Below, piece after piece: positions 1 through 49,788 of a stretch of 49,788 nucleotides of DNA. Position 1 is the stretch's first letter. Each line of letters starts with the position of its first letter. The DNA is from Nitrospirota bacterium (lineage in GTDB: Bacteria; Nitrospirota; Thermodesulfovibrionia; Thermodesulfovibrionales; JdFR-88), in NCBI GenBank assembly GCA_021813405.1, contig JAKAKS010000032.1, positions 1 to 49,788 on the forward strand, read 5' to 3'. Position numbers and translations under genes: made by a program. The notes beneath the pieces are model-generated. The model worked only from the letters and a program-made list of their open reading frames with translations, was not told the DNA's origin and searched no databases.

Positions 1-286
1 TAAAATACACGGCTACCAGCTGAAAAGGGGCGGCCTCATAAGGGCGCTGTCGTTTGCGCCGCCCGGCATAGCATATATATACGCAGGCAATGTCCTTCAG
101 GGCATGCTCATGTTATGGGTTTTCCTGTTTGCCGTTGGCCTGCTGGTTTTAAATCCGCTCTTCACCACCGGGCTTTCGCTAATGGACCATGGCTGGCTTG
201 ATTACGCGGCATGGGGCACGGCAGCGATTTTATATCTTGTGTCCTTCGCGGGGATCAGAAGGAGGCAGGGCAAGGGATGGCTTTAG
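1..286 (+). CDS. C-terminal part of an unidentified membrane protein (5' truncated)
   Basis: An open frame enters from the left edge (first full codon at base 2) and gives 94 residues before its stop. After a short basic segment the tail holds about three hydrophobic stretches, roughly residues 17-32, 35-55 and 68-83, and ends in an Arg/Lys-rich cytoplasmic-looking tail (IRRRQGKGWL). The start lies outside the window, so the protein cannot be named. Its stop overlaps the next gene by 10 bases, suggesting co-transcription and translational coupling with the DUF4388 protein. Visible: the frame and hydrophobic pattern. Inferred: an inner-membrane anchor domain. Confidence 0.6.
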   Translation, partial: KIHGYQLKRGGLIRALSFAPPGIAYIYAGNVLQGMLMLWVFLFAVGLLVLNPLFTTGLSLMDHGWLDYAAWGTAAILYLVSFAGIRRRQGKGWL

Positions 287-1323
287 AAGGCAACCTCAGG
301 GAATTCGGGCTGGCGGACATCCTCCAGCTTATTTACTACCAGAGGAAGACCGGCGTCCTTACGGTAACTTCCAGCATGGATAAGGTAAAGCTGCTGTTTT
401 ATGAAGGCAATATAGTGTTTGCCGAATCGTCCAGGCGCGGAGAATCCAGGATAGGCCGCCTGATGATAAAGAAGGGCATGATTACCCAGGAGCAGCTGGA
501 CTCCGCCCTGGCCCAGCAAAAAACTTCCGGCGGTAAACTGGGCAATAACCTTTTGAAGCTGGGCCTTATCTCCAAGGACGGCATTAAGGACACGCTGATA
601 AACCAGTTCACCGAAACTGTCAGTTATCTTTTCACCTGGCGCCAGGGCGTGTACGAGTTCAGGCCCCAGGGTATTCCGATAGACAAGGACATACCGATTT
701 CCCTGGACACACAGCACGTGCTTATGGACGGGCTGCGGATACTGGACGAATGGTCCGTCATGGAAGGCAAGATCACGCTGGACAGCCTGTTTATCAAAAC
801 GGCGGTGGCTGGCGAGGCCGAAGGGCTTTCATCGGAGGAAAAAGACGTGCTTGCCCTTGTTGACGGGGAAAATGACGTAAGCGCCATATCGGGGCTAAGC
901 GGGCTGGACAATTTCCAGGTATCAAAGGCGCTTCTCAGCCTGCATGAAAAAGGGTTTGTAAACAAGCTGAAAGAGACGGAGGCCGCGCAGCCGCAAGCCG
1001 CAAAAAAACGCGGGGGGCTGCCCTCCGTATTTTTCGAGGCCCTGGTAGCGGTGTTGTTTTTGGTATCGCTGGTAATTTCCATGCTGGGGTGGCCTTTCCA
1101 AAAGTCCAGAACCGTGGAGGCGTCCCAGGCCATTGATGGCCTCAGGTTCCGGATAGAGCAATACAAGATAGAGCATGGCGCATATCCCGCAGCGCTTGGC
1201 CAGGTGGGCGATACCGTGGACCCGTGGGGCAGGCAATATGTTTACAGCGCAATCGCCAACAGCTACGTCCTTTACAGCACCGGCCCGGACGGACAACCCG
1301 GAAAGCCGGATAATATTAATTAA
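277..1323 (+). CDS. DUF4388 (PATAN-like) protein fused to a pseudopilin G-like C-terminal domain
   Basis: The 348-residue protein starts at ATG 277, preceded by AGGAGG at 261-266; an upstream in-frame ATG at 211 lies inside the previous gene and lacks this site. Residues 3 to about 130 look like DUF4388, a domain found in bacterial signalling and gliding or motility proteins (EGNLREFGLADILQLI, then FYEGNIVFAE). Residues about 140-230 form a winged-helix-like helical region. A single membrane segment lies at 251-272. The remainder (283-348) resembles the globular part of type II secretion GspG pseudopilins: an amphipathic helix, YKIEHGAYP, DPWGRQYVY and the acidic end GPDGQPGKPDNIN. The canonical prepilin peptidase site is missing because the membrane helix is internal. 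The fusion suggests a membrane-anchored sensor or assembly factor; its function is unknown. Confidence 0.75.
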   Translation: MALEGNLREFGLADILQLIYYQRKTGVLTVTSSMDKVKLLFYEGNIVFAESSRRGESRIGRLMIKKGMITQEQLDSALAQQKTSGGKLGNNLLKLGLISKDGIKDTLINQFTETVSYLFTWRQGVYEFRPQGIPIDKDIPISLDTQHVLMDGLRILDEWSVMEGKITLDSLFIKTAVAGEAEGLSSEEKDVLALVDGENDVSAISGLSGLDNFQVSKALLSLHEKGFVNKLKETEAAQPQAAKKRGGLPSVFFEALVAVLFLVSLVISMLGWPFQKSRTVEASQAIDGLRFRIEQYKIEHGAYPAALGQVGDTVDPWGRQYVYSAIANSYVLYSTGPDGQPGKPDNIN

Positions 1324-1347
1324 GGCCCTTTCAACACCCTGAAAAGT

Positions 1348-1358
1348 TAAAATAAAAC
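1348..1358 (+). promoter_or_regulatory. -10-like box abutting queC start (leaderless candidate)
   Basis: TAAAAT occupies 1348-1353 and is followed by only five bases before the queC ATG at 1359. No Shine-Dalgarno sequence precedes the ATG. Transcription would begin at or next to the start codon. No good -35 is visible. Confidence 0.45.
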
Positions 1359-2057
1359 ATGGCTGAAAAAAGGTGCGTGGTGCTTTTAAGCGGCGGGCTG
1401 GATTCCGCCACCGCGGCGGCAATGGCTGCCGCGGAAGGGTTTTCTATTTACGCCCTCACGCTGCATTACGGGCAAAGGCATAAAAGGGAGCTGGAATCGG
1501 CCACGCTTACTGCGCGGGATGTCAACGCGCAAAAACATCTGGTTCTGGATATCGGGCTGGACAAGGTAGGCGGTTCCGCGCTCACCTCCGGGGCCGAAGT
1601 GCCCAAAGGCGACTCGCCCGCAACCGGCGGCATACCTGTAACATACGTGCCGGCCAGGAATACGGTGTTTCTTTCATATGCGCTTGCCTGGGCCGAGGTG
1701 CTTGAGACAGGCGACATTTTCATCGGGGCCAATATAAACGATTACAGCGGCTATCCGGACTGCCGTCCCGAATACATCCACGCCTTCGAGCATATGGCCA
1801 GCCTTGCGGTGAAGGCGGCAGTGGAAGGCAGGGTAAGGTTCAGGGTAAACGCTCCGCTTATAGGCATGACCAAGGCGGAGATCATCAAAAAAGGCATTTC
1901 GCTTGGGGTGGATTATTCACACACCTGGAGCTGTTACGACCCGGCCAGGGGCGAAAACGGGCTTGTCCCGTGCGGCCGTTGCGACAGCTGCCATTACCGC
2001 GCCAAGGGGTTTTCTGAAGCCGGAATGCCGGACCCGCTGCTGAAAAAAAACACATGA
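1359..2057 (+). CDS. queC: 7-cyano-7-deazaguanine (preQ0) synthase QueC
   Basis: The 232-residue protein has the usual QueC length. It converts 7-carboxy-7-deazaguanine, ammonia and ATP to preQ0 in the queuosine pathway in the cytoplasm. Visible support: the N-terminal PP-loop [10 protein letters not shown] at residues 11-20, the YGQRHKRE segment, [11 protein letters not shown], and a C-terminal zinc site with four cysteines in [12 protein letters not shown]. The other queuosine genes are not in the window. The gene starts 35 bases after the DUF4388 gene and seems to have its own promoter, with a -10 hexamer directly upstream of the ATG. Confidence 0.95.
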
Positions 2058-2139
2058 AAAAAATATTCAGTTGCGTGCGCAGGCGGCATAAGTATGCGCA
2101 TGGCTCCGGCAACAGGTAAAATCCGGGGAGAAAAAATAC

Positions 2140-2718
2140 ATGAACAGTATGGCAGCAAAGATTGGATTCAGATTTCTTCAGCGCATATTACCGGCTGCGG
2201 CCGCGTGTGTCCTCTTTTTTGTGTCTGCGCACAGCGCTTTTGCATACAACATTTATCAGGCTATCGACGCGGGCGATATTAATGCCGTACATGACATGCT
2301 CGTCAAGGGCGCCGATGTAAACGCGAAGAACAATTTCGGGATAACACCCCTCATGGAAGCGGCCACGGCAGGCACCACGGATATGGCGCGCCTCCTCATA
2401 AAAAAAGGAGCGGACGTGAACGCCCAGGACAAGGATACCGGCCTAACGCCGCTTCTTTTCGCGGGCTTGATGCGCCATGCCGGCATTATGCAGCTCCTTA
2501 TAGAAAAAGGCGCAGGCATTGACGCCAAGGCAAAAGACGGCACTACGCCGCTGATGCTGGCCGCCGCCGACGGTTTTGAAAACATTGTGCGCCTTCTTGT
2601 AAAGAAGGGCGCGGACGTAAACGCGGTGGACAGCACCGGGCATAGCGTGCTGGCCTGGGCGGCAAGGTCCGGGAAGCCTGCAATTACGCAAATTCTCAAA
2701 CAGGCAGGGGCGAAATAG
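2140..2718 (+). CDS. Secreted ankyrin-repeat protein
   Basis: This 192-residue protein has a signal peptide (basic start, hydrophobic stretch at about 18-32, cleavage likely after AFA near residue 36). About five ankyrin repeats follow, each with the typical pattern GADVNAxxxxGxTPLMxAA...LLIKKGADVNA. Ankyrin arrays bind protein partners; a periplasmic place follows from the signal peptide. A purine-rich site (GGGGAGAA) lies about 8 bases before ATG 2140. It sits alone between queC and a long intergenic region, so its partner is unknown. Confidence 0.85.
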   Translation: MNSMAAKIGFRFLQRILPAAAACVLFFVSAHSAFAYNIYQAIDAGDINAVHDMLVKGADVNAKNNFGITPLMEAATAGTTDMARLLIKKGADVNAQDKDTGLTPLLFAGLMRHAGIMQLLIEKGAGIDAKAKDGTTPLMLAAADGFENIVRLLVKKGADVNAVDSTGHSVLAWAARSGKPAITQILKQAGAK

Positions 2719-2756
2719 GATAGAACAGTTGGCTTTGCTGGCGTGTGTTTGCAGTT

Positions 2757-2781
2757 ATTCCCGGGTGGCTTAACCGGGAAT
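2757..2781 (+). terminator. Hairpin after the ankyrin gene
   Basis: ATTCCCGG (2757-2764) and CCGGGAAT (2774-2781) form a perfect 8-bp stem with a 9-base loop, 38 bases past the stop codon. No strong T-tract follows, so termination is plausible but not certain. Confidence 0.45.
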
Positions 2782-2988
2782 CCTGATATCAGATTCCTGA
2801 GGTTTTAAGGAAAATACATGAGCGCTAGGAACACCCCTAATTTTTTCTGAAAATTCTCATACAATACCGCTCAATCGTCCGCAAGCAGCCCATACCAAAT
2901 TGGCCATTAGCGGCGGAAGCCTCGGCGCTGCTTTCTTTCCGGCTGCCAGTTGAATCAAATCGCAGGCGCTCCGTCCCATTCAAAAAAC

Positions 2989-3031
2989 ATGACACAAACT
3001 TCATGACATATGTCATATTGACAATATCATG
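2989..3031. promoter_or_regulatory. Multi-half-site operator, copy A (probable Rrf2 target)
   Basis: The segment holds ATGACA (2989-2994), a palindrome ATGACA-N2-TGTCAT (3003-3016), TTGACA (3018-3023) and TATCATG (3025-3031). The same order and spacing recur at 27881-27923 upstream of the Rrf2-family gene. The palindrome and exact spacing argue for a protein-binding site, most simply the operator of that Rrf2 regulator. The third half-site coincides with a -35 box, so binding would be expected to block the rightward promoter. Confidence 0.6.
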
Positions 3032-3048
3032 TCCGGCCGGGTTATGAT
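3018..3048 (+). promoter_or_regulatory. Sigma70-like promoter overlapping operator A
   Basis: A consensus -35 TTGACA (3018-3023) and -10 TATGAT (3043-3048) are separated by 19 bases; the alternative -10 TTATGA (3042-3047) gives 18. The start site would fall near 3054-3056, inside the first hairpin of the structured region and about 350 bases before the helicase gene. Confidence 0.5.
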
Positions 3049-3154
3049 GGCGCTGGTGAGGAGGCGCCCCACCCGGGCTTTTGCCCCGGCGCAATGGCAA
3101 AAGCCGCTGGGTACAGGCCTGCGCCGGTGCGTCGGCCCGGGGGACAAGGCAGGC
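3049..3154 (+). ncRNA. Candidate structured RNA or leader, family not recognised
   Basis: Three hairpins follow the promoter at 3018-3048. Stem 1 is GGCGC (3049-3053) with GCGCC (3064-3068) and carries a GGA in its loop. Stem 2 is a perfect 10-bp pair GGCTTTTGCC (3076-3085) with GGCAAAAGCC (3096-3105), extended by ACCC/GGGT outside. Stem 3 is GCCTGC (3117-3122) with GCAGGC (3149-3154) around an inner GCCG/CGGC. No good ORF lies here. It could be a small RNA or the 5' leader of the downstream helicase gene. It does not match riboswitch consensus sequences I can recall. The predicted start lies inside stem 1, so that stem may be partial in the RNA. Confidence 0.35.
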
Positions 3155-3402
3155 ACTTAACAGAAGCAAAGCCGGATGAAACGGATGGAACACGCGGAAC
3201 ATAAATAAGGGTTGTAAGTGGCCGGAATCAAAAGATAATCCTGAAACGGCTGGAACATATAAAAAGAAATGGGGCTGGGTGGCGCGGAAGACTGGTGGGA
3301 AACCTTGGCCTCTATTTGCCAAATCCTTTCAAACGATTGTAATATACCGGGCTGTCTCGCCGCATCAAAAATTAGAAATGAGAATCATCCTGAGCGCCTC
3401 AT
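3155..3402. repeat. GGA-rich intergenic sequence with a 19-bp repeat shared with 28143-28161
   Basis: This gene-free stretch contains several GGA-centred words (GGATGGAAC, GGAACATA) and a 19-mer at 3251-3269, TGGAACATATAAAAAGAAA, which occurs identically at 28143-28161. A near copy lies at 28305-28320. Beyond this I see no gene in 2719-3402. Confidence 0.6.
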
Positions 3403-5520
3403 ATGCAAGCTGAACTGAACCGGCTTAACCCTGCCCAGAGGGAGGCCGTAACAACAATTGAAGGGCCCCTGCTGGTGCTTGCGGGCGCGGGCTCCGGTAA
3501 AACAAGGGTGATAACCATGCGCACCGCCCATATGGTAAGCAAGGGCATCCCGCCGGAATCCATAGTGGCCGTTACCTTCACCAACAAGGCCGCGGGCGAG
3601 ATGCAAAAGCGCATTCAGGGCATGCTTGGCGGCGGACGGCAAAGGCGGCCCGTAATCTCAACATTCCATTCCCTGTGCCTGAACATTTTAAGAAGAGAAA
3701 TAGAAACACTTGGCTACGCCAAAAATTTTACCGTCTACGATACCGGCGAACAGGTTTCGCTGCTCAGGCATCTGCTAAGCGATATAAGCGTGTACGGCAA
3801 AAGCTTCAGGCCGGAGGCCATCCTGGAAAAGATCAGCAGGATGAAAAACGGTATGGCAAACCCGCCTGCCAGCCAAAACGGGGAAGCGGATGCGGCCAAT
3901 GCCGCCCATTCCGGAAATCCCGGCGACGACGATAAGGACTTTGATGTGGAAGCATTTTCCGAGCTCCTTATGCCCAGGTATCAGGAGACGATGAGATCGC
4001 TTAACGTTGTTGATTTTGACGACCTGCTGGCCCTCACCGTCCGGCTTTTCAGGCAATATCCCGATACTCTGGAACAATACAGGCGGCGCTTCCAGTACCT
4101 GATGGTGGACGAATACCAGGACACAAATAAAGTGCAGTTCGAGATAATAAAACTGCTTGCGGGCAGCCTCAAAAACGTGTGTGTGGTTGGCGATGACGAC
4201 CAGTCCATCTATGGCTGGAGGGGCGCAAGCCTTCATAACATCCTGGATTTCGAAAAGCACTTCCCTGGCGCCAAAGTGGTGCGGCTGGAGCAGAACTACC
4301 GCTCCATGGGCAATATCCTGAAGGCCGCAAACGGGGTGATAAAGAACAATAAAAAACGGATGGACAAAACCCTCCGCACAGACAGGGGGGACGGGCCGAA
4401 GGTTTCATATTACAGGGCGCTGGACGGCGAGGAAGAGGCCCGCTGGATTGCCGAAAAGATAGCCGAACTGCATCTGGAAAAAAACATCCCCTACCAGGAC
4501 GTTGCCGTCATATACAGGGCAAACACGCTGTCAAAACCGTTTGAGGAGGCGTTCAGGGCCAACCGGACCCCTTATACCGTAGTCGGCGGCACAAGCTATT
4601 TTGAGCGCAAGGAGATAAAGGACCTTGCGGCCTACCTCAAGGTAATGGTAAACCCCAGCGACGGCCTCTCGCTTCTGCGCGCATCAAGCGTTCCAAAAAG
4701 GGGGATAGGCGCGGGCGCGGCCGAAAAACTGGCCGGGTTTGCCAAAGAGCATGCAATAAGCCTGTTTGAGGCTTTCAAGCGCGCCGGCGAGGCCGGGCTT
4801 AGCGCAAGGGCGGCGGGGGCGGCTGCGGACTTCATCGTGCTCATTGAAAAATACACGGAGCTTTTCAAAAAAGCCGCCGAAATGGGCAATACCCTGAAGG
4901 CGCTGGTTGAAGAGGTCCGGCTAATCGATTATATAAGCGGCGTGTACAAGACACCGGAAATGGCTGCGTTGCGCATAGGAAACGTTGGCGATTTCATAGA
5001 ATCCCTTTCGCGCTATGCCTCCGGCGTTTACGAAACTGAAGGGGATGCAATCTCGCTTCAGGGTTTTCTGGAAGAAACCGCCCTGGACGGCGAGGCGGAA
5101 AAGCATGACAAGGAGGAGGAAAAACCCTTCGGGGTTACGCTTACCACGTTTCATTCGGCCAAGGGGCTGGAGTTTCCGGTTGTATTTATAACATGCCTGG
5201 AAGAAGACATGCTGCCTCATAAGAAGTCCTCATCCGGGCTCCCCGGCGAGGGGATAGAAGAGGAAAGAAGGCTTTTCTACGTAGGCATTACGCGGGCGAT
5301 GAAAGTGCTTTACCTCACCTGCGCCATGCGCCGGATGAAGTATGGCAAGAGCGAGCCCTATACACCTTCCAGGTTCATCGGTGAAATACCGGGCGATGTA
5401 ATCAGGCAGGCAAGCGATGCGGATATCGACCCCGCGGAAACCGGGGAGGAAAAGGAAAACAGGGAAAAAGCCAGGGCCAACGCGTTTTTTTCCAGGATGA
5501 AAGAGATGCTCGGGGATTAA
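3403..5520 (+). CDS. UvrD/PcrA/Rep-family superfamily 1 ATP-dependent 3'-5' DNA helicase
   Basis: The 705-residue protein opens with the UvrD-type motif LNPAQREAV and Walker A GAGSGKT at 28-34. Further SF1A motifs follow: TFTNKAAGEM (motif Ia), VDEYQDT near 235-241 (Walker B), GDDDQSIYGWRGA near 263 (motif III), EQNYRS (IV), TFHSAKGLEF near 581-590 (V) and VGITRA (VI). These enzymes unwind DNA in nucleotide excision repair, mismatch repair or replication restart. A hydrophilic stretch at about 150-185, rich in Ala, Asn, Gly and Asp, sits in domain 1B. No good Shine-Dalgarno precedes ATG 3403. The long upstream leader with hairpins may control expression. Whether it is UvrD, PcrA or Rep cannot be settled by eye. 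Confidence 0.93.
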   Translation: MQAELNRLNPAQREAVTTIEGPLLVLAGAGSGKTRVITMRTAHMVSKGIPPESIVAVTFTNKAAGEMQKRIQGMLGGGRQRRPVISTFHSLCLNILRREIETLGYAKNFTVYDTGEQVSLLRHLLSDISVYGKSFRPEAILEKISRMKNGMANPPASQNGEADAANAAHSGNPGDDDKDFDVEAFSELLMPRYQETMRSLNVVDFDDLLALTVRLFRQYPDTLEQYRRRFQYLMVDEYQDTNKVQFEIIKLLAGSLKNVCVVGDDDQSIYGWRGASLHNILDFEKHFPGAKVVRLEQNYRSMGNILKAANGVIKNNKKRMDKTLRTDRGDGPKVSYYRALDGEEEARWIAEKIAELHLEKNIPYQDVAVIYRANTLSKPFEEAFRANRTPYTVVGGTSYFERKEIKDLAAYLKVMVNPSDGLSLLRASSVPKRGIGAGAAEKLAGFAKEHAISLFEAFKRAGEAGLSARAAGAAADFIVLIEKYTELFKKAAEMGNTLKALVEEVRLIDYISGVYKTPEMAALRIGNVGDFIESLSRYASGVYETEGDAISLQGFLEETALDGEAEKHDKEEEKPFGVTLTTFHSAKGLEFPVVFITCLEEDMLPHKKSSSGLPGEGIEEERRLFYVGITRAMKVLYLTCAMRRMKYGKSEPYTPSRFIGEIPGDVIRQASDADIDPAETGEEKENREKARANAFFSRMKEMLGD

Positions 5521-5531
5521 AAAACCATCAT

Positions 5532-5637
5532 ATGCTTATCCGGTTTACTCATAATTTATCCACGGAAAACGGAACAAGAAAGGTTCCGGGCGGGATCAGG
5601 CAAGAATAGCAATCAGGTGATTAAACCGGATAAGCAT
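5532..5637. repeat. Long inverted repeat with nested hairpin
   Basis: ATGCTTATCCGGTTTA (5532-5547) is exactly inverted as TAAACCGGATAAGCAT (5622-5637), with 74 bases between the arms. Inside the loop CGGAAC and GTTCCG form a 6-bp hairpin. It lies between the helicase and HD-GYP genes. It could be a miniature element, a protein-binding pair of sites or a processed 3' structure. Confidence 0.7.
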
Positions 5638-5733
5638 AAAACCGCATATCCCGCAAAAAATCAGTTTTTACTGTGTGCAATTTCACTTGAAAAAAATTTT
5701 TAAGCTTCCTATATTATCTTGGGAGGGCAAGCG

Positions 5734-6675
5734 ATGCCCGATTTGATACTGAAACAGGGCGTAACCACTCTGGATAACAAGCTGCTGGCGCCGGCCGGGG
5801 CTGTCCTTTCGGCGGAGCTGCTAGCCGATATAATCTCCTCCGGAAAAAGCAGAAGGGCCAGCCATTTCAGCCGCACAGCCTCCCTGGCCGGATACGGCAC
5901 GCTGAAAAAAGACATTGCGGAGTTTATATGCGAAGCGCCCTATAACACGATATTCAGCGGGGCCGGAAGCATAGCCGGACTTTTTAAATGCATGGAAAAA
6001 ATCCGTCTGGCCGCCCCGCTTCTGGAAACGCTTGATTACTTCAAGGAGGGCGATTTTTATTCTTACCGGCATTTCCTGATGGTCTTTGCCCTTTCAACGC
6101 GGATAGCAAAGGAGTTCACTTTAGATTTCCAGCACCTGCTGCAATTGTCCGCGGCCGGGCCTGTCCATGATATCGGCAAGGCGTGCGTGCCGCTTGATGT
6201 GATCAAAAAAACGGTGCCCCTAACGAAGCAGGAAAGAGACATTCTGGACGGCCATGCCGCCGCCGGGTACGTCCTGCTGAGCTATTATCTGGGGGACCCG
6301 GCCTGCCTTGCCTGCCGCGTGGCCAGGGACCACCACGAAAGGAGAGACGGCACCGGATATCCGCGGGGAATCAGGCTGGATGACATCCTGGTAGAGATAA
6401 TAGCCGTCTGCGATGTGTATGACGCGCTTTTGTCAGCCCGGCCATACCGTCCAGTCTGCTACGACAACCGGACAGCCCTCGAGGAGATCACGAAGATGGC
6501 GGAAAAGGGCTGCGTAAGATGGGAAGTGGTCCGGGCGCTTGTGGCGCTTAACCGCGATGCCAAACCGCATTATTCCATGACGGAAATATCAATCGACAAG
6601 AGGGGTGTTTCTCCGCCTGGCAACCTTTATGGCCTGATCGCTGACAACGGTAAGGGCCGGCGCCGGAAAAAATAA
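5734..6675 (+). CDS. HD-GYP domain protein, probable cyclic-di-GMP phosphodiesterase
   Basis: The start is ATG 5734, preceded by GGGAGGG; an in-frame TTG at 5719 overlaps that site and is less likely. The 313-residue protein has an N-terminal region resembling the DUF3391-type segment that often precedes HD-GYP domains, then the HD signature VHDIGKA (His145, Asp146), a helix with HAAAGY, and HHERRDGTGYP near 200-210, which contains the HHE and GTGYP hallmarks. ICDxYDAL is present as VCDVYDALLSARPYRP. HD-GYP enzymes hydrolyse cyclic-di-GMP with a di- or tri-metal centre. No receiver domain is present. The family call is firm; the substrate is inferred. Confidence 0.88.
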   Translation: MPDLILKQGVTTLDNKLLAPAGAVLSAELLADIISSGKSRRASHFSRTASLAGYGTLKKDIAEFICEAPYNTIFSGAGSIAGLFKCMEKIRLAAPLLETLDYFKEGDFYSYRHFLMVFALSTRIAKEFTLDFQHLLQLSAAGPVHDIGKACVPLDVIKKTVPLTKQERDILDGHAAAGYVLLSYYLGDPACLACRVARDHHERRDGTGYPRGIRLDDILVEIIAVCDVYDALLSARPYRPVCYDNRTALEEITKMAEKGCVRWEVVRALVALNRDAKPHYSMTEISIDKRGVSPPGNLYGLIADNGKGRRRKK

Positions 6676-6727
6676 CGCTGGCCAGGGCCGTCTCCAGCCC
6701 GGCCCCGCCGTTGCCTATGCTGGAGGC

Positions 6728-7222
6728 CTAAGCCCCGGCTTCCAGCACTTCCAGCCGCTCGGTAAGCATCCTTACGTGGCGCATCTCTTCCCGGATGATC
6801 CCGTCAAGCTTCGCCCTGCCCAGGTCCGCCGGAACAAGCTCCTTTATCCCTGTATAAAAAACGATGGATTCCTTCTCAAGCTCAATTGCCTTTGCAAGTA
6901 TGTCCTCCATGCTCATTGTGTGCAGGATATCTGAGGGGTCGTTTTGCGGACCGAATACCTTCCCTCCGGCCATGGCCCTCAGGAAGAGCACGGCCTCATT
7001 TTCCTGCTCGAACCCTTCCGCCCATGGCTGCCCCGAAAGCCCCTGCTTCATGGAGGAGAATACCCGGATATGCTCGTCCTCCATTGCGGCAAGCTGAAGG
7101 AGCGCGTTTTTTAACCCTTCATCCTTTGCAAGGGAAGCGGCCGTGCGGTAGAACTTGCCGCCGTTGCGCTCTATCTGCTCTGCCATCTCGAATACCTCAA
7201 AGGCGTTAAAGAAATCTGCCAC
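6728..7222 (-). CDS. Rubrerythrin-like ferritin-fold diiron protein (paralogue 1)
   Basis: The 164-residue protein starts at GTG (7220-7222 on the plus strand reads CAC), with GGAGGG seven to eight bases upstream. It shows the paired metal-ligand pattern of the ferritin-like family: ERNGGKFY in helix 1, MEDEH (ExxH) in helix 2, EKESIVFY in helix 3 and EEMRH (ExxH) in helix 4. The rubredoxin-like CxxC domain of full rubrerythrin is absent. Such proteins act in peroxide reduction or iron handling in anaerobes. A related gene lies at 8860-9354, on the other side of the YXWGXW gene and in the opposite orientation. Confidence 0.88.
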   Translation of the reverse strand: MADFFNAFEVFEMAEQIERNGGKFYRTAASLAKDEGLKNALLQLAAMEDEHIRVFSSMKQGLSGQPWAEGFEQENEAVLFLRAMAGGKVFGPQNDPSDILHTMSMEDILAKAIELEKESIVFYTGIKELVPADLGRAKLDGIIREEMRHVRMLTERLEVLEAGA

Positions 7223-7281
7223 CGTTAAAACCCTCCTGAAGCCTTTTATTTACAGGCGGCGGCAAGCCGCCGCCCTTTATT

Positions 7282-8517
7282 TTAACGCGGTCCGTTAAAT
7301 CCGTCTCTGCCTGCGCCTCCATCGCGTCCCGGGCCTCCAGGGCCGCCTTGCTGCTGCCTTGGCGCGGAACGGCTCCGCTGGCCAGATGGCGCCTGGCGCG
7401 CAGGCTCCCTGGGCGCATATTGCTGGCGTCCTCTTGGAGAGTACTGCTGTCTGCCCTTTGGTGCGAACTGCTGCCGTCCTGCAGGTGCATATTGCTGGCG
7501 TCCTCTTGGAGAGTACTGCTGTCTGCCCTTTGGTGCGAACTGCTGCCGTCCTGCAGGTGCATATTGCTGGCGTCCTCTTGGAGAATACTGCTGTCTGCCC
7601 CTTGGTGCGAACTGCTGCCGTCTTCCAGGCGCATATTGCTGGCGTCCTCTTGGAGAATACTGCTGTCTGCCCCTTGGTGCGAACTGCTGCCGTCTTCCAG
7701 GCGCATATTGCTGGCGTCCTTTGGGGGCGAACTGCTGCCTGCCGGGGGCCGCCTTGAACGGCCCGCCCGCCCTTCTTGCCGGTACAACTGCTTTGCCTCT
7801 GAACACGCCCGGCCTTTGGGTGGCGGCGATGCCCGGCCTGCCGTGATTTACATTGGCCCGCAGCCGGGGAGTGGCACGGGCAATGGCGGCCTGCCTTGTT
7901 TGTGCCCGCACAGGGCCAAAGCGCCGCTGATGCGCCGCCCTCAATTGCGCTGCGGTTGGGCGGGCGGCGATGCCTCCGCGTCCGCCGTTGAAGCTGATCC
8001 TGGAGACGTTGCGAACAACAACCTGCCGCCTGTATACGTTCCTGACGTTCGTGATGTTAACATTGTTTACGGTGCGGTTGTAATAGAAATTGCGGCCACG
8101 CCAGTAACCGCCTTCGTAACCATACCCGGTGTAACCGAAACCATAATTGATGCCGCCGTAAAAGCCTACAACGGGCCCCCAATAGCCGGCGTTCCAAACG
8201 TAAAAGCCGTTACTCCAACCCCAGTAGCCGGGGGTCCATAGTGCGCCAGTGAAAGGAGCTATCACCCATGTTCCAGGCACCCAATAGTACCCGAAATCGG
8301 GGTCCCAGGCCCAATATCCGGGCACCCAGATAAAACCGGGGCCGGGACAAACCGGCTGCGCATAAACTGGCAGCGGCGGCGGGGCAATCGTAACGGATAT
8401 GCCTATTGCCATCTGCGCGGAAGACGGAGCCGGTGTGCCAAGCACGCCCGCCGCAAGCAGAACCAGGCAAACGGATATCACGCCAATCCGGCTGCTTAAG
8501 CGTGAAAACATTTTCAT
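7282..8517 (-). CDS. Exported YXWGXW-motif protein with a Gln/Arg-rich tandem repeat tail
   Basis: The 411-residue protein has a signal peptide (residues 1-35, cleavage near SSA|QM). An aromatic region follows with repeated WVPGYW, WVPGTW and WTPGYWGW words, typical of YXWGXW-repeat proteins. Next come a Gly/Tyr-rich stretch and the motif NNVNITNVRNVY, then a basic tail with fourteen 8-residue repeats of GRQQ(F/Y)(A/S)P(K/R/A/G). The tail ends in a Gly/Arg-rich stretch. GAGGAGGTGAGG supplies a ribosome site before ATG 8517. YXWGXW proteins are thought to sit in the envelope; the function is unknown. The Asn-rich NITNV motif is also found in the protein at 21756-23600. Confidence 0.8.
   Translation of the reverse strand: MKMFSRLSSRIGVISVCLVLLAAGVLGTPAPSSAQMAIGISVTIAPPPLPVYAQPVCPGPGFIWVPGYWAWDPDFGYYWVPGTWVIAPFTGALWTPGYWGWSNGFYVWNAGYWGPVVGFYGGINYGFGYTGYGYEGGYWRGRNFYYNRTVNNVNITNVRNVYRRQVVVRNVSRISFNGGRGGIAARPTAAQLRAAHQRRFGPVRAQTRQAAIARATPRLRANVNHGRPGIAATQRPGVFRGKAVVPARRAGGPFKAAPGRQQFAPKGRQQYAPGRRQQFAPRGRQQYSPRGRQQYAPGRRQQFAPRGRQQYSPRGRQQYAPAGRQQFAPKGRQQYSPRGRQQYAPAGRQQFAPKGRQQYSPRGRQQYAPREPARQAPSGQRSRSAPRQQQGGPGGPGRDGGAGRDGFNGPR
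7408..7743 (-). repeat. In-frame 24-bp tandem repeat array (14 units)
   Basis: Fourteen 24-bp units encode the GRQQ(F/Y)(A/S)P(K/R/A/G) octapeptide. They are organised in higher-order blocks of about 72 bp that are nearly identical, which points to recent expansion. Unit number is likely to vary between strains. The basic, Gln-rich and presumably disordered product could bind polyanions. Confidence 0.9.
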
Positions 8518-8859
8518 GGGTCCTCACCTCCTCTGGCTTTATCAGCTTTTCCTGATACGAGCATTTTCCTTTTTCAATACTGAATCCTATCACCGAATGC
8601 ACTGGCAATAAAGCATAAATTAATGATGCCTCCGTCCCCGGAACTCAAGTGTGCCAGCATCCGGTTGCTCTATCTATAGAGACAGCCCAGGGCCTGAAAG
8701 GTTTAAAGCCCGGATTGCTTCTGGTCTTTACGGTTTTGCAAGAAGCACGGCGTCCTCTCCCGCTGCCTTCCATACTAAATCATAGGGCCGCGCAGCGCAA
8801 CCGGGTATATCTTATTCAGTGGTGATATAATCGTCTTATTAAAGGAGGTTTTTACCCCG
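8518..8859. promoter_or_regulatory. Divergent promoter region between the YXWGXW and second rubrerythrin-like genes
   Basis: No gene is visible in these 342 bases. TATAAT lies at 8826-8831, suitably placed before AAAGGAGG and ATG 8860. A small palindrome CTCTAT-N2-ATAGAG lies at 8668-8681. No convincing -35 pairs with the TATAAT. Confidence 0.45.
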
Positions 8860-9354
8860 ATGATATCCGGAAAGACCGGGCTTTCAGAGGCGATAATAGA
8901 GGCGTACACGATGGAAAAGGGGCAGAAGGAATTTTATGAGAGGGCGGCCCGAAACGCCCACGAACCGGCTGCCAGGGAAACCTTCCAGAGGCTTGCCGGA
9001 TGGGAGGCGGGCCACATGGGGTATCTCCGTCATTTTTACTCTGCCCTGATGGAAGAGAGGGAGCCCCTGTCATTTGACGAATTCAGTAAAATGGCCGGGC
9101 CGGACCAGATAGAGGGCGGCATCCCGGTAAAAGAGACCGAGGACTGGCTGAAAAACTATGTTTTTCTGGATGAGATCGGTGCCCTTGCAGTGGCCCTGAA
9201 GGTAGAGGCGGACACGATTGTCTATTATAGGAATCTTGCAAGCCGGGTGGAGGACCCGCAGGTAAAGGTGCTTATCCAGGAACTTGGCCGCCTAGAGGAC
9301 GAACACCTCAAGGTTTTAAAGGGCCTGCGCCTGGAAATAGAAGAGACTTCATAG
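8860..9354 (+). CDS. Rubrerythrin-like ferritin-fold diiron protein (paralogue 2)
   Basis: The 164-residue protein is as long as the minus-strand paralogue at 6728-7222. Ligand candidates are MEKGQKEFYERAA (helix 1), WEAGHM (ExxH, helix 2), VEADTIVYYRN (helix 3) and LEDEHLKVL (ExxH, helix 4). It lacks a rubredoxin domain. AAAGGAGG precedes ATG 8860. A role in peroxide or iron stress is inferred from the family. Two such genes around one surface-protein gene suggest a local duplication and rearrangement or a shared stress response. Confidence 0.88.
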   Translation: MISGKTGLSEAIIEAYTMEKGQKEFYERAARNAHEPAARETFQRLAGWEAGHMGYLRHFYSALMEEREPLSFDEFSKMAGPDQIEGGIPVKETEDWLKNYVFLDEIGALAVALKVEADTIVYYRNLASRVEDPQVKVLIQELGRLEDEHLKVLKGLRLEIEETS

Positions 9355-9493
9355 CCGCCTTGCCTTAACTTGGCGAAGCAAATCTTCTTCATGCCGGTTT
9401 AACCCCCAGGCCTGCATGTACATCAATTCCTTAAATTTTCTTAAACGGCGATTCATCATCTTTTTTGAAGCTGCGCAGACCGGAAGAAAACCG

Positions 9494-9504
9494 TAAAATA
9501 AAGG
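9494..9504 (+). promoter_or_regulatory. -10-like box abutting the ABC-F start (leaderless candidate)
   Basis: TAAAAT (9494-9499) is followed by five bases and then ATG 9505. The AAGG in the gap touches the ATG and is too close to act as a ribosome site. Confidence 0.45.
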
Positions 9505-11364
9505 ATGGTCCAGGCAAACTGCATCACAAAGGCATATGGCAGGCATGTGCTTTTTAACAGGGCGTCTTTTACGCTGGGGGCCGGGGAACGCTGCGGGCTT
9601 GTGGGGAGAAACGGTTCCGGCAAGACTACGCTTTTTCGCATGATTTTAGGAAGCGAGCAGCCCGATGAGGGCTCGATAAGCATACCCAGGGATTACAGGG
9701 CCGGACACCTCTCGCAGCATATAAGTTTCAGTGGAGAAACCGTACTGGCCGAGGCCATGCTTGGTCTTAAAGCGGACCCTTCGTCTGAAGCACAGGCCTA
9801 CAGGGCTGAGATGGTGCTGATGGGGCTTGGATTTAACCGGGAGGACTTTTGCCGTCAGCCGCTTGACCTCTCGGGAGGGTTTCAGGTACGGCTGAATCTT
9901 GCAAAGCTCCTTCTGGAGGAGCCGAATCTTCTTCTGCTGGACGAGCCTACCAATTACCTGGACATAGTCTCTTCCATGTGGCTGGAGCAGTTTCTTAAGA
10001 AATGGAGGGGCGAGCTGATATTGATAACCCACGACAGGGACTTCATGGACGCCGTTACCACCCATACAATCGGAATACACCGCGCGCAGATGAAGAAGAC
10101 GGCCGGCGGCACGCATAAACTTTATGAACAGATACTCGCCGAGGAAGAAGTATACGAACGGACCCGCATTAACGATGAAAAAAAGCGGAGGGAGGTTGAG
10201 GAATTCATAAACCGGTTCAGGGCGCAGGCCACGCGTGCCAGGGCGGTGCAGTCGAAGATAAAGGGATTGCAAAGAAAGGGCCGGCTGGAGAAACTGTCCG
10301 GGGAAAAGGCGCTTGAATTCGAATTCAATTACGCGCCGCACGAAAGCAAATGGCTGATTAGGGCGGATGATATCTCATTCGGGTACAGGCCGGAGAGCCC
10401 TCTTTTTAAAGGGCTCAGTTTATCAGTGGGCAGAAAGGACCGCATCGCGGTAACAGGCAGGAACGGCCAGGGCAAAACCACGCTGCTGAGAATCCTGGCG
10501 GGTGAGATTAAACCGGATAGCGGCGGTGTCAGTTACAGCGGCAAAACGGCCATTGCTCATTTCGGGCAGACCAACGTCGCACGTCTGGATCCGGCCATGA
10601 CCATAGAAGAGGAAGTGCTTGGCGCCATGCCCGTGCACAGCCGCAAAAATGCGCGCAATATCTGCGGTGCGATGCTTTTCAGCGGGGACGACGCTTTAAA
10701 AAAGGTATCCGTCCTTTCAGGCGGGGAGAAGAGCCGGGTGCTGCTTGGAAAACTGATAGCCCAGCCCGCAAACCTTTTACTGCTTGACGAGCCCACCAAT
10801 CATCTGGATATGGAATCCATTGACGCGCTCCTGGAAGCTATCGAGGCGTTCGAGGGCGCGGTGATTATTGTTACCCATAGCAAGATGATCCTTCGCGCTG
10901 CCGCAGAACGCCTTGTGGTCTTTGACGGAGGCCAGGCAACAGTATTCGAAGGCGCTTATGACGATTTTTTGAGCAGCGGCGGATGGAAAGGTGAAGGACC
11001 TGCACAATTAACAGCAAAAAAAGAGCTGCCCTCAAATGAAGCCGGCAAGCCGGCAAGCAGAAAAGAGATAAGGCGTGAGCGGGCCGAACTAAACACCCTG
11101 CGCTCCAAAGTGCTCTGCGCCATACAGGCAAGGATCAACATTGCAGAGGGGGAGATAATGGCCTTGGAAGAGCAGGTGGAAAAAGAGAACCATGCGCTTA
11201 TCGGCGCCTCCGTTAAGGGTGACGGGGATGAAATAAAAAGGCTCTCAAAATCCATCCATCTTGCCAAAGGGGAAATAGAGACCCTCTTTGAAGAGCTTGC
11301 AAAAGCAGCGGAGGAGATGGACGCACGGCGCGCAGAATTTGAAGCGCAATTGTCCGGACAATAA
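9505..11364 (+). CDS. ABC-F family ATPase (ribosome-associated, EttA/Uup/YdiF-like)
   Basis: The 619-residue protein has two ABC cassettes and no membrane segments. Cassette 1: Walker A GRNGSGKTT near residues 34-42, signature DLSGGFQVR, Walker B LLLLDEPTNYLD. Between the cassettes is a charged helical linker with Arg/Lys-rich sequence (EKKRREVEEFINRFRAQATRAR), the P-site tRNA interaction motif region. Cassette 2: GRNGQGKTT, VLSGGEKSR, LLLLDEPTNHLD. The last ~80 residues are a coiled coil as in Uup and YdiF. ABC-F proteins bind the ribosomal E site and ease translation stalls or protect against antibiotics. The exact subfamily is not resolved. Confidence 0.93.
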   Translation: MVQANCITKAYGRHVLFNRASFTLGAGERCGLVGRNGSGKTTLFRMILGSEQPDEGSISIPRDYRAGHLSQHISFSGETVLAEAMLGLKADPSSEAQAYRAEMVLMGLGFNREDFCRQPLDLSGGFQVRLNLAKLLLEEPNLLLLDEPTNYLDIVSSMWLEQFLKKWRGELILITHDRDFMDAVTTHTIGIHRAQMKKTAGGTHKLYEQILAEEEVYERTRINDEKKRREVEEFINRFRAQATRARAVQSKIKGLQRKGRLEKLSGEKALEFEFNYAPHESKWLIRADDISFGYRPESPLFKGLSLSVGRKDRIAVTGRNGQGKTTLLRILAGEIKPDSGGVSYSGKTAIAHFGQTNVARLDPAMTIEEEVLGAMPVHSRKNARNICGAMLFSGDDALKKVSVLSGGEKSRVLLGKLIAQPANLLLLDEPTNHLDMESIDALLEAIEAFEGAVIIVTHSKMILRAAAERLVVFDGGQATVFEGAYDDFLSSGGWKGEGPAQLTAKKELPSNEAGKPASRKEIRRERAELNTLRSKVLCAIQARINIAEGEIMALEEQVEKENHALIGASVKGDGDEIKRLSKSIHLAKGEIETLFEELAKAAEEMDARRAEFEAQLSGQ

Positions 11365-11959
11365 AGGTCTTCCTGGTTTTCACATTTGATTTTCCCGTAT
11401 TTATAAAATTGACATAAACCCGTCCAGCAGAAATTTATTTACAACAGAGGTGAAGTGCAAGGGAAGGCGAATAGATTGTCTGCACCATAGGCCGCCGTGG
11501 ATACAACCAACGCCCCTGGTGCTTTCAATAAGAATTTTTTCAAGGAGGCGGCCATGCTGGCTGCCATTGCGGGTGGCAAGTCTTGTTTGCGGGGCTACGG
11601 CACCATTGTGATTACAATACCCTTTCTGATTTGGCGGCACCTGCCTGCCGGCTGGCAGGCCGTTTTCCCTAAAAGCGCGTAATAGTGGGTGTGAAACTGG
11701 TTGAGGCGGCTGCCATATCCTCCGGCGCATACGGACTTTCTACCGGCAACTGGACACTTGTTTTCATTATGGCAAGTCTGATGGCCACACATGGCGCGGC
11801 TTATTAATTATCTCCTTAAAAAATTTGTGAGCTGAAAAAACCGGCCCGCAATTCACTTTTCCGCTTTTTTAAAAAACCTGCGTTTTGTGATTTTGGACAC
11901 CAACAAAAAACCCCGGTTCAAATACAATTGCCTTGTGCATTCAATTGAAAGGAGAGGCG
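11365..11959 (+). other. Intergenic region with two small overlapping-frame ORFs, possibly a decayed gene
   Basis: No confident gene lies here. ATG 11554 follows AAGGAGG (11542-11548) and opens a 42-codon ORF to 11682 with a hydrophobic middle (YGTIVITIPFLIW). In another frame GTG 11685 opens a 40-codon ORF to 11807 whose end looks like a membrane segment (NWTLVFIMASLMATHGAAY). A CCTGCC/GGCAGG hairpin lies between them, inside the first ORF. They could be one frameshifted small membrane protein gene, two small proteins or chance ORFs. Confidence 0.3.
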
Positions 11960-12148
11960 ATGGAAGCGATATTTAAGATGCTGGATTTCAGGGTAATGGC
12001 GCTCCTGTATGCGGCGCTTTTTGTATCGGTTCTGCTTAGTCTTGGAGTGATTGCGGTGGCTTTGCGCGTTTTATCGGCGGCAAAAGAATTCCTGAGGCCG
12101 CTTTTACTTTACAGGGCGCACAGGGCCCCATTGCCTAAACCTAATTAG
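11960..12148 (+). CDS. Small single-span membrane protein
   Basis: The 62-residue ORF starts at ATG 11960, seven bases after AAAGGAGAGG; an in-frame ATG at 11933 lies upstream of that site and is less likely. It has one long hydrophobic segment (about residues 10-36: VMALLYAALFVSVLLSLGVI and on) and a basic tail. It is not recognised. The good ribosome site supports translation. Confidence 0.6.
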   Translation: MEAIFKMLDFRVMALLYAALFVSVLLSLGVIAVALRVLSAAKEFLRPLLLYRAHRAPLPKPN

Positions 12149-12198
12149 CTTACCCCCCCAGGCCTGGAGCTTGCTCCGGGCCGCCCCCCTAAAAAAAC

Positions 12199-12235
12199 GG
12201 GGAGCATACCCAGGCGGCCTGGCAATATGCTCCCC
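12199..12235 (-). terminator. Rho-independent terminator for the small lipoprotein gene
   Basis: GGGGAGCATA (12199-12208) pairs with TATGCTCCCC (12226-12235), and CCAGG/CCTGG adds to the inner stem. Seven A residues at 12191-12197 read as a T-tract on the minus strand, which places termination just after the minus-strand gene at 12247-12423. Confidence 0.8.
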
Positions 12236-12246
12236 ATTATTCCTGA

Positions 12247-12423
12247 TTATTGGCCGGGAGCGTTCGTAGCGCCTGGAGCATTTGTGGCCGCCGGTGCGTT
12301 GCTGGGAGCTGCCGGCGCGGCGGGGGCCTGCTCGGACGGCGGCGCAGACTTCTTGCAACCGGCGAAACCGGCCAGCGTGAACGCCAGTATCAGTGCCATG
12401 ATAATGGAGACAAGGTGTTTCAT
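12247..12423 (-). CDS. Small Ala/Pro-rich lipoprotein
   Basis: This 58-residue gene reads leftward from ATG 12423, with AGGAGGG about five bases upstream. Its signal peptide, MKHLVSIIMALILAFTLAGF then AGC, ends in a lipobox (cysteine 23). The mature peptide is low in complexity: KKSAPPSEQAPAAPAAP followed by repeats of NAPxAT/NAPG. It is probably a small membrane-tethered lipoprotein of unknown function. A strong terminator directly follows. Confidence 0.75.
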   Translation of the reverse strand: MKHLVSIIMALILAFTLAGFAGCKKSAPPSEQAPAAPAAPSNAPAATNAPGATNAPGQ

Positions 12424-12569
12424 TTCACCCTCCTTTTTGGATTTCCACCTGTTTTGTTATGAGCGCAATCTGCATACGCCCGAATTGTTTTTCGGGGGCA
12501 CGTCTTTAATAGTGAGATTAGCAGAAAACGGGTTAAAGTCAATAAGACGGGGCGGCTATATGCTGAAAG

Positions 12570-13043
12570 TTATTTGCTTGCGGCCTGGTAATATTCCATT
12601 TCCAGGAGTTTTCTTTTTATCGCGATGTCCGGGGAATATCCCCCAAGGCCGCCCCCGGACTCTATTATCCTGTGGCAAGGCAGCACTATGGGCAGTGGGT
12701 TCCTTGAAAGCGCCTGGCCTACGGCCCTGGAAGCGCCTGGCCTGCCTACCTCTTGGGAAAGCCATTTGTAGGAACGTGTCTGCCCGTATGGGACTTTCCT
12801 CAAGGCCAGCCAGACTTCCCGCTCAAATGTAGTGCCGGACATAAACACAATAGGGGAATTGAATTGGGCCCCGTGGCCATGAAAATAGAAATTGAACTCA
12901 TCGGCAAGCCTGGCCGGTGCGGCCCCGCGCCTTGCTCCGGCGGGCCTCTCGAAAGAAACGCCGGCCAGTTTGAGGTCCTTTGCGGTAATCAGTAGATAAA
13001 TGGCGCCTATGGGGCTGTCCAGAAAATCATAAAACAAAGTCAT
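12570..13043 (-). CDS. ogt: Methylated-DNA--protein-cysteine S-methyltransferase
   Basis: The 157-residue protein has the DNA-binding segment REVWLALRKVPYGQTRSY, the arginine-finger region RAVGQALSRNPLPIVLPCHR with acceptor Cys123, and IIESGGGLGGYS. It removes the alkyl group from O6-alkylguanine onto Cys123 in a suicide reaction. The N-terminal domain is short, like Ogt-type proteins. The gene overlaps the upstream DUF3553 gene by 17 bases, so the two are translated as a pair. Confidence 0.93.
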   Translation of the reverse strand: MTLFYDFLDSPIGAIYLLITAKDLKLAGVSFERPAGARRGAAPARLADEFNFYFHGHGAQFNSPIVFMSGTTFEREVWLALRKVPYGQTRSYKWLSQEVGRPGASRAVGQALSRNPLPIVLPCHRIIESGGGLGGYSPDIAIKRKLLEMEYYQAASK

Positions 13044-13254
13044 CGCTCAGCCTGAGCCCTGCGTAATAGCAGCAAAGCTCGTTGTCCATGTCGTTTATAA
13101 ACGAGCGCTCCTCGCCGTCATCGAAAAGCACCCTAACCATGCAGAGGCCGCCCTCCATACGGGAATGCTTCTCCTCAACCACTTCGCCCTCTCCCCAGCA
13201 TATATACCTTCGGTGTTTTACCCGGTCGCCTATCCTCAGATACAGCCTGCGCAT
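13027..13254 (-). CDS. DUF3553-like small beta-rich protein
   Basis: The 75-residue protein has the pattern IGDRVKHRRYICWGEGEVVE...VRVLFDDGEERSFI, resembling the DUF3553 or helicase-tail type SH3-like fold (GDRVxHxxWGxGxV...VxFxDGxxRxF). This fold also occurs at the C-terminus of UvrD/PcrA helicases, where it binds RNA polymerase. It precedes ogt in an overlapping pair. TATAAT on the minus strand (13263-13268) ends eight bases before the ATG, so any leader would be only one or two bases. Confidence 0.7.
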   Translation of the reverse strand: MRRLYLRIGDRVKHRRYICWGEGEVVEEKHSRMEGGLCMVRVLFDDGEERSFINDMDNELCCYYAGLRLSDDFVL

Positions 13255-13359
13255 CCATGTTTATTATATCAACCGTGTCCGCAGCGGGGTAGTCTTTTCA
13301 AAAAAGCGCTGGTTGTGTTATAAAAAGGGGATGTCTTTAACCCCAAGGAGGTTTTCTCG

Positions 13360-14016
13360 ATGAAAAAAATCCTAGTGCTGGCGTCAATGCTGATGTTGTT
13401 TGCCTGCTCCCACAAGACGGCCAGCGGGCCGGCTTCACAGACGTCCGCATCAGGCGATTATATAGCCAAGGTAAATGGCGCAATTATAACCGTTCAAGAT
13501 TACAAGGAAGAGCTTAGCGCCGTTCCGGAGCAGTTAAGAGGCGCAATTGCAGGAGAAAACGGCAAGGAATTCCTGAACCAGCTTATTAACAAGGAACTGC
13601 TGTACCAGGAGGCAGTTAAAAAAGGGCTGGACAAGGACCCGAAGCTGGCCAAGGCGATAGCGGATTTCAAAAAGCTTCAGATGGTCCGGATGCTGGTTGA
13701 GGATCAGATAGAAAACAAGGTGAGCGTATCTGACCAGGAGGTCAAGTCCTTTTACGACGAGAACAAGGACAAGCTGCCAAAAATAAAAGGCAGGACGGTA
13801 CCGTTTGACAGAGTAAAAGACCAGTTGAACCAGTACCTGCTCCAGAAAAAGCAGGAAAAAGCCTTCAATAAATATATGGACGGCCTGAAGCAAGCGGCAG
13901 CCGGCAAAATAGAGATAAATGAAAAGGCGCTCAAGGAAGCGAGCGCGGGTTCGGGTGCGGTATCAAACACGCCAGGCCAGCCTTCTGTATTGCCTCCGCT
14001 GACGCCAGGGAAATAA
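13360..14016 (+). CDS. SurA-like periplasmic chaperone lipoprotein without a PPIase domain
   Basis: The 218-residue protein has a lipoprotein signal (MKKILVLASMLMLFAC, cysteine 16). A SurA N-terminal domain follows: DYIAKVNGAIITVQDYKEEL, then FLNQLINKELLYQEAVKKGL and the long helices AKAIADFKKLQMVRMLVEDQIE and VSDQEVKSFYDENKDKL. In PpiC/SurA proteins a parvulin domain comes next; here the chain goes straight to RVKDQLNQYLLQKKQEKAF, the closing helix of the chaperone core. It is therefore probably a membrane-tethered chaperone with no isomerase activity. AAGGAGG precedes ATG 13360. A -35/-10-like pair (TTTTCA, TATAAA near 13311-13316) lies upstream. The C-terminal tail is Ser/Pro/Gly-rich. Confidence 0.8.
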   Translation: MKKILVLASMLMLFACSHKTASGPASQTSASGDYIAKVNGAIITVQDYKEELSAVPEQLRGAIAGENGKEFLNQLINKELLYQEAVKKGLDKDPKLAKAIADFKKLQMVRMLVEDQIENKVSVSDQEVKSFYDENKDKLPKIKGRTVPFDRVKDQLNQYLLQKKQEKAFNKYMDGLKQAAAGKIEINEKALKEASAGSGAVSNTPGQPSVLPPLTPGK

Positions 14017-14045
14017 AAGCGCAAAAAGCTTAAAAGCAGAGCTGT

Positions 14046-14081
14046 AAAAAACCCTCTTTCGTAACAGGAAGGGGGTTTTTT
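14046..14081 (+). terminator. Rho-independent terminator
   Basis: AAAAAACCC (14046-14054) pairs with GGGTTTTTT (14073-14081). The T-tract at the 3' side fits termination after the SurA-like gene; the A-tract gives some function in reverse. Confidence 0.75.
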
Positions 14082-14148
14082 AATTTGCAGCGGCGAATCA
14101 GGTGCATGTTGGAATTTTAAGAAGCCGAAGGTTTTTGCTTGAAACGGC

Positions 14149-14775
14149 TCAGAGGCCGCAAACCCTGAAGGAACAGGAGTCGTGGCCGGTTTGGATTGAG
14201 GATAGCTTGCTTACATTGCCGCCCAGCAATTCGCTTATCAGTTCGTGTTCGTACTGGCAAACTTCGCCATAGGAGCCGGCCACCTTGGAAAGAGGGCAAT
14301 TATAACTTGTAAGCACGAACCCTTCACCGTCTTCTCTGGTGTCCATGATGTAGCCTTCTTCATCCAGCATTCCGGCCAGGGCCTTCAGTTTGCCGGCCAG
14401 CCCGCCAGCCCCTTTGAGAAGTGCCGATTTTTCCTTGAGCAGCCGTTCTTTCCTCAGCCTTAAAAGTTCGTTTATCTTTGCGCGGCCGTCAAGGGATTCC
14501 AGGTCCTTCAGCATATCAAGGGCAAACCCGTGGTAACGCTTCGGGAAAAGGTCGTCGGCCTTTACTGTAAGCTTGTATATGAATATCGGCCTGCCTATTC
14601 CATGCTTTCTGGCTTCGTAATTGACAATTCCTTTTCTTTCAAGCGCCAGAAGATGCTGCCTTATACCCATCGGGGTTATGCCGATCTTCTTGCTCAGTTG
14701 TTCAGCGGTGAGCCCGCCGGATTTTTTTAAGAACAGAATTATCCTGTCCTTTGTTTGTGCATCCTCTAGTCGCAT
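14149..14775 (-). CDS. SufR-like winged-helix regulator with a cysteine-rich Fe-S-type C-terminus
   Basis: The 208-residue protein has an N-terminal winged helix (TAEQLSKKIGITPMGIRQHLLAL at 23-45, recognition-helix part GIRQHLLAL, wing KHGIGRPIFIYKLT). The C-terminal half has four cysteines at 160, 173, 201 and 206 in the context NCPLS...EVCQYEHEL...HDSCSFRVC. This matches the SufR family, where three or four cysteines hold an Fe-S cluster that controls DNA binding to iron-sulfur assembly genes. No suf genes are nearby; the divergent neighbour is the MeTr-like gene, a likely target together with itself. Cluster binding is inferred. Confidence 0.8.
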   Translation of the reverse strand: MRLEDAQTKDRIILFLKKSGGLTAEQLSKKIGITPMGIRQHLLALERKGIVNYEARKHGIGRPIFIYKLTVKADDLFPKRYHGFALDMLKDLESLDGRAKINELLRLRKERLLKEKSALLKGAGGLAGKLKALAGMLDEEGYIMDTREDGEGFVLTSYNCPLSKVAGSYGEVCQYEHELISELLGGNVSKLSSIQTGHDSCSFRVCGL

Positions 14776-14781
14776 GAGAAA

Positions 14782-14810
14782 AACTTAGCATAATTTTATT
14801 TTTTTGTAAA
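14782..14810 (-). promoter_or_regulatory. Minus-strand promoter abutting the SufR-like start (leaderless candidate)
   Basis: On the minus strand TTTACA (14805-14810), a 17-base spacer and TAAGTT (14782-14787) are followed by six bases and the ATG at 14775. The -35 and spacing are good; the -10 is weak. Confidence 0.45.
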
Positions 14811-14871
14811 CATATTTTTAAATTGGTCTTTTTTGCTCCGGATTGGCCGTTAATGCTTAACAAGTTTATCT

Positions 14872-14899
14872 TTGAGGCCTTGTTGCAGGATGATATAAT
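14872..14899 (+). promoter_or_regulatory. Promoter for the MeTr-like gene
   Basis: TTGAGG (14872-14877) and TATAAT (14894-14899) are 16 bases apart. This leaves a leader of about 40 bases that includes GGGGGG before ATG 14946. Confidence 0.5.
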
Positions 14900-14945
14900 T
14901 AGGCTGGTTTGGCGCAAAAATATATTCCACCGGGGGGTTTTCCTT

Positions 14946-15734
14946 ATGATCCTGATAGCTGACAATCTGAACACGCGAAACAAGGAATACATGGCCGCGC
15001 TGGCGGCTGGAGATTCCGGCGCAATCTCCGGCATGTCCAGGCAACTGAAGCAGGCCGATGCGGACATAATCAACTTGCAGTGCTCGCTTGACGGGGCGGG
15101 CGATGAAGACAAGCTGCCCTGGGTTGCCGAGGTGGTTGAAAAGGCATCGGATGCCGCGCTTGGGCTGGATTCCAGGAACATCGAGGCCATCAGGAAGGCC
15201 CTTGCCGTTGCAAAAAAACCCTGTCTTATCAATTATGTTTCCGGCACGGAGCCGGAGGCCCGGCAGGAGCTTTTTGAGCTTGCCAGGAGGGCAAAGGCCT
15301 ACGTGGTGCTGAGGGCCTCGGCCGGCAGCATCCCGGTAACATTCGAGGCCAAGATGCAGATACTGGAAGAGCTTCTGGAAGATGCCAACCGGGCAGACAT
15401 TCCGAACGAGAGGATATTCATGGACCCCTCGCTTATCCACATAGCCCGTGGGGGCGGCCAGGACCACATAATGAATTTTCACGAGTGCGTATCCTCACTG
15501 CAGGAGGCGGTTGATCCGCCGGTGGGCACTATTGCCTGGATATCAAATATATCGGTTGGCATAAAAAAGAAGGCCTCCCGGAAAAAACTGGAGGCGGCAA
15601 CTCTCCTTTACCTGGCTGGCGGCGGCCTGGACGCAGCCATGGTGGACCTGCTGGACCCCGAGATAAGAAAAGCGCTTTACTTCATTAAATCGTTCCGGGA
15701 CGAGATAGTATTCTCCCCCGCTCTGCTGGATTAG
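14946..15734 (+). CDS. Divergent methyltetrahydrofolate:corrinoid methyltransferase-like pterin-binding protein
   Basis: From ATG 14946 the protein is 262 residues, the length of AcsE/MeTr; an earlier in-frame start at 14823 would place coding sequence over the TATAAT promoter. Pterin-binding TIM-barrel features include LDSRNIEAIRKAL, LINYVSG (the Asn of the MeTr NST loop), IFMDPSLI (Asp) and AWISNISVG (the Asn that helps activate N5 in MeTr). The LDLNVG strand, with a pterin-binding Asp in AcsE, reads INLQCS here, so that Asp looks replaced by Asn. In the Wood-Ljungdahl pathway the enzyme moves the methyl group of methyl-THF to the corrinoid Fe-S protein. The corrinoid protein genes are absent nearby, so a different acceptor or function is possible. 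Confidence 0.7.
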   Translation: MILIADNLNTRNKEYMAALAAGDSGAISGMSRQLKQADADIINLQCSLDGAGDEDKLPWVAEVVEKASDAALGLDSRNIEAIRKALAVAKKPCLINYVSGTEPEARQELFELARRAKAYVVLRASAGSIPVTFEAKMQILEELLEDANRADIPNERIFMDPSLIHIARGGGQDHIMNFHECVSSLQEAVDPPVGTIAWISNISVGIKKKASRKKLEAATLLYLAGGGLDAAMVDLLDPEIRKALYFIKSFRDEIVFSPALLD

Positions 15735-15735
15735 A

Positions 15736-16632
15736 ATGCTGCTAATCGCAGGCTCTACCGGGTTTGTGGGGGGGCATCTTGTTTCTTTTTTGAGGCAAAA
15801 TGGCATTCCCGCGCGATGTCTTGTCCGGAACCCGGGAAAGACCGGGCCATGGGCCGGCATGGAGATTGTGCGGGGCGATTTAAACAACATACCCGAAGGC
15901 GCTCTGGACGGAGTGGATATGGTAGTGCACCTGGTGGGCATAATCCGCGAGGAGCACGGCCAGACATTTGGTTCCGTCCATGTAAAAGGCACTGAAAATC
16001 TTGTAATGAAAGCGCTTGCGGCGGGAACAAGGTTGTTTTTCTTCCAGAGCGCGCTTGGGGCCCATAGAAACCCCGGGCTTCCATACCTGGATTCGAAGGC
16101 GCAGGCGGAAGAGATAGTGCAGGATTCCGGGCTGGATTATGTTATCTTCAGGCCTTCGCTTATACTTGGCCCGGGCGACGGTTTTACAGAGCAGATGGTA
16201 CAGCTTATAAAATCCTTCCCGGTGTTGCCTGTGCCCGGCAATGGTGAATCCAGGCTCCAGCCCATATATATTAATGACTGGCTGAAATGTTTCCAGAAAA
16301 TCCTCGAAGAAAAAAAAGCGGGAGTGCAGAAAAACGAAGTGGTTAGCCTGGGCGGGCCGGAGCACCTTACCTTTAACCGGATGCTGGCACTTTATATGGA
16401 CGCTCTGGGCATACATCCGAAAATTATACATATCCCGATGGGCATGGTAAGGGCAGGGCTGGGGTTTTTTGCGGCGGCCAGGCTTGCCGGCATCAAATCG
16501 CTGCCCCCTCTAACCGGGGAGCAGCTTGAGCTTTTATCCATGGACAATATTACCTCGCTGTCAGCCGTCCAGGACAGATTCGGGTTCCAGCCGGCCAGCC
16601 CGGCCGGTTTTATAAGAGAGTTTGTCGGGTAA
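15736..16632 (+). CDS. NAD(P)-binding SDR-type epimerase/dehydratase (NDUFA9-like)
   Basis: The 298-residue protein starts one base after the MeTr-like gene, so the two form an operon. It has the extended SDR nucleotide motif GSTGFVGGHL at residues 6-15, RGDLNNIPEG, VHLVGI, and the active-site region PYLDSKAQAEEIV, with Tyr and Lys in a YxxxK arrangement. FRPSLILGPGDGF follows. Such atypical SDRs resemble complex I subunit NDUFA9 and bacterial nucleoside-sugar or quinone-related proteins. The substrate is unknown. Confidence 0.85.
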   Translation: MLLIAGSTGFVGGHLVSFLRQNGIPARCLVRNPGKTGPWAGMEIVRGDLNNIPEGALDGVDMVVHLVGIIREEHGQTFGSVHVKGTENLVMKALAAGTRLFFFQSALGAHRNPGLPYLDSKAQAEEIVQDSGLDYVIFRPSLILGPGDGFTEQMVQLIKSFPVLPVPGNGESRLQPIYINDWLKCFQKILEEKKAGVQKNEVVSLGGPEHLTFNRMLALYMDALGIHPKIIHIPMGMVRAGLGFFAAARLAGIKSLPPLTGEQLELLSMDNITSLSAVQDRFGFQPASPAGFIREFVG

Positions 16633-16656
16633 ATTCCATGACCTTTGCCGCTTACA

Positions 16657-16676
16657 GGACCAGCTTTAGCTGGTCC
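16657..16676 (+). terminator. Perfect short hairpin after the SDR gene
   Basis: GGACCAGC (16657-16664) and GCTGGTCC (16669-16676) pair around TTTA. A short, T-poor sequence follows, so terminator activity is uncertain. Confidence 0.5.
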
Positions 16677-16734
16677 GTCCTTTACCTGAAACCTTCTTAC
16701 ATGCTAAAATTTCTTGTTTGGTGATTTAGATTCG

Positions 16735-17703
16735 ATGGGCAAGCACATCCGATTTAAATGTTTTCCGGCATTGGCAGTTGCCGTCCTCCTGCTGGCTGGT
16801 TGTGCCGCTGGCATGCACAAAACCGGTATATCTCCGGACATGGTCGGCCCCACCCCTCCCGGCTCGTCCATGGATGCATCCAGGGCCGGTGAAATATCCA
16901 AACTTAACGCCTTGAACAAAAAACACGAAGCGGACCTGCTCTGGGTTGAAAATTCTTATTCCAGGCTCCAAATAAAGGACCTTATGAAGGTCCCTCCGGC
17001 CCAGTATGCCCGCTATAAAAAATATCTGGATGAAGGGTCTGTTTACATTATTGTCCATCCGGCCTATTATGTTTTTTTCAGCGGCCCGCAGCTCGTTACC
17101 GGGGACGACCCGCCTGTGGAAAATGCAGTGGAAAGATTTTTGTCCTTAACTCCGGATTCCAGCAAAATGGCTGTGCTTCAGGCACAGGAAAGAAATATGC
17201 GGGATTTCCTTGCATATGCTGCGATGCGCAAAAAACTTGTGCTCCTGATCCTCCCCAGGGCGTACAGGCTTCAGCCGGGTTATAATTACTACGGCTGGTA
17301 CGACGAATATACAAGGTATATAAACCAGGTGGCCGGAGGTTCCAGCTCCGTTTTGTTTTTGGAATCCAGCTCGTCTTCAAGGGGCTACCTTACGAAAAAG
17401 GACAGGGCCGTCCTCCTGAATTTCCTGGCGGCCATACGCCCGGAACGCGTCCTGCTGGGCGGAGGATATATAGGGCGCTGCCAGGAAGAGTTCTATCAGG
17501 ACCTGACTGGCAAATACGGCGCTAAAGGCGTATACTTGGTGCCGGAGATATCGGACATATCGCCTACGGAGCTTAAAGACGGCATAGCCACAAGGCTGCT
17601 GCGCACTTCCGGCGGCATAAATAACGGGGCTGCGGCCACTGCAATAGAGCAAAACACATTTAAAATTGAAAACGTGATACCTCAGATATACAATATACAT
17701 TAA
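16735..17703 (+). CDS. Lipoprotein of unknown family, paralogue of 18842-19927
   Basis: From ATG 16735 the protein is 322 residues, with a lipoprotein signal ending LLLAGC. A TTG further upstream (16714) would break the signal peptide. The mature part shares an ordered set of motifs with the protein at 18842-19927: (L/V)(Q/K)IK(D/N)L, the Tyr-rich YxxYKKY, VYIIVxPxYYxFF, RxFL, (L/I)ILxxPxxY, DEYxRYIN, SSVLFLES versus DSVLYLPS, VLLGGGYIGRC versus VYLGGGYVKSL, and VYLVPEISDISPTEL versus VFFVPELIDLSPKDL. I do not recognise the family. It leads a tight cluster with a VorB-like gene eight bases downstream. Confidence 0.75.
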   Translation: MGKHIRFKCFPALAVAVLLLAGCAAGMHKTGISPDMVGPTPPGSSMDASRAGEISKLNALNKKHEADLLWVENSYSRLQIKDLMKVPPAQYARYKKYLDEGSVYIIVHPAYYVFFSGPQLVTGDDPPVENAVERFLSLTPDSSKMAVLQAQERNMRDFLAYAAMRKKLVLLILPRAYRLQPGYNYYGWYDEYTRYINQVAGGSSSVLFLESSSSSRGYLTKKDRAVLLNFLAAIRPERVLLGGGYIGRCQEEFYQDLTGKYGAKGVYLVPEISDISPTELKDGIATRLLRTSGGINNGAAATAIEQNTFKIENVIPQIYNIH

Positions 17704-17711
17704 ATTCCAAT

Positions 17712-18806
17712 ATGAGCCAGGCACTTCAAAAAGAAAAAAGAGTGCTGGCCAGAGGCAATGAGGCCCTGGCCCGCGCCGCGCTTGAGGCCGGCTGCCGGTT
17801 TTATGCCGCCTATCCAATAACACCGCAAAACGAGATACCAGAATACATGTCTAAATGGATGCCATCTGTAAATGGCGTCTTTTTGCAGGCGGAAAGCGAA
17901 TTGTCGGCCATCAACATGGTCTTTGGCGCCTCCGCTGCCGGGGTGAGGGCGATGACCACTTCCAGTAGCCCCGGCGTAAGCCTTATGCAGGAGGCCTTGT
18001 CATTTCTGGCCGGGGCGGAGTTGCCGGTTGTTATAGCAAACATGCAAAGGGGCGGCCCCGGGCTGGGAAACATCTCCGGCAGCCAGGCAGATTACTTCCA
18101 GGCGGTCAAGGGCGGCGGGCATGGCGATTATAAAGTGCTTGTGTACGCCCCATACAGCGTGCAGGAATTATGGGACCTCACGATGCGCGCCTTCGACAAG
18201 GCAGACCAGTACAGGAACCCCGTGATGATTTTAGGCGACGGCGTGCTGGGGCAGATGATGGAACCGCTTTGTGAAACCCCTTACACCACCCCCGCCGGGC
18301 TGCCCTCAAAGGACTGGGCGCTAACCGGGTGCGCCGGCAGAAAGCCAAACGTGGTCAAGTCCCTTTACATGGGCGACGGGGTGCTTGAAAAGAGGAATCT
18401 GGCGCTCCAGGAAAAATATGCAGAAATGGAGGAGCGTGAGAAGCTCTGGCAAGGTTATGCCATTGAGGATGCGGAGCTTGTTGTGGCCGCCTTTGGCATA
18501 GCGGCAAGGATAGCCTATTCCGCTGTGGAGTCATTGAGGGCGGAAGGGCATAAAGTGGGGCTTTTCAGGCCTGTGTCGCTCTTCCCGTTTCCGTGGGAAG
18601 AGGTTGCGCGGCTTGCGGGAATGGGGACGGGCCTTTTTGTATTTGAACTGAATGCCGGGCAGATGGTGGAGGACGTTAAGCTGGCCGCATACCGTAATGC
18701 CGGCAGCGATGCAAAAGTGTTCTCCTATGGCAGGCCCGGCGGGGCCTCTGTAAGTCCGGAGGAATTATGCCTGGAAATAAAAAAAGTACTCGGCAAGGGC
18801 AGATAA
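17712..18806 (+). CDS. 2-oxoacid:ferredoxin oxidoreductase alpha subunit (VorB/KorA type)
   Basis: The 364-residue protein shows LARGNEALARAALEAGCRFYAAYPITPQNE, MTTSSSPGVSLMQEALSFLAGAELPVVI, RGGPGLGNI, SQADYFQ and GGHGDYKVLVYAP. These are standard features of the pyrimidine-binding subunit of KorA/VorB enzymes, which oxidise branched-chain 2-oxoacids or 2-oxoglutarate with ferredoxin. The TPP-binding beta subunit, the gamma subunit and the ferredoxin subunit usually adjoin it but are absent here. Instead it is flanked on both sides by paralogous lipoprotein genes. It either pairs with subunits encoded elsewhere or has been recruited for something else. Confidence 0.88.
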   Translation: MSQALQKEKRVLARGNEALARAALEAGCRFYAAYPITPQNEIPEYMSKWMPSVNGVFLQAESELSAINMVFGASAAGVRAMTTSSSPGVSLMQEALSFLAGAELPVVIANMQRGGPGLGNISGSQADYFQAVKGGGHGDYKVLVYAPYSVQELWDLTMRAFDKADQYRNPVMILGDGVLGQMMEPLCETPYTTPAGLPSKDWALTGCAGRKPNVVKSLYMGDGVLEKRNLALQEKYAEMEEREKLWQGYAIEDAELVVAAFGIAARIAYSAVESLRAEGHKVGLFRPVSLFPFPWEEVARLAGMGTGLFVFELNAGQMVEDVKLAAYRNAGSDAKVFSYGRPGGASVSPEELCLEIKKVLGKGR

Positions 18807-18841
18807 ACCCAGGGGGCTTTTTCCCGTTTGCGAGGTCCGGT

Positions 18842-19927
18842 ATGCTTAAATTTGCACTTGCCGCGCTTGTTCTGGCAGCGCTTGTTTCCGGGTGCGCCGG
18901 TTCGGACGATGCTATCAAAACAACCCAGGTAAACACCTATTTTTCCGTGCTGCCGGTAAAAGCGGTAAGGGTTAGGATAAGGGTTGAGCAGCTTGTTCAG
19001 AAATTGAACCGTAATCTGGTAACTCCAAAAACAAAAGAATGGCTGAAAACCGTTTACGGGTCAATAAAGATAAAAAACCTTGAAGACATTCCCAGATCTT
19101 CCTACTCGCACTACAAGAAATACGCCGTCTCGGACAACAGGGCGGTATATATAATTGTGTTTCCCGGCTATTATTGCTTTTTCGACAAGACCCGTCCGGC
19201 CATTATCACTTCCGGCGGCAGCGGGTACCCGCAAAAAGGCGTTGCCTACAAACTGCTGGCCCAGACCCCTGGTAAATACGATTATAAATTCATGCTGATA
19301 CAGCAGCAGGAATATCTAATGAGGCAGTTTTTAATGATTAAATCGGCTGAAAGGAAAATGATCATTCTCATCGTGCCGGGAGATTACAAAAAGGCCTTTA
19401 CATACGGCAAATCCAGCCTGGACGAGTATGCAAGGTATATTAACGAGACCACTGGCATGTCAGACAGCGTTTTGTATCTGCCGTCAAAATCCGCTTCGGA
19501 CGCCAGCCTGTCTGATGACGACATGAACAAGCTGACGGATTTCCTTACAGATATCGACACAAGAAACGTTTATCTTGGCGGCGGATACGTAAAGAGCCTG
19601 GGCCAGTTCTATGGCGGCATGTCAGGCGGAGAGTACGACTATAATGTGTTCTTCGTCCCTGAGCTGATAGACCTTTCGCCCAAGGACTTGGACAATCCCG
19701 CCCCGCTGATTTCAAATACAAAGCACATCAATTTCTATTCGCAGGTTTTTACGGACCGGCTTAATGCCGGCACGCTTGCAAGCGAGGCCCCTAATTTAAA
19801 ACATATACACGTTTATTATGGCGTGCCTACGGGGCTTGGCGGGCACGAAAAGGCTGAGGCCAAACTGGAACTCAAAAAAGGAAGGGCTGCCGAAGCCGGC
19901 CAATCCGCTACTGTTTCAGGTTACTGA
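18842..19927 (+). CDS. Lipoprotein of unknown family, paralogue of 16735-17703
   Basis: ATG 18842 gives 361 residues beginning with a lipoprotein signal (LKFALAALVLAALVSGC, lipobox VSGC). The longer frame from 18767 overlaps VorB and lacks a signal at its start. Shared blocks with the first lipoprotein are listed there. It is longer at the end, with a KAEAKLELKKGRAAEAGQ tail. The gene begins 35 bases after the VorB stop and is probably in the same operon. The function is unknown; the repeated GGGY and VPE blocks look like the edges of an alpha/beta domain. Confidence 0.75.
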   Translation: MLKFALAALVLAALVSGCAGSDDAIKTTQVNTYFSVLPVKAVRVRIRVEQLVQKLNRNLVTPKTKEWLKTVYGSIKIKNLEDIPRSSYSHYKKYAVSDNRAVYIIVFPGYYCFFDKTRPAIITSGGSGYPQKGVAYKLLAQTPGKYDYKFMLIQQQEYLMRQFLMIKSAERKMIILIVPGDYKKAFTYGKSSLDEYARYINETTGMSDSVLYLPSKSASDASLSDDDMNKLTDFLTDIDTRNVYLGGGYVKSLGQFYGGMSGGEYDYNVFFVPELIDLSPKDLDNPAPLISNTKHINFYSQVFTDRLNAGTLASEAPNLKHIHVYYGVPTGLGGHEKAEAKLELKKGRAAEAGQSATVSGY

Positions 19928-20102
19928 TCCTTTAAACGCGCCCGGCCTGTAACCCCGCCCGCATGGCCATCCCCGCCGTTTAAACCGGCTGATACGCACC
20001 GGGCGCTTCTGCAAAACCACTATCAAACATTCCTTGCCATAGTCTTGACAAGGCTGCCTTTCCATGAAAGATTCTCTATAAAATCCAATAAAAAATGCGG
20101 CA

Positions 20103-21752
20103 ATGAAAATATCAAAACATACCGGCATCCTTACCGGCGCGCTGGCTGGCGCGATGAACACCGCTGCAATGATAGCCTGCCTCTACGCGGGCTGGAAGGC
20201 GGCGGGGCTGCCGTTTGTCCCTTTTGACGCATTCGACTGGATAACCCGGCTTCTGCCGGAGAAGGTTATAGACACGGGCATAGATTCGATGGTGGCAGTC
20301 ATCCGCACCTTTCATTTAGGGCCTACAGCCAGTGCAGCCAAAAGCATCGAGCGGATGATGGGCGTTTTCGGCCTGTTTGCCTCAGGGGCAATTCTTGGCG
20401 CTGCATTCTTTGGGGCCCTGGATCTTATCAACGGGAGATATGCAAAAATCCTCGGGCTGGTCTTGGGGGGCGCTGGGGGCGTTTTTTCGGCGCTGATCAG
20501 TCTTCATAGAAGCGGGACATCAACCGCCCCGCCTGCGGCCAGGGCTTTATGGATACTGGCGGTGTTTCTTATCTGGGGGCTGGCCCTTGCATTAGTCTAC
20601 CGGAAACTGCGCGGTTATTTTATTACGGCAGCGGCCCGGGAAAAGCATGTGGCCGGGGTTGAAAGGATCAATCGCCGCAGGTTTATGATCCGGCTGGCGG
20701 GGGCAACGGCCATGATAACCGTAAGCGGCGCGGTTATCGGCAGGCTCTCGGAATACATAAAAGGGCAGCAGGCATTTCGCGCCGCGCAAACCCCAAAAAA
20801 GCGCTGGTCTTATGATCATCCCCTCCCGAACGCGGGCGATCCCGTAAAACCCGCTCCCGGCACCCGCCCGGAGTTTACCAGCCTGGAAGACCATTACCGC
20901 ATAGACATAGACGCAGTCCCGCCTGAGATAGATGGAAAGAGCTGGAGATTGAAAATAAAAGGCCTTGTGGAAAGGCCGCTGGAATTCACGCTGGACGGCA
21001 TTCGCGGCTACGAGCCAATGCACCAGTTTGTAACCCTTGCCTGCATATCAAACCCGGTTGGGGGCGACCTTACAAGCACTACGCGCTGGACTGGCGTAAG
21101 CCTTCAGCGCATCCTGCCGGAATTGAAATTGCTGCCTTCAGCCACCCACCTGAAGATCAGCTCGGCCGACGGGTTCTGGGAAGTTGTTTCCGTTGCCCGG
21201 ATTATGGAGGACAAGCGCATAATGCTTGCCTACAACTGGGATGGTGTTCCGCTTTTCCACAAGCACGGATATCCGCTTCGCCTGTACGTGCCGGACTTGT
21301 ACGGCATGAAGCAGCCAAAGTGGATAGAGTCGATCGAGGCCACAAGCCAGTGGGAGCCGGGCTACTGGGTGGTCCGGGGGTGGGACAGGATTGCCCGCAT
21401 GAAGGCCACATCGGTGATAGACACCGTTGCCGTTTCCAATGCCTACGCCGGGCCTGCCGGGCAGACGCTTGTTCCAATAGGCGGCATTGCACATGCCGGC
21501 GCGCGCGGCATATCCAAGGTTGAATTGCAGATAGATAACGGCCCGTGGCTCCAGGCCAGGCTGCGAAAACCTTTGTCGCGCACAACATGGGTGATCTGGC
21601 GCTATGATATGCCGTTTGAGCCAGGCGAACATACCTTTACGGTAAGGTGCTTTGAGGCGGACGGAACGCCGCAGATAACCGAAATCAACCCGCCGGAGCC
21701 AGGCGGCGCAACAGGCCTCTACAGCAAAAGCAAGGATTTTGGCCGGGTTTGA
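20103..21752 (+). CDS. Membrane-anchored molybdopterin oxidoreductase, sulfite oxidase type
   Basis: The 549-residue protein begins with about four membrane segments: near 8-32, 92-115, 120-138 and 147-167. A twin-arginine-like RRRFMIRLAG patch and a further hydrophobic stretch follow at about 196-220. The soluble remainder has the sulfite-oxidase fold pattern: a segment ending RPLEFTLDGIRG, the molybdenum-ligating cysteine in TLACISNPVGGD (residue 314), STTRWTGVSL, HGYPLRLYVPDLYGMKQPKWI, and a dimerisation-like C-terminal domain with VPIGGIAHAGARGISKVEL. The membrane domain fused to the catalytic domain differs from the usual two-gene MsrP/MsrQ layout. The substrate is unknown. Confidence 0.82.
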   Translation: MKISKHTGILTGALAGAMNTAAMIACLYAGWKAAGLPFVPFDAFDWITRLLPEKVIDTGIDSMVAVIRTFHLGPTASAAKSIERMMGVFGLFASGAILGAAFFGALDLINGRYAKILGLVLGGAGGVFSALISLHRSGTSTAPPAARALWILAVFLIWGLALALVYRKLRGYFITAAAREKHVAGVERINRRRFMIRLAGATAMITVSGAVIGRLSEYIKGQQAFRAAQTPKKRWSYDHPLPNAGDPVKPAPGTRPEFTSLEDHYRIDIDAVPPEIDGKSWRLKIKGLVERPLEFTLDGIRGYEPMHQFVTLACISNPVGGDLTSTTRWTGVSLQRILPELKLLPSATHLKISSADGFWEVVSVARIMEDKRIMLAYNWDGVPLFHKHGYPLRLYVPDLYGMKQPKWIESIEATSQWEPGYWVVRGWDRIARMKATSVIDTVAVSNAYAGPAGQTLVPIGGIAHAGARGISKVELQIDNGPWLQARLRKPLSRTTWVIWRYDMPFEPGEHTFTVRCFEADGTPQITEINPPEPGGATGLYSKSKDFGRV

Positions 21753-21755
21753 TTT

Positions 21756-23600
21756 TTGGCCGTGGAAAGATTTACAATCGGAAAAGTGACAAGGTTTTCG
21801 AAGATAGCTCTCTCCGTTTCATTTTTAGTCGGCCTTCTTTTGCCTGTTTCCGCATTTTCAGCCAACCTGGCTGATTTAAGATTCAGCCTTGTGGACGGTG
21901 ACGTGCAGATATATACGGGCGACACCCGGCAATGGGTGCCCACGTCCGTAAATATGCCGCTTGCCTCGGAGGACAGGGTTTGGGTGCCTGATGCCAGCCG
22001 GACGGAGCTTCAGCTGGCCGACGGATCGATACTGAGGCTGGACCAGGATTCCTCACTTGACGTGCTCTCTCTTCAGCCCGATACTGCGCAGTTCTATATG
22101 GACCAGGGTGGCGCTTATGTGAACTTCCAGGGCTATAAGGACAGCATGGTCCAGGTGGACACCCCTCTTACTTCCATTTTGTGCTACGACCCTTCCAGAT
22201 TCTCCATAGATATCTCCGGGGACGGCACGGTCACGGTCTCCGTGTTCAGGGGCGTTGTGTATTACACAACAGATACCGGGCAGGAGGCCATCCCTGCCAG
22301 GCAGAAGCTTGTAATGTCCAGCGATTATGCGGAACTGGACCCCATAGGCCCAAGCACGCGCTGGGACCAGTGGAACTTTGAAAGGGACAGAAGGCTCTAC
22401 GGCAGCGATTACAGCACCCAGTACCTGCCGGATGCGCTTGATGCCTATTCCGCCGATTTTGACAATTACGGAAATTGGGTTTACGTGCCCGAATACGGCA
22501 ACTGCTGGGTGCCAAACGGGGTCCCCGCAGGGTGGGCGCCTTACAGGGAGGGCAGGTGGACATGGATAGCCGGAGATTACGTCTGGGTATCTTACGAGCC
22601 CTGGGGATGGGCGCCATATCATTACGGCAGATGGGCGTTTGTGGCCTCTGTGGGATGGTGCTGGGTGCCCCCGCCGCCGGAGGCCGTATACTGGAGCCCC
22701 GGTTATGTAGGGTGGGTAAACACCGGCAGTTACGTGGCCTGGGTGCCTCTTGCCCCTGGCGACACGTATTACGGATACGGCTATTTCGGGCCAAACAGCG
22801 TAAATATAACCAACATAAATATCACAAACGTCCGGGTAACGAACGTTTACCGGAATGTCCGTGTGAATAATGCTGTAACGGTTGTAAACCGCGGGTCTTT
22901 TGTGGCCGGGAAAATAAAACCGGTGCATCTGCCGCAGCGCCGCAACCCGTTTTTGGCTGGCAGGATAAACGTGGGCAGGCCGCAAATAAGGCCCACAGCG
23001 GCCGTAACCATGCCCGTTACAAAACACATACCGGTTGCCAAGCGGCCCCCGGCAGTTATTACTAACAGGCCGGTAAGCCGGATACGGCAGTCGCACCCGC
23101 CGTTAAGAGGGGTGATCTCCCCCAGCTTCAGGCCCTCTGTAAGGCAGGGCACTGCGCCTGCCGGAGGGCGTACCGTAATGCCTGCACCTTCAACGAAACC
23201 CAGGCTTGCGCCCGGAGCTGCTCCGGAATTCCGCAGGCCAGCTTACACCGCCCCAAGGCAAGCATCGCCGCAGAGGCCGGCATTTAACAGGCAAGCCCCT
23301 GCTATTGGAAGGGGAGCCCCGGAAGGCCGTCAGGCCGTCCAGCCTCCCAAGCCCGCTTACAGGCGGCCGGTTTCGCCGCCGCAGCAAAGGTTTGCCCCCA
23401 TGCCCAGGGAGGTAAGGCCTTCGGTTCAAAGGGGGGTAGGGCGTTTCCAGCCCGCGCCCCAGCAAAGGCCCGCTGCATCCAGGCCGCAGGTGTCCAGGCC
23501 TCCGCAGGGCAAAGGCAAGAGCGCGCCCAAAAAGGCCGCGCCCAAAAAAGCCCCCGTCAAAAGGGAGCCCAGGCGGACGGGGCCGGGACAGCAGCAATAA
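21756..23600 (+). CDS. Exported FecR-domain protein with a DUF6600-type aromatic region
   Basis: The start is unclear. TTG 21756 opens the frame three bases past the previous stop; GTG 21762 and GTG 21786 are alternatives, the last placing the signal peptide (TRFSKIALSVSFLVGLLLPV) at the N-terminus. A FecR-like region follows (LVDGDVQIYTGD...LASEDRVWVPDASRTELQLADGSILRLD, then TVSVFRGVVYY). The Trp/Tyr/Pro-rich DUF6600 part comes next: WVYVPEYGNCWVPNG, GWAPYREGRWTWI, GWAPYHYGRW, WCWVPP. The final 250 residues are Pro/Arg/Gln-rich and low in complexity. NSVNITNINITNVRVTNVYR resembles NNVNITNVRNVYRR in the protein at 7282-8517. An envelope role is likely. Confidence 0.8.
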   Translation: MAVERFTIGKVTRFSKIALSVSFLVGLLLPVSAFSANLADLRFSLVDGDVQIYTGDTRQWVPTSVNMPLASEDRVWVPDASRTELQLADGSILRLDQDSSLDVLSLQPDTAQFYMDQGGAYVNFQGYKDSMVQVDTPLTSILCYDPSRFSIDISGDGTVTVSVFRGVVYYTTDTGQEAIPARQKLVMSSDYAELDPIGPSTRWDQWNFERDRRLYGSDYSTQYLPDALDAYSADFDNYGNWVYVPEYGNCWVPNGVPAGWAPYREGRWTWIAGDYVWVSYEPWGWAPYHYGRWAFVASVGWCWVPPPPEAVYWSPGYVGWVNTGSYVAWVPLAPGDTYYGYGYFGPNSVNITNINITNVRVTNVYRNVRVNNAVTVVNRGSFVAGKIKPVHLPQRRNPFLAGRINVGRPQIRPTAAVTMPVTKHIPVAKRPPAVITNRPVSRIRQSHPPLRGVISPSFRPSVRQGTAPAGGRTVMPAPSTKPRLAPGAAPEFRRPAYTAPRQASPQRPAFNRQAPAIGRGAPEGRQAVQPPKPAYRRPVSPPQQRFAPMPREVRPSVQRGVGRFQPAPQQRPAASRPQVSRPPQGKGKSAPKKAAPKKAPVKREPRRTGPGQQQ

Positions 23601-23606
23601 AAGCAA

Positions 23607-23636
23607 TTCACTTAAAATTATCAGGGAAGTTATAAT
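23607..23636 (+). promoter_or_regulatory. Promoter abutting the uppP start (leaderless candidate)
   Basis: TTCACT (23607-23612), an 18-base spacer and TATAAT (23631-23636) are followed by six bases (CCTTAA) and ATG 23643. No Shine-Dalgarno is present. Confidence 0.6.
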
Positions 23637-23642
23637 CCTTAA

Positions 23643-24515
23643 ATGAGCATTTTAAAGATACTTGTACTTGCCATGGTGCAGGGTGCGGCGGAACTACTGC
23701 CGGTCTCCAGTTCCGCCCATGTCATTATCGCGGAAAAGCTGATGGGCATGGACCCCACCAACCCTAAGATGACGCTTCTTCTGGTAATGCTTCATACCGG
23801 CACCATGTTTGCCGTGCTCTTTTATTTCTGGAAGGCATGGCAGGCAAGCTTCTTTTCTTCAAAGGAGGTCTTCTGGCGTGCCGCAAAGCTGTTAGTTGCC
23901 GCTACGGCCGCAACCGGGGTAATAGGTTTTTCCCTTATAGAATTCATTGAAAAAGCAGTGATGAAGGGGGTTCCCCATGCCCAGGTGGAACTTTTATTCG
24001 GGAACCTAACACTTATGGCTGTTTCGCTTGCCGCGGCAGGCCTGCTTATCTTTTATGCCGGCTGGTGGAAACGGCGGCGGCAGGATAAAGGCGAGCTTAC
24101 ACTTAAGGGATCCGTATGGGTGGGGGCCGTCCAGGGGGTATGTTTGCCCTTCAGGGGATTTTCGCGCTCCGGGGCAACGATATCCACGGGGCTCTTGTTC
24201 AACATAGGCAAGGCAAAAATAGAAGAGTTCAGTTTCGCGCTTGCGGTGATCATTACCCCGCCCGCCATAGCACGCGAGGTATGGAGGCTGCTTAAGGCGC
24301 ACCCGTCATCCACAACGGGAACGGGCTGGTTGTTCGGGATGATGCCCGGCCTTTTCCTGCCAAGCCTGCTGGGCATGATATTCAGTTTCATAGCCGGCCT
24401 GCTGGCCCTGAAATGGCTTTCGTCCTGGCTTGAGCGCGGCCGCTGGCACTACTTTGGCGTTTACTGCATAGTTGCTTCCGTGGTTGTCTTTCTCCTGCAC
24501 AGGTCCGGCTTCTAG
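23643..24515 (+). CDS. uppP: Undecaprenyl-diphosphatase (BacA family)
   Basis: The 290-residue polytopic protein carries the two BacA motifs: GAAELLPVSSSAHVII near residue 14 and RGFSRSGATI near residue 174, each thought to hold active-site residues. About eight hydrophobic segments are visible. It dephosphorylates undecaprenyl pyrophosphate so that the lipid carrier for peptidoglycan and other polymers can be reused. The second motif usually reads PGxSRSG, so the Arg in place of Pro (RGFSRSG) is a small departure. Confidence 0.93.
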   Translation: MSILKILVLAMVQGAAELLPVSSSAHVIIAEKLMGMDPTNPKMTLLLVMLHTGTMFAVLFYFWKAWQASFFSSKEVFWRAAKLLVAATAATGVIGFSLIEFIEKAVMKGVPHAQVELLFGNLTLMAVSLAAAGLLIFYAGWWKRRRQDKGELTLKGSVWVGAVQGVCLPFRGFSRSGATISTGLLFNIGKAKIEEFSFALAVIITPPAIAREVWRLLKAHPSSTTGTGWLFGMMPGLFLPSLLGMIFSFIAGLLALKWLSSWLERGRWHYFGVYCIVASVVVFLLHRSGF

Positions 24516-24538
24516 TCTTTTCTCTTTCATTCTTGATA

Positions 24539-24550
24539 TATAATTACGCT
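24539..24550 (+). promoter_or_regulatory. -10 box abutting the M29 aminopeptidase start (leaderless candidate)
   Basis: A full-consensus TATAAT (24539-24544) is six bases before ATG 24551. The in-frame TTG at 24533 overlaps this box and is not the start. Confidence 0.55.
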
Positions 24551-25678
24551 ATGAACACTGAAGCCATAAAAAATATTTACACTCAGAATTTCGGTATCAG
24601 GCCGGACGAGAGGGTGCTCGTTTTTACGGACACCATTACCCCCGAAGAGCAGCTGGCCAGGGCGGAGCGCGCCAGGCGCACCGGGCTTGTTGCCATTGCC
24701 AGGGCCTCGGCGGAAATTGGCCGGCAGCACGCAAAAGATATAGTTTATATCGAGTACCCGTCACTGGGCGGGCCGGCCATGGAGCCGCCCGTTAATGTAT
24801 GGCAGGCGGCGTTCGGCAAAAAAGCCGTTTCCGTTTTAAAAGGGAAAAAACTGCTTGGCCCGATACTGAAAAAAACCGTGTCGCAAACGCAGATTGAAGA
24901 GGCCATGGCGGTGGCGGCGGCCAATGCGGACGGCGCGGTGGATGCCGTTATCGCGCTTGCAAATTATTCAACTACCCATACCACATTCCGGAAACTTCTC
25001 ACCGCGGGCGCCGGGGCCAGGTACGCAAGCATGCCGCTTTTTGACGCCTCCATGCTCGATGGCCCGCTTGCGGCGGACTACAAGGAGCTGAAAAAAATAT
25101 CCGCGGCGCTGAAACGCGCCCTCTCCGGCAAAGATGTTATACGCATAACCACACCCAACGGCACCGATATTTCTTTTAGGCGGGGCGGCCGGAAGATAAA
25201 CGACGACACCGGCGACCTCAGAAAACCCGGCGCCACAAGCAACCTGCCCGCGGGCGAGGTGTACCTTGCACCGCTGGAGGGCACGGCCAACGGGGTGCTG
25301 GTGCTGGAGTGGAGCGCAACACGGAAGCTCAAATACCCTGTTACGCTTATAGTTGAGGGCGGCAATGTTGTGCAGATAGAAGGCCGGGAGCCGTTTGTAA
25401 AAGAGCTGGCCCAAAAACTTGCCGCCGCGCCTGAATGCGCAAACATAGCGGAGCTTGGCATAGGTACAAACGCTAAGGCCAAAAGGCCGGATAACATCCT
25501 GGAATCGGAAAAGATACTTGGCACCATCCATATCGCCCTGGGGGACAATCACACTTTCGGCGGAAAGGTAAGCGCACCTTTCCATCAGGATTTTGTGTTT
25601 TTCAAACCAACTCTTACTGCCGCGTCCAAAGACGGCGCTAAAACAGTAATAATGAAAAAAGGGAAACTCCTGCCCTGA
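24551..25678 (+). CDS. M29-type leucyl aminopeptidase
   Basis: The 375-residue protein keeps the ligand and catalytic blocks of thermophilic AmpS/AmpT-type metallo-aminopeptidases: LPAGEVYLAPLEGTANG (Glu), NIAELGIGTN (Glu), KILGTIHIALGDNHTFGG (His) and FHQDFVF (His-x-Asp). It hydrolyses N-terminal residues from peptides with two divalent metals. The stop codon overlaps the cutA ATG, so the two are coupled. The substrate range is unknown. Confidence 0.9.
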   Translation: MNTEAIKNIYTQNFGIRPDERVLVFTDTITPEEQLARAERARRTGLVAIARASAEIGRQHAKDIVYIEYPSLGGPAMEPPVNVWQAAFGKKAVSVLKGKKLLGPILKKTVSQTQIEEAMAVAAANADGAVDAVIALANYSTTHTTFRKLLTAGAGARYASMPLFDASMLDGPLAADYKELKKISAALKRALSGKDVIRITTPNGTDISFRRGGRKINDDTGDLRKPGATSNLPAGEVYLAPLEGTANGVLVLEWSATRKLKYPVTLIVEGGNVVQIEGREPFVKELAQKLAAAPECANIAELGIGTNAKAKRPDNILESEKILGTIHIALGDNHTFGGKVSAPFHQDFVFFKPTLTAASKDGAKTVIMKKGKLLP

Positions 25679-26016
25679 TGTCTCCTGAACGCGGCTTCAC
25701 CGTGGTCCTGATAACCGCCCCAAACGAGGACGAGGGGGCCAGGATTGCCAGGACGCTTGTGGAAGAATCCCTTGCCGCCTGCGTGAACATGGTAAAAAAC
25801 ATCAGGTCCGTTTACTACTGGCAGGGCCGGATGCATGACGAGGCGGAAGCGTTATTGATTGTAAAGACCAGGCGGGAGTTATTTGGCGCGCTGTCTGCCA
25901 GGGTAAAAGAGCTGCACAGTTATGAAGTGCCGGAAGTAATATCGCTGCCGGTAGCTGAAGGCTCCGCCGGTTATCTGAACTGGCTTTATGAAGCTACCTC
26001 CGGGCAGCGTAGCTAA
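25678..26016 (+). CDS. cutA: CutA1 divalent-cation tolerance protein
   Basis: The 112-residue protein has the standard CutA size and core: ITAPNEDEGARIARTLVEESLAACVNMV, the YYWQGRMHDEAEALLIVKT strand and YEVPEVISLPVAEGSAGYLNWL. CutA1 forms ferredoxin-like trimers linked to copper tolerance and other signalling. The ATG shares its A with the TGA of the upstream aminopeptidase. Confidence 0.93.
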   Translation: MSPERGFTVVLITAPNEDEGARIARTLVEESLAACVNMVKNIRSVYYWQGRMHDEAEALLIVKTRRELFGALSARVKELHSYEVPEVISLPVAEGSAGYLNWLYEATSGQRS

Positions 26017-26659
26017 GGCCAAGGCGCTCCAGCGGAGGCTGAGGGCCCGGATAGTCCTTGCCCCCCTTAAAGAAAAGCCCAAATTCATAGCGGGCGCGGA
26101 CGCCGCCTTTGACGGCGATTTTGCGCTTGCCGCAGCCTGCGTGTTCAGTTTTCCTGAACTTGAGCTGCTGGATATAAAAACCGCATGTGTGAAGGTGAAA
26201 TTCCCTTACATCCCAGGGCTTCTTGCCTTCAGGGAAGGCCCGGCCGTAATAAGCGTTGTGAAAAAACTCAGGCCAAAACCGGACGTGCTTCTTATAGACG
26301 GGCAGGGGATAGCCCATCCGGAGCGCATGGGGATTGCTTCGCATGTTGGGCTGATACTGGGCATTCCTGCTATCGGCTGCGCCAAAAGCAGGCTTGTGGG
26401 CGAATGCGGAGAGCCCGGCAAAAAGGCCGGCAGCCGCGTGGATCTGATTTATAAAGGGGAAACGGTGGGCGCCGTCCTGAGGACAAAAGACAATGTGCGG
26501 CCCATGTTCATATCGCCGGGGCATCTGGTGGACATGCGGGACGCTGTTTCGATTGTGCTTGATTGCGTGCGCGGCTTCCGCATGCCGGAGCCTACCAGGC
26601 AAGCGGATCTGATAACAAAGAAGATGAAGAGGGAGGGCAAGCAACAGTGCACGGGGTAA
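25988..26659 (+). CDS. nfi: Endonuclease V
   Basis: The 223-residue protein has FIAGADAAFDGDFALAAACV (first catalytic Asp), the FPYIPGLLAFREGPA signature (Glu) and LLIDGQGIAHPERMGIASHVGL (Asp and His). It cuts DNA near deoxyinosine and other deaminated bases in repair. The reading frame overlaps the end of cutA by 29 bases. The upstream aminopeptidase, cutA and nfi probably share one transcript. Confidence 0.92.
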   Translation: MKLPPGSVAKAKALQRRLRARIVLAPLKEKPKFIAGADAAFDGDFALAAACVFSFPELELLDIKTACVKVKFPYIPGLLAFREGPAVISVVKKLRPKPDVLLIDGQGIAHPERMGIASHVGLILGIPAIGCAKSRLVGECGEPGKKAGSRVDLIYKGETVGAVLRTKDNVRPMFISPGHLVDMRDAVSIVLDCVRGFRMPEPTRQADLITKKMKREGKQQCTG

Positions 26660-26682
26660 TTGTAAATCCACGCAATAATTTC

Positions 26683-26711
26683 TTGAAATTGCGGCGGATA
26701 ACTGATACAAA
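26683..26711 (+). promoter_or_regulatory. Promoter for the FixH/YtkA-like gene
   Basis: TTGAAA (26683-26688), a 17-base spacer and TACAAA (26706-26711) lie before a short leader with AAAGGAGG and ATG 26745. Confidence 0.5.
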
Positions 26712-26744
26712 TTAGAAGACGTTACTTGTTATAAAGGAGGCGAA

Positions 26745-27230
26745 ATGAGAAAACTGACCGCATGGACGATATGCTTGTTGTTTGTTGCCGTTGCGTCTGC
26801 CCAGGCGCTGGCGCAGCAAAATGCGATTATGGAGCCCAAAAAGCTCTTCACAAAGCATTTTAACAGCACGGCGTTTGACATCACTAAAAACGCCATGTAC
26901 AGCGTGGAGGTGTTGCCCAACGACAAGGAATATCCCATCGGCAAGGGCACTGTTGGCGTGATAGTCCATAACGCCAAGGATGAAGATGTAAAAGGGGCGG
27001 GCCTGGGCATAACGTACAAGAACCTGGACACCGGCAAGGCAATAACGCCCGCTGGGATTAAAGACAAGCACAATGGGCTGTATGTAGTTACCGGGCTGGG
27101 CAATCTATATCAGCCGGGCAACTGGAGCCTGGCCATAACCGTTGACGTAAACGGCGCAAAGGACTGGGTTGATTTCAAGCTTCCCGAAGCTTTTAAAAAG
27201 CCTTATCCAAAAGGAAGGTATTCGCCTTAA
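26745..27230 (+). CDS. Secreted FixH/YtkA-like beta-sandwich protein
   Basis: The 161-residue protein has a clear signal peptide (LTAWTICLLFVAVASAQALA, cleavage near residue 23). The mature region YSVEVLPNDKEYPIGKGTVGVIVHNAKDEDVKGAGLGI, then GLYVVTGLGNLYQPGNWSLAITVDVNG, resembles the immunoglobulin-like FixH/YtkA domain linked to copper or cytochrome oxidase biogenesis. No oxidase genes are nearby. AAAGGAGG precedes the start. Confidence 0.68.
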   Translation: MRKLTAWTICLLFVAVASAQALAQQNAIMEPKKLFTKHFNSTAFDITKNAMYSVEVLPNDKEYPIGKGTVGVIVHNAKDEDVKGAGLGITYKNLDTGKAITPAGIKDKHNGLYVVTGLGNLYQPGNWSLAITVDVNGAKDWVDFKLPEAFKKPYPKGRYSP

Positions 27231-27241
27231 AAACCGGCAAC

Positions 27242-27285
27242 CGTTTCAGAGGGGGCGCCTTGTGGGCGGGCGCCTCCCTGAAACG
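27242..27285. terminator. Bidirectional hairpin between convergent genes
   Basis: CGTTTCAG and GGGGGCGCC on the left pair with GGCGCC(T)CCC and CTGAAACG on the right. The stem lies between the stop of the FixH-like gene and the stop of the Rrf2 gene, so it can serve both. T-tracts are weak. Confidence 0.65.
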
Positions 27286-27287
27286 AG

Positions 27288-27755
27288 CTATTTCCGGCTT
27301 TTCTTTCCGGGGGTTATTTCCCCGGCTTCAACTTTTTCCTGGCAGCCGATATTTAGCTTCTGTGTGCTTAATACCTGGGCAAAGTTCTTTTTTGCAAGCA
27401 GCTTTCGGACTTCCTGCCTCACCTCAGTCCATACGGGGTGAACGGTGCAGTAGCCGCTCAGGGAACACAGTTTTTCATCCAGCGCGCATATATTCATTGC
27501 CACCGGTCCTTCAACGGCCTCGACGACTTCCAGAAAATTTATATGCGCCGGCTTCTTTGCAAGCTCAAACCCGCCTTTTACCCCCCTGCGGGATTTTACA
27601 ATCCCTGCCTTTGCAAGTTTCTGGAGTATTTTGGCAAGGAAATCCGCCGGCACGCGGGTGCTCTCCGCCATCTCGCTAATCGCGGCCGGCCCGGCCTTCT
27701 CTGCAAGGTAATATATGCTTCTTATGGCATAGTCGGTTTCCCTTGTTATCTGCAT
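27288..27755 (-). CDS. Rrf2-family transcriptional regulator
   Basis: The 155-residue protein starts at ATG 27755 (MQITRETDYAIRSIYYLAEK), the classic Rrf2 N-terminus. The winged helix reads AISEMAESTRVPADFLAKILQKLAKAGIVKSRRGVKGGFELAK. Two close cysteines lie in MNICALDEKLCSLSGYC (three including Cys103), like the Fe-S ligands of IscR/NsrR. A frame extending to 28109 includes the operator and is not coding. The gene has its own operator (27881-27923) and probably represses itself. Which signal its cluster senses (redox, NO, iron) is unknown. Confidence 0.9.
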   Translation of the reverse strand: MQITRETDYAIRSIYYLAEKAGPAAISEMAESTRVPADFLAKILQKLAKAGIVKSRRGVKGGFELAKKPAHINFLEVVEAVEGPVAMNICALDEKLCSLSGYCTVHPVWTEVRQEVRKLLAKKNFAQVLSTQKLNIGCQEKVEAGEITPGKKSRK

Positions 27756-27880
27756 GCCTATCAGTATCGCGCTTTGACAGATAAATTTCAATACCGGGGC
27801 CCAACGGGGATTTGGTGTTACCCGGTGCCCCGGCACGGTATCCAGCGGCCTTGCCCCTGTAGCTGTCCTGCCCAAAAACC

Positions 27881-27923
27881 ATGATATGCAATTCATGACA
27901 CATGTCATATGGACGATGTCATG
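27881..27923 (-). promoter_or_regulatory. Multi-half-site operator, copy B, in the Rrf2 promoter
   Basis: Half-sites ATGATA (27881-27886), ATGACA-N2-TGTCAT (27895-27908), TGGACG (27910-27915) and TGTCATG (27917-27923) match copy A at 2989-3031 in order and spacing. On the minus strand ATGACA (27903-27908), a 16-base gap and TATCAT (27881-27886) form a promoter for the Rrf2 gene. The operator covers that promoter, as expected for autorepression. Confidence 0.65.
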
Positions 27924-28373
27924 GTTGGTTATGTTATCTATATGGCGTGGTAAATGCCGGGCGTATATTTCCGCCCGGAAAAAGAAAGGAGAATAAATTC
28001 CGGAAAAAGAAAGGAGAATAAATTCAAAAATGGCTTCCGGGCGGGTGGAATCATGCTGGGCCACAAAGCTGAAACATATGGAACAAATGGAACAGGATTG
28101 TGGACGCAAGCGGCGGGAATAAAAAGAAAATCCCGGAATGGATGGAACATATAAAAAGAAAGGGCTTCAGCAATACAGGATTGCCCGGAATTTCAGACAG
28201 GGCATTAAGCTTTAAATTAGGGCCAAACTTTGCGGGGCGGATTGAACGGATTGAACAAATGCCTGGCCCAAGTTGTTGAAATTAAAGAATAATGCCGGAA
28301 TGGATTGAACATATAAAAAAATAAGGCCGGGCCGGTTACAAAAAAATTACTGAACCGTGTACAATATAAGGCT
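27924..28373. repeat. GGA-rich repetitive intergenic region between the Rrf2 and typA genes
   Basis: No gene is visible here. The region carries a tandem pair of 25-bp units (27975-27999 and 28000-28024), at least a dozen GGA words, and direct repeats of CCGGAATGGAT(G/T)GAAC with an adenine-rich tail at 28132-28161 and 28294-28320. Part of the former (28143-28161) is identical to 3251-3269. AAAGGAG within the tandem units looks like a ribosome site but is followed by no ORF. Confidence 0.65.
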
Positions 28374-30188
28374 ATGCCAAAGAGAGAAGACCTTAGAAAC
28401 ATCGCGATAATAGCGCACGTGGACCACGGCAAGACCACCCTGGTGGATGCCATGCTCAAGCAGTCCGGCGTATTCCGCGCAAACCAGCAGGTTGAGGAGC
28501 GCGTTATGGACAGCATGGACCTGGAACGGGAAAAGGGCATCACCATCATGGCCAAGAACACCGCGGTAAAATACGGCACGCATACAATAAACATTGTGGA
28601 CACCCCCGGCCACGCCGATTTCGGCGGCGAGGTAGAGCGCACGCTGAAGATGGTGGATGGCGTTCTGCTTCTGGTGGACTCGTCCGAGGGCCCGCTTCCG
28701 CAGACCCGGTTTGTCCTTAAAAAGGCGCTTGACCTGGGGCTGCCGCAGGTCCTGGTGATTAACAAGATAGACCGCGCGGACGCACGGATACAGGAAGTGC
28801 TGAATGAGGTTTACGACCTGTTTATAGATCTGGACGCCGGGGAGTCCCAGATAGACTTTCCCATCGTTTACACAAACGCCAAGGCGGGCATAGCCAAGCG
28901 GGAACTGGATGAGGAGTCTTCCGACTTAAAGCCGCTTTTTGACCTGATACTCTCCTATATCCCCGCGCCTGACATGGGCGGCGAAAACGACCCTTTGCAG
29001 ATGCTGGTTGCCAATATAGATTATGACGATTACAAGGGCCGTCTGGCCATAGGAAGGATTTTTGCCGGGGAGATTGCCGAGGGCACCCAGGTGGCCGTAT
29101 GCGGCAAAGAGGGCGCTGTCACCAATATGAAAGTGTCTTCCCTGTATGGTTTTGAGGGGCTTGGCAGGGTAAAAATAGAAAGCGCGAAGGCGGGCGACAT
29201 CATCTGCCTTGCCGGTGCGGACTGGATAAATATAGGCGATACAATTACAGACCCGGAGCGCCCAAAACCCATGGCAAGGATTGTGGTGGATGAGCCCACC
29301 ATATCCATGGTCTTCTCCGTGAACACCTCCCCGTTTGCGGGCAAGGAAGGCAAGTTTGTCACCTCCCGCCACTTGAGGGAGCGGCTTGAAAAAGAGCTTC
29401 TGTACAACGTGGCGATCAAGGTTGATTTCACACAGCCTGACGCCTTTACCGTCATGGGCAGGGGCGAGCTTCAGCTTGCCGTGCTCATAGAGATGATGAG
29501 GCGCGAAGGGTACGAGCTTTCCGTCTCGATGCCCGCGATAATCACAAAAGAGATAAACGGGGCGCTGCACGAGCCTGTGGAGCACCTTGTTATAGACGTG
29601 CCGGAGGAGTATATCGGCGTGGTCACCCAGCAGGCCGGCATGAGAAAAGGCAAAATGCGGAAGATGACCGACAACGGAAAAGGCCGGGCAAGGCTGGAAT
29701 ACCAGATACCTTCAAGAGGGCTTATAGGTTTCAGAAGCCAGTTCCTCATTGAAACAAGGGGCACGGGGCTTTTAAACCATATTTTTGACGGGTACGAACT
29801 ATGGCAGGGCCCGATGACAAAGAGGCCAACCGGTGCGCTCGTTTCGGATAGAAAAGGCATAACAACCGTTTACGCTCTCTTTCATCTCCAGCCGAGGGGC
29901 GAGCTTTTCATACAGGAGAACACCGCCGTTTACGAAGGGATGATAATAGGCGAGAACGCCAGGGGGCAGGATATGGATGTAAACTGCATTAAAGAAAAGA
30001 AGCTTACGAACATCAGGGCGTCAAACGCGGACGAGGCCCTGAAGCTGATCCCGCCCAGGGCATTGTCGCTGGAGCAGGCGATAGAGTTTATCAAGGAAGA
30101 CGAGCTGATAGAGGTGACCCCGGCTTCCATAAGGCTTAGGAAGAAGGTGCTGGAGAAGGGCAAGCGTTCAAAGGGGTCATCTATTTAG
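28374..30188 (+). CDS. typA: Ribosome-associated GTPase TypA/BipA
   Basis: The 604-residue translational GTPase has [15 protein letters not shown] (G1), [11 protein letters not shown] (G2), [16 protein letters not shown] (G3) and NKIDR (G4). EF-G-like domains III and V are followed by the TypA-specific C-terminal domain. TypA binds the ribosome and supports 50S assembly, cold and stress growth. TACAAT (28360-28365) lies only eight bases before the ATG and there is no Shine-Dalgarno sequence. Confidence 0.96.
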
Positions 30189-30257
30189 GCCCTGTCTCAA
30201 AATTGCTTCCGGCTGCAAAGTCCTGCTCATTTACGCCAAAAAAGTTACACGTTATTT

Positions 30258-30806
30258 TTATTTGGTTTTTTCTGCCGTCTGGCCTGCATAGATTATATTC
30301 CCCGTTTCCACAGTAGCCATCGGGTTTAGCTTGTGCTCCTGTGCCTTCTTCTCGCTCATTATGTGCATCACTTTGATGCCGCGCACAACCAGCGCGTCCG
30401 CTATCAGCGAGCGGTGGCACCTGAACGGGACGGCCTCCGCGCACATCACCGCAACCTTGCCTTCGCGGCCAAGCGCGATCAGTTTTTCCAGGTTTTCGTG
30501 GAAGTCCGCCGTAAGCATGTAGTCTGCAAATCCGCGGAAGGAATAGTTCTGCCACCCGGTATTGGGCGAGTCCTTCTTCGGATGACGCAGGCCGCCCAGG
30601 CCGCGTATATGCTCATAACCGATGCCGGCCGCCTTCAGTGAAGCCGGAAGTGAGTCTATATTGAACTGGGGATTGAAGGCGCTTCTGGGAACGGTGCGCA
30701 CGTCTGCAACCGTGGTGATGCCGTATTTTTTCAGAATCCATATGAAATCCTCAAGAAGCCTTGTGGAATGGCCTATCGTATAAATGGTAATTTCTTCGAT
30801 GGTCAT
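30258..30806 (-). CDS. DUF488 family protein
   Basis: The 182-residue protein has IYTIGHSTRLLEDFI, VADVRTVPRSAFNPQFN, GLGGLRHP and VMCAEAVPFRCHRSLIA. These are the DUF488 hallmarks, including the conserved Cys in MCAEAxPxxCHR. It follows the AlkA-like gene with an ATGA overlap of four bases, so it is co-translated with it. The biochemical function is unknown; pairing with DNA repair genes hints at a nucleic acid role. Confidence 0.9.
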   Translation of the reverse strand: MTIEEITIYTIGHSTRLLEDFIWILKKYGITTVADVRTVPRSAFNPQFNIDSLPASLKAAGIGYEHIRGLGGLRHPKKDSPNTGWQNYSFRGFADYMLTADFHENLEKLIALGREGKVAVMCAEAVPFRCHRSLIADALVVRGIKVMHIMSEKKAQEHKLNPMATVETGNIIYAGQTAEKTK

Positions 30807-31711
30807 TTATCACACCCCCTGACGTACCCCTTTGATTCGAGCCCCCTTAGAAGGAGGTGGAAGTAAACAAATCCGCCATACGGATGGAACCTGGACAGTG
30901 AATGTGCCGCCTCCGCCGGGCCAAGCCAGTCCGCAAGCGCGCGAGATGCGCCGGAGTCCCCTTCCGGGAATATGTTCAATCTGCCCAGCCCCCTTAAAAG
31001 TATGTATTGCGCGCTCCAGCGGCCAATCCCTCTCATGCTTGTGAGAAGGCGCATGGCGTCTGTGTCCCCCTCGTCTTCCAGGGCGCCTAACACGTCCTCT
31101 TTCTCCTGCCTGGCCGCAAGCCCGGCAAGCGCATTTGCCTTTGCCTGGCTGTATCCGATTTTTTTTATTTCCGTAATCATTGCTCCGCTCAATTCCCGCG
31201 GCCCGGGGAACCCCGGCGCGCCGTCCTTGTCCTTTATGCCGTAGGCCGAGGCCAGCCTGTTTAGAAGTGTTATGCCAACTGTCAGCGAAAGCTGCTGGCA
31301 GGAGACCGCGTTTACAGCCGCCTCGAACACTGATGCAAAGCGCGGCGGCTTCAGGCCGTGAAACTGCGCGGAGATATTCCTCAATTTTTTGTTTCCCCTG
31401 GCCAGGGCATAAAATCCCGAAAGGTCGGCATCAAGGGAAAGCATCTTTTTTAACAGCTCCGATACGGGCTTCACAACGGATTGCCGCCCCGCCCCGTCGC
31501 CCCGCACGGTCACTTCCAGCTGCGGATTCAAACCGCCGCCGGACTGGACCGCCCGCACCGAATACGGCCTGCCCTCAAGGACAAGCACCCGGCTGTAAGC
31601 GCCGTCTTGCCAGCGGTCTATTATATTTTCCGGTCTCCTCCTGAGCGCCCATGCCGTATAATCCAGCCTGAACGGCGGACGGGCCGGCAGGGCAAATCTG
31701 GAGACGCCCAT
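30803..31711 (-). CDS. DNA-3-methyladenine glycosylase II-like (AlkA, HhH-GPD)
   Basis: The 302-residue protein resembles AlkA. It has an N-terminal TBP-like domain, NAVSCQQLSLTVGITLLNRLA, and the helix-hairpin-helix LLTSMRGIGRWSAQYILLRG. The catalytic segment LNIFPEGDSGASRAL carries the Asp expected in HhH-GPD glycosylases. It excises alkylated bases. The Fe-S loop of MutY/Nth is absent. Together with ogt and nfi it gives the window several base-damage repair genes. The gene appears to have its own promoter. Confidence 0.88.
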   Translation of the reverse strand: MGVSRFALPARPPFRLDYTAWALRRRPENIIDRWQDGAYSRVLVLEGRPYSVRAVQSGGGLNPQLEVTVRGDGAGRQSVVKPVSELLKKMLSLDADLSGFYALARGNKKLRNISAQFHGLKPPRFASVFEAAVNAVSCQQLSLTVGITLLNRLASAYGIKDKDGAPGFPGPRELSGAMITEIKKIGYSQAKANALAGLAARQEKEDVLGALEDEGDTDAMRLLTSMRGIGRWSAQYILLRGLGRLNIFPEGDSGASRALADWLGPAEAAHSLSRFHPYGGFVYFHLLLRGLESKGYVRGCDK

Positions 31712-31717
31712 ATTATG

Positions 31718-31745
31718 AGTTTATCATCAAATCGGCGGTTTCCAA
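31718..31745 (-). promoter_or_regulatory. Minus-strand promoter abutting the AlkA-like start (leaderless candidate)
   Basis: TTGGAA (31740-31745), a 16-base spacer and TAAACT (31718-31723) on the minus strand end six bases before ATG 31711. Confidence 0.4.
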
Positions 31746-31786
31746 TGGCTTCTTTAGCACTCTGGAAACCGCGCAACACGGGCTTT

Positions 31787-32149
31787 TTAGCCTGGGGGCC
31801 AGTGCATATGCCTTCCGCCAAGCACGTGCAGGTGGATATGATACACGCTCTGGCCGGATTCGGGATTTGTATTCATTACCAGCCTGAACCCTCTCTGGTC
31901 TATCCCTTTTTGCCTGGCTATCTGGTTTGCCGTCTGGAAGAGCCGTCCCAGGAGCGCATTGTCCTCTTCCGCAAGCTCCAGGGTTGTGGATATGTGTTTT
32001 TTGGGTATAACAAGCACATGCACCGGGGCCTGGGGGTTTATGTCTTCGAAGGCGTAGCAAAGGGCGTCCTCGTACACCTTTTTTGACGGCACCTTCTTTT
32101 CCAGTATCCGGCAGAAGAGACAATCGGAAGCCAGATTGTTCAATCTCAT
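31787..32149 (-). CDS. HIT family (histidine triad) nucleotide-binding protein
   Basis: The 120-residue protein has DCLFCRILEKKVPSKKVYED at the start and the triad SVYHIHLHVLGG. HIT proteins hydrolyse nucleoside phosphoramidates or adenylates. The annotated ATG (32149) touches the AGGAG upstream; a TTG two codons downstream (32143) has better spacing and may be the true start. It lies 32 bases downstream of hisI on the same strand. Confidence 0.9.
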   Translation of the reverse strand: MRLNNLASDCLFCRILEKKVPSKKVYEDALCYAFEDINPQAPVHVLVIPKKHISTTLELAEEDNALLGRLFQTANQIARQKGIDQRGFRLVMNTNPESGQSVYHIHLHVLGGRHMHWPPG

Positions 32150-32181
32150 CTCCTGTTAACCGCGGGGCCTTGCCCGCGGCC

Positions 32182-32505
32182 TCATTTTTCTATTTTCCTG
32201 TAGAAGCACGTCCTCTCGCCGGTGTGGCATGCGCCTGCGCCGGCCTGGCTTACTTTTACCAGCAGCGCATCGGCGTCGCAGTCGTAACATACCTCTTTTA
32301 CCGTTTGCAGGCAACCAGACGTCTCGCCTTTTTTCCAGAGTTTTTTCCTGGAGCGGGACCAGAAGTGAGTAAATCCCGTGTTGATTGTAAGGCGCAGGGA
32401 CTCCTCGTTCATCCATGCCATCATCAGCACCTCGCCTGTGGAGGCCTCCTGCACTATGGCGGGGATAAGGCCTTGCTCGTTGTACTTCAATTCAGGAAGA
32501 GTCAT
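32182..32505 (-). CDS. hisI: Phosphoribosyl-AMP cyclohydrolase
   Basis: The 107-residue single-domain HisI has [60 protein letters not shown] and [12 protein letters not shown]. The cysteine/aspartate sites bind zinc and magnesium. It opens the purine ring of PR-AMP in step 3 of histidine synthesis. HisE is absent. The gene overlaps the upstream DUF355 gene by four bases. Confidence 0.95.
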
Positions 32506-32984
32506 AGCTTGTAACCTATCTTTCTAAGGAATTCTTTCCTCTTGGATTTATCCGGGGCCGTTTCGGTCCCCTTGGGGGCATATCCGTCAACTACTCCGAG
32601 CACGGCCGACCCCATCCCGGTTTTTGCGGTTATCACCTCCACGGGGTTGGCCGTTGCGCAGAATATGTGGCATACCTCCGGGCAGTTCTTTATCTGGTTT
32701 AACACGTTTATGGGGAATGCGTCTTTAATAAGCACGCAGAAGACATGGCCCGCACCGATTTTTTGCAGGTTGCGGGCGCACACATCAACCAATCCGGCGT
32801 CGTTGCCCTCGGTGCGGATAAGGCAGGGCCCCGATGCCTCCGTGAAGGCCACGCCGAATTTTGCCTGCGGGACCGAGGTGGCCATTGCTTCGTAGAGGTC
32901 CTCCGCTGTTTTTATGAAATGGGTTTGCCCCAGTATTATGTTTGTCCCTTCCGGTATCTCAATGCTTATTGCGGCAAGTTCCAT
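32502..32984 (-). CDS. Adenosine-specific kinase-like protein (DUF355)
   Basis: The 160-residue protein matches the DUF355 family: a hydrophilic N-terminus, [51 protein letters not shown] and [11 protein letters not shown] family structure led to the name adenosine-specific kinase, but activity is poorly established. GAGGAGGG lies before ATG 32984. It is the first gene of the DUF355-hisI-HIT unit. Confidence 0.85.
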
Positions 32985-33045
32985 CTTTCCCTCCTCAGAA
33001 AGCGCACGCTGAATTTTGGCGGCCCTAACATTTTACAGCCAAGCG

Positions 33046-33097
33046 TGCCGGGGCGTAAACCGTCCGTCTTGACACCTTGCGCCCCGGCATCCATAAT
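33046..33097 (+). promoter_or_regulatory. Promoter for mtnP with an inverted repeat around the -35
   Basis: TTGACA (33069-33074), a 17-base spacer and CATAAT (33092-33097) form a strong promoter. A perfect 10-bp inverted repeat, TGCCGGGGCG (33046-33055) and CGCCCCGGCA (33080-33089), brackets the -35. It lies between divergent DUF355 and mtnP genes and could be an operator or a DNA hairpin. Confidence 0.65.
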
Positions 33098-33127
33098 AAT
33101 TCCGGCTTAATCAACCAAGGAGGGCAA

Positions 33128-33910
33128 ATGGAGATAAAGGTGGGCATTATAGGCGGCTCGGGGCTGGACGACCCCAAACTGATGAAGAACCCAAGGGAGA
33201 GAAACGTCCGCACCCCTTATGGCAAGCCGTCTTCCAGCCTTACTGAGGGGACCATTAACGGAGTAAGCACGGTCATCCTGGCAAGGCATGGCAAGGACCA
33301 TTCAATCTATCCCACCGGGGTAAATTTCAGGGCAAATATCTGGGCGCTTATGAAGGCGGGCTGCACACATATCCTGGCCACTACCGCCGTGGGCTCACTA
33401 AGGGAAAAGATAAAACCCGGTGATTTGGTATTCCCGGACCAGTTCATAGATTTCACAAGGCACAGGCCGCTTACGTTTCATGTTGAAAAGGTGGTGCATA
33501 CTCCCATGAGCGAGCCGTTCTGCCCGGACCTGCGCAATCTCCTAGCGGCCAAAGCGCGCTCCGTGAAATTACGGCATCATAAGACGGGCACTGTAATAAC
33601 CATAGAGGGGCCCAGGTTTTCCACAAAGGCGGAATCTCACATGTTCCGCAGTTTCGGGGCGGACGTGATTAATATGTCCACCGTGCCGGAAGTAGTGCTG
33701 GCCAGGGAGGCCGGTATCTGCTATCAGGCTATAGCAATGAGCACTGATTACGACTGCTGGAAAGAGGGTGAGGAGCCCGTAACCTGGGACATGGTGCTTA
33801 ATATAATGCGCAATAATGCGGAGAACGTAAAGAAACTTATTATCGAGACCCTGCCGCAAATAAAGAATTCCAAATGCCAATGCCGCCCGGAGGAAGGCCA
33901 TGCCCATTAA
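33128..33910 (+). CDS. mtnP: S-methyl-5'-thioadenosine phosphorylase
   Basis: ATG 33128 follows AAGGAGG; the frame beginning at 33077 would cover the promoter -10 and has no ribosome site. The 260-residue protein has VGIIGGSGLDDP, LARHGKDHSIYPTGVNFRANIWALMKAGCTHILATTAVGSL, GTVITIEGPRFSTKAES, INMSTVPEVVLAREAGI and the AMSTDYDCW segment. It phosphorolyses MTA to adenine and methylthioribose-1-phosphate; the adenine then feeds the next gene, apt. The reading frames overlap by 11 bases. Confidence 0.94.
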   Translation: MEIKVGIIGGSGLDDPKLMKNPRERNVRTPYGKPSSSLTEGTINGVSTVILARHGKDHSIYPTGVNFRANIWALMKAGCTHILATTAVGSLREKIKPGDLVFPDQFIDFTRHRPLTFHVEKVVHTPMSEPFCPDLRNLLAAKARSVKLRHHKTGTVITIEGPRFSTKAESHMFRSFGADVINMSTVPEVVLAREAGICYQAIAMSTDYDCWKEGEEPVTWDMVLNIMRNNAENVKKLIIETLPQIKNSKCQCRPEEGHAH

Positions 33911-34433
33911 ATCAAAGATACGCACCATACCGGATTATCCCAAGAAGGGGATTATGTTCAGGGATATCACCACGCTTATAAAAGACCCCGTCGGTTTCCG
34001 CCTGGTTATAGACAGCCTTACCCAGCGGTACATAACCGGAGAGGTGCAGTTCGATGTGATAGCCGGGATAGAGTCCAGAGGCTTTATAATGGGCGGGGCG
34101 CTGGCCTACACACTTGGGAAGGGCTTTGTCCCGATAAGAAAGAAGGGGAAGTTACCGGCGGAGAAGGTTTCGCAGGAGTACGAGCTTGAATACGGCACGG
34201 ATTCGATAGAGGTGCACAAGGACGCCATTATGAAAGGCGCCTCCGTGCTCTTGGTGGACGATCTGGTAGCCACCGGCGGCACAGCACTGGCCGCTGCCGC
34301 CCTTATAGAAAAGCTCGGCGGGCGTGTGGCCGAGATGGCTTTTATAGTGGATTTGCCTGATGTTGGGGGCAGGAAACGGCTGGAGGCAAAAAACTACTCC
34401 GTCTTTGCCCTCACTGAGTTTGAGGGGGAATAA
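33900..34433 (+). CDS. apt: Adenine phosphoribosyltransferase
   Basis: The 177-residue protein has RTIPDYPKKGIMFRDITTLI, IESRGFIMGGALAYTLG, FVPIRKKGKLP and the PRPP motif VLLVDDLVATGGTALAA. It converts adenine and PRPP to AMP. Overlap with mtnP shows a two-gene salvage operon for methylthioadenosine. Its stop is one base from the end of the convergent TonB-like gene. Confidence 0.96.
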   Translation: MPIKSKIRTIPDYPKKGIMFRDITTLIKDPVGFRLVIDSLTQRYITGEVQFDVIAGIESRGFIMGGALAYTLGKGFVPIRKKGKLPAEKVSQEYELEYGTDSIEVHKDAIMKGASVLLVDDLVATGGTALAAAALIEKLGGRVAEMAFIVDLPDVGGRKRLEAKNYSVFALTEFEGE

Positions 34434-34434
34434 A

Positions 34435-35295
34435 TCACCTTATATACATCCCGCCGTACACATACTGGAAAGTGCCATGTACGGTGAAGCTGTCCATGTG
34501 CCATGAGTCGGGAAGGGGCCAGTAAGGTACCCCGTCCTTTAAGGCCCTCACGGCCGCATCGTCAAGTATTGGATAGCCCGAGGTTCTTGTGACCTGCACC
34601 TCGCCCAGGGTGCCGTCCTTGTTAATCGTAAAGCTTATTTCCAGGTCCCCCTCAAGTCTCTGCTCGATTGCCCGGCGGGGGTATACCCAGATGCCCTCAA
34701 TCTTTTCCTTCAATCTCTGCATATACCCGATATACCGGAATTCCTTTGTGCCAAAGCCTATAACATTTTTGGATTTGGGCTGCGCTCTCTCGCTCTGCTC
34801 CACTTCGTTTATTGCCGCTTCAGTTCCGGCCTCGGCCAGATTGATAGTTTTATGTTTTCTTCCTCCGGTTGCCTCGTAGCCGGGCTTGCTGGAAGTGGTC
34901 TTTTCATTCCCAGTTTGTCCGTTCGCGCCAGACTGCGGGGCCGTGCGCGGACCAGTGTGCATCAGAGTCGGATGTGATGCGGCCCTCGGTATTGATTTAA
35001 CAGGCGATCCTGCCCGGGGCATTCCGCTTATGGGCATCCTTTCCAGCTCCTCTTTTGTTGGAGGAGGCAGGTTGGGTATCCTTTCCATTGGCGGCGAAAT
35101 ACGCCTTGGTTGGGGATGGGGTCGCGGGGGCACGACCACTGTGGGCGGTTTGATCTGCTCTGGAGTCACAAGGTCCGCCATCAGCTGGCTTTGCGGCGGT
35201 TTTGGCGCGGGAATATGTTTGTAGATAAAAAGCAGCGCGGCAATAATGGCTGCGTGAAGCAAAACGGAAAAAAGAATGAATCTTTTAATCGTCAA
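34435..35295 (-). CDS. TonB-family energy transducer-like protein
   Basis: The 286-residue protein has one N-terminal membrane helix (FILFSVLLHAAIIAALLFIY, residues 6-25), a long Pro-rich region (PAPKPPQSQ, PPTVVVPPRPHPQP, PPPTKEELE) and a C-terminal TonB domain (YMQRLKEKIEGIWVYPRRAIEQRLEGDLEISFTINKDG, then VTRTSGYPILDDAAVRAL). It links inner-membrane energy to outer-membrane receptors. ExbB and ExbD are not in the window. It overlaps the flavoprotein gene upstream by four bases. Confidence 0.88.
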   Translation of the reverse strand: MTIKRFILFSVLLHAAIIAALLFIYKHIPAPKPPQSQLMADLVTPEQIKPPTVVVPPRPHPQPRRISPPMERIPNLPPPTKEELERMPISGMPRAGSPVKSIPRAASHPTLMHTGPRTAPQSGANGQTGNEKTTSSKPGYEATGGRKHKTINLAEAGTEAAINEVEQSERAQPKSKNVIGFGTKEFRYIGYMQRLKEKIEGIWVYPRRAIEQRLEGDLEISFTINKDGTLGEVQVTRTSGYPILDDAAVRALKDGVPYWPLPDSWHMDSFTVHGTFQYVYGGMYIR

Positions 35296-36395
35296 AAAGT
35301 TATTTGCTTCCTGAGTGCGTTAATAAAGGAGTACAGACTGCCCTTCCTGTCTGATTTTTCAAGCCAGAGCCGGATGCCCCTCTGCTGTACCACCTTGTTC
35401 CTGAACACATTTAAAAGCCTTGCGGTGTCGGCGTCGTTTTTCAGGAAAAGCCCCCACAGGCTTTTCATAAGCATAAACCTGAGCCTGAAACGGCTCTTCC
35501 AATATTTTGGATAATCACCCGGCTTGCCGGCCTTGATTGCCTCCGCCGCAAACGTGCCGGAGCGCATGGCGTAATAAATTCCCTCAAATGTAAAAGGCAT
35601 CACGGCTCCGGCTGAGTCTCCGGTAAAAAGTATATTGGCCATCCTCATCGGTTCGGCCTCCCAAAGCGGTATTCTGTATCCGCGTAATCTAAGCCCGTCC
35701 ATACCGGCCCCCAGATTTGCCATCATCTGCTCCAGCGCGGGCTTGAGTATCTTGGCATCCGTGCTGCCTATCCCCACGGAGGACAGCCCGGCAGATGGGA
35801 AAATCCATGAATAGCCATTTACCGCGGCACCGCCGAAGAAGAACTCGCATGCGTCTGTTTCCAGGTTGACTTTTGTGCCCAAGGTGTAAAGCGAGCGGAC
35901 CGGTTTAAGTCCCAGGGCGGCCCTTACCCGCGAATTCACGCCGTCTGCAGCTATTACATACTCCGAGCGTATTTTGAGAGTTTTTTCATCTCCATCTGCC
36001 GTGCGCACCTCTGATACTATTTTGCCTTTTTCTTTATGAATAAATCTAACGAATGCCCCTGCCAACAATTGTGCGCCTTCCGCCCTGGCCATCTCCCTTA
36101 ACCCGTGGTCGAAATTTTTCCTGTTCACGATCCCGATGTAGCCTGATGGGAACTGTATGTCGAAACTGGCGCTGGCCGGGGGATGAACACGCATCATCGT
36201 GATTTTCCTGCTGATAAGGCTTTGGGGCAGGCCCAGTTCTGTAAAAGCGCCGGAAGGGATGCCGCCCCCGCAGGGCTTTTCCCCTTCCAGGTTTTTTTCA
36301 AGTATTATGGAATCGATGCCTTCACGCGCCAGAAATCTGCCGCAGGAAGCGCCGGCAGGGCCGCCGCCGGCAATTAGCACCCTTGTTTCAAGCAT
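35292..36395 (-). CDS. Geranylgeranyl-reductase-family FAD-dependent oxidoreductase
   Basis: The 367-residue protein starts with the FAD motif VLIAGGGPAGASCGRFLAREG and has EKNLEGEKPCGGGI (the PCGGG segment of this family), a second block with YVIAADGVNSRVRAALG, and NILFTGDSAGAVMPFTFEGIYYAM. Family members reduce double bonds in isoprenoid side chains such as geranylgeranyl groups, quinones or lipids. It sits in the minus-strand order USP, JAMM, this gene, TonB-like, with eight bases between it and the JAMM gene. Confidence 0.85.
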   Translation of the reverse strand: MLETRVLIAGGGPAGASCGRFLAREGIDSIILEKNLEGEKPCGGGIPSGAFTELGLPQSLISRKITMMRVHPPASASFDIQFPSGYIGIVNRKNFDHGLREMARAEGAQLLAGAFVRFIHKEKGKIVSEVRTADGDEKTLKIRSEYVIAADGVNSRVRAALGLKPVRSLYTLGTKVNLETDACEFFFGGAAVNGYSWIFPSAGLSSVGIGSTDAKILKPALEQMMANLGAGMDGLRLRGYRIPLWEAEPMRMANILFTGDSAGAVMPFTFEGIYYAMRSGTFAAEAIKAGKPGDYPKYWKSRFRLRFMLMKSLWGLFLKNDADTARLLNVFRNKVVQQRGIRLWLEKSDRKGSLYSFINALRKQITF

Positions 36396-36402
36396 AAGCC
36401 AA

Positions 36403-36912
36403 TCAGAGAGTGGGTGGGAACGGGCAGTGGATCTTGACCTTTCGGGTTGTGGCCTCCGTGCCGTTTAAGCAATAGGCCGATATCTTGAAGAAATACCGGC
36501 CTGCGCTGCCGGAAATTGTCCCATCCCTGTTCTCCCCCCAGTTCATTGTTTTGGAGTTGTTGTTTATGGCTATGATAAAATACACGCGCCCTGGGACCAT
36601 GGTCTGAACGTCCTCCCTGCTGGGAACTGGCCTGCCCTTGAATTCGCCATATTGAGTATGGGAATGAAAATCCCCTATAATCCGGAGCCTGTGAAATTTG
36701 TCTATAATTGGAGTGATCTTTTTCTGGCTTTCCCTGTCCAGGTCCACATTGCGGTGTCCGCGCTTGGCGTTTTGGAGAGTAAAGGCGTGCTCCACAATGT
36801 ACCTGTCATCCATGGAATATCCCAATAAATATCCCAGGCACTCTTTTTTGTAGACCTCGGCCGAGCCAAGCAGTAACTCAAGGAAGGCCGAATCGGACAG
36901 GTATGCTCTCAT
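36403..36912 (-). CDS. JAB1/MPN-like (JAMM) metalloprotease
   Basis: The 169-residue protein carries JAMM residues: Glu24 in KKECLGYLLG, His83-Ser-His85 in GDFHSHTQ, and Ser98/Asp101 in VPSREDV. The segment between the second His and the Ser-x-x-Asp is 12 residues long, longer than the usual HxHPx..PSxxD. JAMM proteins cut isopeptide or ubiquitin-like tails, or process cysteine-linked sulfur carriers. No ubiquitin-like, E1-like or ThiS/MoaD gene lies beside it. The neighbours are a flavoprotein downstream and a universal stress protein upstream. The target is unknown. Confidence 0.78.
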   Translation of the reverse strand: MRAYLSDSAFLELLLGSAEVYKKECLGYLLGYSMDDRYIVEHAFTLQNAKRGHRNVDLDRESQKKITPIIDKFHRLRIIGDFHSHTQYGEFKGRPVPSREDVQTMVPGRVYFIIAINNNSKTMNWGENRDGTISGSAGRYFFKISAYCLNGTEATTRKVKIHCPFPPTL

Positions 36913-36920
36913 TGCCCCGC

Positions 36921-37364
36921 TTATTCCGGTGCGCGGACCGTCAGAACGGGGTATTTGGATTGCCTCACAACCCTTCCGGCCACACTGCCGAATATAACTT
37001 TATCCAACCCTTTCCTGCCATGCGTGCCCATTACAATCAGGTTTACATCCTTTTCCGTTGCATAGCGCAAAATCTCATGGGCAGGCTGCCCTCGGAGGAC
37101 TGCAAATTCCATGTCCTTATATCCCCTGAGCTCTTCCAGCATTATCGTTTCAAGCTGTTTCTGGGCGGTTTTTTCCATATCCTTGTAAACCTCTTCCATG
37201 CTCGTATGCGGAACATACCAGCCGGACGCCGAAGCTATATCGTAAAGAACATGTATAACATATAATTTAGAACAGTACTTCCTGACAAGATCGGCAGCCA
37301 TGCATAAAGCAGCCTGCGACCCTTCTGTAAAATCGGTTGGAAAGAGTATTTTTTTAATTTCCAT
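36921..37364 (-). CDS. Universal stress protein (UspA family)
   Basis: The 147-residue protein has ILFPTDFTEGSQAAL, LYVIHVLYD and the ATP-binding GTHGRKGLDKVIFGSVAGRVVR (G-2x-G-9x-G-S). AAGGAGG precedes ATG 37364. Usp proteins bind nucleotides and act in stress survival. The JAMM gene follows after eight bases, so they are probably co-transcribed. Confidence 0.93.
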   Translation of the reverse strand: MEIKKILFPTDFTEGSQAALCMAADLVRKYCSKLYVIHVLYDIASASGWYVPHTSMEEVYKDMEKTAQKQLETIMLEELRGYKDMEFAVLRGQPAHEILRYATEKDVNLIVMGTHGRKGLDKVIFGSVAGRVVRQSKYPVLTVRAPE

Positions 37365-37407
37365 TATGCGCCTCCTTGCAATTATGTATAAAATTCCGTT
37401 GTTCCGG

Positions 37408-38181
37408 TCAACTTGCCATATGAATGAGCCTGATCCCTTTAAGGGTAAGCGCCGGCTCGTGATAATCGATTCGTTTTAAAAACGGTGCAACCAGGCCGGA
37501 ATTCCCTCCCGTAAGGGCAACTTTGAACTGTTCAAGGCGCTCCATCTCCGCTTCCTCCAGGATTCTTCCAACAGCCCCGGCCGTCCCATATACAATACCA
37601 GAAAGTATGCTTGCGGAGGTTTCCCGGCCTATGGCCTCCTTTATTAAGGGGGCCTCAATTCCCGTGTCGACAAAAGGCAGTCTTGCTGTGGCCTCCTTCA
37701 GGGCTTTTGCCATCAGGCTCACCCCGGGCAATATTGCCCCGCCCAGAAAAACCCCATCCCCAGACACGAAATTCAATGTGGTGGCTGTGCCCAAGTCCAC
37801 CGAAACCACCGGCCCGCCATATAGCTTGAATGCCCCATAGCTGGATGCAAGTCTGTCCGGCCCCACGCCTGCCGGCACGGAAACAGCGAATTTCATGTCC
37901 TTTATTACCCGGTGGCTAATTATTAGCGGCACATTTCCTTTTGCGCAGATGAGTGAGAGAGCCTTTTCAAACACCTCTGTGTGTGAAGAAACCACCGAGC
38001 ATAGCGCGGCAGAATCTGGCCTTTCCGGGAAGCCATATTTTTCAAGACCTTTTTCAATTTCATGTATATAATTTTCGGCACTTCTTAAGGGATGGGTAGC
38101 CAGATTTATAATATACGGCTCCTCTTTCTCAAAGAGCCCTATGCTGATTGAAGTGTTGCCTATGTCAACCGCCATAAACAT
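37408..38181 (-). CDS. coaX: Type III pantothenate kinase
   Basis: The 257-residue protein has AVDIGNTSISIGLF (phosphate 1), VPAGVGPDRLASSYGAFKLYGGPVVSVDLGTATTLNFV (GxDR and DxGTA motifs) and GGAILPGVSLMAKAL. It phosphorylates pantothenate at the first step of coenzyme A synthesis with a potassium-dependent fold. The start could be ATG 38181 or ATG 38175 (two residues shorter). A purine-rich segment GAAGAAG lies upstream. Confidence 0.95.
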   Translation of the reverse strand: MFMAVDIGNTSISIGLFEKEEPYIINLATHPLRSAENYIHEIEKGLEKYGFPERPDSAALCSVVSSHTEVFEKALSLICAKGNVPLIISHRVIKDMKFAVSVPAGVGPDRLASSYGAFKLYGGPVVSVDLGTATTLNFVSGDGVFLGGAILPGVSLMAKALKEATARLPFVDTGIEAPLIKEAIGRETSASILSGIVYGTAGAVGRILEEAEMERLEQFKVALTGGNSGLVAPFLKRIDYHEPALTLKGIRLIHMAS

Positions 38182-38221
38182 TCTTCTTCAATCTAACACT
38201 TGACCGTAGGGGTGTCAATGC

Positions 38222-38321
38222 AATGATCGCCGGAATGATCGCCGGAAATCTCAGAATGTAGGAATCTTCTGTTTCAGCGCCGTTAATTTCCATTTTTTGA
38301 AAAAATAAGCTTATTTTTCAA
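38222..38321. promoter_or_regulatory. Repeats and an AT-rich palindrome upstream of the helical-bundle gene
   Basis: A 12-bp unit AATGATCGCCGG occurs twice in tandem (38222-38233, 38234-38245). Further on, a 25-bp near-perfect palindrome centred on AAGCTT spans 38297-38321 (TTGAAAAA on the left, TTTTTCAA on the right). It could be an operator. The rest of the 234-base gap holds no gene. Confidence 0.5.
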
Positions 38322-38415
38322 TACATTAAATTTTTTATCGGCTGGCTTTAAAAATAGTTCTATTTGGCTTCATTTTGTGGTATGTTTTTTGGAATAAATT
38401 TCAAAGGAGGTAAAG

Positions 38416-38856
38416 ATGGCCAAAGCCAAAAAAGCGACGGAGCAGTCAAAGGAATTCATCCAGCTCCTGAAAGACTGGATGAAGACTGAGGACCAGACTA
38501 TCAAGTATTCGAATGAAATGTTGAAGAAAACGAAGAACAAGCTTGTAAAGATGACAATGGAGATGATCAGAAGTGACTCGCAGAAGCACAAGGCCATGCA
38601 GCAGATGTTGATAGACAGCCTTACCAAGGAGCCTTTTATATTGGCGCCGGATGATCTGGCCGGCATATCGGATCATCTTAATAGACACCTGGCCTATGAG
38701 GCCAAGTCGCTAGAGCTTGCAGACGAAGCGCTTATGAATAGCGAGCTTTTCGTGACGCAATACATCCTCTCCTATCTGATTGCGGATGAGCAGAAGCACC
38801 ATAATCTGCTTGCAAAACTCAATGAGCTTAAGAGGGCGGCCGTATTTGTAACTTAG
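38416..38856 (+). CDS. Ferritin-like or coiled helical-bundle protein, unknown function
   Basis: The 146-residue protein is strongly helical: KEFIQLLKDWMKTEDQTI, MLKKTKNKLVKMTMEMI, HKAMQQMLIDSL and DEQKHHNLLAKLNELK. The last helix has D/E and paired His residues, like ferritin-like folds, but only one candidate ExxH-like site is visible. AAAGGAGG precedes ATG 38416. A palindrome upstream suggests regulation. Function is not recognised. Confidence 0.6.
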   Translation: MAKAKKATEQSKEFIQLLKDWMKTEDQTIKYSNEMLKKTKNKLVKMTMEMIRSDSQKHKAMQQMLIDSLTKEPFILAPDDLAGISDHLNRHLAYEAKSLELADEALMNSELFVTQYILSYLIADEQKHHNLLAKLNELKRAAVFVT

Positions 38857-38859
38857 ATA

Positions 38860-39261
38860 TTATTTGCTTTGAGTACGCAGGGGCTTGTCCCCTGCGTACT
38901 CTATAGTTACCCGGGCCACTCCTTGCTTAAGCATGCCAAGGTCTTTGGCGGCAGCATAGGAAATATCCAGCTCAATAGCAGGATTTGCCGGTCCTCTGTC
39001 GTTTATTGTTACTGTCGTTGAGCGGCCATTCTCAATGTTTGTAAGCTTCAGCCTGGTGCCGAAAGGAAGCTTGCGGTGGGCGGCCGTTCTTTTAAATTTA
39101 TTGAATATCTCCCCCGATGCCGTGCGTTTCCCCTGGAATTTCCCGCCGTACCAGGTAACCAGATAAACACGTTTGAATTCAGGCTGCGGCTTCTGGACGG
39201 CAGCGCAGGCAAACAGGGAAATCAAACAGAAGGCTACAACAAAGCTCTTAAAAAGAGACAT
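38860..39261 (-). CDS. rlpA: RlpA-like (double-psi beta-barrel) lipoprotein
   Basis: The start is ATG 39261, giving 133 residues; a longer frame to 39477 overlaps the opposite-strand kinase gene and hides the signal peptide. The lipoprotein signal (FVVAFCLISLFAC) is followed by VTWYGGKFQGKRTASGEIFNKFKRTAAHRKLPFGTRLKLTN, then TVTINDRGPANPAIELDISYAAAKDLGM. This is the DPBB domain of RlpA-type septal lytic transglycosylases. The SPOR domain is absent. Confidence 0.88.
   Translation of the reverse strand: MSLFKSFVVAFCLISLFACAAVQKPQPEFKRVYLVTWYGGKFQGKRTASGEIFNKFKRTAAHRKLPFGTRLKLTNIENGRSTTVTINDRGPANPAIELDISYAAAKDLGMLKQGVARVTIEYAGDKPLRTQSK
38871..38901. terminator. Perfect 13-bp hairpin inside the end of rlpA
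   Basis: GAGTACGCAGGGG (38871-38883) and CCCCTGCGTACTC (38889-38901) pair across CTTGT. The stem lies within the last codons of the minus-strand rlpA gene and just after the plus-strand helical gene stop, so it probably terminates the convergent plus-strand transcript while also encoding the RlpA C-terminus. Confidence 0.65.
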
Positions 39262-39266
39262 AGAAG

Positions 39267-39297
39267 ATAATACACAAAAAGCTGAGGAAGCAATCAA
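39267..39297 (-). promoter_or_regulatory. Minus-strand promoter abutting the rlpA start (leaderless candidate)
   Basis: TATTAT (39267-39272) on the minus strand ends five bases before ATG 39261. TTGATT (39292-39297) lies 19 bases further upstream. Confidence 0.45.
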
Positions 39298-39366
39298 TAT
39301 ATTCTCTGCGGACACTAATTGGTGAATTTTATTGCTTAATAAATTTTGATTCAATAAAAACGGCTG

Positions 39367-39378
39367 TATAATTTGCCT
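39367..39378 (+). promoter_or_regulatory. -10 box abutting the APH-family start (leaderless candidate)
   Basis: TATAAT (39367-39372) is followed by six bases and ATG 39379. The only -35 candidate, TTGATT at 39346-39351, is 15 bases away, which is short. An in-frame TTG at 39373 falls within the gap. Confidence 0.5.
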
Positions 39379-40446
39379 ATGGGAAGGCAGATGCGGAGGG
39401 ACCTCCTTCTTGAGTGCTTGCGCCAGCTTGGGGCAAAGTCGGTTCTGGAGCTGCGGGAGCTGGGCTCCGGCGTCCATGGCAAGGGCTATCTGCTGCGTGT
39501 GGAAACCGCCTCAGGTCAGGAGGAATATGTCCTTAAACTTGTTCGCGCTGGCGGGCTGGGCCATGATTATCCATCAGACAGAGCAGGCATGCTGCTTTTA
39601 GCCCTGGACAGCTACAACGCCTTGCCTAAACATGTAAAAGCGGTTGACGTGCTTGGCCGCCATGCAGACGGCAGTTTTCATTTCCTGGGCGGCAGCAAAG
39701 AATACTATCTGCTTACAAGGAAGGCCGAAGGGACAAGCTACTTTAGCGATTTGGAGGCCATGGCCGGCAAAGACGCGCTTGAAAACGCCGACAAGGCAAA
39801 GATAAAGACGATGGCCTGGTACCTTGCTGCCATCCATTCCGTTAAAAAGACCTCGCGGGACCTCTATCTTCGGAGGCTCCGTGACGTAATTGGCCATGGC
39901 GAATGCCTCATGGGGGTTTTCGATACATATCCGCGGGGGACGCTGGCCCAGTCCATAATGACGGACATAGAAAAGAAGTGCGTGGACTGGAGGGCCAGAC
40001 TTAAAAGCGGATACCGCAGGCTCTCGCAGGTGCACGGAGATTTTCATCCGGGCAATATCTGGTTTAAGCCCAATGGAAGCCCGGCGGATTTCGTCCTTCT
40101 GGACAGGAGCCGCGGCCCGTGGGGAGAGCCCGCGGACGACATGGCCGCTCTGGCAATTAATTATATTTTTTTCTCTGTAAAATTCAATGGCCGGATTGGG
40201 GGCGCGTACCAGCAAGCTATAAGGCTATTTTTCGAAAGCTATATAAAAAGGACTGGGGATAGCGCGGTTCTCAAATATATCCAGCCGTTTTTCGCATTCA
40301 GGGGGGCAGTGGTGGCCAATCCGGTTTTTTACCCGGAGCTGGCCGGGCCGGGCCGGAAGCTCATATTTAATTTTGTTATGAATGTGCTTGATTCCGCCCA
40401 GTTTGATTATTCACAGGCAAGCCGGTATCTTTCATCAAGCCGGTAA
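39379..40446 (+). CDS. Aminoglycoside-phosphotransferase-family (APH-like) kinase
   Basis: The 355-residue protein has a protein-kinase-like fold: LGSGVHGKGYLLRV (N-lobe glycine loop), EEYVLKLV (Lys), the catalytic QVHGDFHPGNIWF and the metal-binding VLLDRSRGPWGEPADDMA. Family members phosphorylate antibiotics, choline, homoserine or other hydroxyl substrates. No substrate can be assigned, and resistance is not implied by sequence alone. Confidence 0.82.
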   Translation: MGRQMRRDLLLECLRQLGAKSVLELRELGSGVHGKGYLLRVETASGQEEYVLKLVRAGGLGHDYPSDRAGMLLLALDSYNALPKHVKAVDVLGRHADGSFHFLGGSKEYYLLTRKAEGTSYFSDLEAMAGKDALENADKAKIKTMAWYLAAIHSVKKTSRDLYLRRLRDVIGHGECLMGVFDTYPRGTLAQSIMTDIEKKCVDWRARLKSGYRRLSQVHGDFHPGNIWFKPNGSPADFVLLDRSRGPWGEPADDMAALAINYIFFSVKFNGRIGGAYQQAIRLFFESYIKRTGDSAVLKYIQPFFAFRGAVVANPVFYPELAGPGRKLIFNFVMNVLDSAQFDYSQASRYLSSSR

Positions 40447-40502
40447 TCTTCATAAACTGTTTACAATTTTGGTTTATTATGGGGTGTTAAAGAGGTTCAA
40501 TA

Positions 40503-41993
40503 ATGGAAAACATCTTAAAGGAGGCATGGAAGGTGATCCGCAAACCAAAGTTTTATCTTAGCGCGGCCGGTCTGATAGCCGTTGGTCTTGTAATAGGCTT
40601 TGTCATCTCTTCTACCCTGGGGATAAACCCCAAGGGGTATGGCGCAGAGCCGAAGATATCGAACCAGGCCATACAAACCCTCACCAATATAGACGATGCA
40701 ATGGCCGAACTGGTGCAGGCGGTGAAGCCGTCAGTTGTAAACATATCCACCTCGCGCATGGTCAAGACCCCGGGCGTTCAGAACCCCTTTTCCGAAGACC
40801 CGTTTTTCAGGCAGTTTTTTGGCAACGGCGGATTGTTCCAGGCACCAAGGGAGCAAAAAGAGATGAGCCTGGGGTCCGGCGTTATTGTTGACTCCAACGG
40901 TCTTATCCTCACCAATAACCACGTGGTAAAGGGCGCACAGGAGATCAAGGTAACCCTTAATGACAAGCGTGAATTCAAGGGTAAGGTGGTTGGGGCTGAT
41001 GCCAAGACGGATCTGGCCCTGGTGAAGATTGACGCAAAGGGGCTTCCGGCCATTAAATGGGGTGATTCGGACAAGCTCCGTGTGGGAGACATGGTTATTG
41101 CTATTGGCAGCCCTTACGGGCTTACACAAACCGTTACAAGAGGCATAGTCAGCGCCACCGGCAGGGCCAACGTGGGCATAGCCGATTATGAAGATTTCAT
41201 CCAGACGGACGCCTCCATTAACCCCGGCAACTCCGGCGGGGCGCTTGTAAATGCCAGGGGCGAGCTGGTTGGCATCAACACTGCTATATTCAGCACCACG
41301 GGCGGTTACCAGGGGATAGGGTTTGCAATCCCAAGTGATATGGCTAAAGAGGTGATGGACAGCCTGCTAAAAAATGGAAAAGTGATAAGGGGATGGCTTG
41401 GCATCTGGATACAGCCGGTAACGCCCGCGATGGCCAAGGAGTTTGGCCTCAAGGACGATAAAGGCGCCCTCGTGTCCGACATCGTAAAGCATGGCCCCGC
41501 GGACAAGGCTGGCCTTAAACCGGGGGATTTCATAACCGAGTACGACAATCAGAAGGTGGACGATCCCACTCACTTGCGAAACATGGTGGCCAATACCGTC
41601 CCAGGCAAAGAAGTACAGTTGAAATACGTCCGGGATGGCAAAGAGCGCACAACAACTGTGAAGATTACGGAGCAACCTGAGCAGGAAGCTGCCCTCGCGC
41701 CAACATTCAACAATGCCTTGAGCGGCGTGAGCGTGCAGGACCTGACTTCGAATATCAGAAGGAGCATGAAAATCCCTGATCGGATACAGGGCGTGATAAT
41801 CACCAACGTGGATCCGGACAGCTCGGCCGCCATGGTGCTTCAGCCTAAAGACGTTATTATGGAGATAAACCGTAAATCCGTCAAAAACGTGGACGGCTAT
41901 AAGGCGGTGGCCTCCAAGATCGGGCCGGACGAAAGCATTCTGTTGTACATTTACAGGGGAGGCCAGTCCTTCTACATTACCATCTCCAAATAA
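40503..41993 (+). CDS. degP: Periplasmic serine endoprotease HtrA/DegP-like
   Basis: The 496-residue protein has an N-terminal anchor or signal (FYLSAAGLIAVGLVIGFVI), a trypsin-like domain with the His in LTNNHVV, Asp in KTDLALVKI and Ser in NPGNSGGALV, and two PDZ domains (IRGWLGIWIQPV onward and GVSVQDLTSNIRRSMK onward). It cleaves misfolded envelope proteins. The N-terminal helix lacks a clear signal-peptidase site, so it may remain membrane-anchored, like DegS, though two PDZ domains fit DegP/DegQ better. Confidence 0.94.
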   Translation: MENILKEAWKVIRKPKFYLSAAGLIAVGLVIGFVISSTLGINPKGYGAEPKISNQAIQTLTNIDDAMAELVQAVKPSVVNISTSRMVKTPGVQNPFSEDPFFRQFFGNGGLFQAPREQKEMSLGSGVIVDSNGLILTNNHVVKGAQEIKVTLNDKREFKGKVVGADAKTDLALVKIDAKGLPAIKWGDSDKLRVGDMVIAIGSPYGLTQTVTRGIVSATGRANVGIADYEDFIQTDASINPGNSGGALVNARGELVGINTAIFSTTGGYQGIGFAIPSDMAKEVMDSLLKNGKVIRGWLGIWIQPVTPAMAKEFGLKDDKGALVSDIVKHGPADKAGLKPGDFITEYDNQKVDDPTHLRNMVANTVPGKEVQLKYVRDGKERTTTVKITEQPEQEAALAPTFNNALSGVSVQDLTSNIRRSMKIPDRIQGVIITNVDPDSSAAMVLQPKDVIMEINRKSVKNVDGYKAVASKIGPDESILLYIYRGGQSFYITISK

Positions 41994-42016
41994 GCAGAGA
42001 GGCCGTATAACGGCAT

Positions 42017-42046
42017 AAGGCGGGGGGCTGCAAAGCCCCCCGCCTT
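42017..42046. terminator. Strong 13-bp terminator after degP
   Basis: AAGGCGGGGGGCT (42017-42029) pairs perfectly with AGCCCCCCGCCTT (42034-42046) around GCAA, 23 bases past the stop codon. Confidence 0.75.
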
Positions 42047-42059
42047 CCTGATTGTCTGA

Positions 42060-42089
42060 TTGCCTCGGCCCGGGCATACCCGTTATAAT
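42060..42089 (+). promoter_or_regulatory. Promoter abutting the fmdB start (leaderless candidate)
   Basis: TTGCCT (42060-42065), an 18-base spacer and TATAAT (42084-42089) precede ATG 42095 by five bases. No Shine-Dalgarno is present. Confidence 0.55.
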
Positions 42090-42094
42090 CAGAC

Positions 42095-42310
42095 ATGCCA
42101 ATTTATGAGTACAAATGCAGCAAGTGCGCCTCGGAGTTCGAAAAGCTGGTGTTCAGCTCAACCAAGGTGCAATGTCCGAATTGCGGCTCTGCCGAGGTCA
42201 GGAAAAAGCTGTCAACTTTTGGAATGAGCGGGCTTGCAAATCCGGCTGCCGAGTCTTCCTCGTCCAAATGCTCTTCGTGCAGCAAGTCCTCCTGCGCAAG
42301 CTGCCATTAA
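42095..42310 (+). CDS. FmdB-type zinc ribbon protein
   Basis: The 71-residue protein has MPIYEYKCSKCASEFEKL and VQCPNCGSAEVRKKLS, giving the two CxxC zinc knuckles of FmdB regulators. It ends in a Ser/Cys-rich tail (SSKCSSCSKSSCASCH). These small proteins are widespread, and their function is poorly known. Confidence 0.92.
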   Translation: MPIYEYKCSKCASEFEKLVFSSTKVQCPNCGSAEVRKKLSTFGMSGLANPAAESSSSKCSSCSKSSCASCH

Positions 42311-42379
42311 AAAAGAAACACCTCTTTAGGTCTTTTTTTGAATATCATCGCGCAATAAAAAAAGGTTCCGGTACGCCTT

Positions 42380-43879
42380 TCAAGAAATCCTTTCAAAGTC
42401 AATAAACCCGGCTTCCACGTCCACATGCACCAGGCGCACGCGCGCCCTTTGTCCAACGTCCAGGCCCTGATAGCCTGAAACCATCTTCCCCTCCACGGGT
42501 GGATGAAACAGGCGCACCCAGGTGCCTTTGGGCCCCGTCCCTGTAACCATGGAATCGAATATCTGGCCTATCCGTGATTCAAGGAGAAGCGCGGCAGCGG
42601 ATTTACCTGCCTGCCTTTCCACTTTTTTGGCTGCGTCTTCCTCCTGTGTGCAGTGGTTGGCCAGGTCTTCTAGTTCGGAGTCGGTATATGGAGTACCCTC
42701 ATGACGCAGGGCTGCCTTGATCAGCCGCTGTGTTATCAGGTCGGGGAATCTGCGGTTTGGTGCTGTGGAATGGCTGTATCCCCTTACGGCGAGGCTGAAA
42801 TGGCCGTCCGGCGTTTTCCCCTCCGCTCTTCCAGGAATGTCAGCCACGTACTGGCCGGGCCCAAGCAGTTTTATCACGCTTAATGAAAGGTCCGGAAACC
42901 TGGCCGGGTCTTTGGCCCTGGCCTGTTCCAGAAAATGCTCCAGCGCAACGGCGTCCGGGGCGGCAGGAAGCGTTTGGCCCCATTCGCTGGCAAGCTCCAC
43001 AATCCTGTCCCAGCGCCTGGGCGTGCGCACCACCCGCTTGAAGGACGGCAGCCCTTTTGATTTTAGAAATCGGGATGTCATGCTGTTTGCCGCTATCATG
43101 AAATCCTCTATAAGCTCGTTTGCGCGGTTTTTTACCGCGGGCTCCAGGTCTATGATTATGCCATCAGAAAACCTGGCGCTTGCCTCAATGGTCTGAAGGC
43201 TTAATGCCCCGTGCTCGTGGCGCAGGTTCTTCATTTTCTGCGCCGCCTGGTCCTGAATGCGGAGGTTATCTTCCAGCCCGCTTACAGCTGCAATCTGTGG
43301 CGGCATGGGGCCTTTGCCATCCAGCCAAGCGGCCACACTATTATAGGCAAGTTTGGCCCGGTTGCAGACGGCCGCCTGGTAGATATCGGCATCCTTGGTG
43401 GAGCCGTCCTCGTTCAGTGTTATTTCGATTACAACGGCCAGCCGATCCTCATCCAGGTTCAGCGACGTAAGACCTGTGGAAAGCCTTTCCGGCAGCATGG
43501 GAAAAATTATGGCCGGTGTATAGACGGAAGTTGTATTGTGCCGGGCGTGCCCGTCCAGTGCCGAGCCTGTTTTTACAAGCACGTCCACGTCAGCTATGGC
43601 CACAAATATCATTACGCCCCCGCCGGGGAGTTTCTGGGCGGCTGTAAGCTGGTCTAAGTCCCTTGAATCGTCGTTGTCTATTGAGGCCCAGGGCAGGTCC
43701 CTCAGATCGCGCACAGCCCCGGTGATTGGCGCCGGGGAGCCGATTGCATCCAGTTCTGCAATGGCCTGGCCGGAGAAATCCGGCAGAAGCCCGCGCTGAA
43801 GCATGGCTTTGCGGGCCACCCGCCTGAGTATTTCCCTATGGTTGTCCCCGCTATGATGATTTGCCGCCACGTTTCTCAT
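42380..43879 (-). CDS. RNB-domain ribonuclease (RNase II/R family)
   Basis: The start is ATG 43879, giving 499 residues; an upstream TTG (43915) is inside what looks like the -35 box. The RNB domain contains LPWASIDNDDSRDLDQLT (metal-binding aspartates), FVAIADVDVLV, FPMLPERLSTGLTSLNLDEDRLAVVIEI and the RNB signature YSHSTAPNRRFPDLITQRLI. A C-terminal S1-like domain is suggested by GTWVRLFHPPVEGKMVSG. The protein is shorter than E. coli RNase II or RNase R because the N-terminal cold-shock domains are missing. It would degrade RNA from the 3' end. Confidence 0.88.
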   Translation of the reverse strand: MRNVAANHHSGDNHREILRRVARKAMLQRGLLPDFSGQAIAELDAIGSPAPITGAVRDLRDLPWASIDNDDSRDLDQLTAAQKLPGGGVMIFVAIADVDVLVKTGSALDGHARHNTTSVYTPAIIFPMLPERLSTGLTSLNLDEDRLAVVIEITLNEDGSTKDADIYQAAVCNRAKLAYNSVAAWLDGKGPMPPQIAAVSGLEDNLRIQDQAAQKMKNLRHEHGALSLQTIEASARFSDGIIIDLEPAVKNRANELIEDFMIAANSMTSRFLKSKGLPSFKRVVRTPRRWDRIVELASEWGQTLPAAPDAVALEHFLEQARAKDPARFPDLSLSVIKLLGPGQYVADIPGRAEGKTPDGHFSLAVRGYSHSTAPNRRFPDLITQRLIKAALRHEGTPYTDSELEDLANHCTQEEDAAKKVERQAGKSAAALLLESRIGQIFDSMVTGTGPKGTWVRLFHPPVEGKMVSGYQGLDVGQRARVRLVHVDVEAGFIDFERIS

Positions 43880-43885
43880 GCGGTT

Positions 43886-43915
43886 ATTATGCAGTTTTTC
43901 CAGAAAGTTCTTCAA
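43886..43915 (-). promoter_or_regulatory. Minus-strand promoter abutting the RNB gene start (leaderless candidate)
   Basis: TTGAAG (43910-43915), an 18-base spacer and CATAAT (43886-43891) end six bases before ATG 43879. The -35 contains the TTG that would otherwise look like a start codon. Confidence 0.5.
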
Positions 43916-43984
43916 AGCATAAAGGAATTCACCTTGCTGATCTTATTGCGGATTTTATCGGGAATGGCTTGCGCTGATTTCCGG

Positions 43985-43995
43985 TATAATAGGCC
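43985..43995 (+). promoter_or_regulatory. -10 box abutting the bioF GTG start (leaderless candidate)
   Basis: TATAAT (43985-43990) is followed by five bases and GTG 43996. No ribosome site or clear -35 is seen. Confidence 0.5.
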
Positions 43996-45162
43996 GTGTT
44001 CGAAAGTGAGCTTGACAGGCTGGCCAGCAGCGGGCTTTCAAGGCATATTGAAGACAGGGCGTCTGCAGGGGTAAGCCCTGCTCGCATAATAATCGGCGGG
44101 CGCGAGCTGCTAAATTTCTCTTCCAACGATTATCTTGGTTTTTCAAGAAACCCGGAAACCATGAGGGCCGCATCTGAGGCCGTTTTGCGTTATGGCGCAG
44201 GCGCGGGCTCCGCAAGGCTGCTTGCGGGGGGATGCACCGCCCTGCATGGGGAACTGGAGGCCCGGCTGGCCCATTTTAAAGGGCGTGCGACGGCTCTTCT
44301 TTTTGGTTCCGGCTGGCACGCAAACGCCGGGGCTATACCTGTGCTGGCAGGCCGTGGAGATGCCATTTTCAGCGACGAACTCAATCACGCAAGCATAATA
44401 GACGGGTGCAGGCTTTCAGGAGCTGAAGTGCATGTATATAAACATGCGGATGTTGACAGCCTGAAAGGGCTGCTTGAAGGCTGCAAGCCAGGCGGCAGGA
44501 AACTGATAATCACCGAGGCGGTTTTCAGCATGGATGGGGATATCGCCCCGCTGCCTGAAATTTTCGAGCTTGCCAGGGAGGATGACGCCCTGGTTTATGT
44601 GGATGAGGCCCATTCTATAGGGGTGTTTGGCGGGGGGGCGGGTATACGCTCCCATTTTGAGGGAGGGCTTACTCCGCTGGCCCCATGGCCGGGGCTTATA
44701 GAGATGGGCACTTTTTCAAAGGCATTCGGCTCCTTCGGGGCCTTCATTACGGGGGAAAAGGAAGTAACGGATCTCCTTGTCTCAAGTGCCAGGACATTCA
44801 TGTTTTCCACGGCGCTTCCGCCGGCCTGCGTGGAGGCATCTCTGGCGTCGCTTGAGTTGATACAGTGCGGCAAGGCCGCCCCCATCATAAAAAAGCTCTG
44901 GGAAAATGCTGTAATGCTTAAGGCCGGGATCTGTGCGTTGATGAATATGTCCGGCTGCGAGGCAACGCCTATTGTTCCCCTGTATGTAAAAACGGTGGAA
45001 GATGCCCTCCGGCTTTCCACAATCCTGCGGGAAAACGGCATATATGCCCCGGCGATAAGGCCCCCCACAGTTAAAACGCCAAGGCTGCGGCTGTCTGTTA
45101 CAGCTTCCCATTCGAAGGAAGATTTAGAGAGCCTGCTTGATGTTTTGAAGAGAAGTCTTTAA
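43996..45162 (+). CDS. bioF: 8-amino-7-oxononanoate synthase
   Basis: The 388-residue PLP enzyme has SNDYLGFSRNPE, YGAGAGSARLLAGG, LFGSGWHANAGAIP, FSDELNHASIIDGCRLSGAEV, YVDEAHSIGVFGGGA and the PLP lysine in MGTFSKAFGSFGAF. It condenses pimeloyl-ACP (or -CoA) with alanine in biotin synthesis. No other biotin gene is adjacent. The start is GTG 43996. The sequence could also fit a closely related alpha-oxoamine synthase such as KBL, but the overall match is to BioF. Confidence 0.88.
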   Translation: MFESELDRLASSGLSRHIEDRASAGVSPARIIIGGRELLNFSSNDYLGFSRNPETMRAASEAVLRYGAGAGSARLLAGGCTALHGELEARLAHFKGRATALLFGSGWHANAGAIPVLAGRGDAIFSDELNHASIIDGCRLSGAEVHVYKHADVDSLKGLLEGCKPGGRKLIITEAVFSMDGDIAPLPEIFELAREDDALVYVDEAHSIGVFGGGAGIRSHFEGGLTPLAPWPGLIEMGTFSKAFGSFGAFITGEKEVTDLLVSSARTFMFSTALPPACVEASLASLELIQCGKAAPIIKKLWENAVMLKAGICALMNMSGCEATPIVPLYVKTVEDALRLSTILRENGIYAPAIRPPTVKTPRLRLSVTASHSKEDLESLLDVLKRSL

Positions 45163-45207
45163 AAGGGAAAATGCGCCTGTCCAGCGAAACGATTTTGAGA
45201 TAGGTTC

Positions 45208-45219
45208 TATAATAAAGAA
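45208..45219 (+). promoter_or_regulatory. -10 box abutting the relA/spoT start (leaderless candidate)
   Basis: TATAAT (45208-45213) ends six bases before ATG 45220. The gap AAAGAA is not a ribosome site. A second in-frame ATG lies at 45226. Confidence 0.55.
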
Positions 45220-47358
45220 ATGGGAATGGCTGTAAGGGGGATTGAAGACCTCCTCAATAAAGTAAGGGCGTATAACCCCGGAGCGGACATGGAGTTCATA
45301 AAGAGGGCCTATTTCTTTTCCTCAGAGGCCCACGGGGAGCAGAAACGCAAGGAGGGCTCTCCCTATATAGAACACCCCCTGGCCGTGGCTTCTGTTCTGG
45401 CAGACATGAAGATGGACACGGTTAGCATTGCCGCCGGTCTTTTGCACGATACCATCGAGGACACGCCCACCATCAAGGAAGACATCCAGAAACGCTTTGG
45501 ATACGAACTGGCCTTTCTGGTGGACTCCGTGACCAAGCTGGGCAAAATACAGTTCCAGTCTTCTGAGGAAGCGCAGGCGGAGAATTTCCGCCGCATGCTT
45601 CTCTCGATGGCGGAGGACATCCGGGTTGTGATGGTGAAGTTTGCTGACAGGCTCCACAATATGCGCACGCTCCAGTACCTGCCGGAGGAGAAAAGAAAAA
45701 GGATTGCCCAGGAAACTTTGGAAATTTACGCCCCGCTTGCAAACCGCCTTGGCATAGGATGGCTGCGGATAGAGCTTGAGAACCTCTCCTTCAAGCACCT
45801 TATGCCGGAAGTTTACGAGGATTTGGTGCGGAAAGTCGCTACACGTAGGGAAGAGCAGGAGGGGTATGTAAACGTCCTTATCGGAATCGTGAAGAACAAG
45901 CTTGCCAATGAGGGCATAAAGGCGCAGGTGAAGGGCAGGATAAAGCACTATTACGGCATCTGGCAGAAGATGCAGCGCCAGGAGATACCGTTTGACCAGA
46001 TTTACGACGTCCTTGGAATCAGGATAATCACCGACACAAAGGCAAGCTGCTACGCCGTTCTGGGCCTGATACATTCGCTTTGGAAGCCGATACCCGGCAA
46101 ATTCAAAGATTATATAGGCGTGCCCAAGTCCAATATGTACCAGTCCCTGCATACCACGGTAGTTGGGCCGGAGGGGCGACGGGTGGAGTTCCAGATAAGG
46201 ACCGAGGATATGGACAAGCTGGCCGAAGAGGGCATAGCTGCCCACTGGAAGTACAAGGAACGGGGGCACATAAACCCCAAGGACGACCGCTACATCGCCT
46301 GGCTTCGTAATTTCATACAGGAAATCCAGGACGTAAGGCAGACGCCCCAGGAATTTTTGGACGCGGTGAAGTCCGAGGTGGTGCCGGACACCATTTACAT
46401 CTTCACCCCAAGGGGCGAGATAAAGGAACTGCCGCTTGGGGCCACACCGGTGGACTTTGCCTATTCCATTCATACGCAAGTGGGGCATAAATGTGTTGGA
46501 GCAAAAGTAAACGGCCGGATGGTTCCGCTTAAGTACACGCTTAATAATGGCGACACTGTGGAGATACTTACAAGCCAGAACCATACCCCCAGCCGTGACT
46601 GGCTCTCCTTTGTCACAACATCCAGAGCGCGCACCAGGATCAGGCAGTGGATAAAGACCGAAGAGCGCAAGGAATGTATAGAGCTTGGCGTCAAGCTGCT
46701 GGAGACGGAGATCAGGCGAAGGGGGCTTCCCGTGTCGCTTCTGAAGGGGCCGGAGGCGGCTTCAGCCGCTAGCGGGCTGTCGTTTGAAGACCCGGAAGAC
46801 ATGCTTGTTGCTGTGGGGTACGGAAAGATTTCCCCGCAGCAGGTGGTAAACAGGATTGCGCCAAGTTCTATTCAGGAGGCCGAAGCTCCTACCGTAAAGC
46901 CTACGAAGCAGGCGGAAGAGGAAAAGGGCATAACTATTACCGGCATGACGGACATCCTTTATCATCTCGCCAAGTGCTGCTATCCCGTGCCGGGGGACAA
47001 CCTTGTGGGGTTCATAACCAGGGGTAAAGGCGTAAGCGTTCACAGAAAGAGCTGCCCCAATCTTCCAAGGCTGGTTGCCGACGAAGAGAGGCTTATCTCC
47101 GTGCAGTGGAAGGCCTCCGACGGGGCGCCGCATCTGGCCAAGGTGGCGGTGGATACCCTGGACAGGCCTGGCATTGTGGCCAATCTGTCTGCCGCGATCT
47201 CTTCCCTGAATATTAATATCCATCATATGGAGGCCATTACCAACCAGCTTGAAAACGCACACATATCTTTTATACTGGAGGTAAAAGACAGGGGTCAGCT
47301 TAACGCGATAATGCAGAAACTTGCCCAGCTTGATGGTGTTATCGGGGTGCGAAGATGA
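45220..47358 (+). CDS. Bifunctional (p)ppGpp synthetase/hydrolase (RelA/SpoT, Rel)
   Basis: The 712-residue protein has an intact hydrolase HD motif (PLAVASVLADM, GLLHDTIEDT, KFADRLHNMRTL), a synthetase domain (KGRIKHYYGIWQKMQRQ, SNMYQSLHTTVVGPEGRRVEFQIRT), TGS (FTPRGEIKELPLGATPVDFAYSIHT), a helical/zinc-finger region (CCYPVPGDNLVGFITRG) and ACT (ITNQLENAHISFILEV). Both activities look functional, so it probably makes and degrades the stringent-response alarmone. The MscS gene overlaps its end by four bases. Confidence 0.94.
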   Translation: MGMAVRGIEDLLNKVRAYNPGADMEFIKRAYFFSSEAHGEQKRKEGSPYIEHPLAVASVLADMKMDTVSIAAGLLHDTIEDTPTIKEDIQKRFGYELAFLVDSVTKLGKIQFQSSEEAQAENFRRMLLSMAEDIRVVMVKFADRLHNMRTLQYLPEEKRKRIAQETLEIYAPLANRLGIGWLRIELENLSFKHLMPEVYEDLVRKVATRREEQEGYVNVLIGIVKNKLANEGIKAQVKGRIKHYYGIWQKMQRQEIPFDQIYDVLGIRIITDTKASCYAVLGLIHSLWKPIPGKFKDYIGVPKSNMYQSLHTTVVGPEGRRVEFQIRTEDMDKLAEEGIAAHWKYKERGHINPKDDRYIAWLRNFIQEIQDVRQTPQEFLDAVKSEVVPDTIYIFTPRGEIKELPLGATPVDFAYSIHTQVGHKCVGAKVNGRMVPLKYTLNNGDTVEILTSQNHTPSRDWLSFVTTSRARTRIRQWIKTEERKECIELGVKLLETEIRRRGLPVSLLKGPEAASAASGLSFEDPEDMLVAVGYGKISPQQVVNRIAPSSIQEAEAPTVKPTKQAEEEKGITITGMTDILYHLAKCCYPVPGDNLVGFITRGKGVSVHRKSCPNLPRLVADEERLISVQWKASDGAPHLAKVAVDTLDRPGIVANLSAAISSLNINIHHMEAITNQLENAHISFILEVKDRGQLNAIMQKLAQLDGVIGVRR

Positions 47359-48386
47359 CGCCGCTTTCCTACGCCGGCATAACCATTGGCATAGTAGCGG
47401 CCCTGCTTACGGTTCGGTGGGTAACCATGCGTTCTTTGGCCCGCTGGGCCATGAACAGGAACAAGGACCTTCACGACCTTTATCTTGGTTCCCTCCGGCT
47501 GCCCAGCATCTTCTGGGCTCTTGCTATAGGCATTTACGAGGGCATACAGCTCTCCGGCGCAACCGGACGGTTTGCGCTGGACGCGGACAAGGTAATTTAT
47601 GTACTGCTGCTTGCCAGCATCACACTGGCGGGCGCAAACCTGCTTACCCGCCTTCTCAGGCACTACGTACAGAAAAAAGCCCTTCCAATACCCACTACCG
47701 GGCTTACCTACGATCTTGTAAAAGGGGTGGTCATTGCCGTTGGCGTGCTGGTTATCCTGCACAGTCTTGGCATCTCCATCGTGCCCCTGCTTACGGCTTT
47801 GGGCGTGGGCGGACTTGCGGTGGCCTTGGCCTTGCAGGACACGCTCTCCAATCTGTTTGCGGGCATCCAGATACTGCTTGAAAAACCCATCCGCGTAGGG
47901 GATTTCATCAAGCTGGATTCGGGGCAGGAAGGCGTGGTGCGCGATATAGGCCTGCGTACGACAAGGCTGCTTCTGCCCCAGGCCGACGTGCTGGTTATCC
48001 CCAATAACAAGATTACGCAGACCATCATCACTAACTATTCCATGCCGGAAGAGGGCACGATGATAGTGATACCCGTTTCTGTGTCTTACGATTCGGACCT
48101 GGACCATGTGGAAATGGTGTTAACTGGCATAGCTGCCAGGGCCACGCAGGAGGTGGACGGCGTGCTTGCCGCCCCGGCCCCCAGCGTAAGCTATACCGCT
48201 TTTGGGCCAAGCTCAATCGATTGCAGCCTCTCACTAAAAATAAGCGATGTTACAAAACGCCAGAGCGCCTCTCATACCATAAGGAAAATGATCTTCAATC
48301 AGTTCCGGGAGGAGAGCATCGAAATACCCATGCCGCACACTACGGTTTCAATAAAACAGGGGCAAGGCGGCAAAACGGACCTTTAA
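47355..48386 (+). CDS. mscS: Small-conductance mechanosensitive channel (MscS family)
   Basis: The 343-residue protein has an N-terminal membrane region with about four to five helices, the pore helix and MscS signature LLTALGVGGLAVALALQDTLSNLFAGIQILLEKPI, then the beta domain GDFIKLDSGQEGVVRDIGLRTTRLLLPQADVLVIPNNKI and a C-terminal alpha/beta part. It releases solutes on hypo-osmotic shock. The ATG overlaps the relA/spoT stop by four bases (ATGA type). Confidence 0.93.
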   Translation: MTPLSYAGITIGIVAALLTVRWVTMRSLARWAMNRNKDLHDLYLGSLRLPSIFWALAIGIYEGIQLSGATGRFALDADKVIYVLLLASITLAGANLLTRLLRHYVQKKALPIPTTGLTYDLVKGVVIAVGVLVILHSLGISIVPLLTALGVGGLAVALALQDTLSNLFAGIQILLEKPIRVGDFIKLDSGQEGVVRDIGLRTTRLLLPQADVLVIPNNKITQTIITNYSMPEEGTMIVIPVSVSYDSDLDHVEMVLTGIAARATQEVDGVLAAPAPSVSYTAFGPSSIDCSLSLKISDVTKRQSASHTIRKMIFNQFREESIEIPMPHTTVSIKQGQGGKTDL

Positions 48387-48396
48387 GAGTAAGGTT

Positions 48397-49788
48397 TTAG
48401 AGGATCGAATCCAACGTAAGCCTGATCCTGCCTGCTATAAGCAACCCGGATTCACTGGCAATCTTGAGGCCTTCTTCCAGATAAGAGCGGCTCTTCGGAT
48501 AGTTTTTTCTGGTCTGTTCCAGGATGCCAAGGCCGTAAAGGGCTTTTGCAAGGAAGCCAGGCATGTTATACTGCCTGCTTTTTTTCACGACTTCCTCAAG
48601 ATGATACCGGGCTTTCCTTCTGGCGGTAGGCGCATTCAGGAGGATAAAACCGATGTTCTTCAGTATTATTTTGAAGGGCGGTTTTTCTTTTCCCAATGCA
48701 AGCTGAAGGAATATCTCGCTCAGGAACAGATGCCCCCAGACGGGCTGGGCGGAGTTCCCCATCGCTGCCCAATGCTCCATAAAATGCTCGATATGCCTGA
48801 TGCCTTTTTTCATCTGGCCGGCCAGCACCATGATCGCGCCCAGCGGTATCTCAACTCCGGACAGGGGCATAATGAATTCCTTTGCCAGCATTTCATGCTT
48901 GGCGGTTGCCATAAGTACAAGTCCCTCTTGCACGCTGCCCGTTAATGCCAGAGCCCCGCCTTTGCCGGCCAGGGCGCAGAGCCCATCGAGATTAAGTTCA
49001 TTCCTGTTTAGTTCCAGGGACTGCTCGCAATGCCTTAATGCCTCTTCATAGCGGTCCTCATAAATATCGCAGAACCCAAGCATCCAGTGGGCAAGGGCAA
49101 GGCTGCGGTCGTCTTGATACATGCGGCCATGATCATAAAGCTCCATGCTGTAACGGCGCGCATCCGAAAACCGGCTGCGTTGGATATGATGGATGCCAAG
49201 CAACGTGTACGCATGCTGGACCTTGACGTTGTCCTTTATTTTTCTGCCCGTTTCAAGGGCCTGTTCGGCGTATTGTTTTATCAGCGCATCCGTATGTTCG
49301 CTGTAAGGCATCCAGTACGAATAGAGCCATCCAAGGCCGATACCAGCCTGCATATAGCATTCGTCATCCTCTATCTCCTGGGCCAGGGCCATTGCCCTGT
49401 CCAGCAATGGCTTCGCCCTTGCGCCTTGCCCTCTTACGGCATATGCCAGCCCGAGCCATGACAGAAAAATGGATAATTGCCGTTTGTCCCCCAGGGCTTC
49501 AAACCTTGCAAGGCAGGGCTCCAGCAATTCGCAAACCCCCTTATAATCCCCCAGCATGTTAATCAGCTCCCCCCAGTTCAGTATCATGCCGGCCCAAAAA
49601 TGTTCGTCGGCGCATCCGGGGTTTGCATCGATCAGGCCAGCAGCCTGCCCGAAAAGCCGGTGAGCCGTTTCCAGCGCATAAATTTTCCGGTTTTTTTCCG
49701 CCGCCATGGCCGTATAATAAGCCGCCCTTCCTGCATTGCCTGTGTTGCCCCAGTGGCGGGCAAGGGCCTCCGACCACTCGGCCAGGCG
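48397..49788 (-). CDS. C-terminal TPR region of a large protein (5' truncated)
   Basis: The frame is open from 48397 to the right edge at 49788. It gives 463 residues plus stop and continues past the window, so the start is unknown and the internal ATG at 49707 is probably not it. The sequence is a series of degenerate TPR helices (QLSIFLSWLGLAYAVRGQGARAKPLLDRAM, HAYTLLGIHHIQRSRFSDARRY, LALAHWMLGFCDIYEDRYEEAL, ALYGLGILEQTRKNYPKSRSYLEEGLKIASESGL). The N-terminal visible part RLAEWSEALARHWGNTGNAGRAAYY resembles the TPR tails of AAA/cyclase-type signalling proteins. The family cannot be proven here. Confidence 0.75.
   Translation of the reverse strand, partial: RLAEWSEALARHWGNTGNAGRAAYYTAMAAEKNRKIYALETAHRLFGQAAGLIDANPGCADEHFWAGMILNWGELINMLGDYKGVCELLEPCLARFEALGDKRQLSIFLSWLGLAYAVRGQGARAKPLLDRAMALAQEIEDDECYMQAGIGLGWLYSYWMPYSEHTDALIKQYAEQALETGRKIKDNVKVQHAYTLLGIHHIQRSRFSDARRYSMELYDHGRMYQDDRSLALAHWMLGFCDIYEDRYEEALRHCEQSLELNRNELNLDGLCALAGKGGALALTGSVQEGLVLMATAKHEMLAKEFIMPLSGVEIPLGAIMVLAGQMKKGIRHIEHFMEHWAAMGNSAQPVWGHLFLSEIFLQLALGKEKPPFKIILKNIGFILLNAPTARRKARYHLEEVVKKSRQYNMPGFLAKALYGLGILEQTRKNYPKSRSYLEEGLKIASESGLLIAGRIRLTLDSIL

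Follow-up and report, generated by a model that had tools for sequence, protein, structure and literature searches.

The 43-bp element that occurs twice in the DNA analysed here (the window, a stretch of 49,788 nucleotides that makes up contig C51 of the 2.9 Mb, 56-contig genome G000 of a Nitrospirota bacterium) is probably an activator site of the Mor/C type joined to a core promoter, and the genome appears to reuse this combination about 70-85 times, in front of a phage-type late gene cluster and of cassettes that are dispersed and for the most part noncoding. As read from their sequences, both window copies represent noncoding cassettes of this kind, one upstream of uvrD and the other upstream of typA.

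The copies are located on the plus strand at 2989-3031 and 27881-27923 and inspection shows an identical layout, with the half-site order and spacing that a sequence-only reading of the window had described at these positions. The first copy, found by inspection, by the genome pattern search and in the alignment, is preceded by the A-tract AAAAAC (2983-2988; the A's at -5 to -2 and the C at 0 are conserved in 54 copies) and consists of four heptamers in dyad symmetry (2989-2995, 3003-3009, 3010-3016 and 3024-3030). The -35 hexamer TTGACA (3018-3023; family consensus TGGACA) lies between heptamers 3 and 4, and the -10 hexamer TATGAT (3043-3048; positions 55-60 of the family alignment, T48 and A48 conserved) follows after a 19-bp spacer, so that the two hexamers described for this copy are confirmed. 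A 3' module of type B (GGAACA-GGAACA ... GGAACATATAAAAAG; profile model R3, E 2.7e-20) occupies 3183-3271 and ends before uvrD; the suggestion of an operator fused to a sigma-70-type promoter, with a predicted transcript that contains no coding gene upstream of uvrD, is supported. The second copy, seen by inspection and recovered both by the pattern search and by profile model R1, has a -35-like TGGACG (27910-27915) and a weak -10-like TATCTA (27935-27940), followed by two modules before typA (28374-30188), i.e. one of type B at 28076-28163 (R3, E 1.3e-19) and a TTGAAC version at 28239-28326 (R3, E 8.1e-16). Its other neighbour is a gene for an Rrf2-family regulator on the minus strand (27288-27791; PF02082, E 3.8e-35). 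This copy had been placed over the rrf2 promoter, but the promoter inside it is weak in its -10 and directed to typA, away from rrf2. A recognisable BoxA is absent from both window units.

The element had been regarded as a two-copy pair, which is refuted by its abundance in the genome. A search of G000 with exactly the spacing of the sequence-only reading and at most 3 mismatches matched 54 distinct places, and the reversed pattern used as a control matched 0. The suggested genome scan with this spacing thus gives matches far above chance, and they are not restricted to Rrf2-linked targets. Many copies outside promoters had been named as a sign of a mere repeat; the copies are indeed many, but they are in promoter position, each before a conserved cassette. 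A shorter pattern gave 60 matches in G000, 50 in a second species of the same genus (G001) and 0 in 39 other genomes from the family and the order. An operator profile model marks about 65-70 places in G000, and the combined operator and 3' module matches, merged by hand, amount to 85 units (about 70-85 overall). The 54 copies align as one rigid block: the A-tract, then ATGACAT-N7-ATGACAT|ATGTCAT-N7-ATGTCATG, i.e. the four dyad-symmetric heptamers; the hexamer TGGACA (or TTGACA) is at 30-35 and is followed, 19 bp further, by an extended -10 TGnTATGAT whose hexamer is at 55-60. Operator, -35 and extended -10 are near-invariant, and the centre of the dyad lies some 45 bp before the predicted start. 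In about two thirds of the units a convergent gene comes next, thus most units are not gene promoters.

A few individual copies deserve mention. A second operator in locus L030, on the minus strand, precedes a cold-shock-type (CspA-like) gene and no module was detected there. Large, secreted-looking proteins are encoded behind operator copies in L011 (1340-3814) and L012 (842-3394); they are tail-fibre-like by eye, and no family match was found. An upstream repeat, AAAGAGATATTGAGGTGAGGGGTTTCAGNTGTACCAAACACC, with a possible GGTGT/ACACC hairpin, is common to the operators of L009, L028, L041, L043, L056, L057 and L059. An orientation bias of the units with respect to replication was considered and rejected, the mean GC skew in unit orientation being 0.000 (71 loci).

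One operator copy (L054; contig C50, 3101-3143) heads a Mu-type late cluster in the order endolysin, holin-like gene, phrog_436, a 90-aa protein and the terminase large subunit (TerL). In g1 the cluster is cut by contig ends; in relatives it continues with a Mu-type portal, protease, scaffold, capsid, Gp36, Gp37 and tail genes. TerL was found in G000-G006, G008 and G011 as well as in G018 and G030, with up to 71% identity, and TerL and the gene order are kept in 9 of the 12 family genomes examined. The G003 cluster spans about 14 kb and, as judged by eye, is flanked by host genes at either end. A fold search with the 90-aa protein gave nothing significant. The structural cluster is thus vertically conserved within the clade, as is typical of gene transfer agents (GTAs), and from its genes it looks like a domesticated, GTA-like cluster. 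G000 also contains a second Mu-type prophage region (L240; contig C10, 3000-22900) with two Mor-family genes and its own TerL, which is 64% identical to that of the cluster.

The best candidate regulator of the element is Mor rather than Rrf2, because Mor accompanies the late cluster and because different Mor subgroups go with different operator palindromes. Mor-family proteins (PF08765) are present in 13 of 21 genomes (three matches in G000, one in G001) and co-occur with the late cluster across the family. In G000 a mor gene (L056:3563-3862) is divergent from a CI/S24 repressor gene, and the same is seen in G006; close to the G000 pair, on contig C53, a reverse-transcriptase-like ORF, recognised by eye, is found next to IS66-like ORFs (L056:766-1593). 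Two Mor groups can be distinguished, one in G000, G001, G003, G004, G005 and G018, the other in G002, G006, G008 (second copy) and G011. The operator class follows this division, being of the TGACAT type (TGACATATGTCA) in G000, G001, G003 and G018 and of the TAAAC type (TAAACTGTTTA) in G002, G006 and G011, where the palindromes occur both before the cluster and at dispersed units; this is a correlation over few independent cases, as the match follows genus phylogeny, and the cluster operators of G004 and G005 were matched loosely, by eye. The cluster promoter of G018 contains GTGACATGTGTCATATGGACGATGTCC, which is nearly the g1 core, and mor lies directly upstream of this operator.

In phage Mu, the Mor dimer binds a 16-bp dyad centred at -43.5 (PMC4390567). 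Here, too, a dyad, centred at about -45 from the inferred start, precedes a sigma-70 -10, a Mor-family gene is found in the same genome, and the operator co-varies with the activator type, although not independently of phylogeny. In promoters of the Mor/C type such as Mu Pm, the activator site takes the place of a -35 hexamer, but TGGACA/TTGACA is conserved at 30-35 with a 19-bp spacer in our family, and because of this conserved hexamer we prefer to say that the element would work like, rather than that it is, a Mu-type Pm promoter. Two further points speak against Mor: in g1, mor and the late cluster are on separate contigs, and the four-heptamer operator is larger than the site of Mu Mor. 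Furthermore, in G004, G005 and G018 mor and the cluster are kept and no dispersed units were detected, so that the cluster can evidently do without the cassettes.

Another regulator adjoins the cluster itself. A LuxR/NarL-type gene (GerE; L054:3277-3777) is divergent from the late cluster; in g1 it adjoins the operator that precedes the cluster, in G004 and G005 it is a neighbour of the cluster, and heptamer half-sites are usual for this family. We nevertheless consider it quite unlikely that this protein binds the heptamers, since it was not found near the cluster in G002, G003, G006, G008, G011 and G018, while Mor is present in all six and is directly upstream of the operator in G018. The reading that Rrf2 binds the element, controlling itself as well as a transcript upstream of uvrD, draws on the copy between rrf2 and typA. 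Rrf2-family operators (IscR, NsrR and CymR) likewise have a palindrome near a promoter. Copy number and genomic context do not fit: an Rrf2 regulon would be confined to Rrf2-linked sites and include the rrf2 promoter, but there are at least 54 sites, dozens of them in other contexts, and the copy in question faces away from rrf2. With some 54-85 loci, one of them at the head of a Mu-type late cluster, an autoregulatory two-site circuit of Rrf2 is unsupported and we regard it as very improbable; the co-variation of the palindrome with the Mor subgroup across genera also speaks against the idea of a single redox- or iron-sensing regulator for both window copies.

Downstream of the promoter the units have a characteristic structure. 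A BoxA-like site (TGCTCTTTGAAAA) is present in 42 of 62 G000 units as opposed to 13 of 973 random windows, and in 31 of 48 G001 units as opposed to 13 of 739; on the reverse strand the control counts were 0 and 1, respectively. Nus-factor complexes act at BoxA to keep Rho-dependent termination from occurring (PMC4807359, PMC5725501). Whether BoxA and ribosome-binding sites exclude each other was also examined, and only a trend was seen (p 0.10). After BoxA there is a variable stretch and then, on the same strand as the promoter, a module of about 80 bp with three sites, TKGAACA, a second TKGAACA 9-10 bp on and TKGAACAYATAAAAAG about 55 bp further. The type A module contains a WATCAANNNNTTR-like core that we take to be IHF-like.

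Most units have no ORF, and a few have a small helix-turn-helix gene whose end lies within the module. In L010 and L051 such a gene, of 142 and 171 aa, lies between promoter and module, the module overlapping the gene end. Intact helix-turn-helix genes directly before a module are found in G000, G001, G002 and G006, and the homologues of the latter two are similarly placed behind their own operator type. G039, which belongs to another family, has one full cassette copy and many derivatives with internal deletions that keep both ends. We infer that the ancestral cassette was promoter-hth-module and that the noncoding units are derived from it, the promoter having been kept and BoxA gained or kept. 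Since the noncoding units retain both promoter and BoxA, transcription through the module seems to matter. The predicted fold of the helix-turn-helix protein is a helix-turn-helix followed by a helical hairpin, which would suit a small terminase, but a fold search with this model (pLDDT 61) gave no significant match in the PDB or to terminases, the phBC6A51 match having an E of 0.72; a profile comparison with the 90-aa protein before TerL detected no similarity.

The promoter, BoxA and conserved transcribed 3' module, mostly without an ORF, are also what one would expect of a large family of small RNAs that is run as a regulon, the module acting as RNA by binding protein or RNA. We think this unlikely. 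The consensus structure obtained by folding the module RNA is empty and an Rfam scan of the window gave no match, the evenly spaced direct repeats and IHF-like core look rather like a DNA site, and the module in the coding units is at a gene end.

Of 44 G001 regions, 36 could be paired with a unit-bearing G000 region; the G001 region that matches window unit 1 ends at a contig edge. In the pairs, divergence is 5.2% in the operator (biased low, as the pairs were found through it), 5.4% in the -10, 3.8% in BoxA and 2.2% in the three module sites (for BoxA and the module sites, a single species supplied the definition and the other the comparison), as against 7.8% in the whole module, 9.8% in the spacer and 13% upstream. 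The units look maintained and not decaying. The type A module model detects 51 copies in G000, 43 in G001, 29-38 in G006, 17-26 in G011, 11-18 in G003 and 26-29 in G039, with fewer in the family's remaining genera. Where the upstream DNA was read in other genera, the module again follows a promoter in which a palindrome directly precedes a -35-like T(T/G)GAC or related motif, and this palindrome varies by genus (TAAACTGTTTA in G006, G007 and G011, TGACATATGTCA-like in G003, TGAAATATTTCA in G039).

It is possible, if not the reading we favour, that a small mobile cassette, made up of promoter, helix-turn-helix gene and end module, once spread through the genome and left the units as MITE-like remnants, in which the promoter now has little function. 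The copies are dispersed through the genome, many contigs break near units, some g1 copies share a further upstream repeat, and the internal deletions with both ends kept in G039 are of the kind expected. On the other hand, the same loci are occupied in two species, the spacer has changed faster there than operator, -10, BoxA and module sites, the interiors vary in length and sequence, inverted terminal repeats were not seen by eye, and BoxA in noncoding copies argues for selected transcription. No empty sites were found, the two species sharing the loci, and no insertion polymorphism was found, as a unit first seen only in G001 proved to have a G000 counterpart. The 85 units are more evenly spaced than random (CV 0.58 vs 0.93, p <0.001; p 0.0016 on contigs >60 kb), a result that may be biased by the tendency of contigs to break at units and by the merging of the unit list by hand. 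The even spacing fits packaging sites and also transposition immunity.

What we infer for Mor binding, repressor control, BoxA function and the role of the module can be combined into a model. A Mor-type activator would act at the element, and its targets would be a vertically conserved, GTA-like or domesticated late cluster on the one hand, and on the other the dispersed cassettes with operator/promoter, BoxA, sometimes a small helix-turn-helix gene and the 3' module. Relief of the CI/LexA-like repressor beside mor would turn Mor on, and Mor would then activate the particle genes and, simultaneously, transcription across every dispersed module, BoxA keeping Rho off the untranslated RNA. The module would most likely be a DNA site for phage-derived machinery, bound by the helix-turn-helix protein, and DNA packaging is our leading guess for that machinery; a replication start, a transposon end or an RNA function may also be considered. 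In its most specific form, the modules would be chromosomal packaging (or replication) start sites of a gene transfer agent derived from Mu. Transcription driven by Mor and protected by BoxA would make each module competent, and the cell would have chosen start points at intervals of roughly 25-35 kb, the load of about one particle. This form of the model is highly speculative and we would not consider it likely at present.

It is useful to compare the family with known systems. The middle/late Mu promoters Pm, Plys, PI, PP and Pmom, served by Mor/C, have a similar dyad near -44 and a recognisable -10; in our family, late phage genes stand behind one copy, and a Mor-family protein is encoded in the same genomes. 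The family differs in that its operator spreads four heptamers over 43 bp and includes a decent -35 along with an extended -10, and in its tens of dispersed chromosomal copies with mostly noncoding cassettes downstream. Gene transfer agents of the RcGTA type resemble the present system in their compact, clade-conserved cluster of lysis, terminase, portal, capsid and tail genes, as well as in the host genes on both sides in G003, and differ in that here the proteins are of Mu type, a CI-Mor pair is present and putatively co-regulated cassettes are dispersed. Phage satellites (PICI) carry their own small terminase and pac site. They have a promoter of the phage-activator type, a small helix-turn-helix gene and an adjacent repeat site in common with our units, in which there is no integrase or other gene, most copies are geneless and the helix-turn-helix protein is only a putative small terminase. 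The position of the module at the end of that gene recalls the terS/pac arrangement. With its pair of closely set direct repeats, its IHF-like stretch and a further repeat, the module also recalls lambda cosB, Mu attL and transposon ends; this putative nucleoprotein site is unrelated to them in sequence and occurs, as a rule, once per unit. The promoter itself is of a known kind and the dispersed cassette family is without precedent: in the literature searched, we found no described counterpart of a phage-type activator that, as proposed here, drives tens of dispersed noncoding units together with a particle cluster.

According to Sherlock et al. (2019; PMC6854486), evidence that packaging by GTAs starts at discrete sites had not been presented. 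If the modules are packaging or replication sites, they would contradict the view that the choice of host DNA by GTAs involves no discrete starting points (PMC6854486, PMC7947584), and would offer a directly testable system. Even if the units turn out to be old cassettes, uncultured Nitrospirota would have a large Mor regulon, and a prominent repeat family of these bacteria would be explained.
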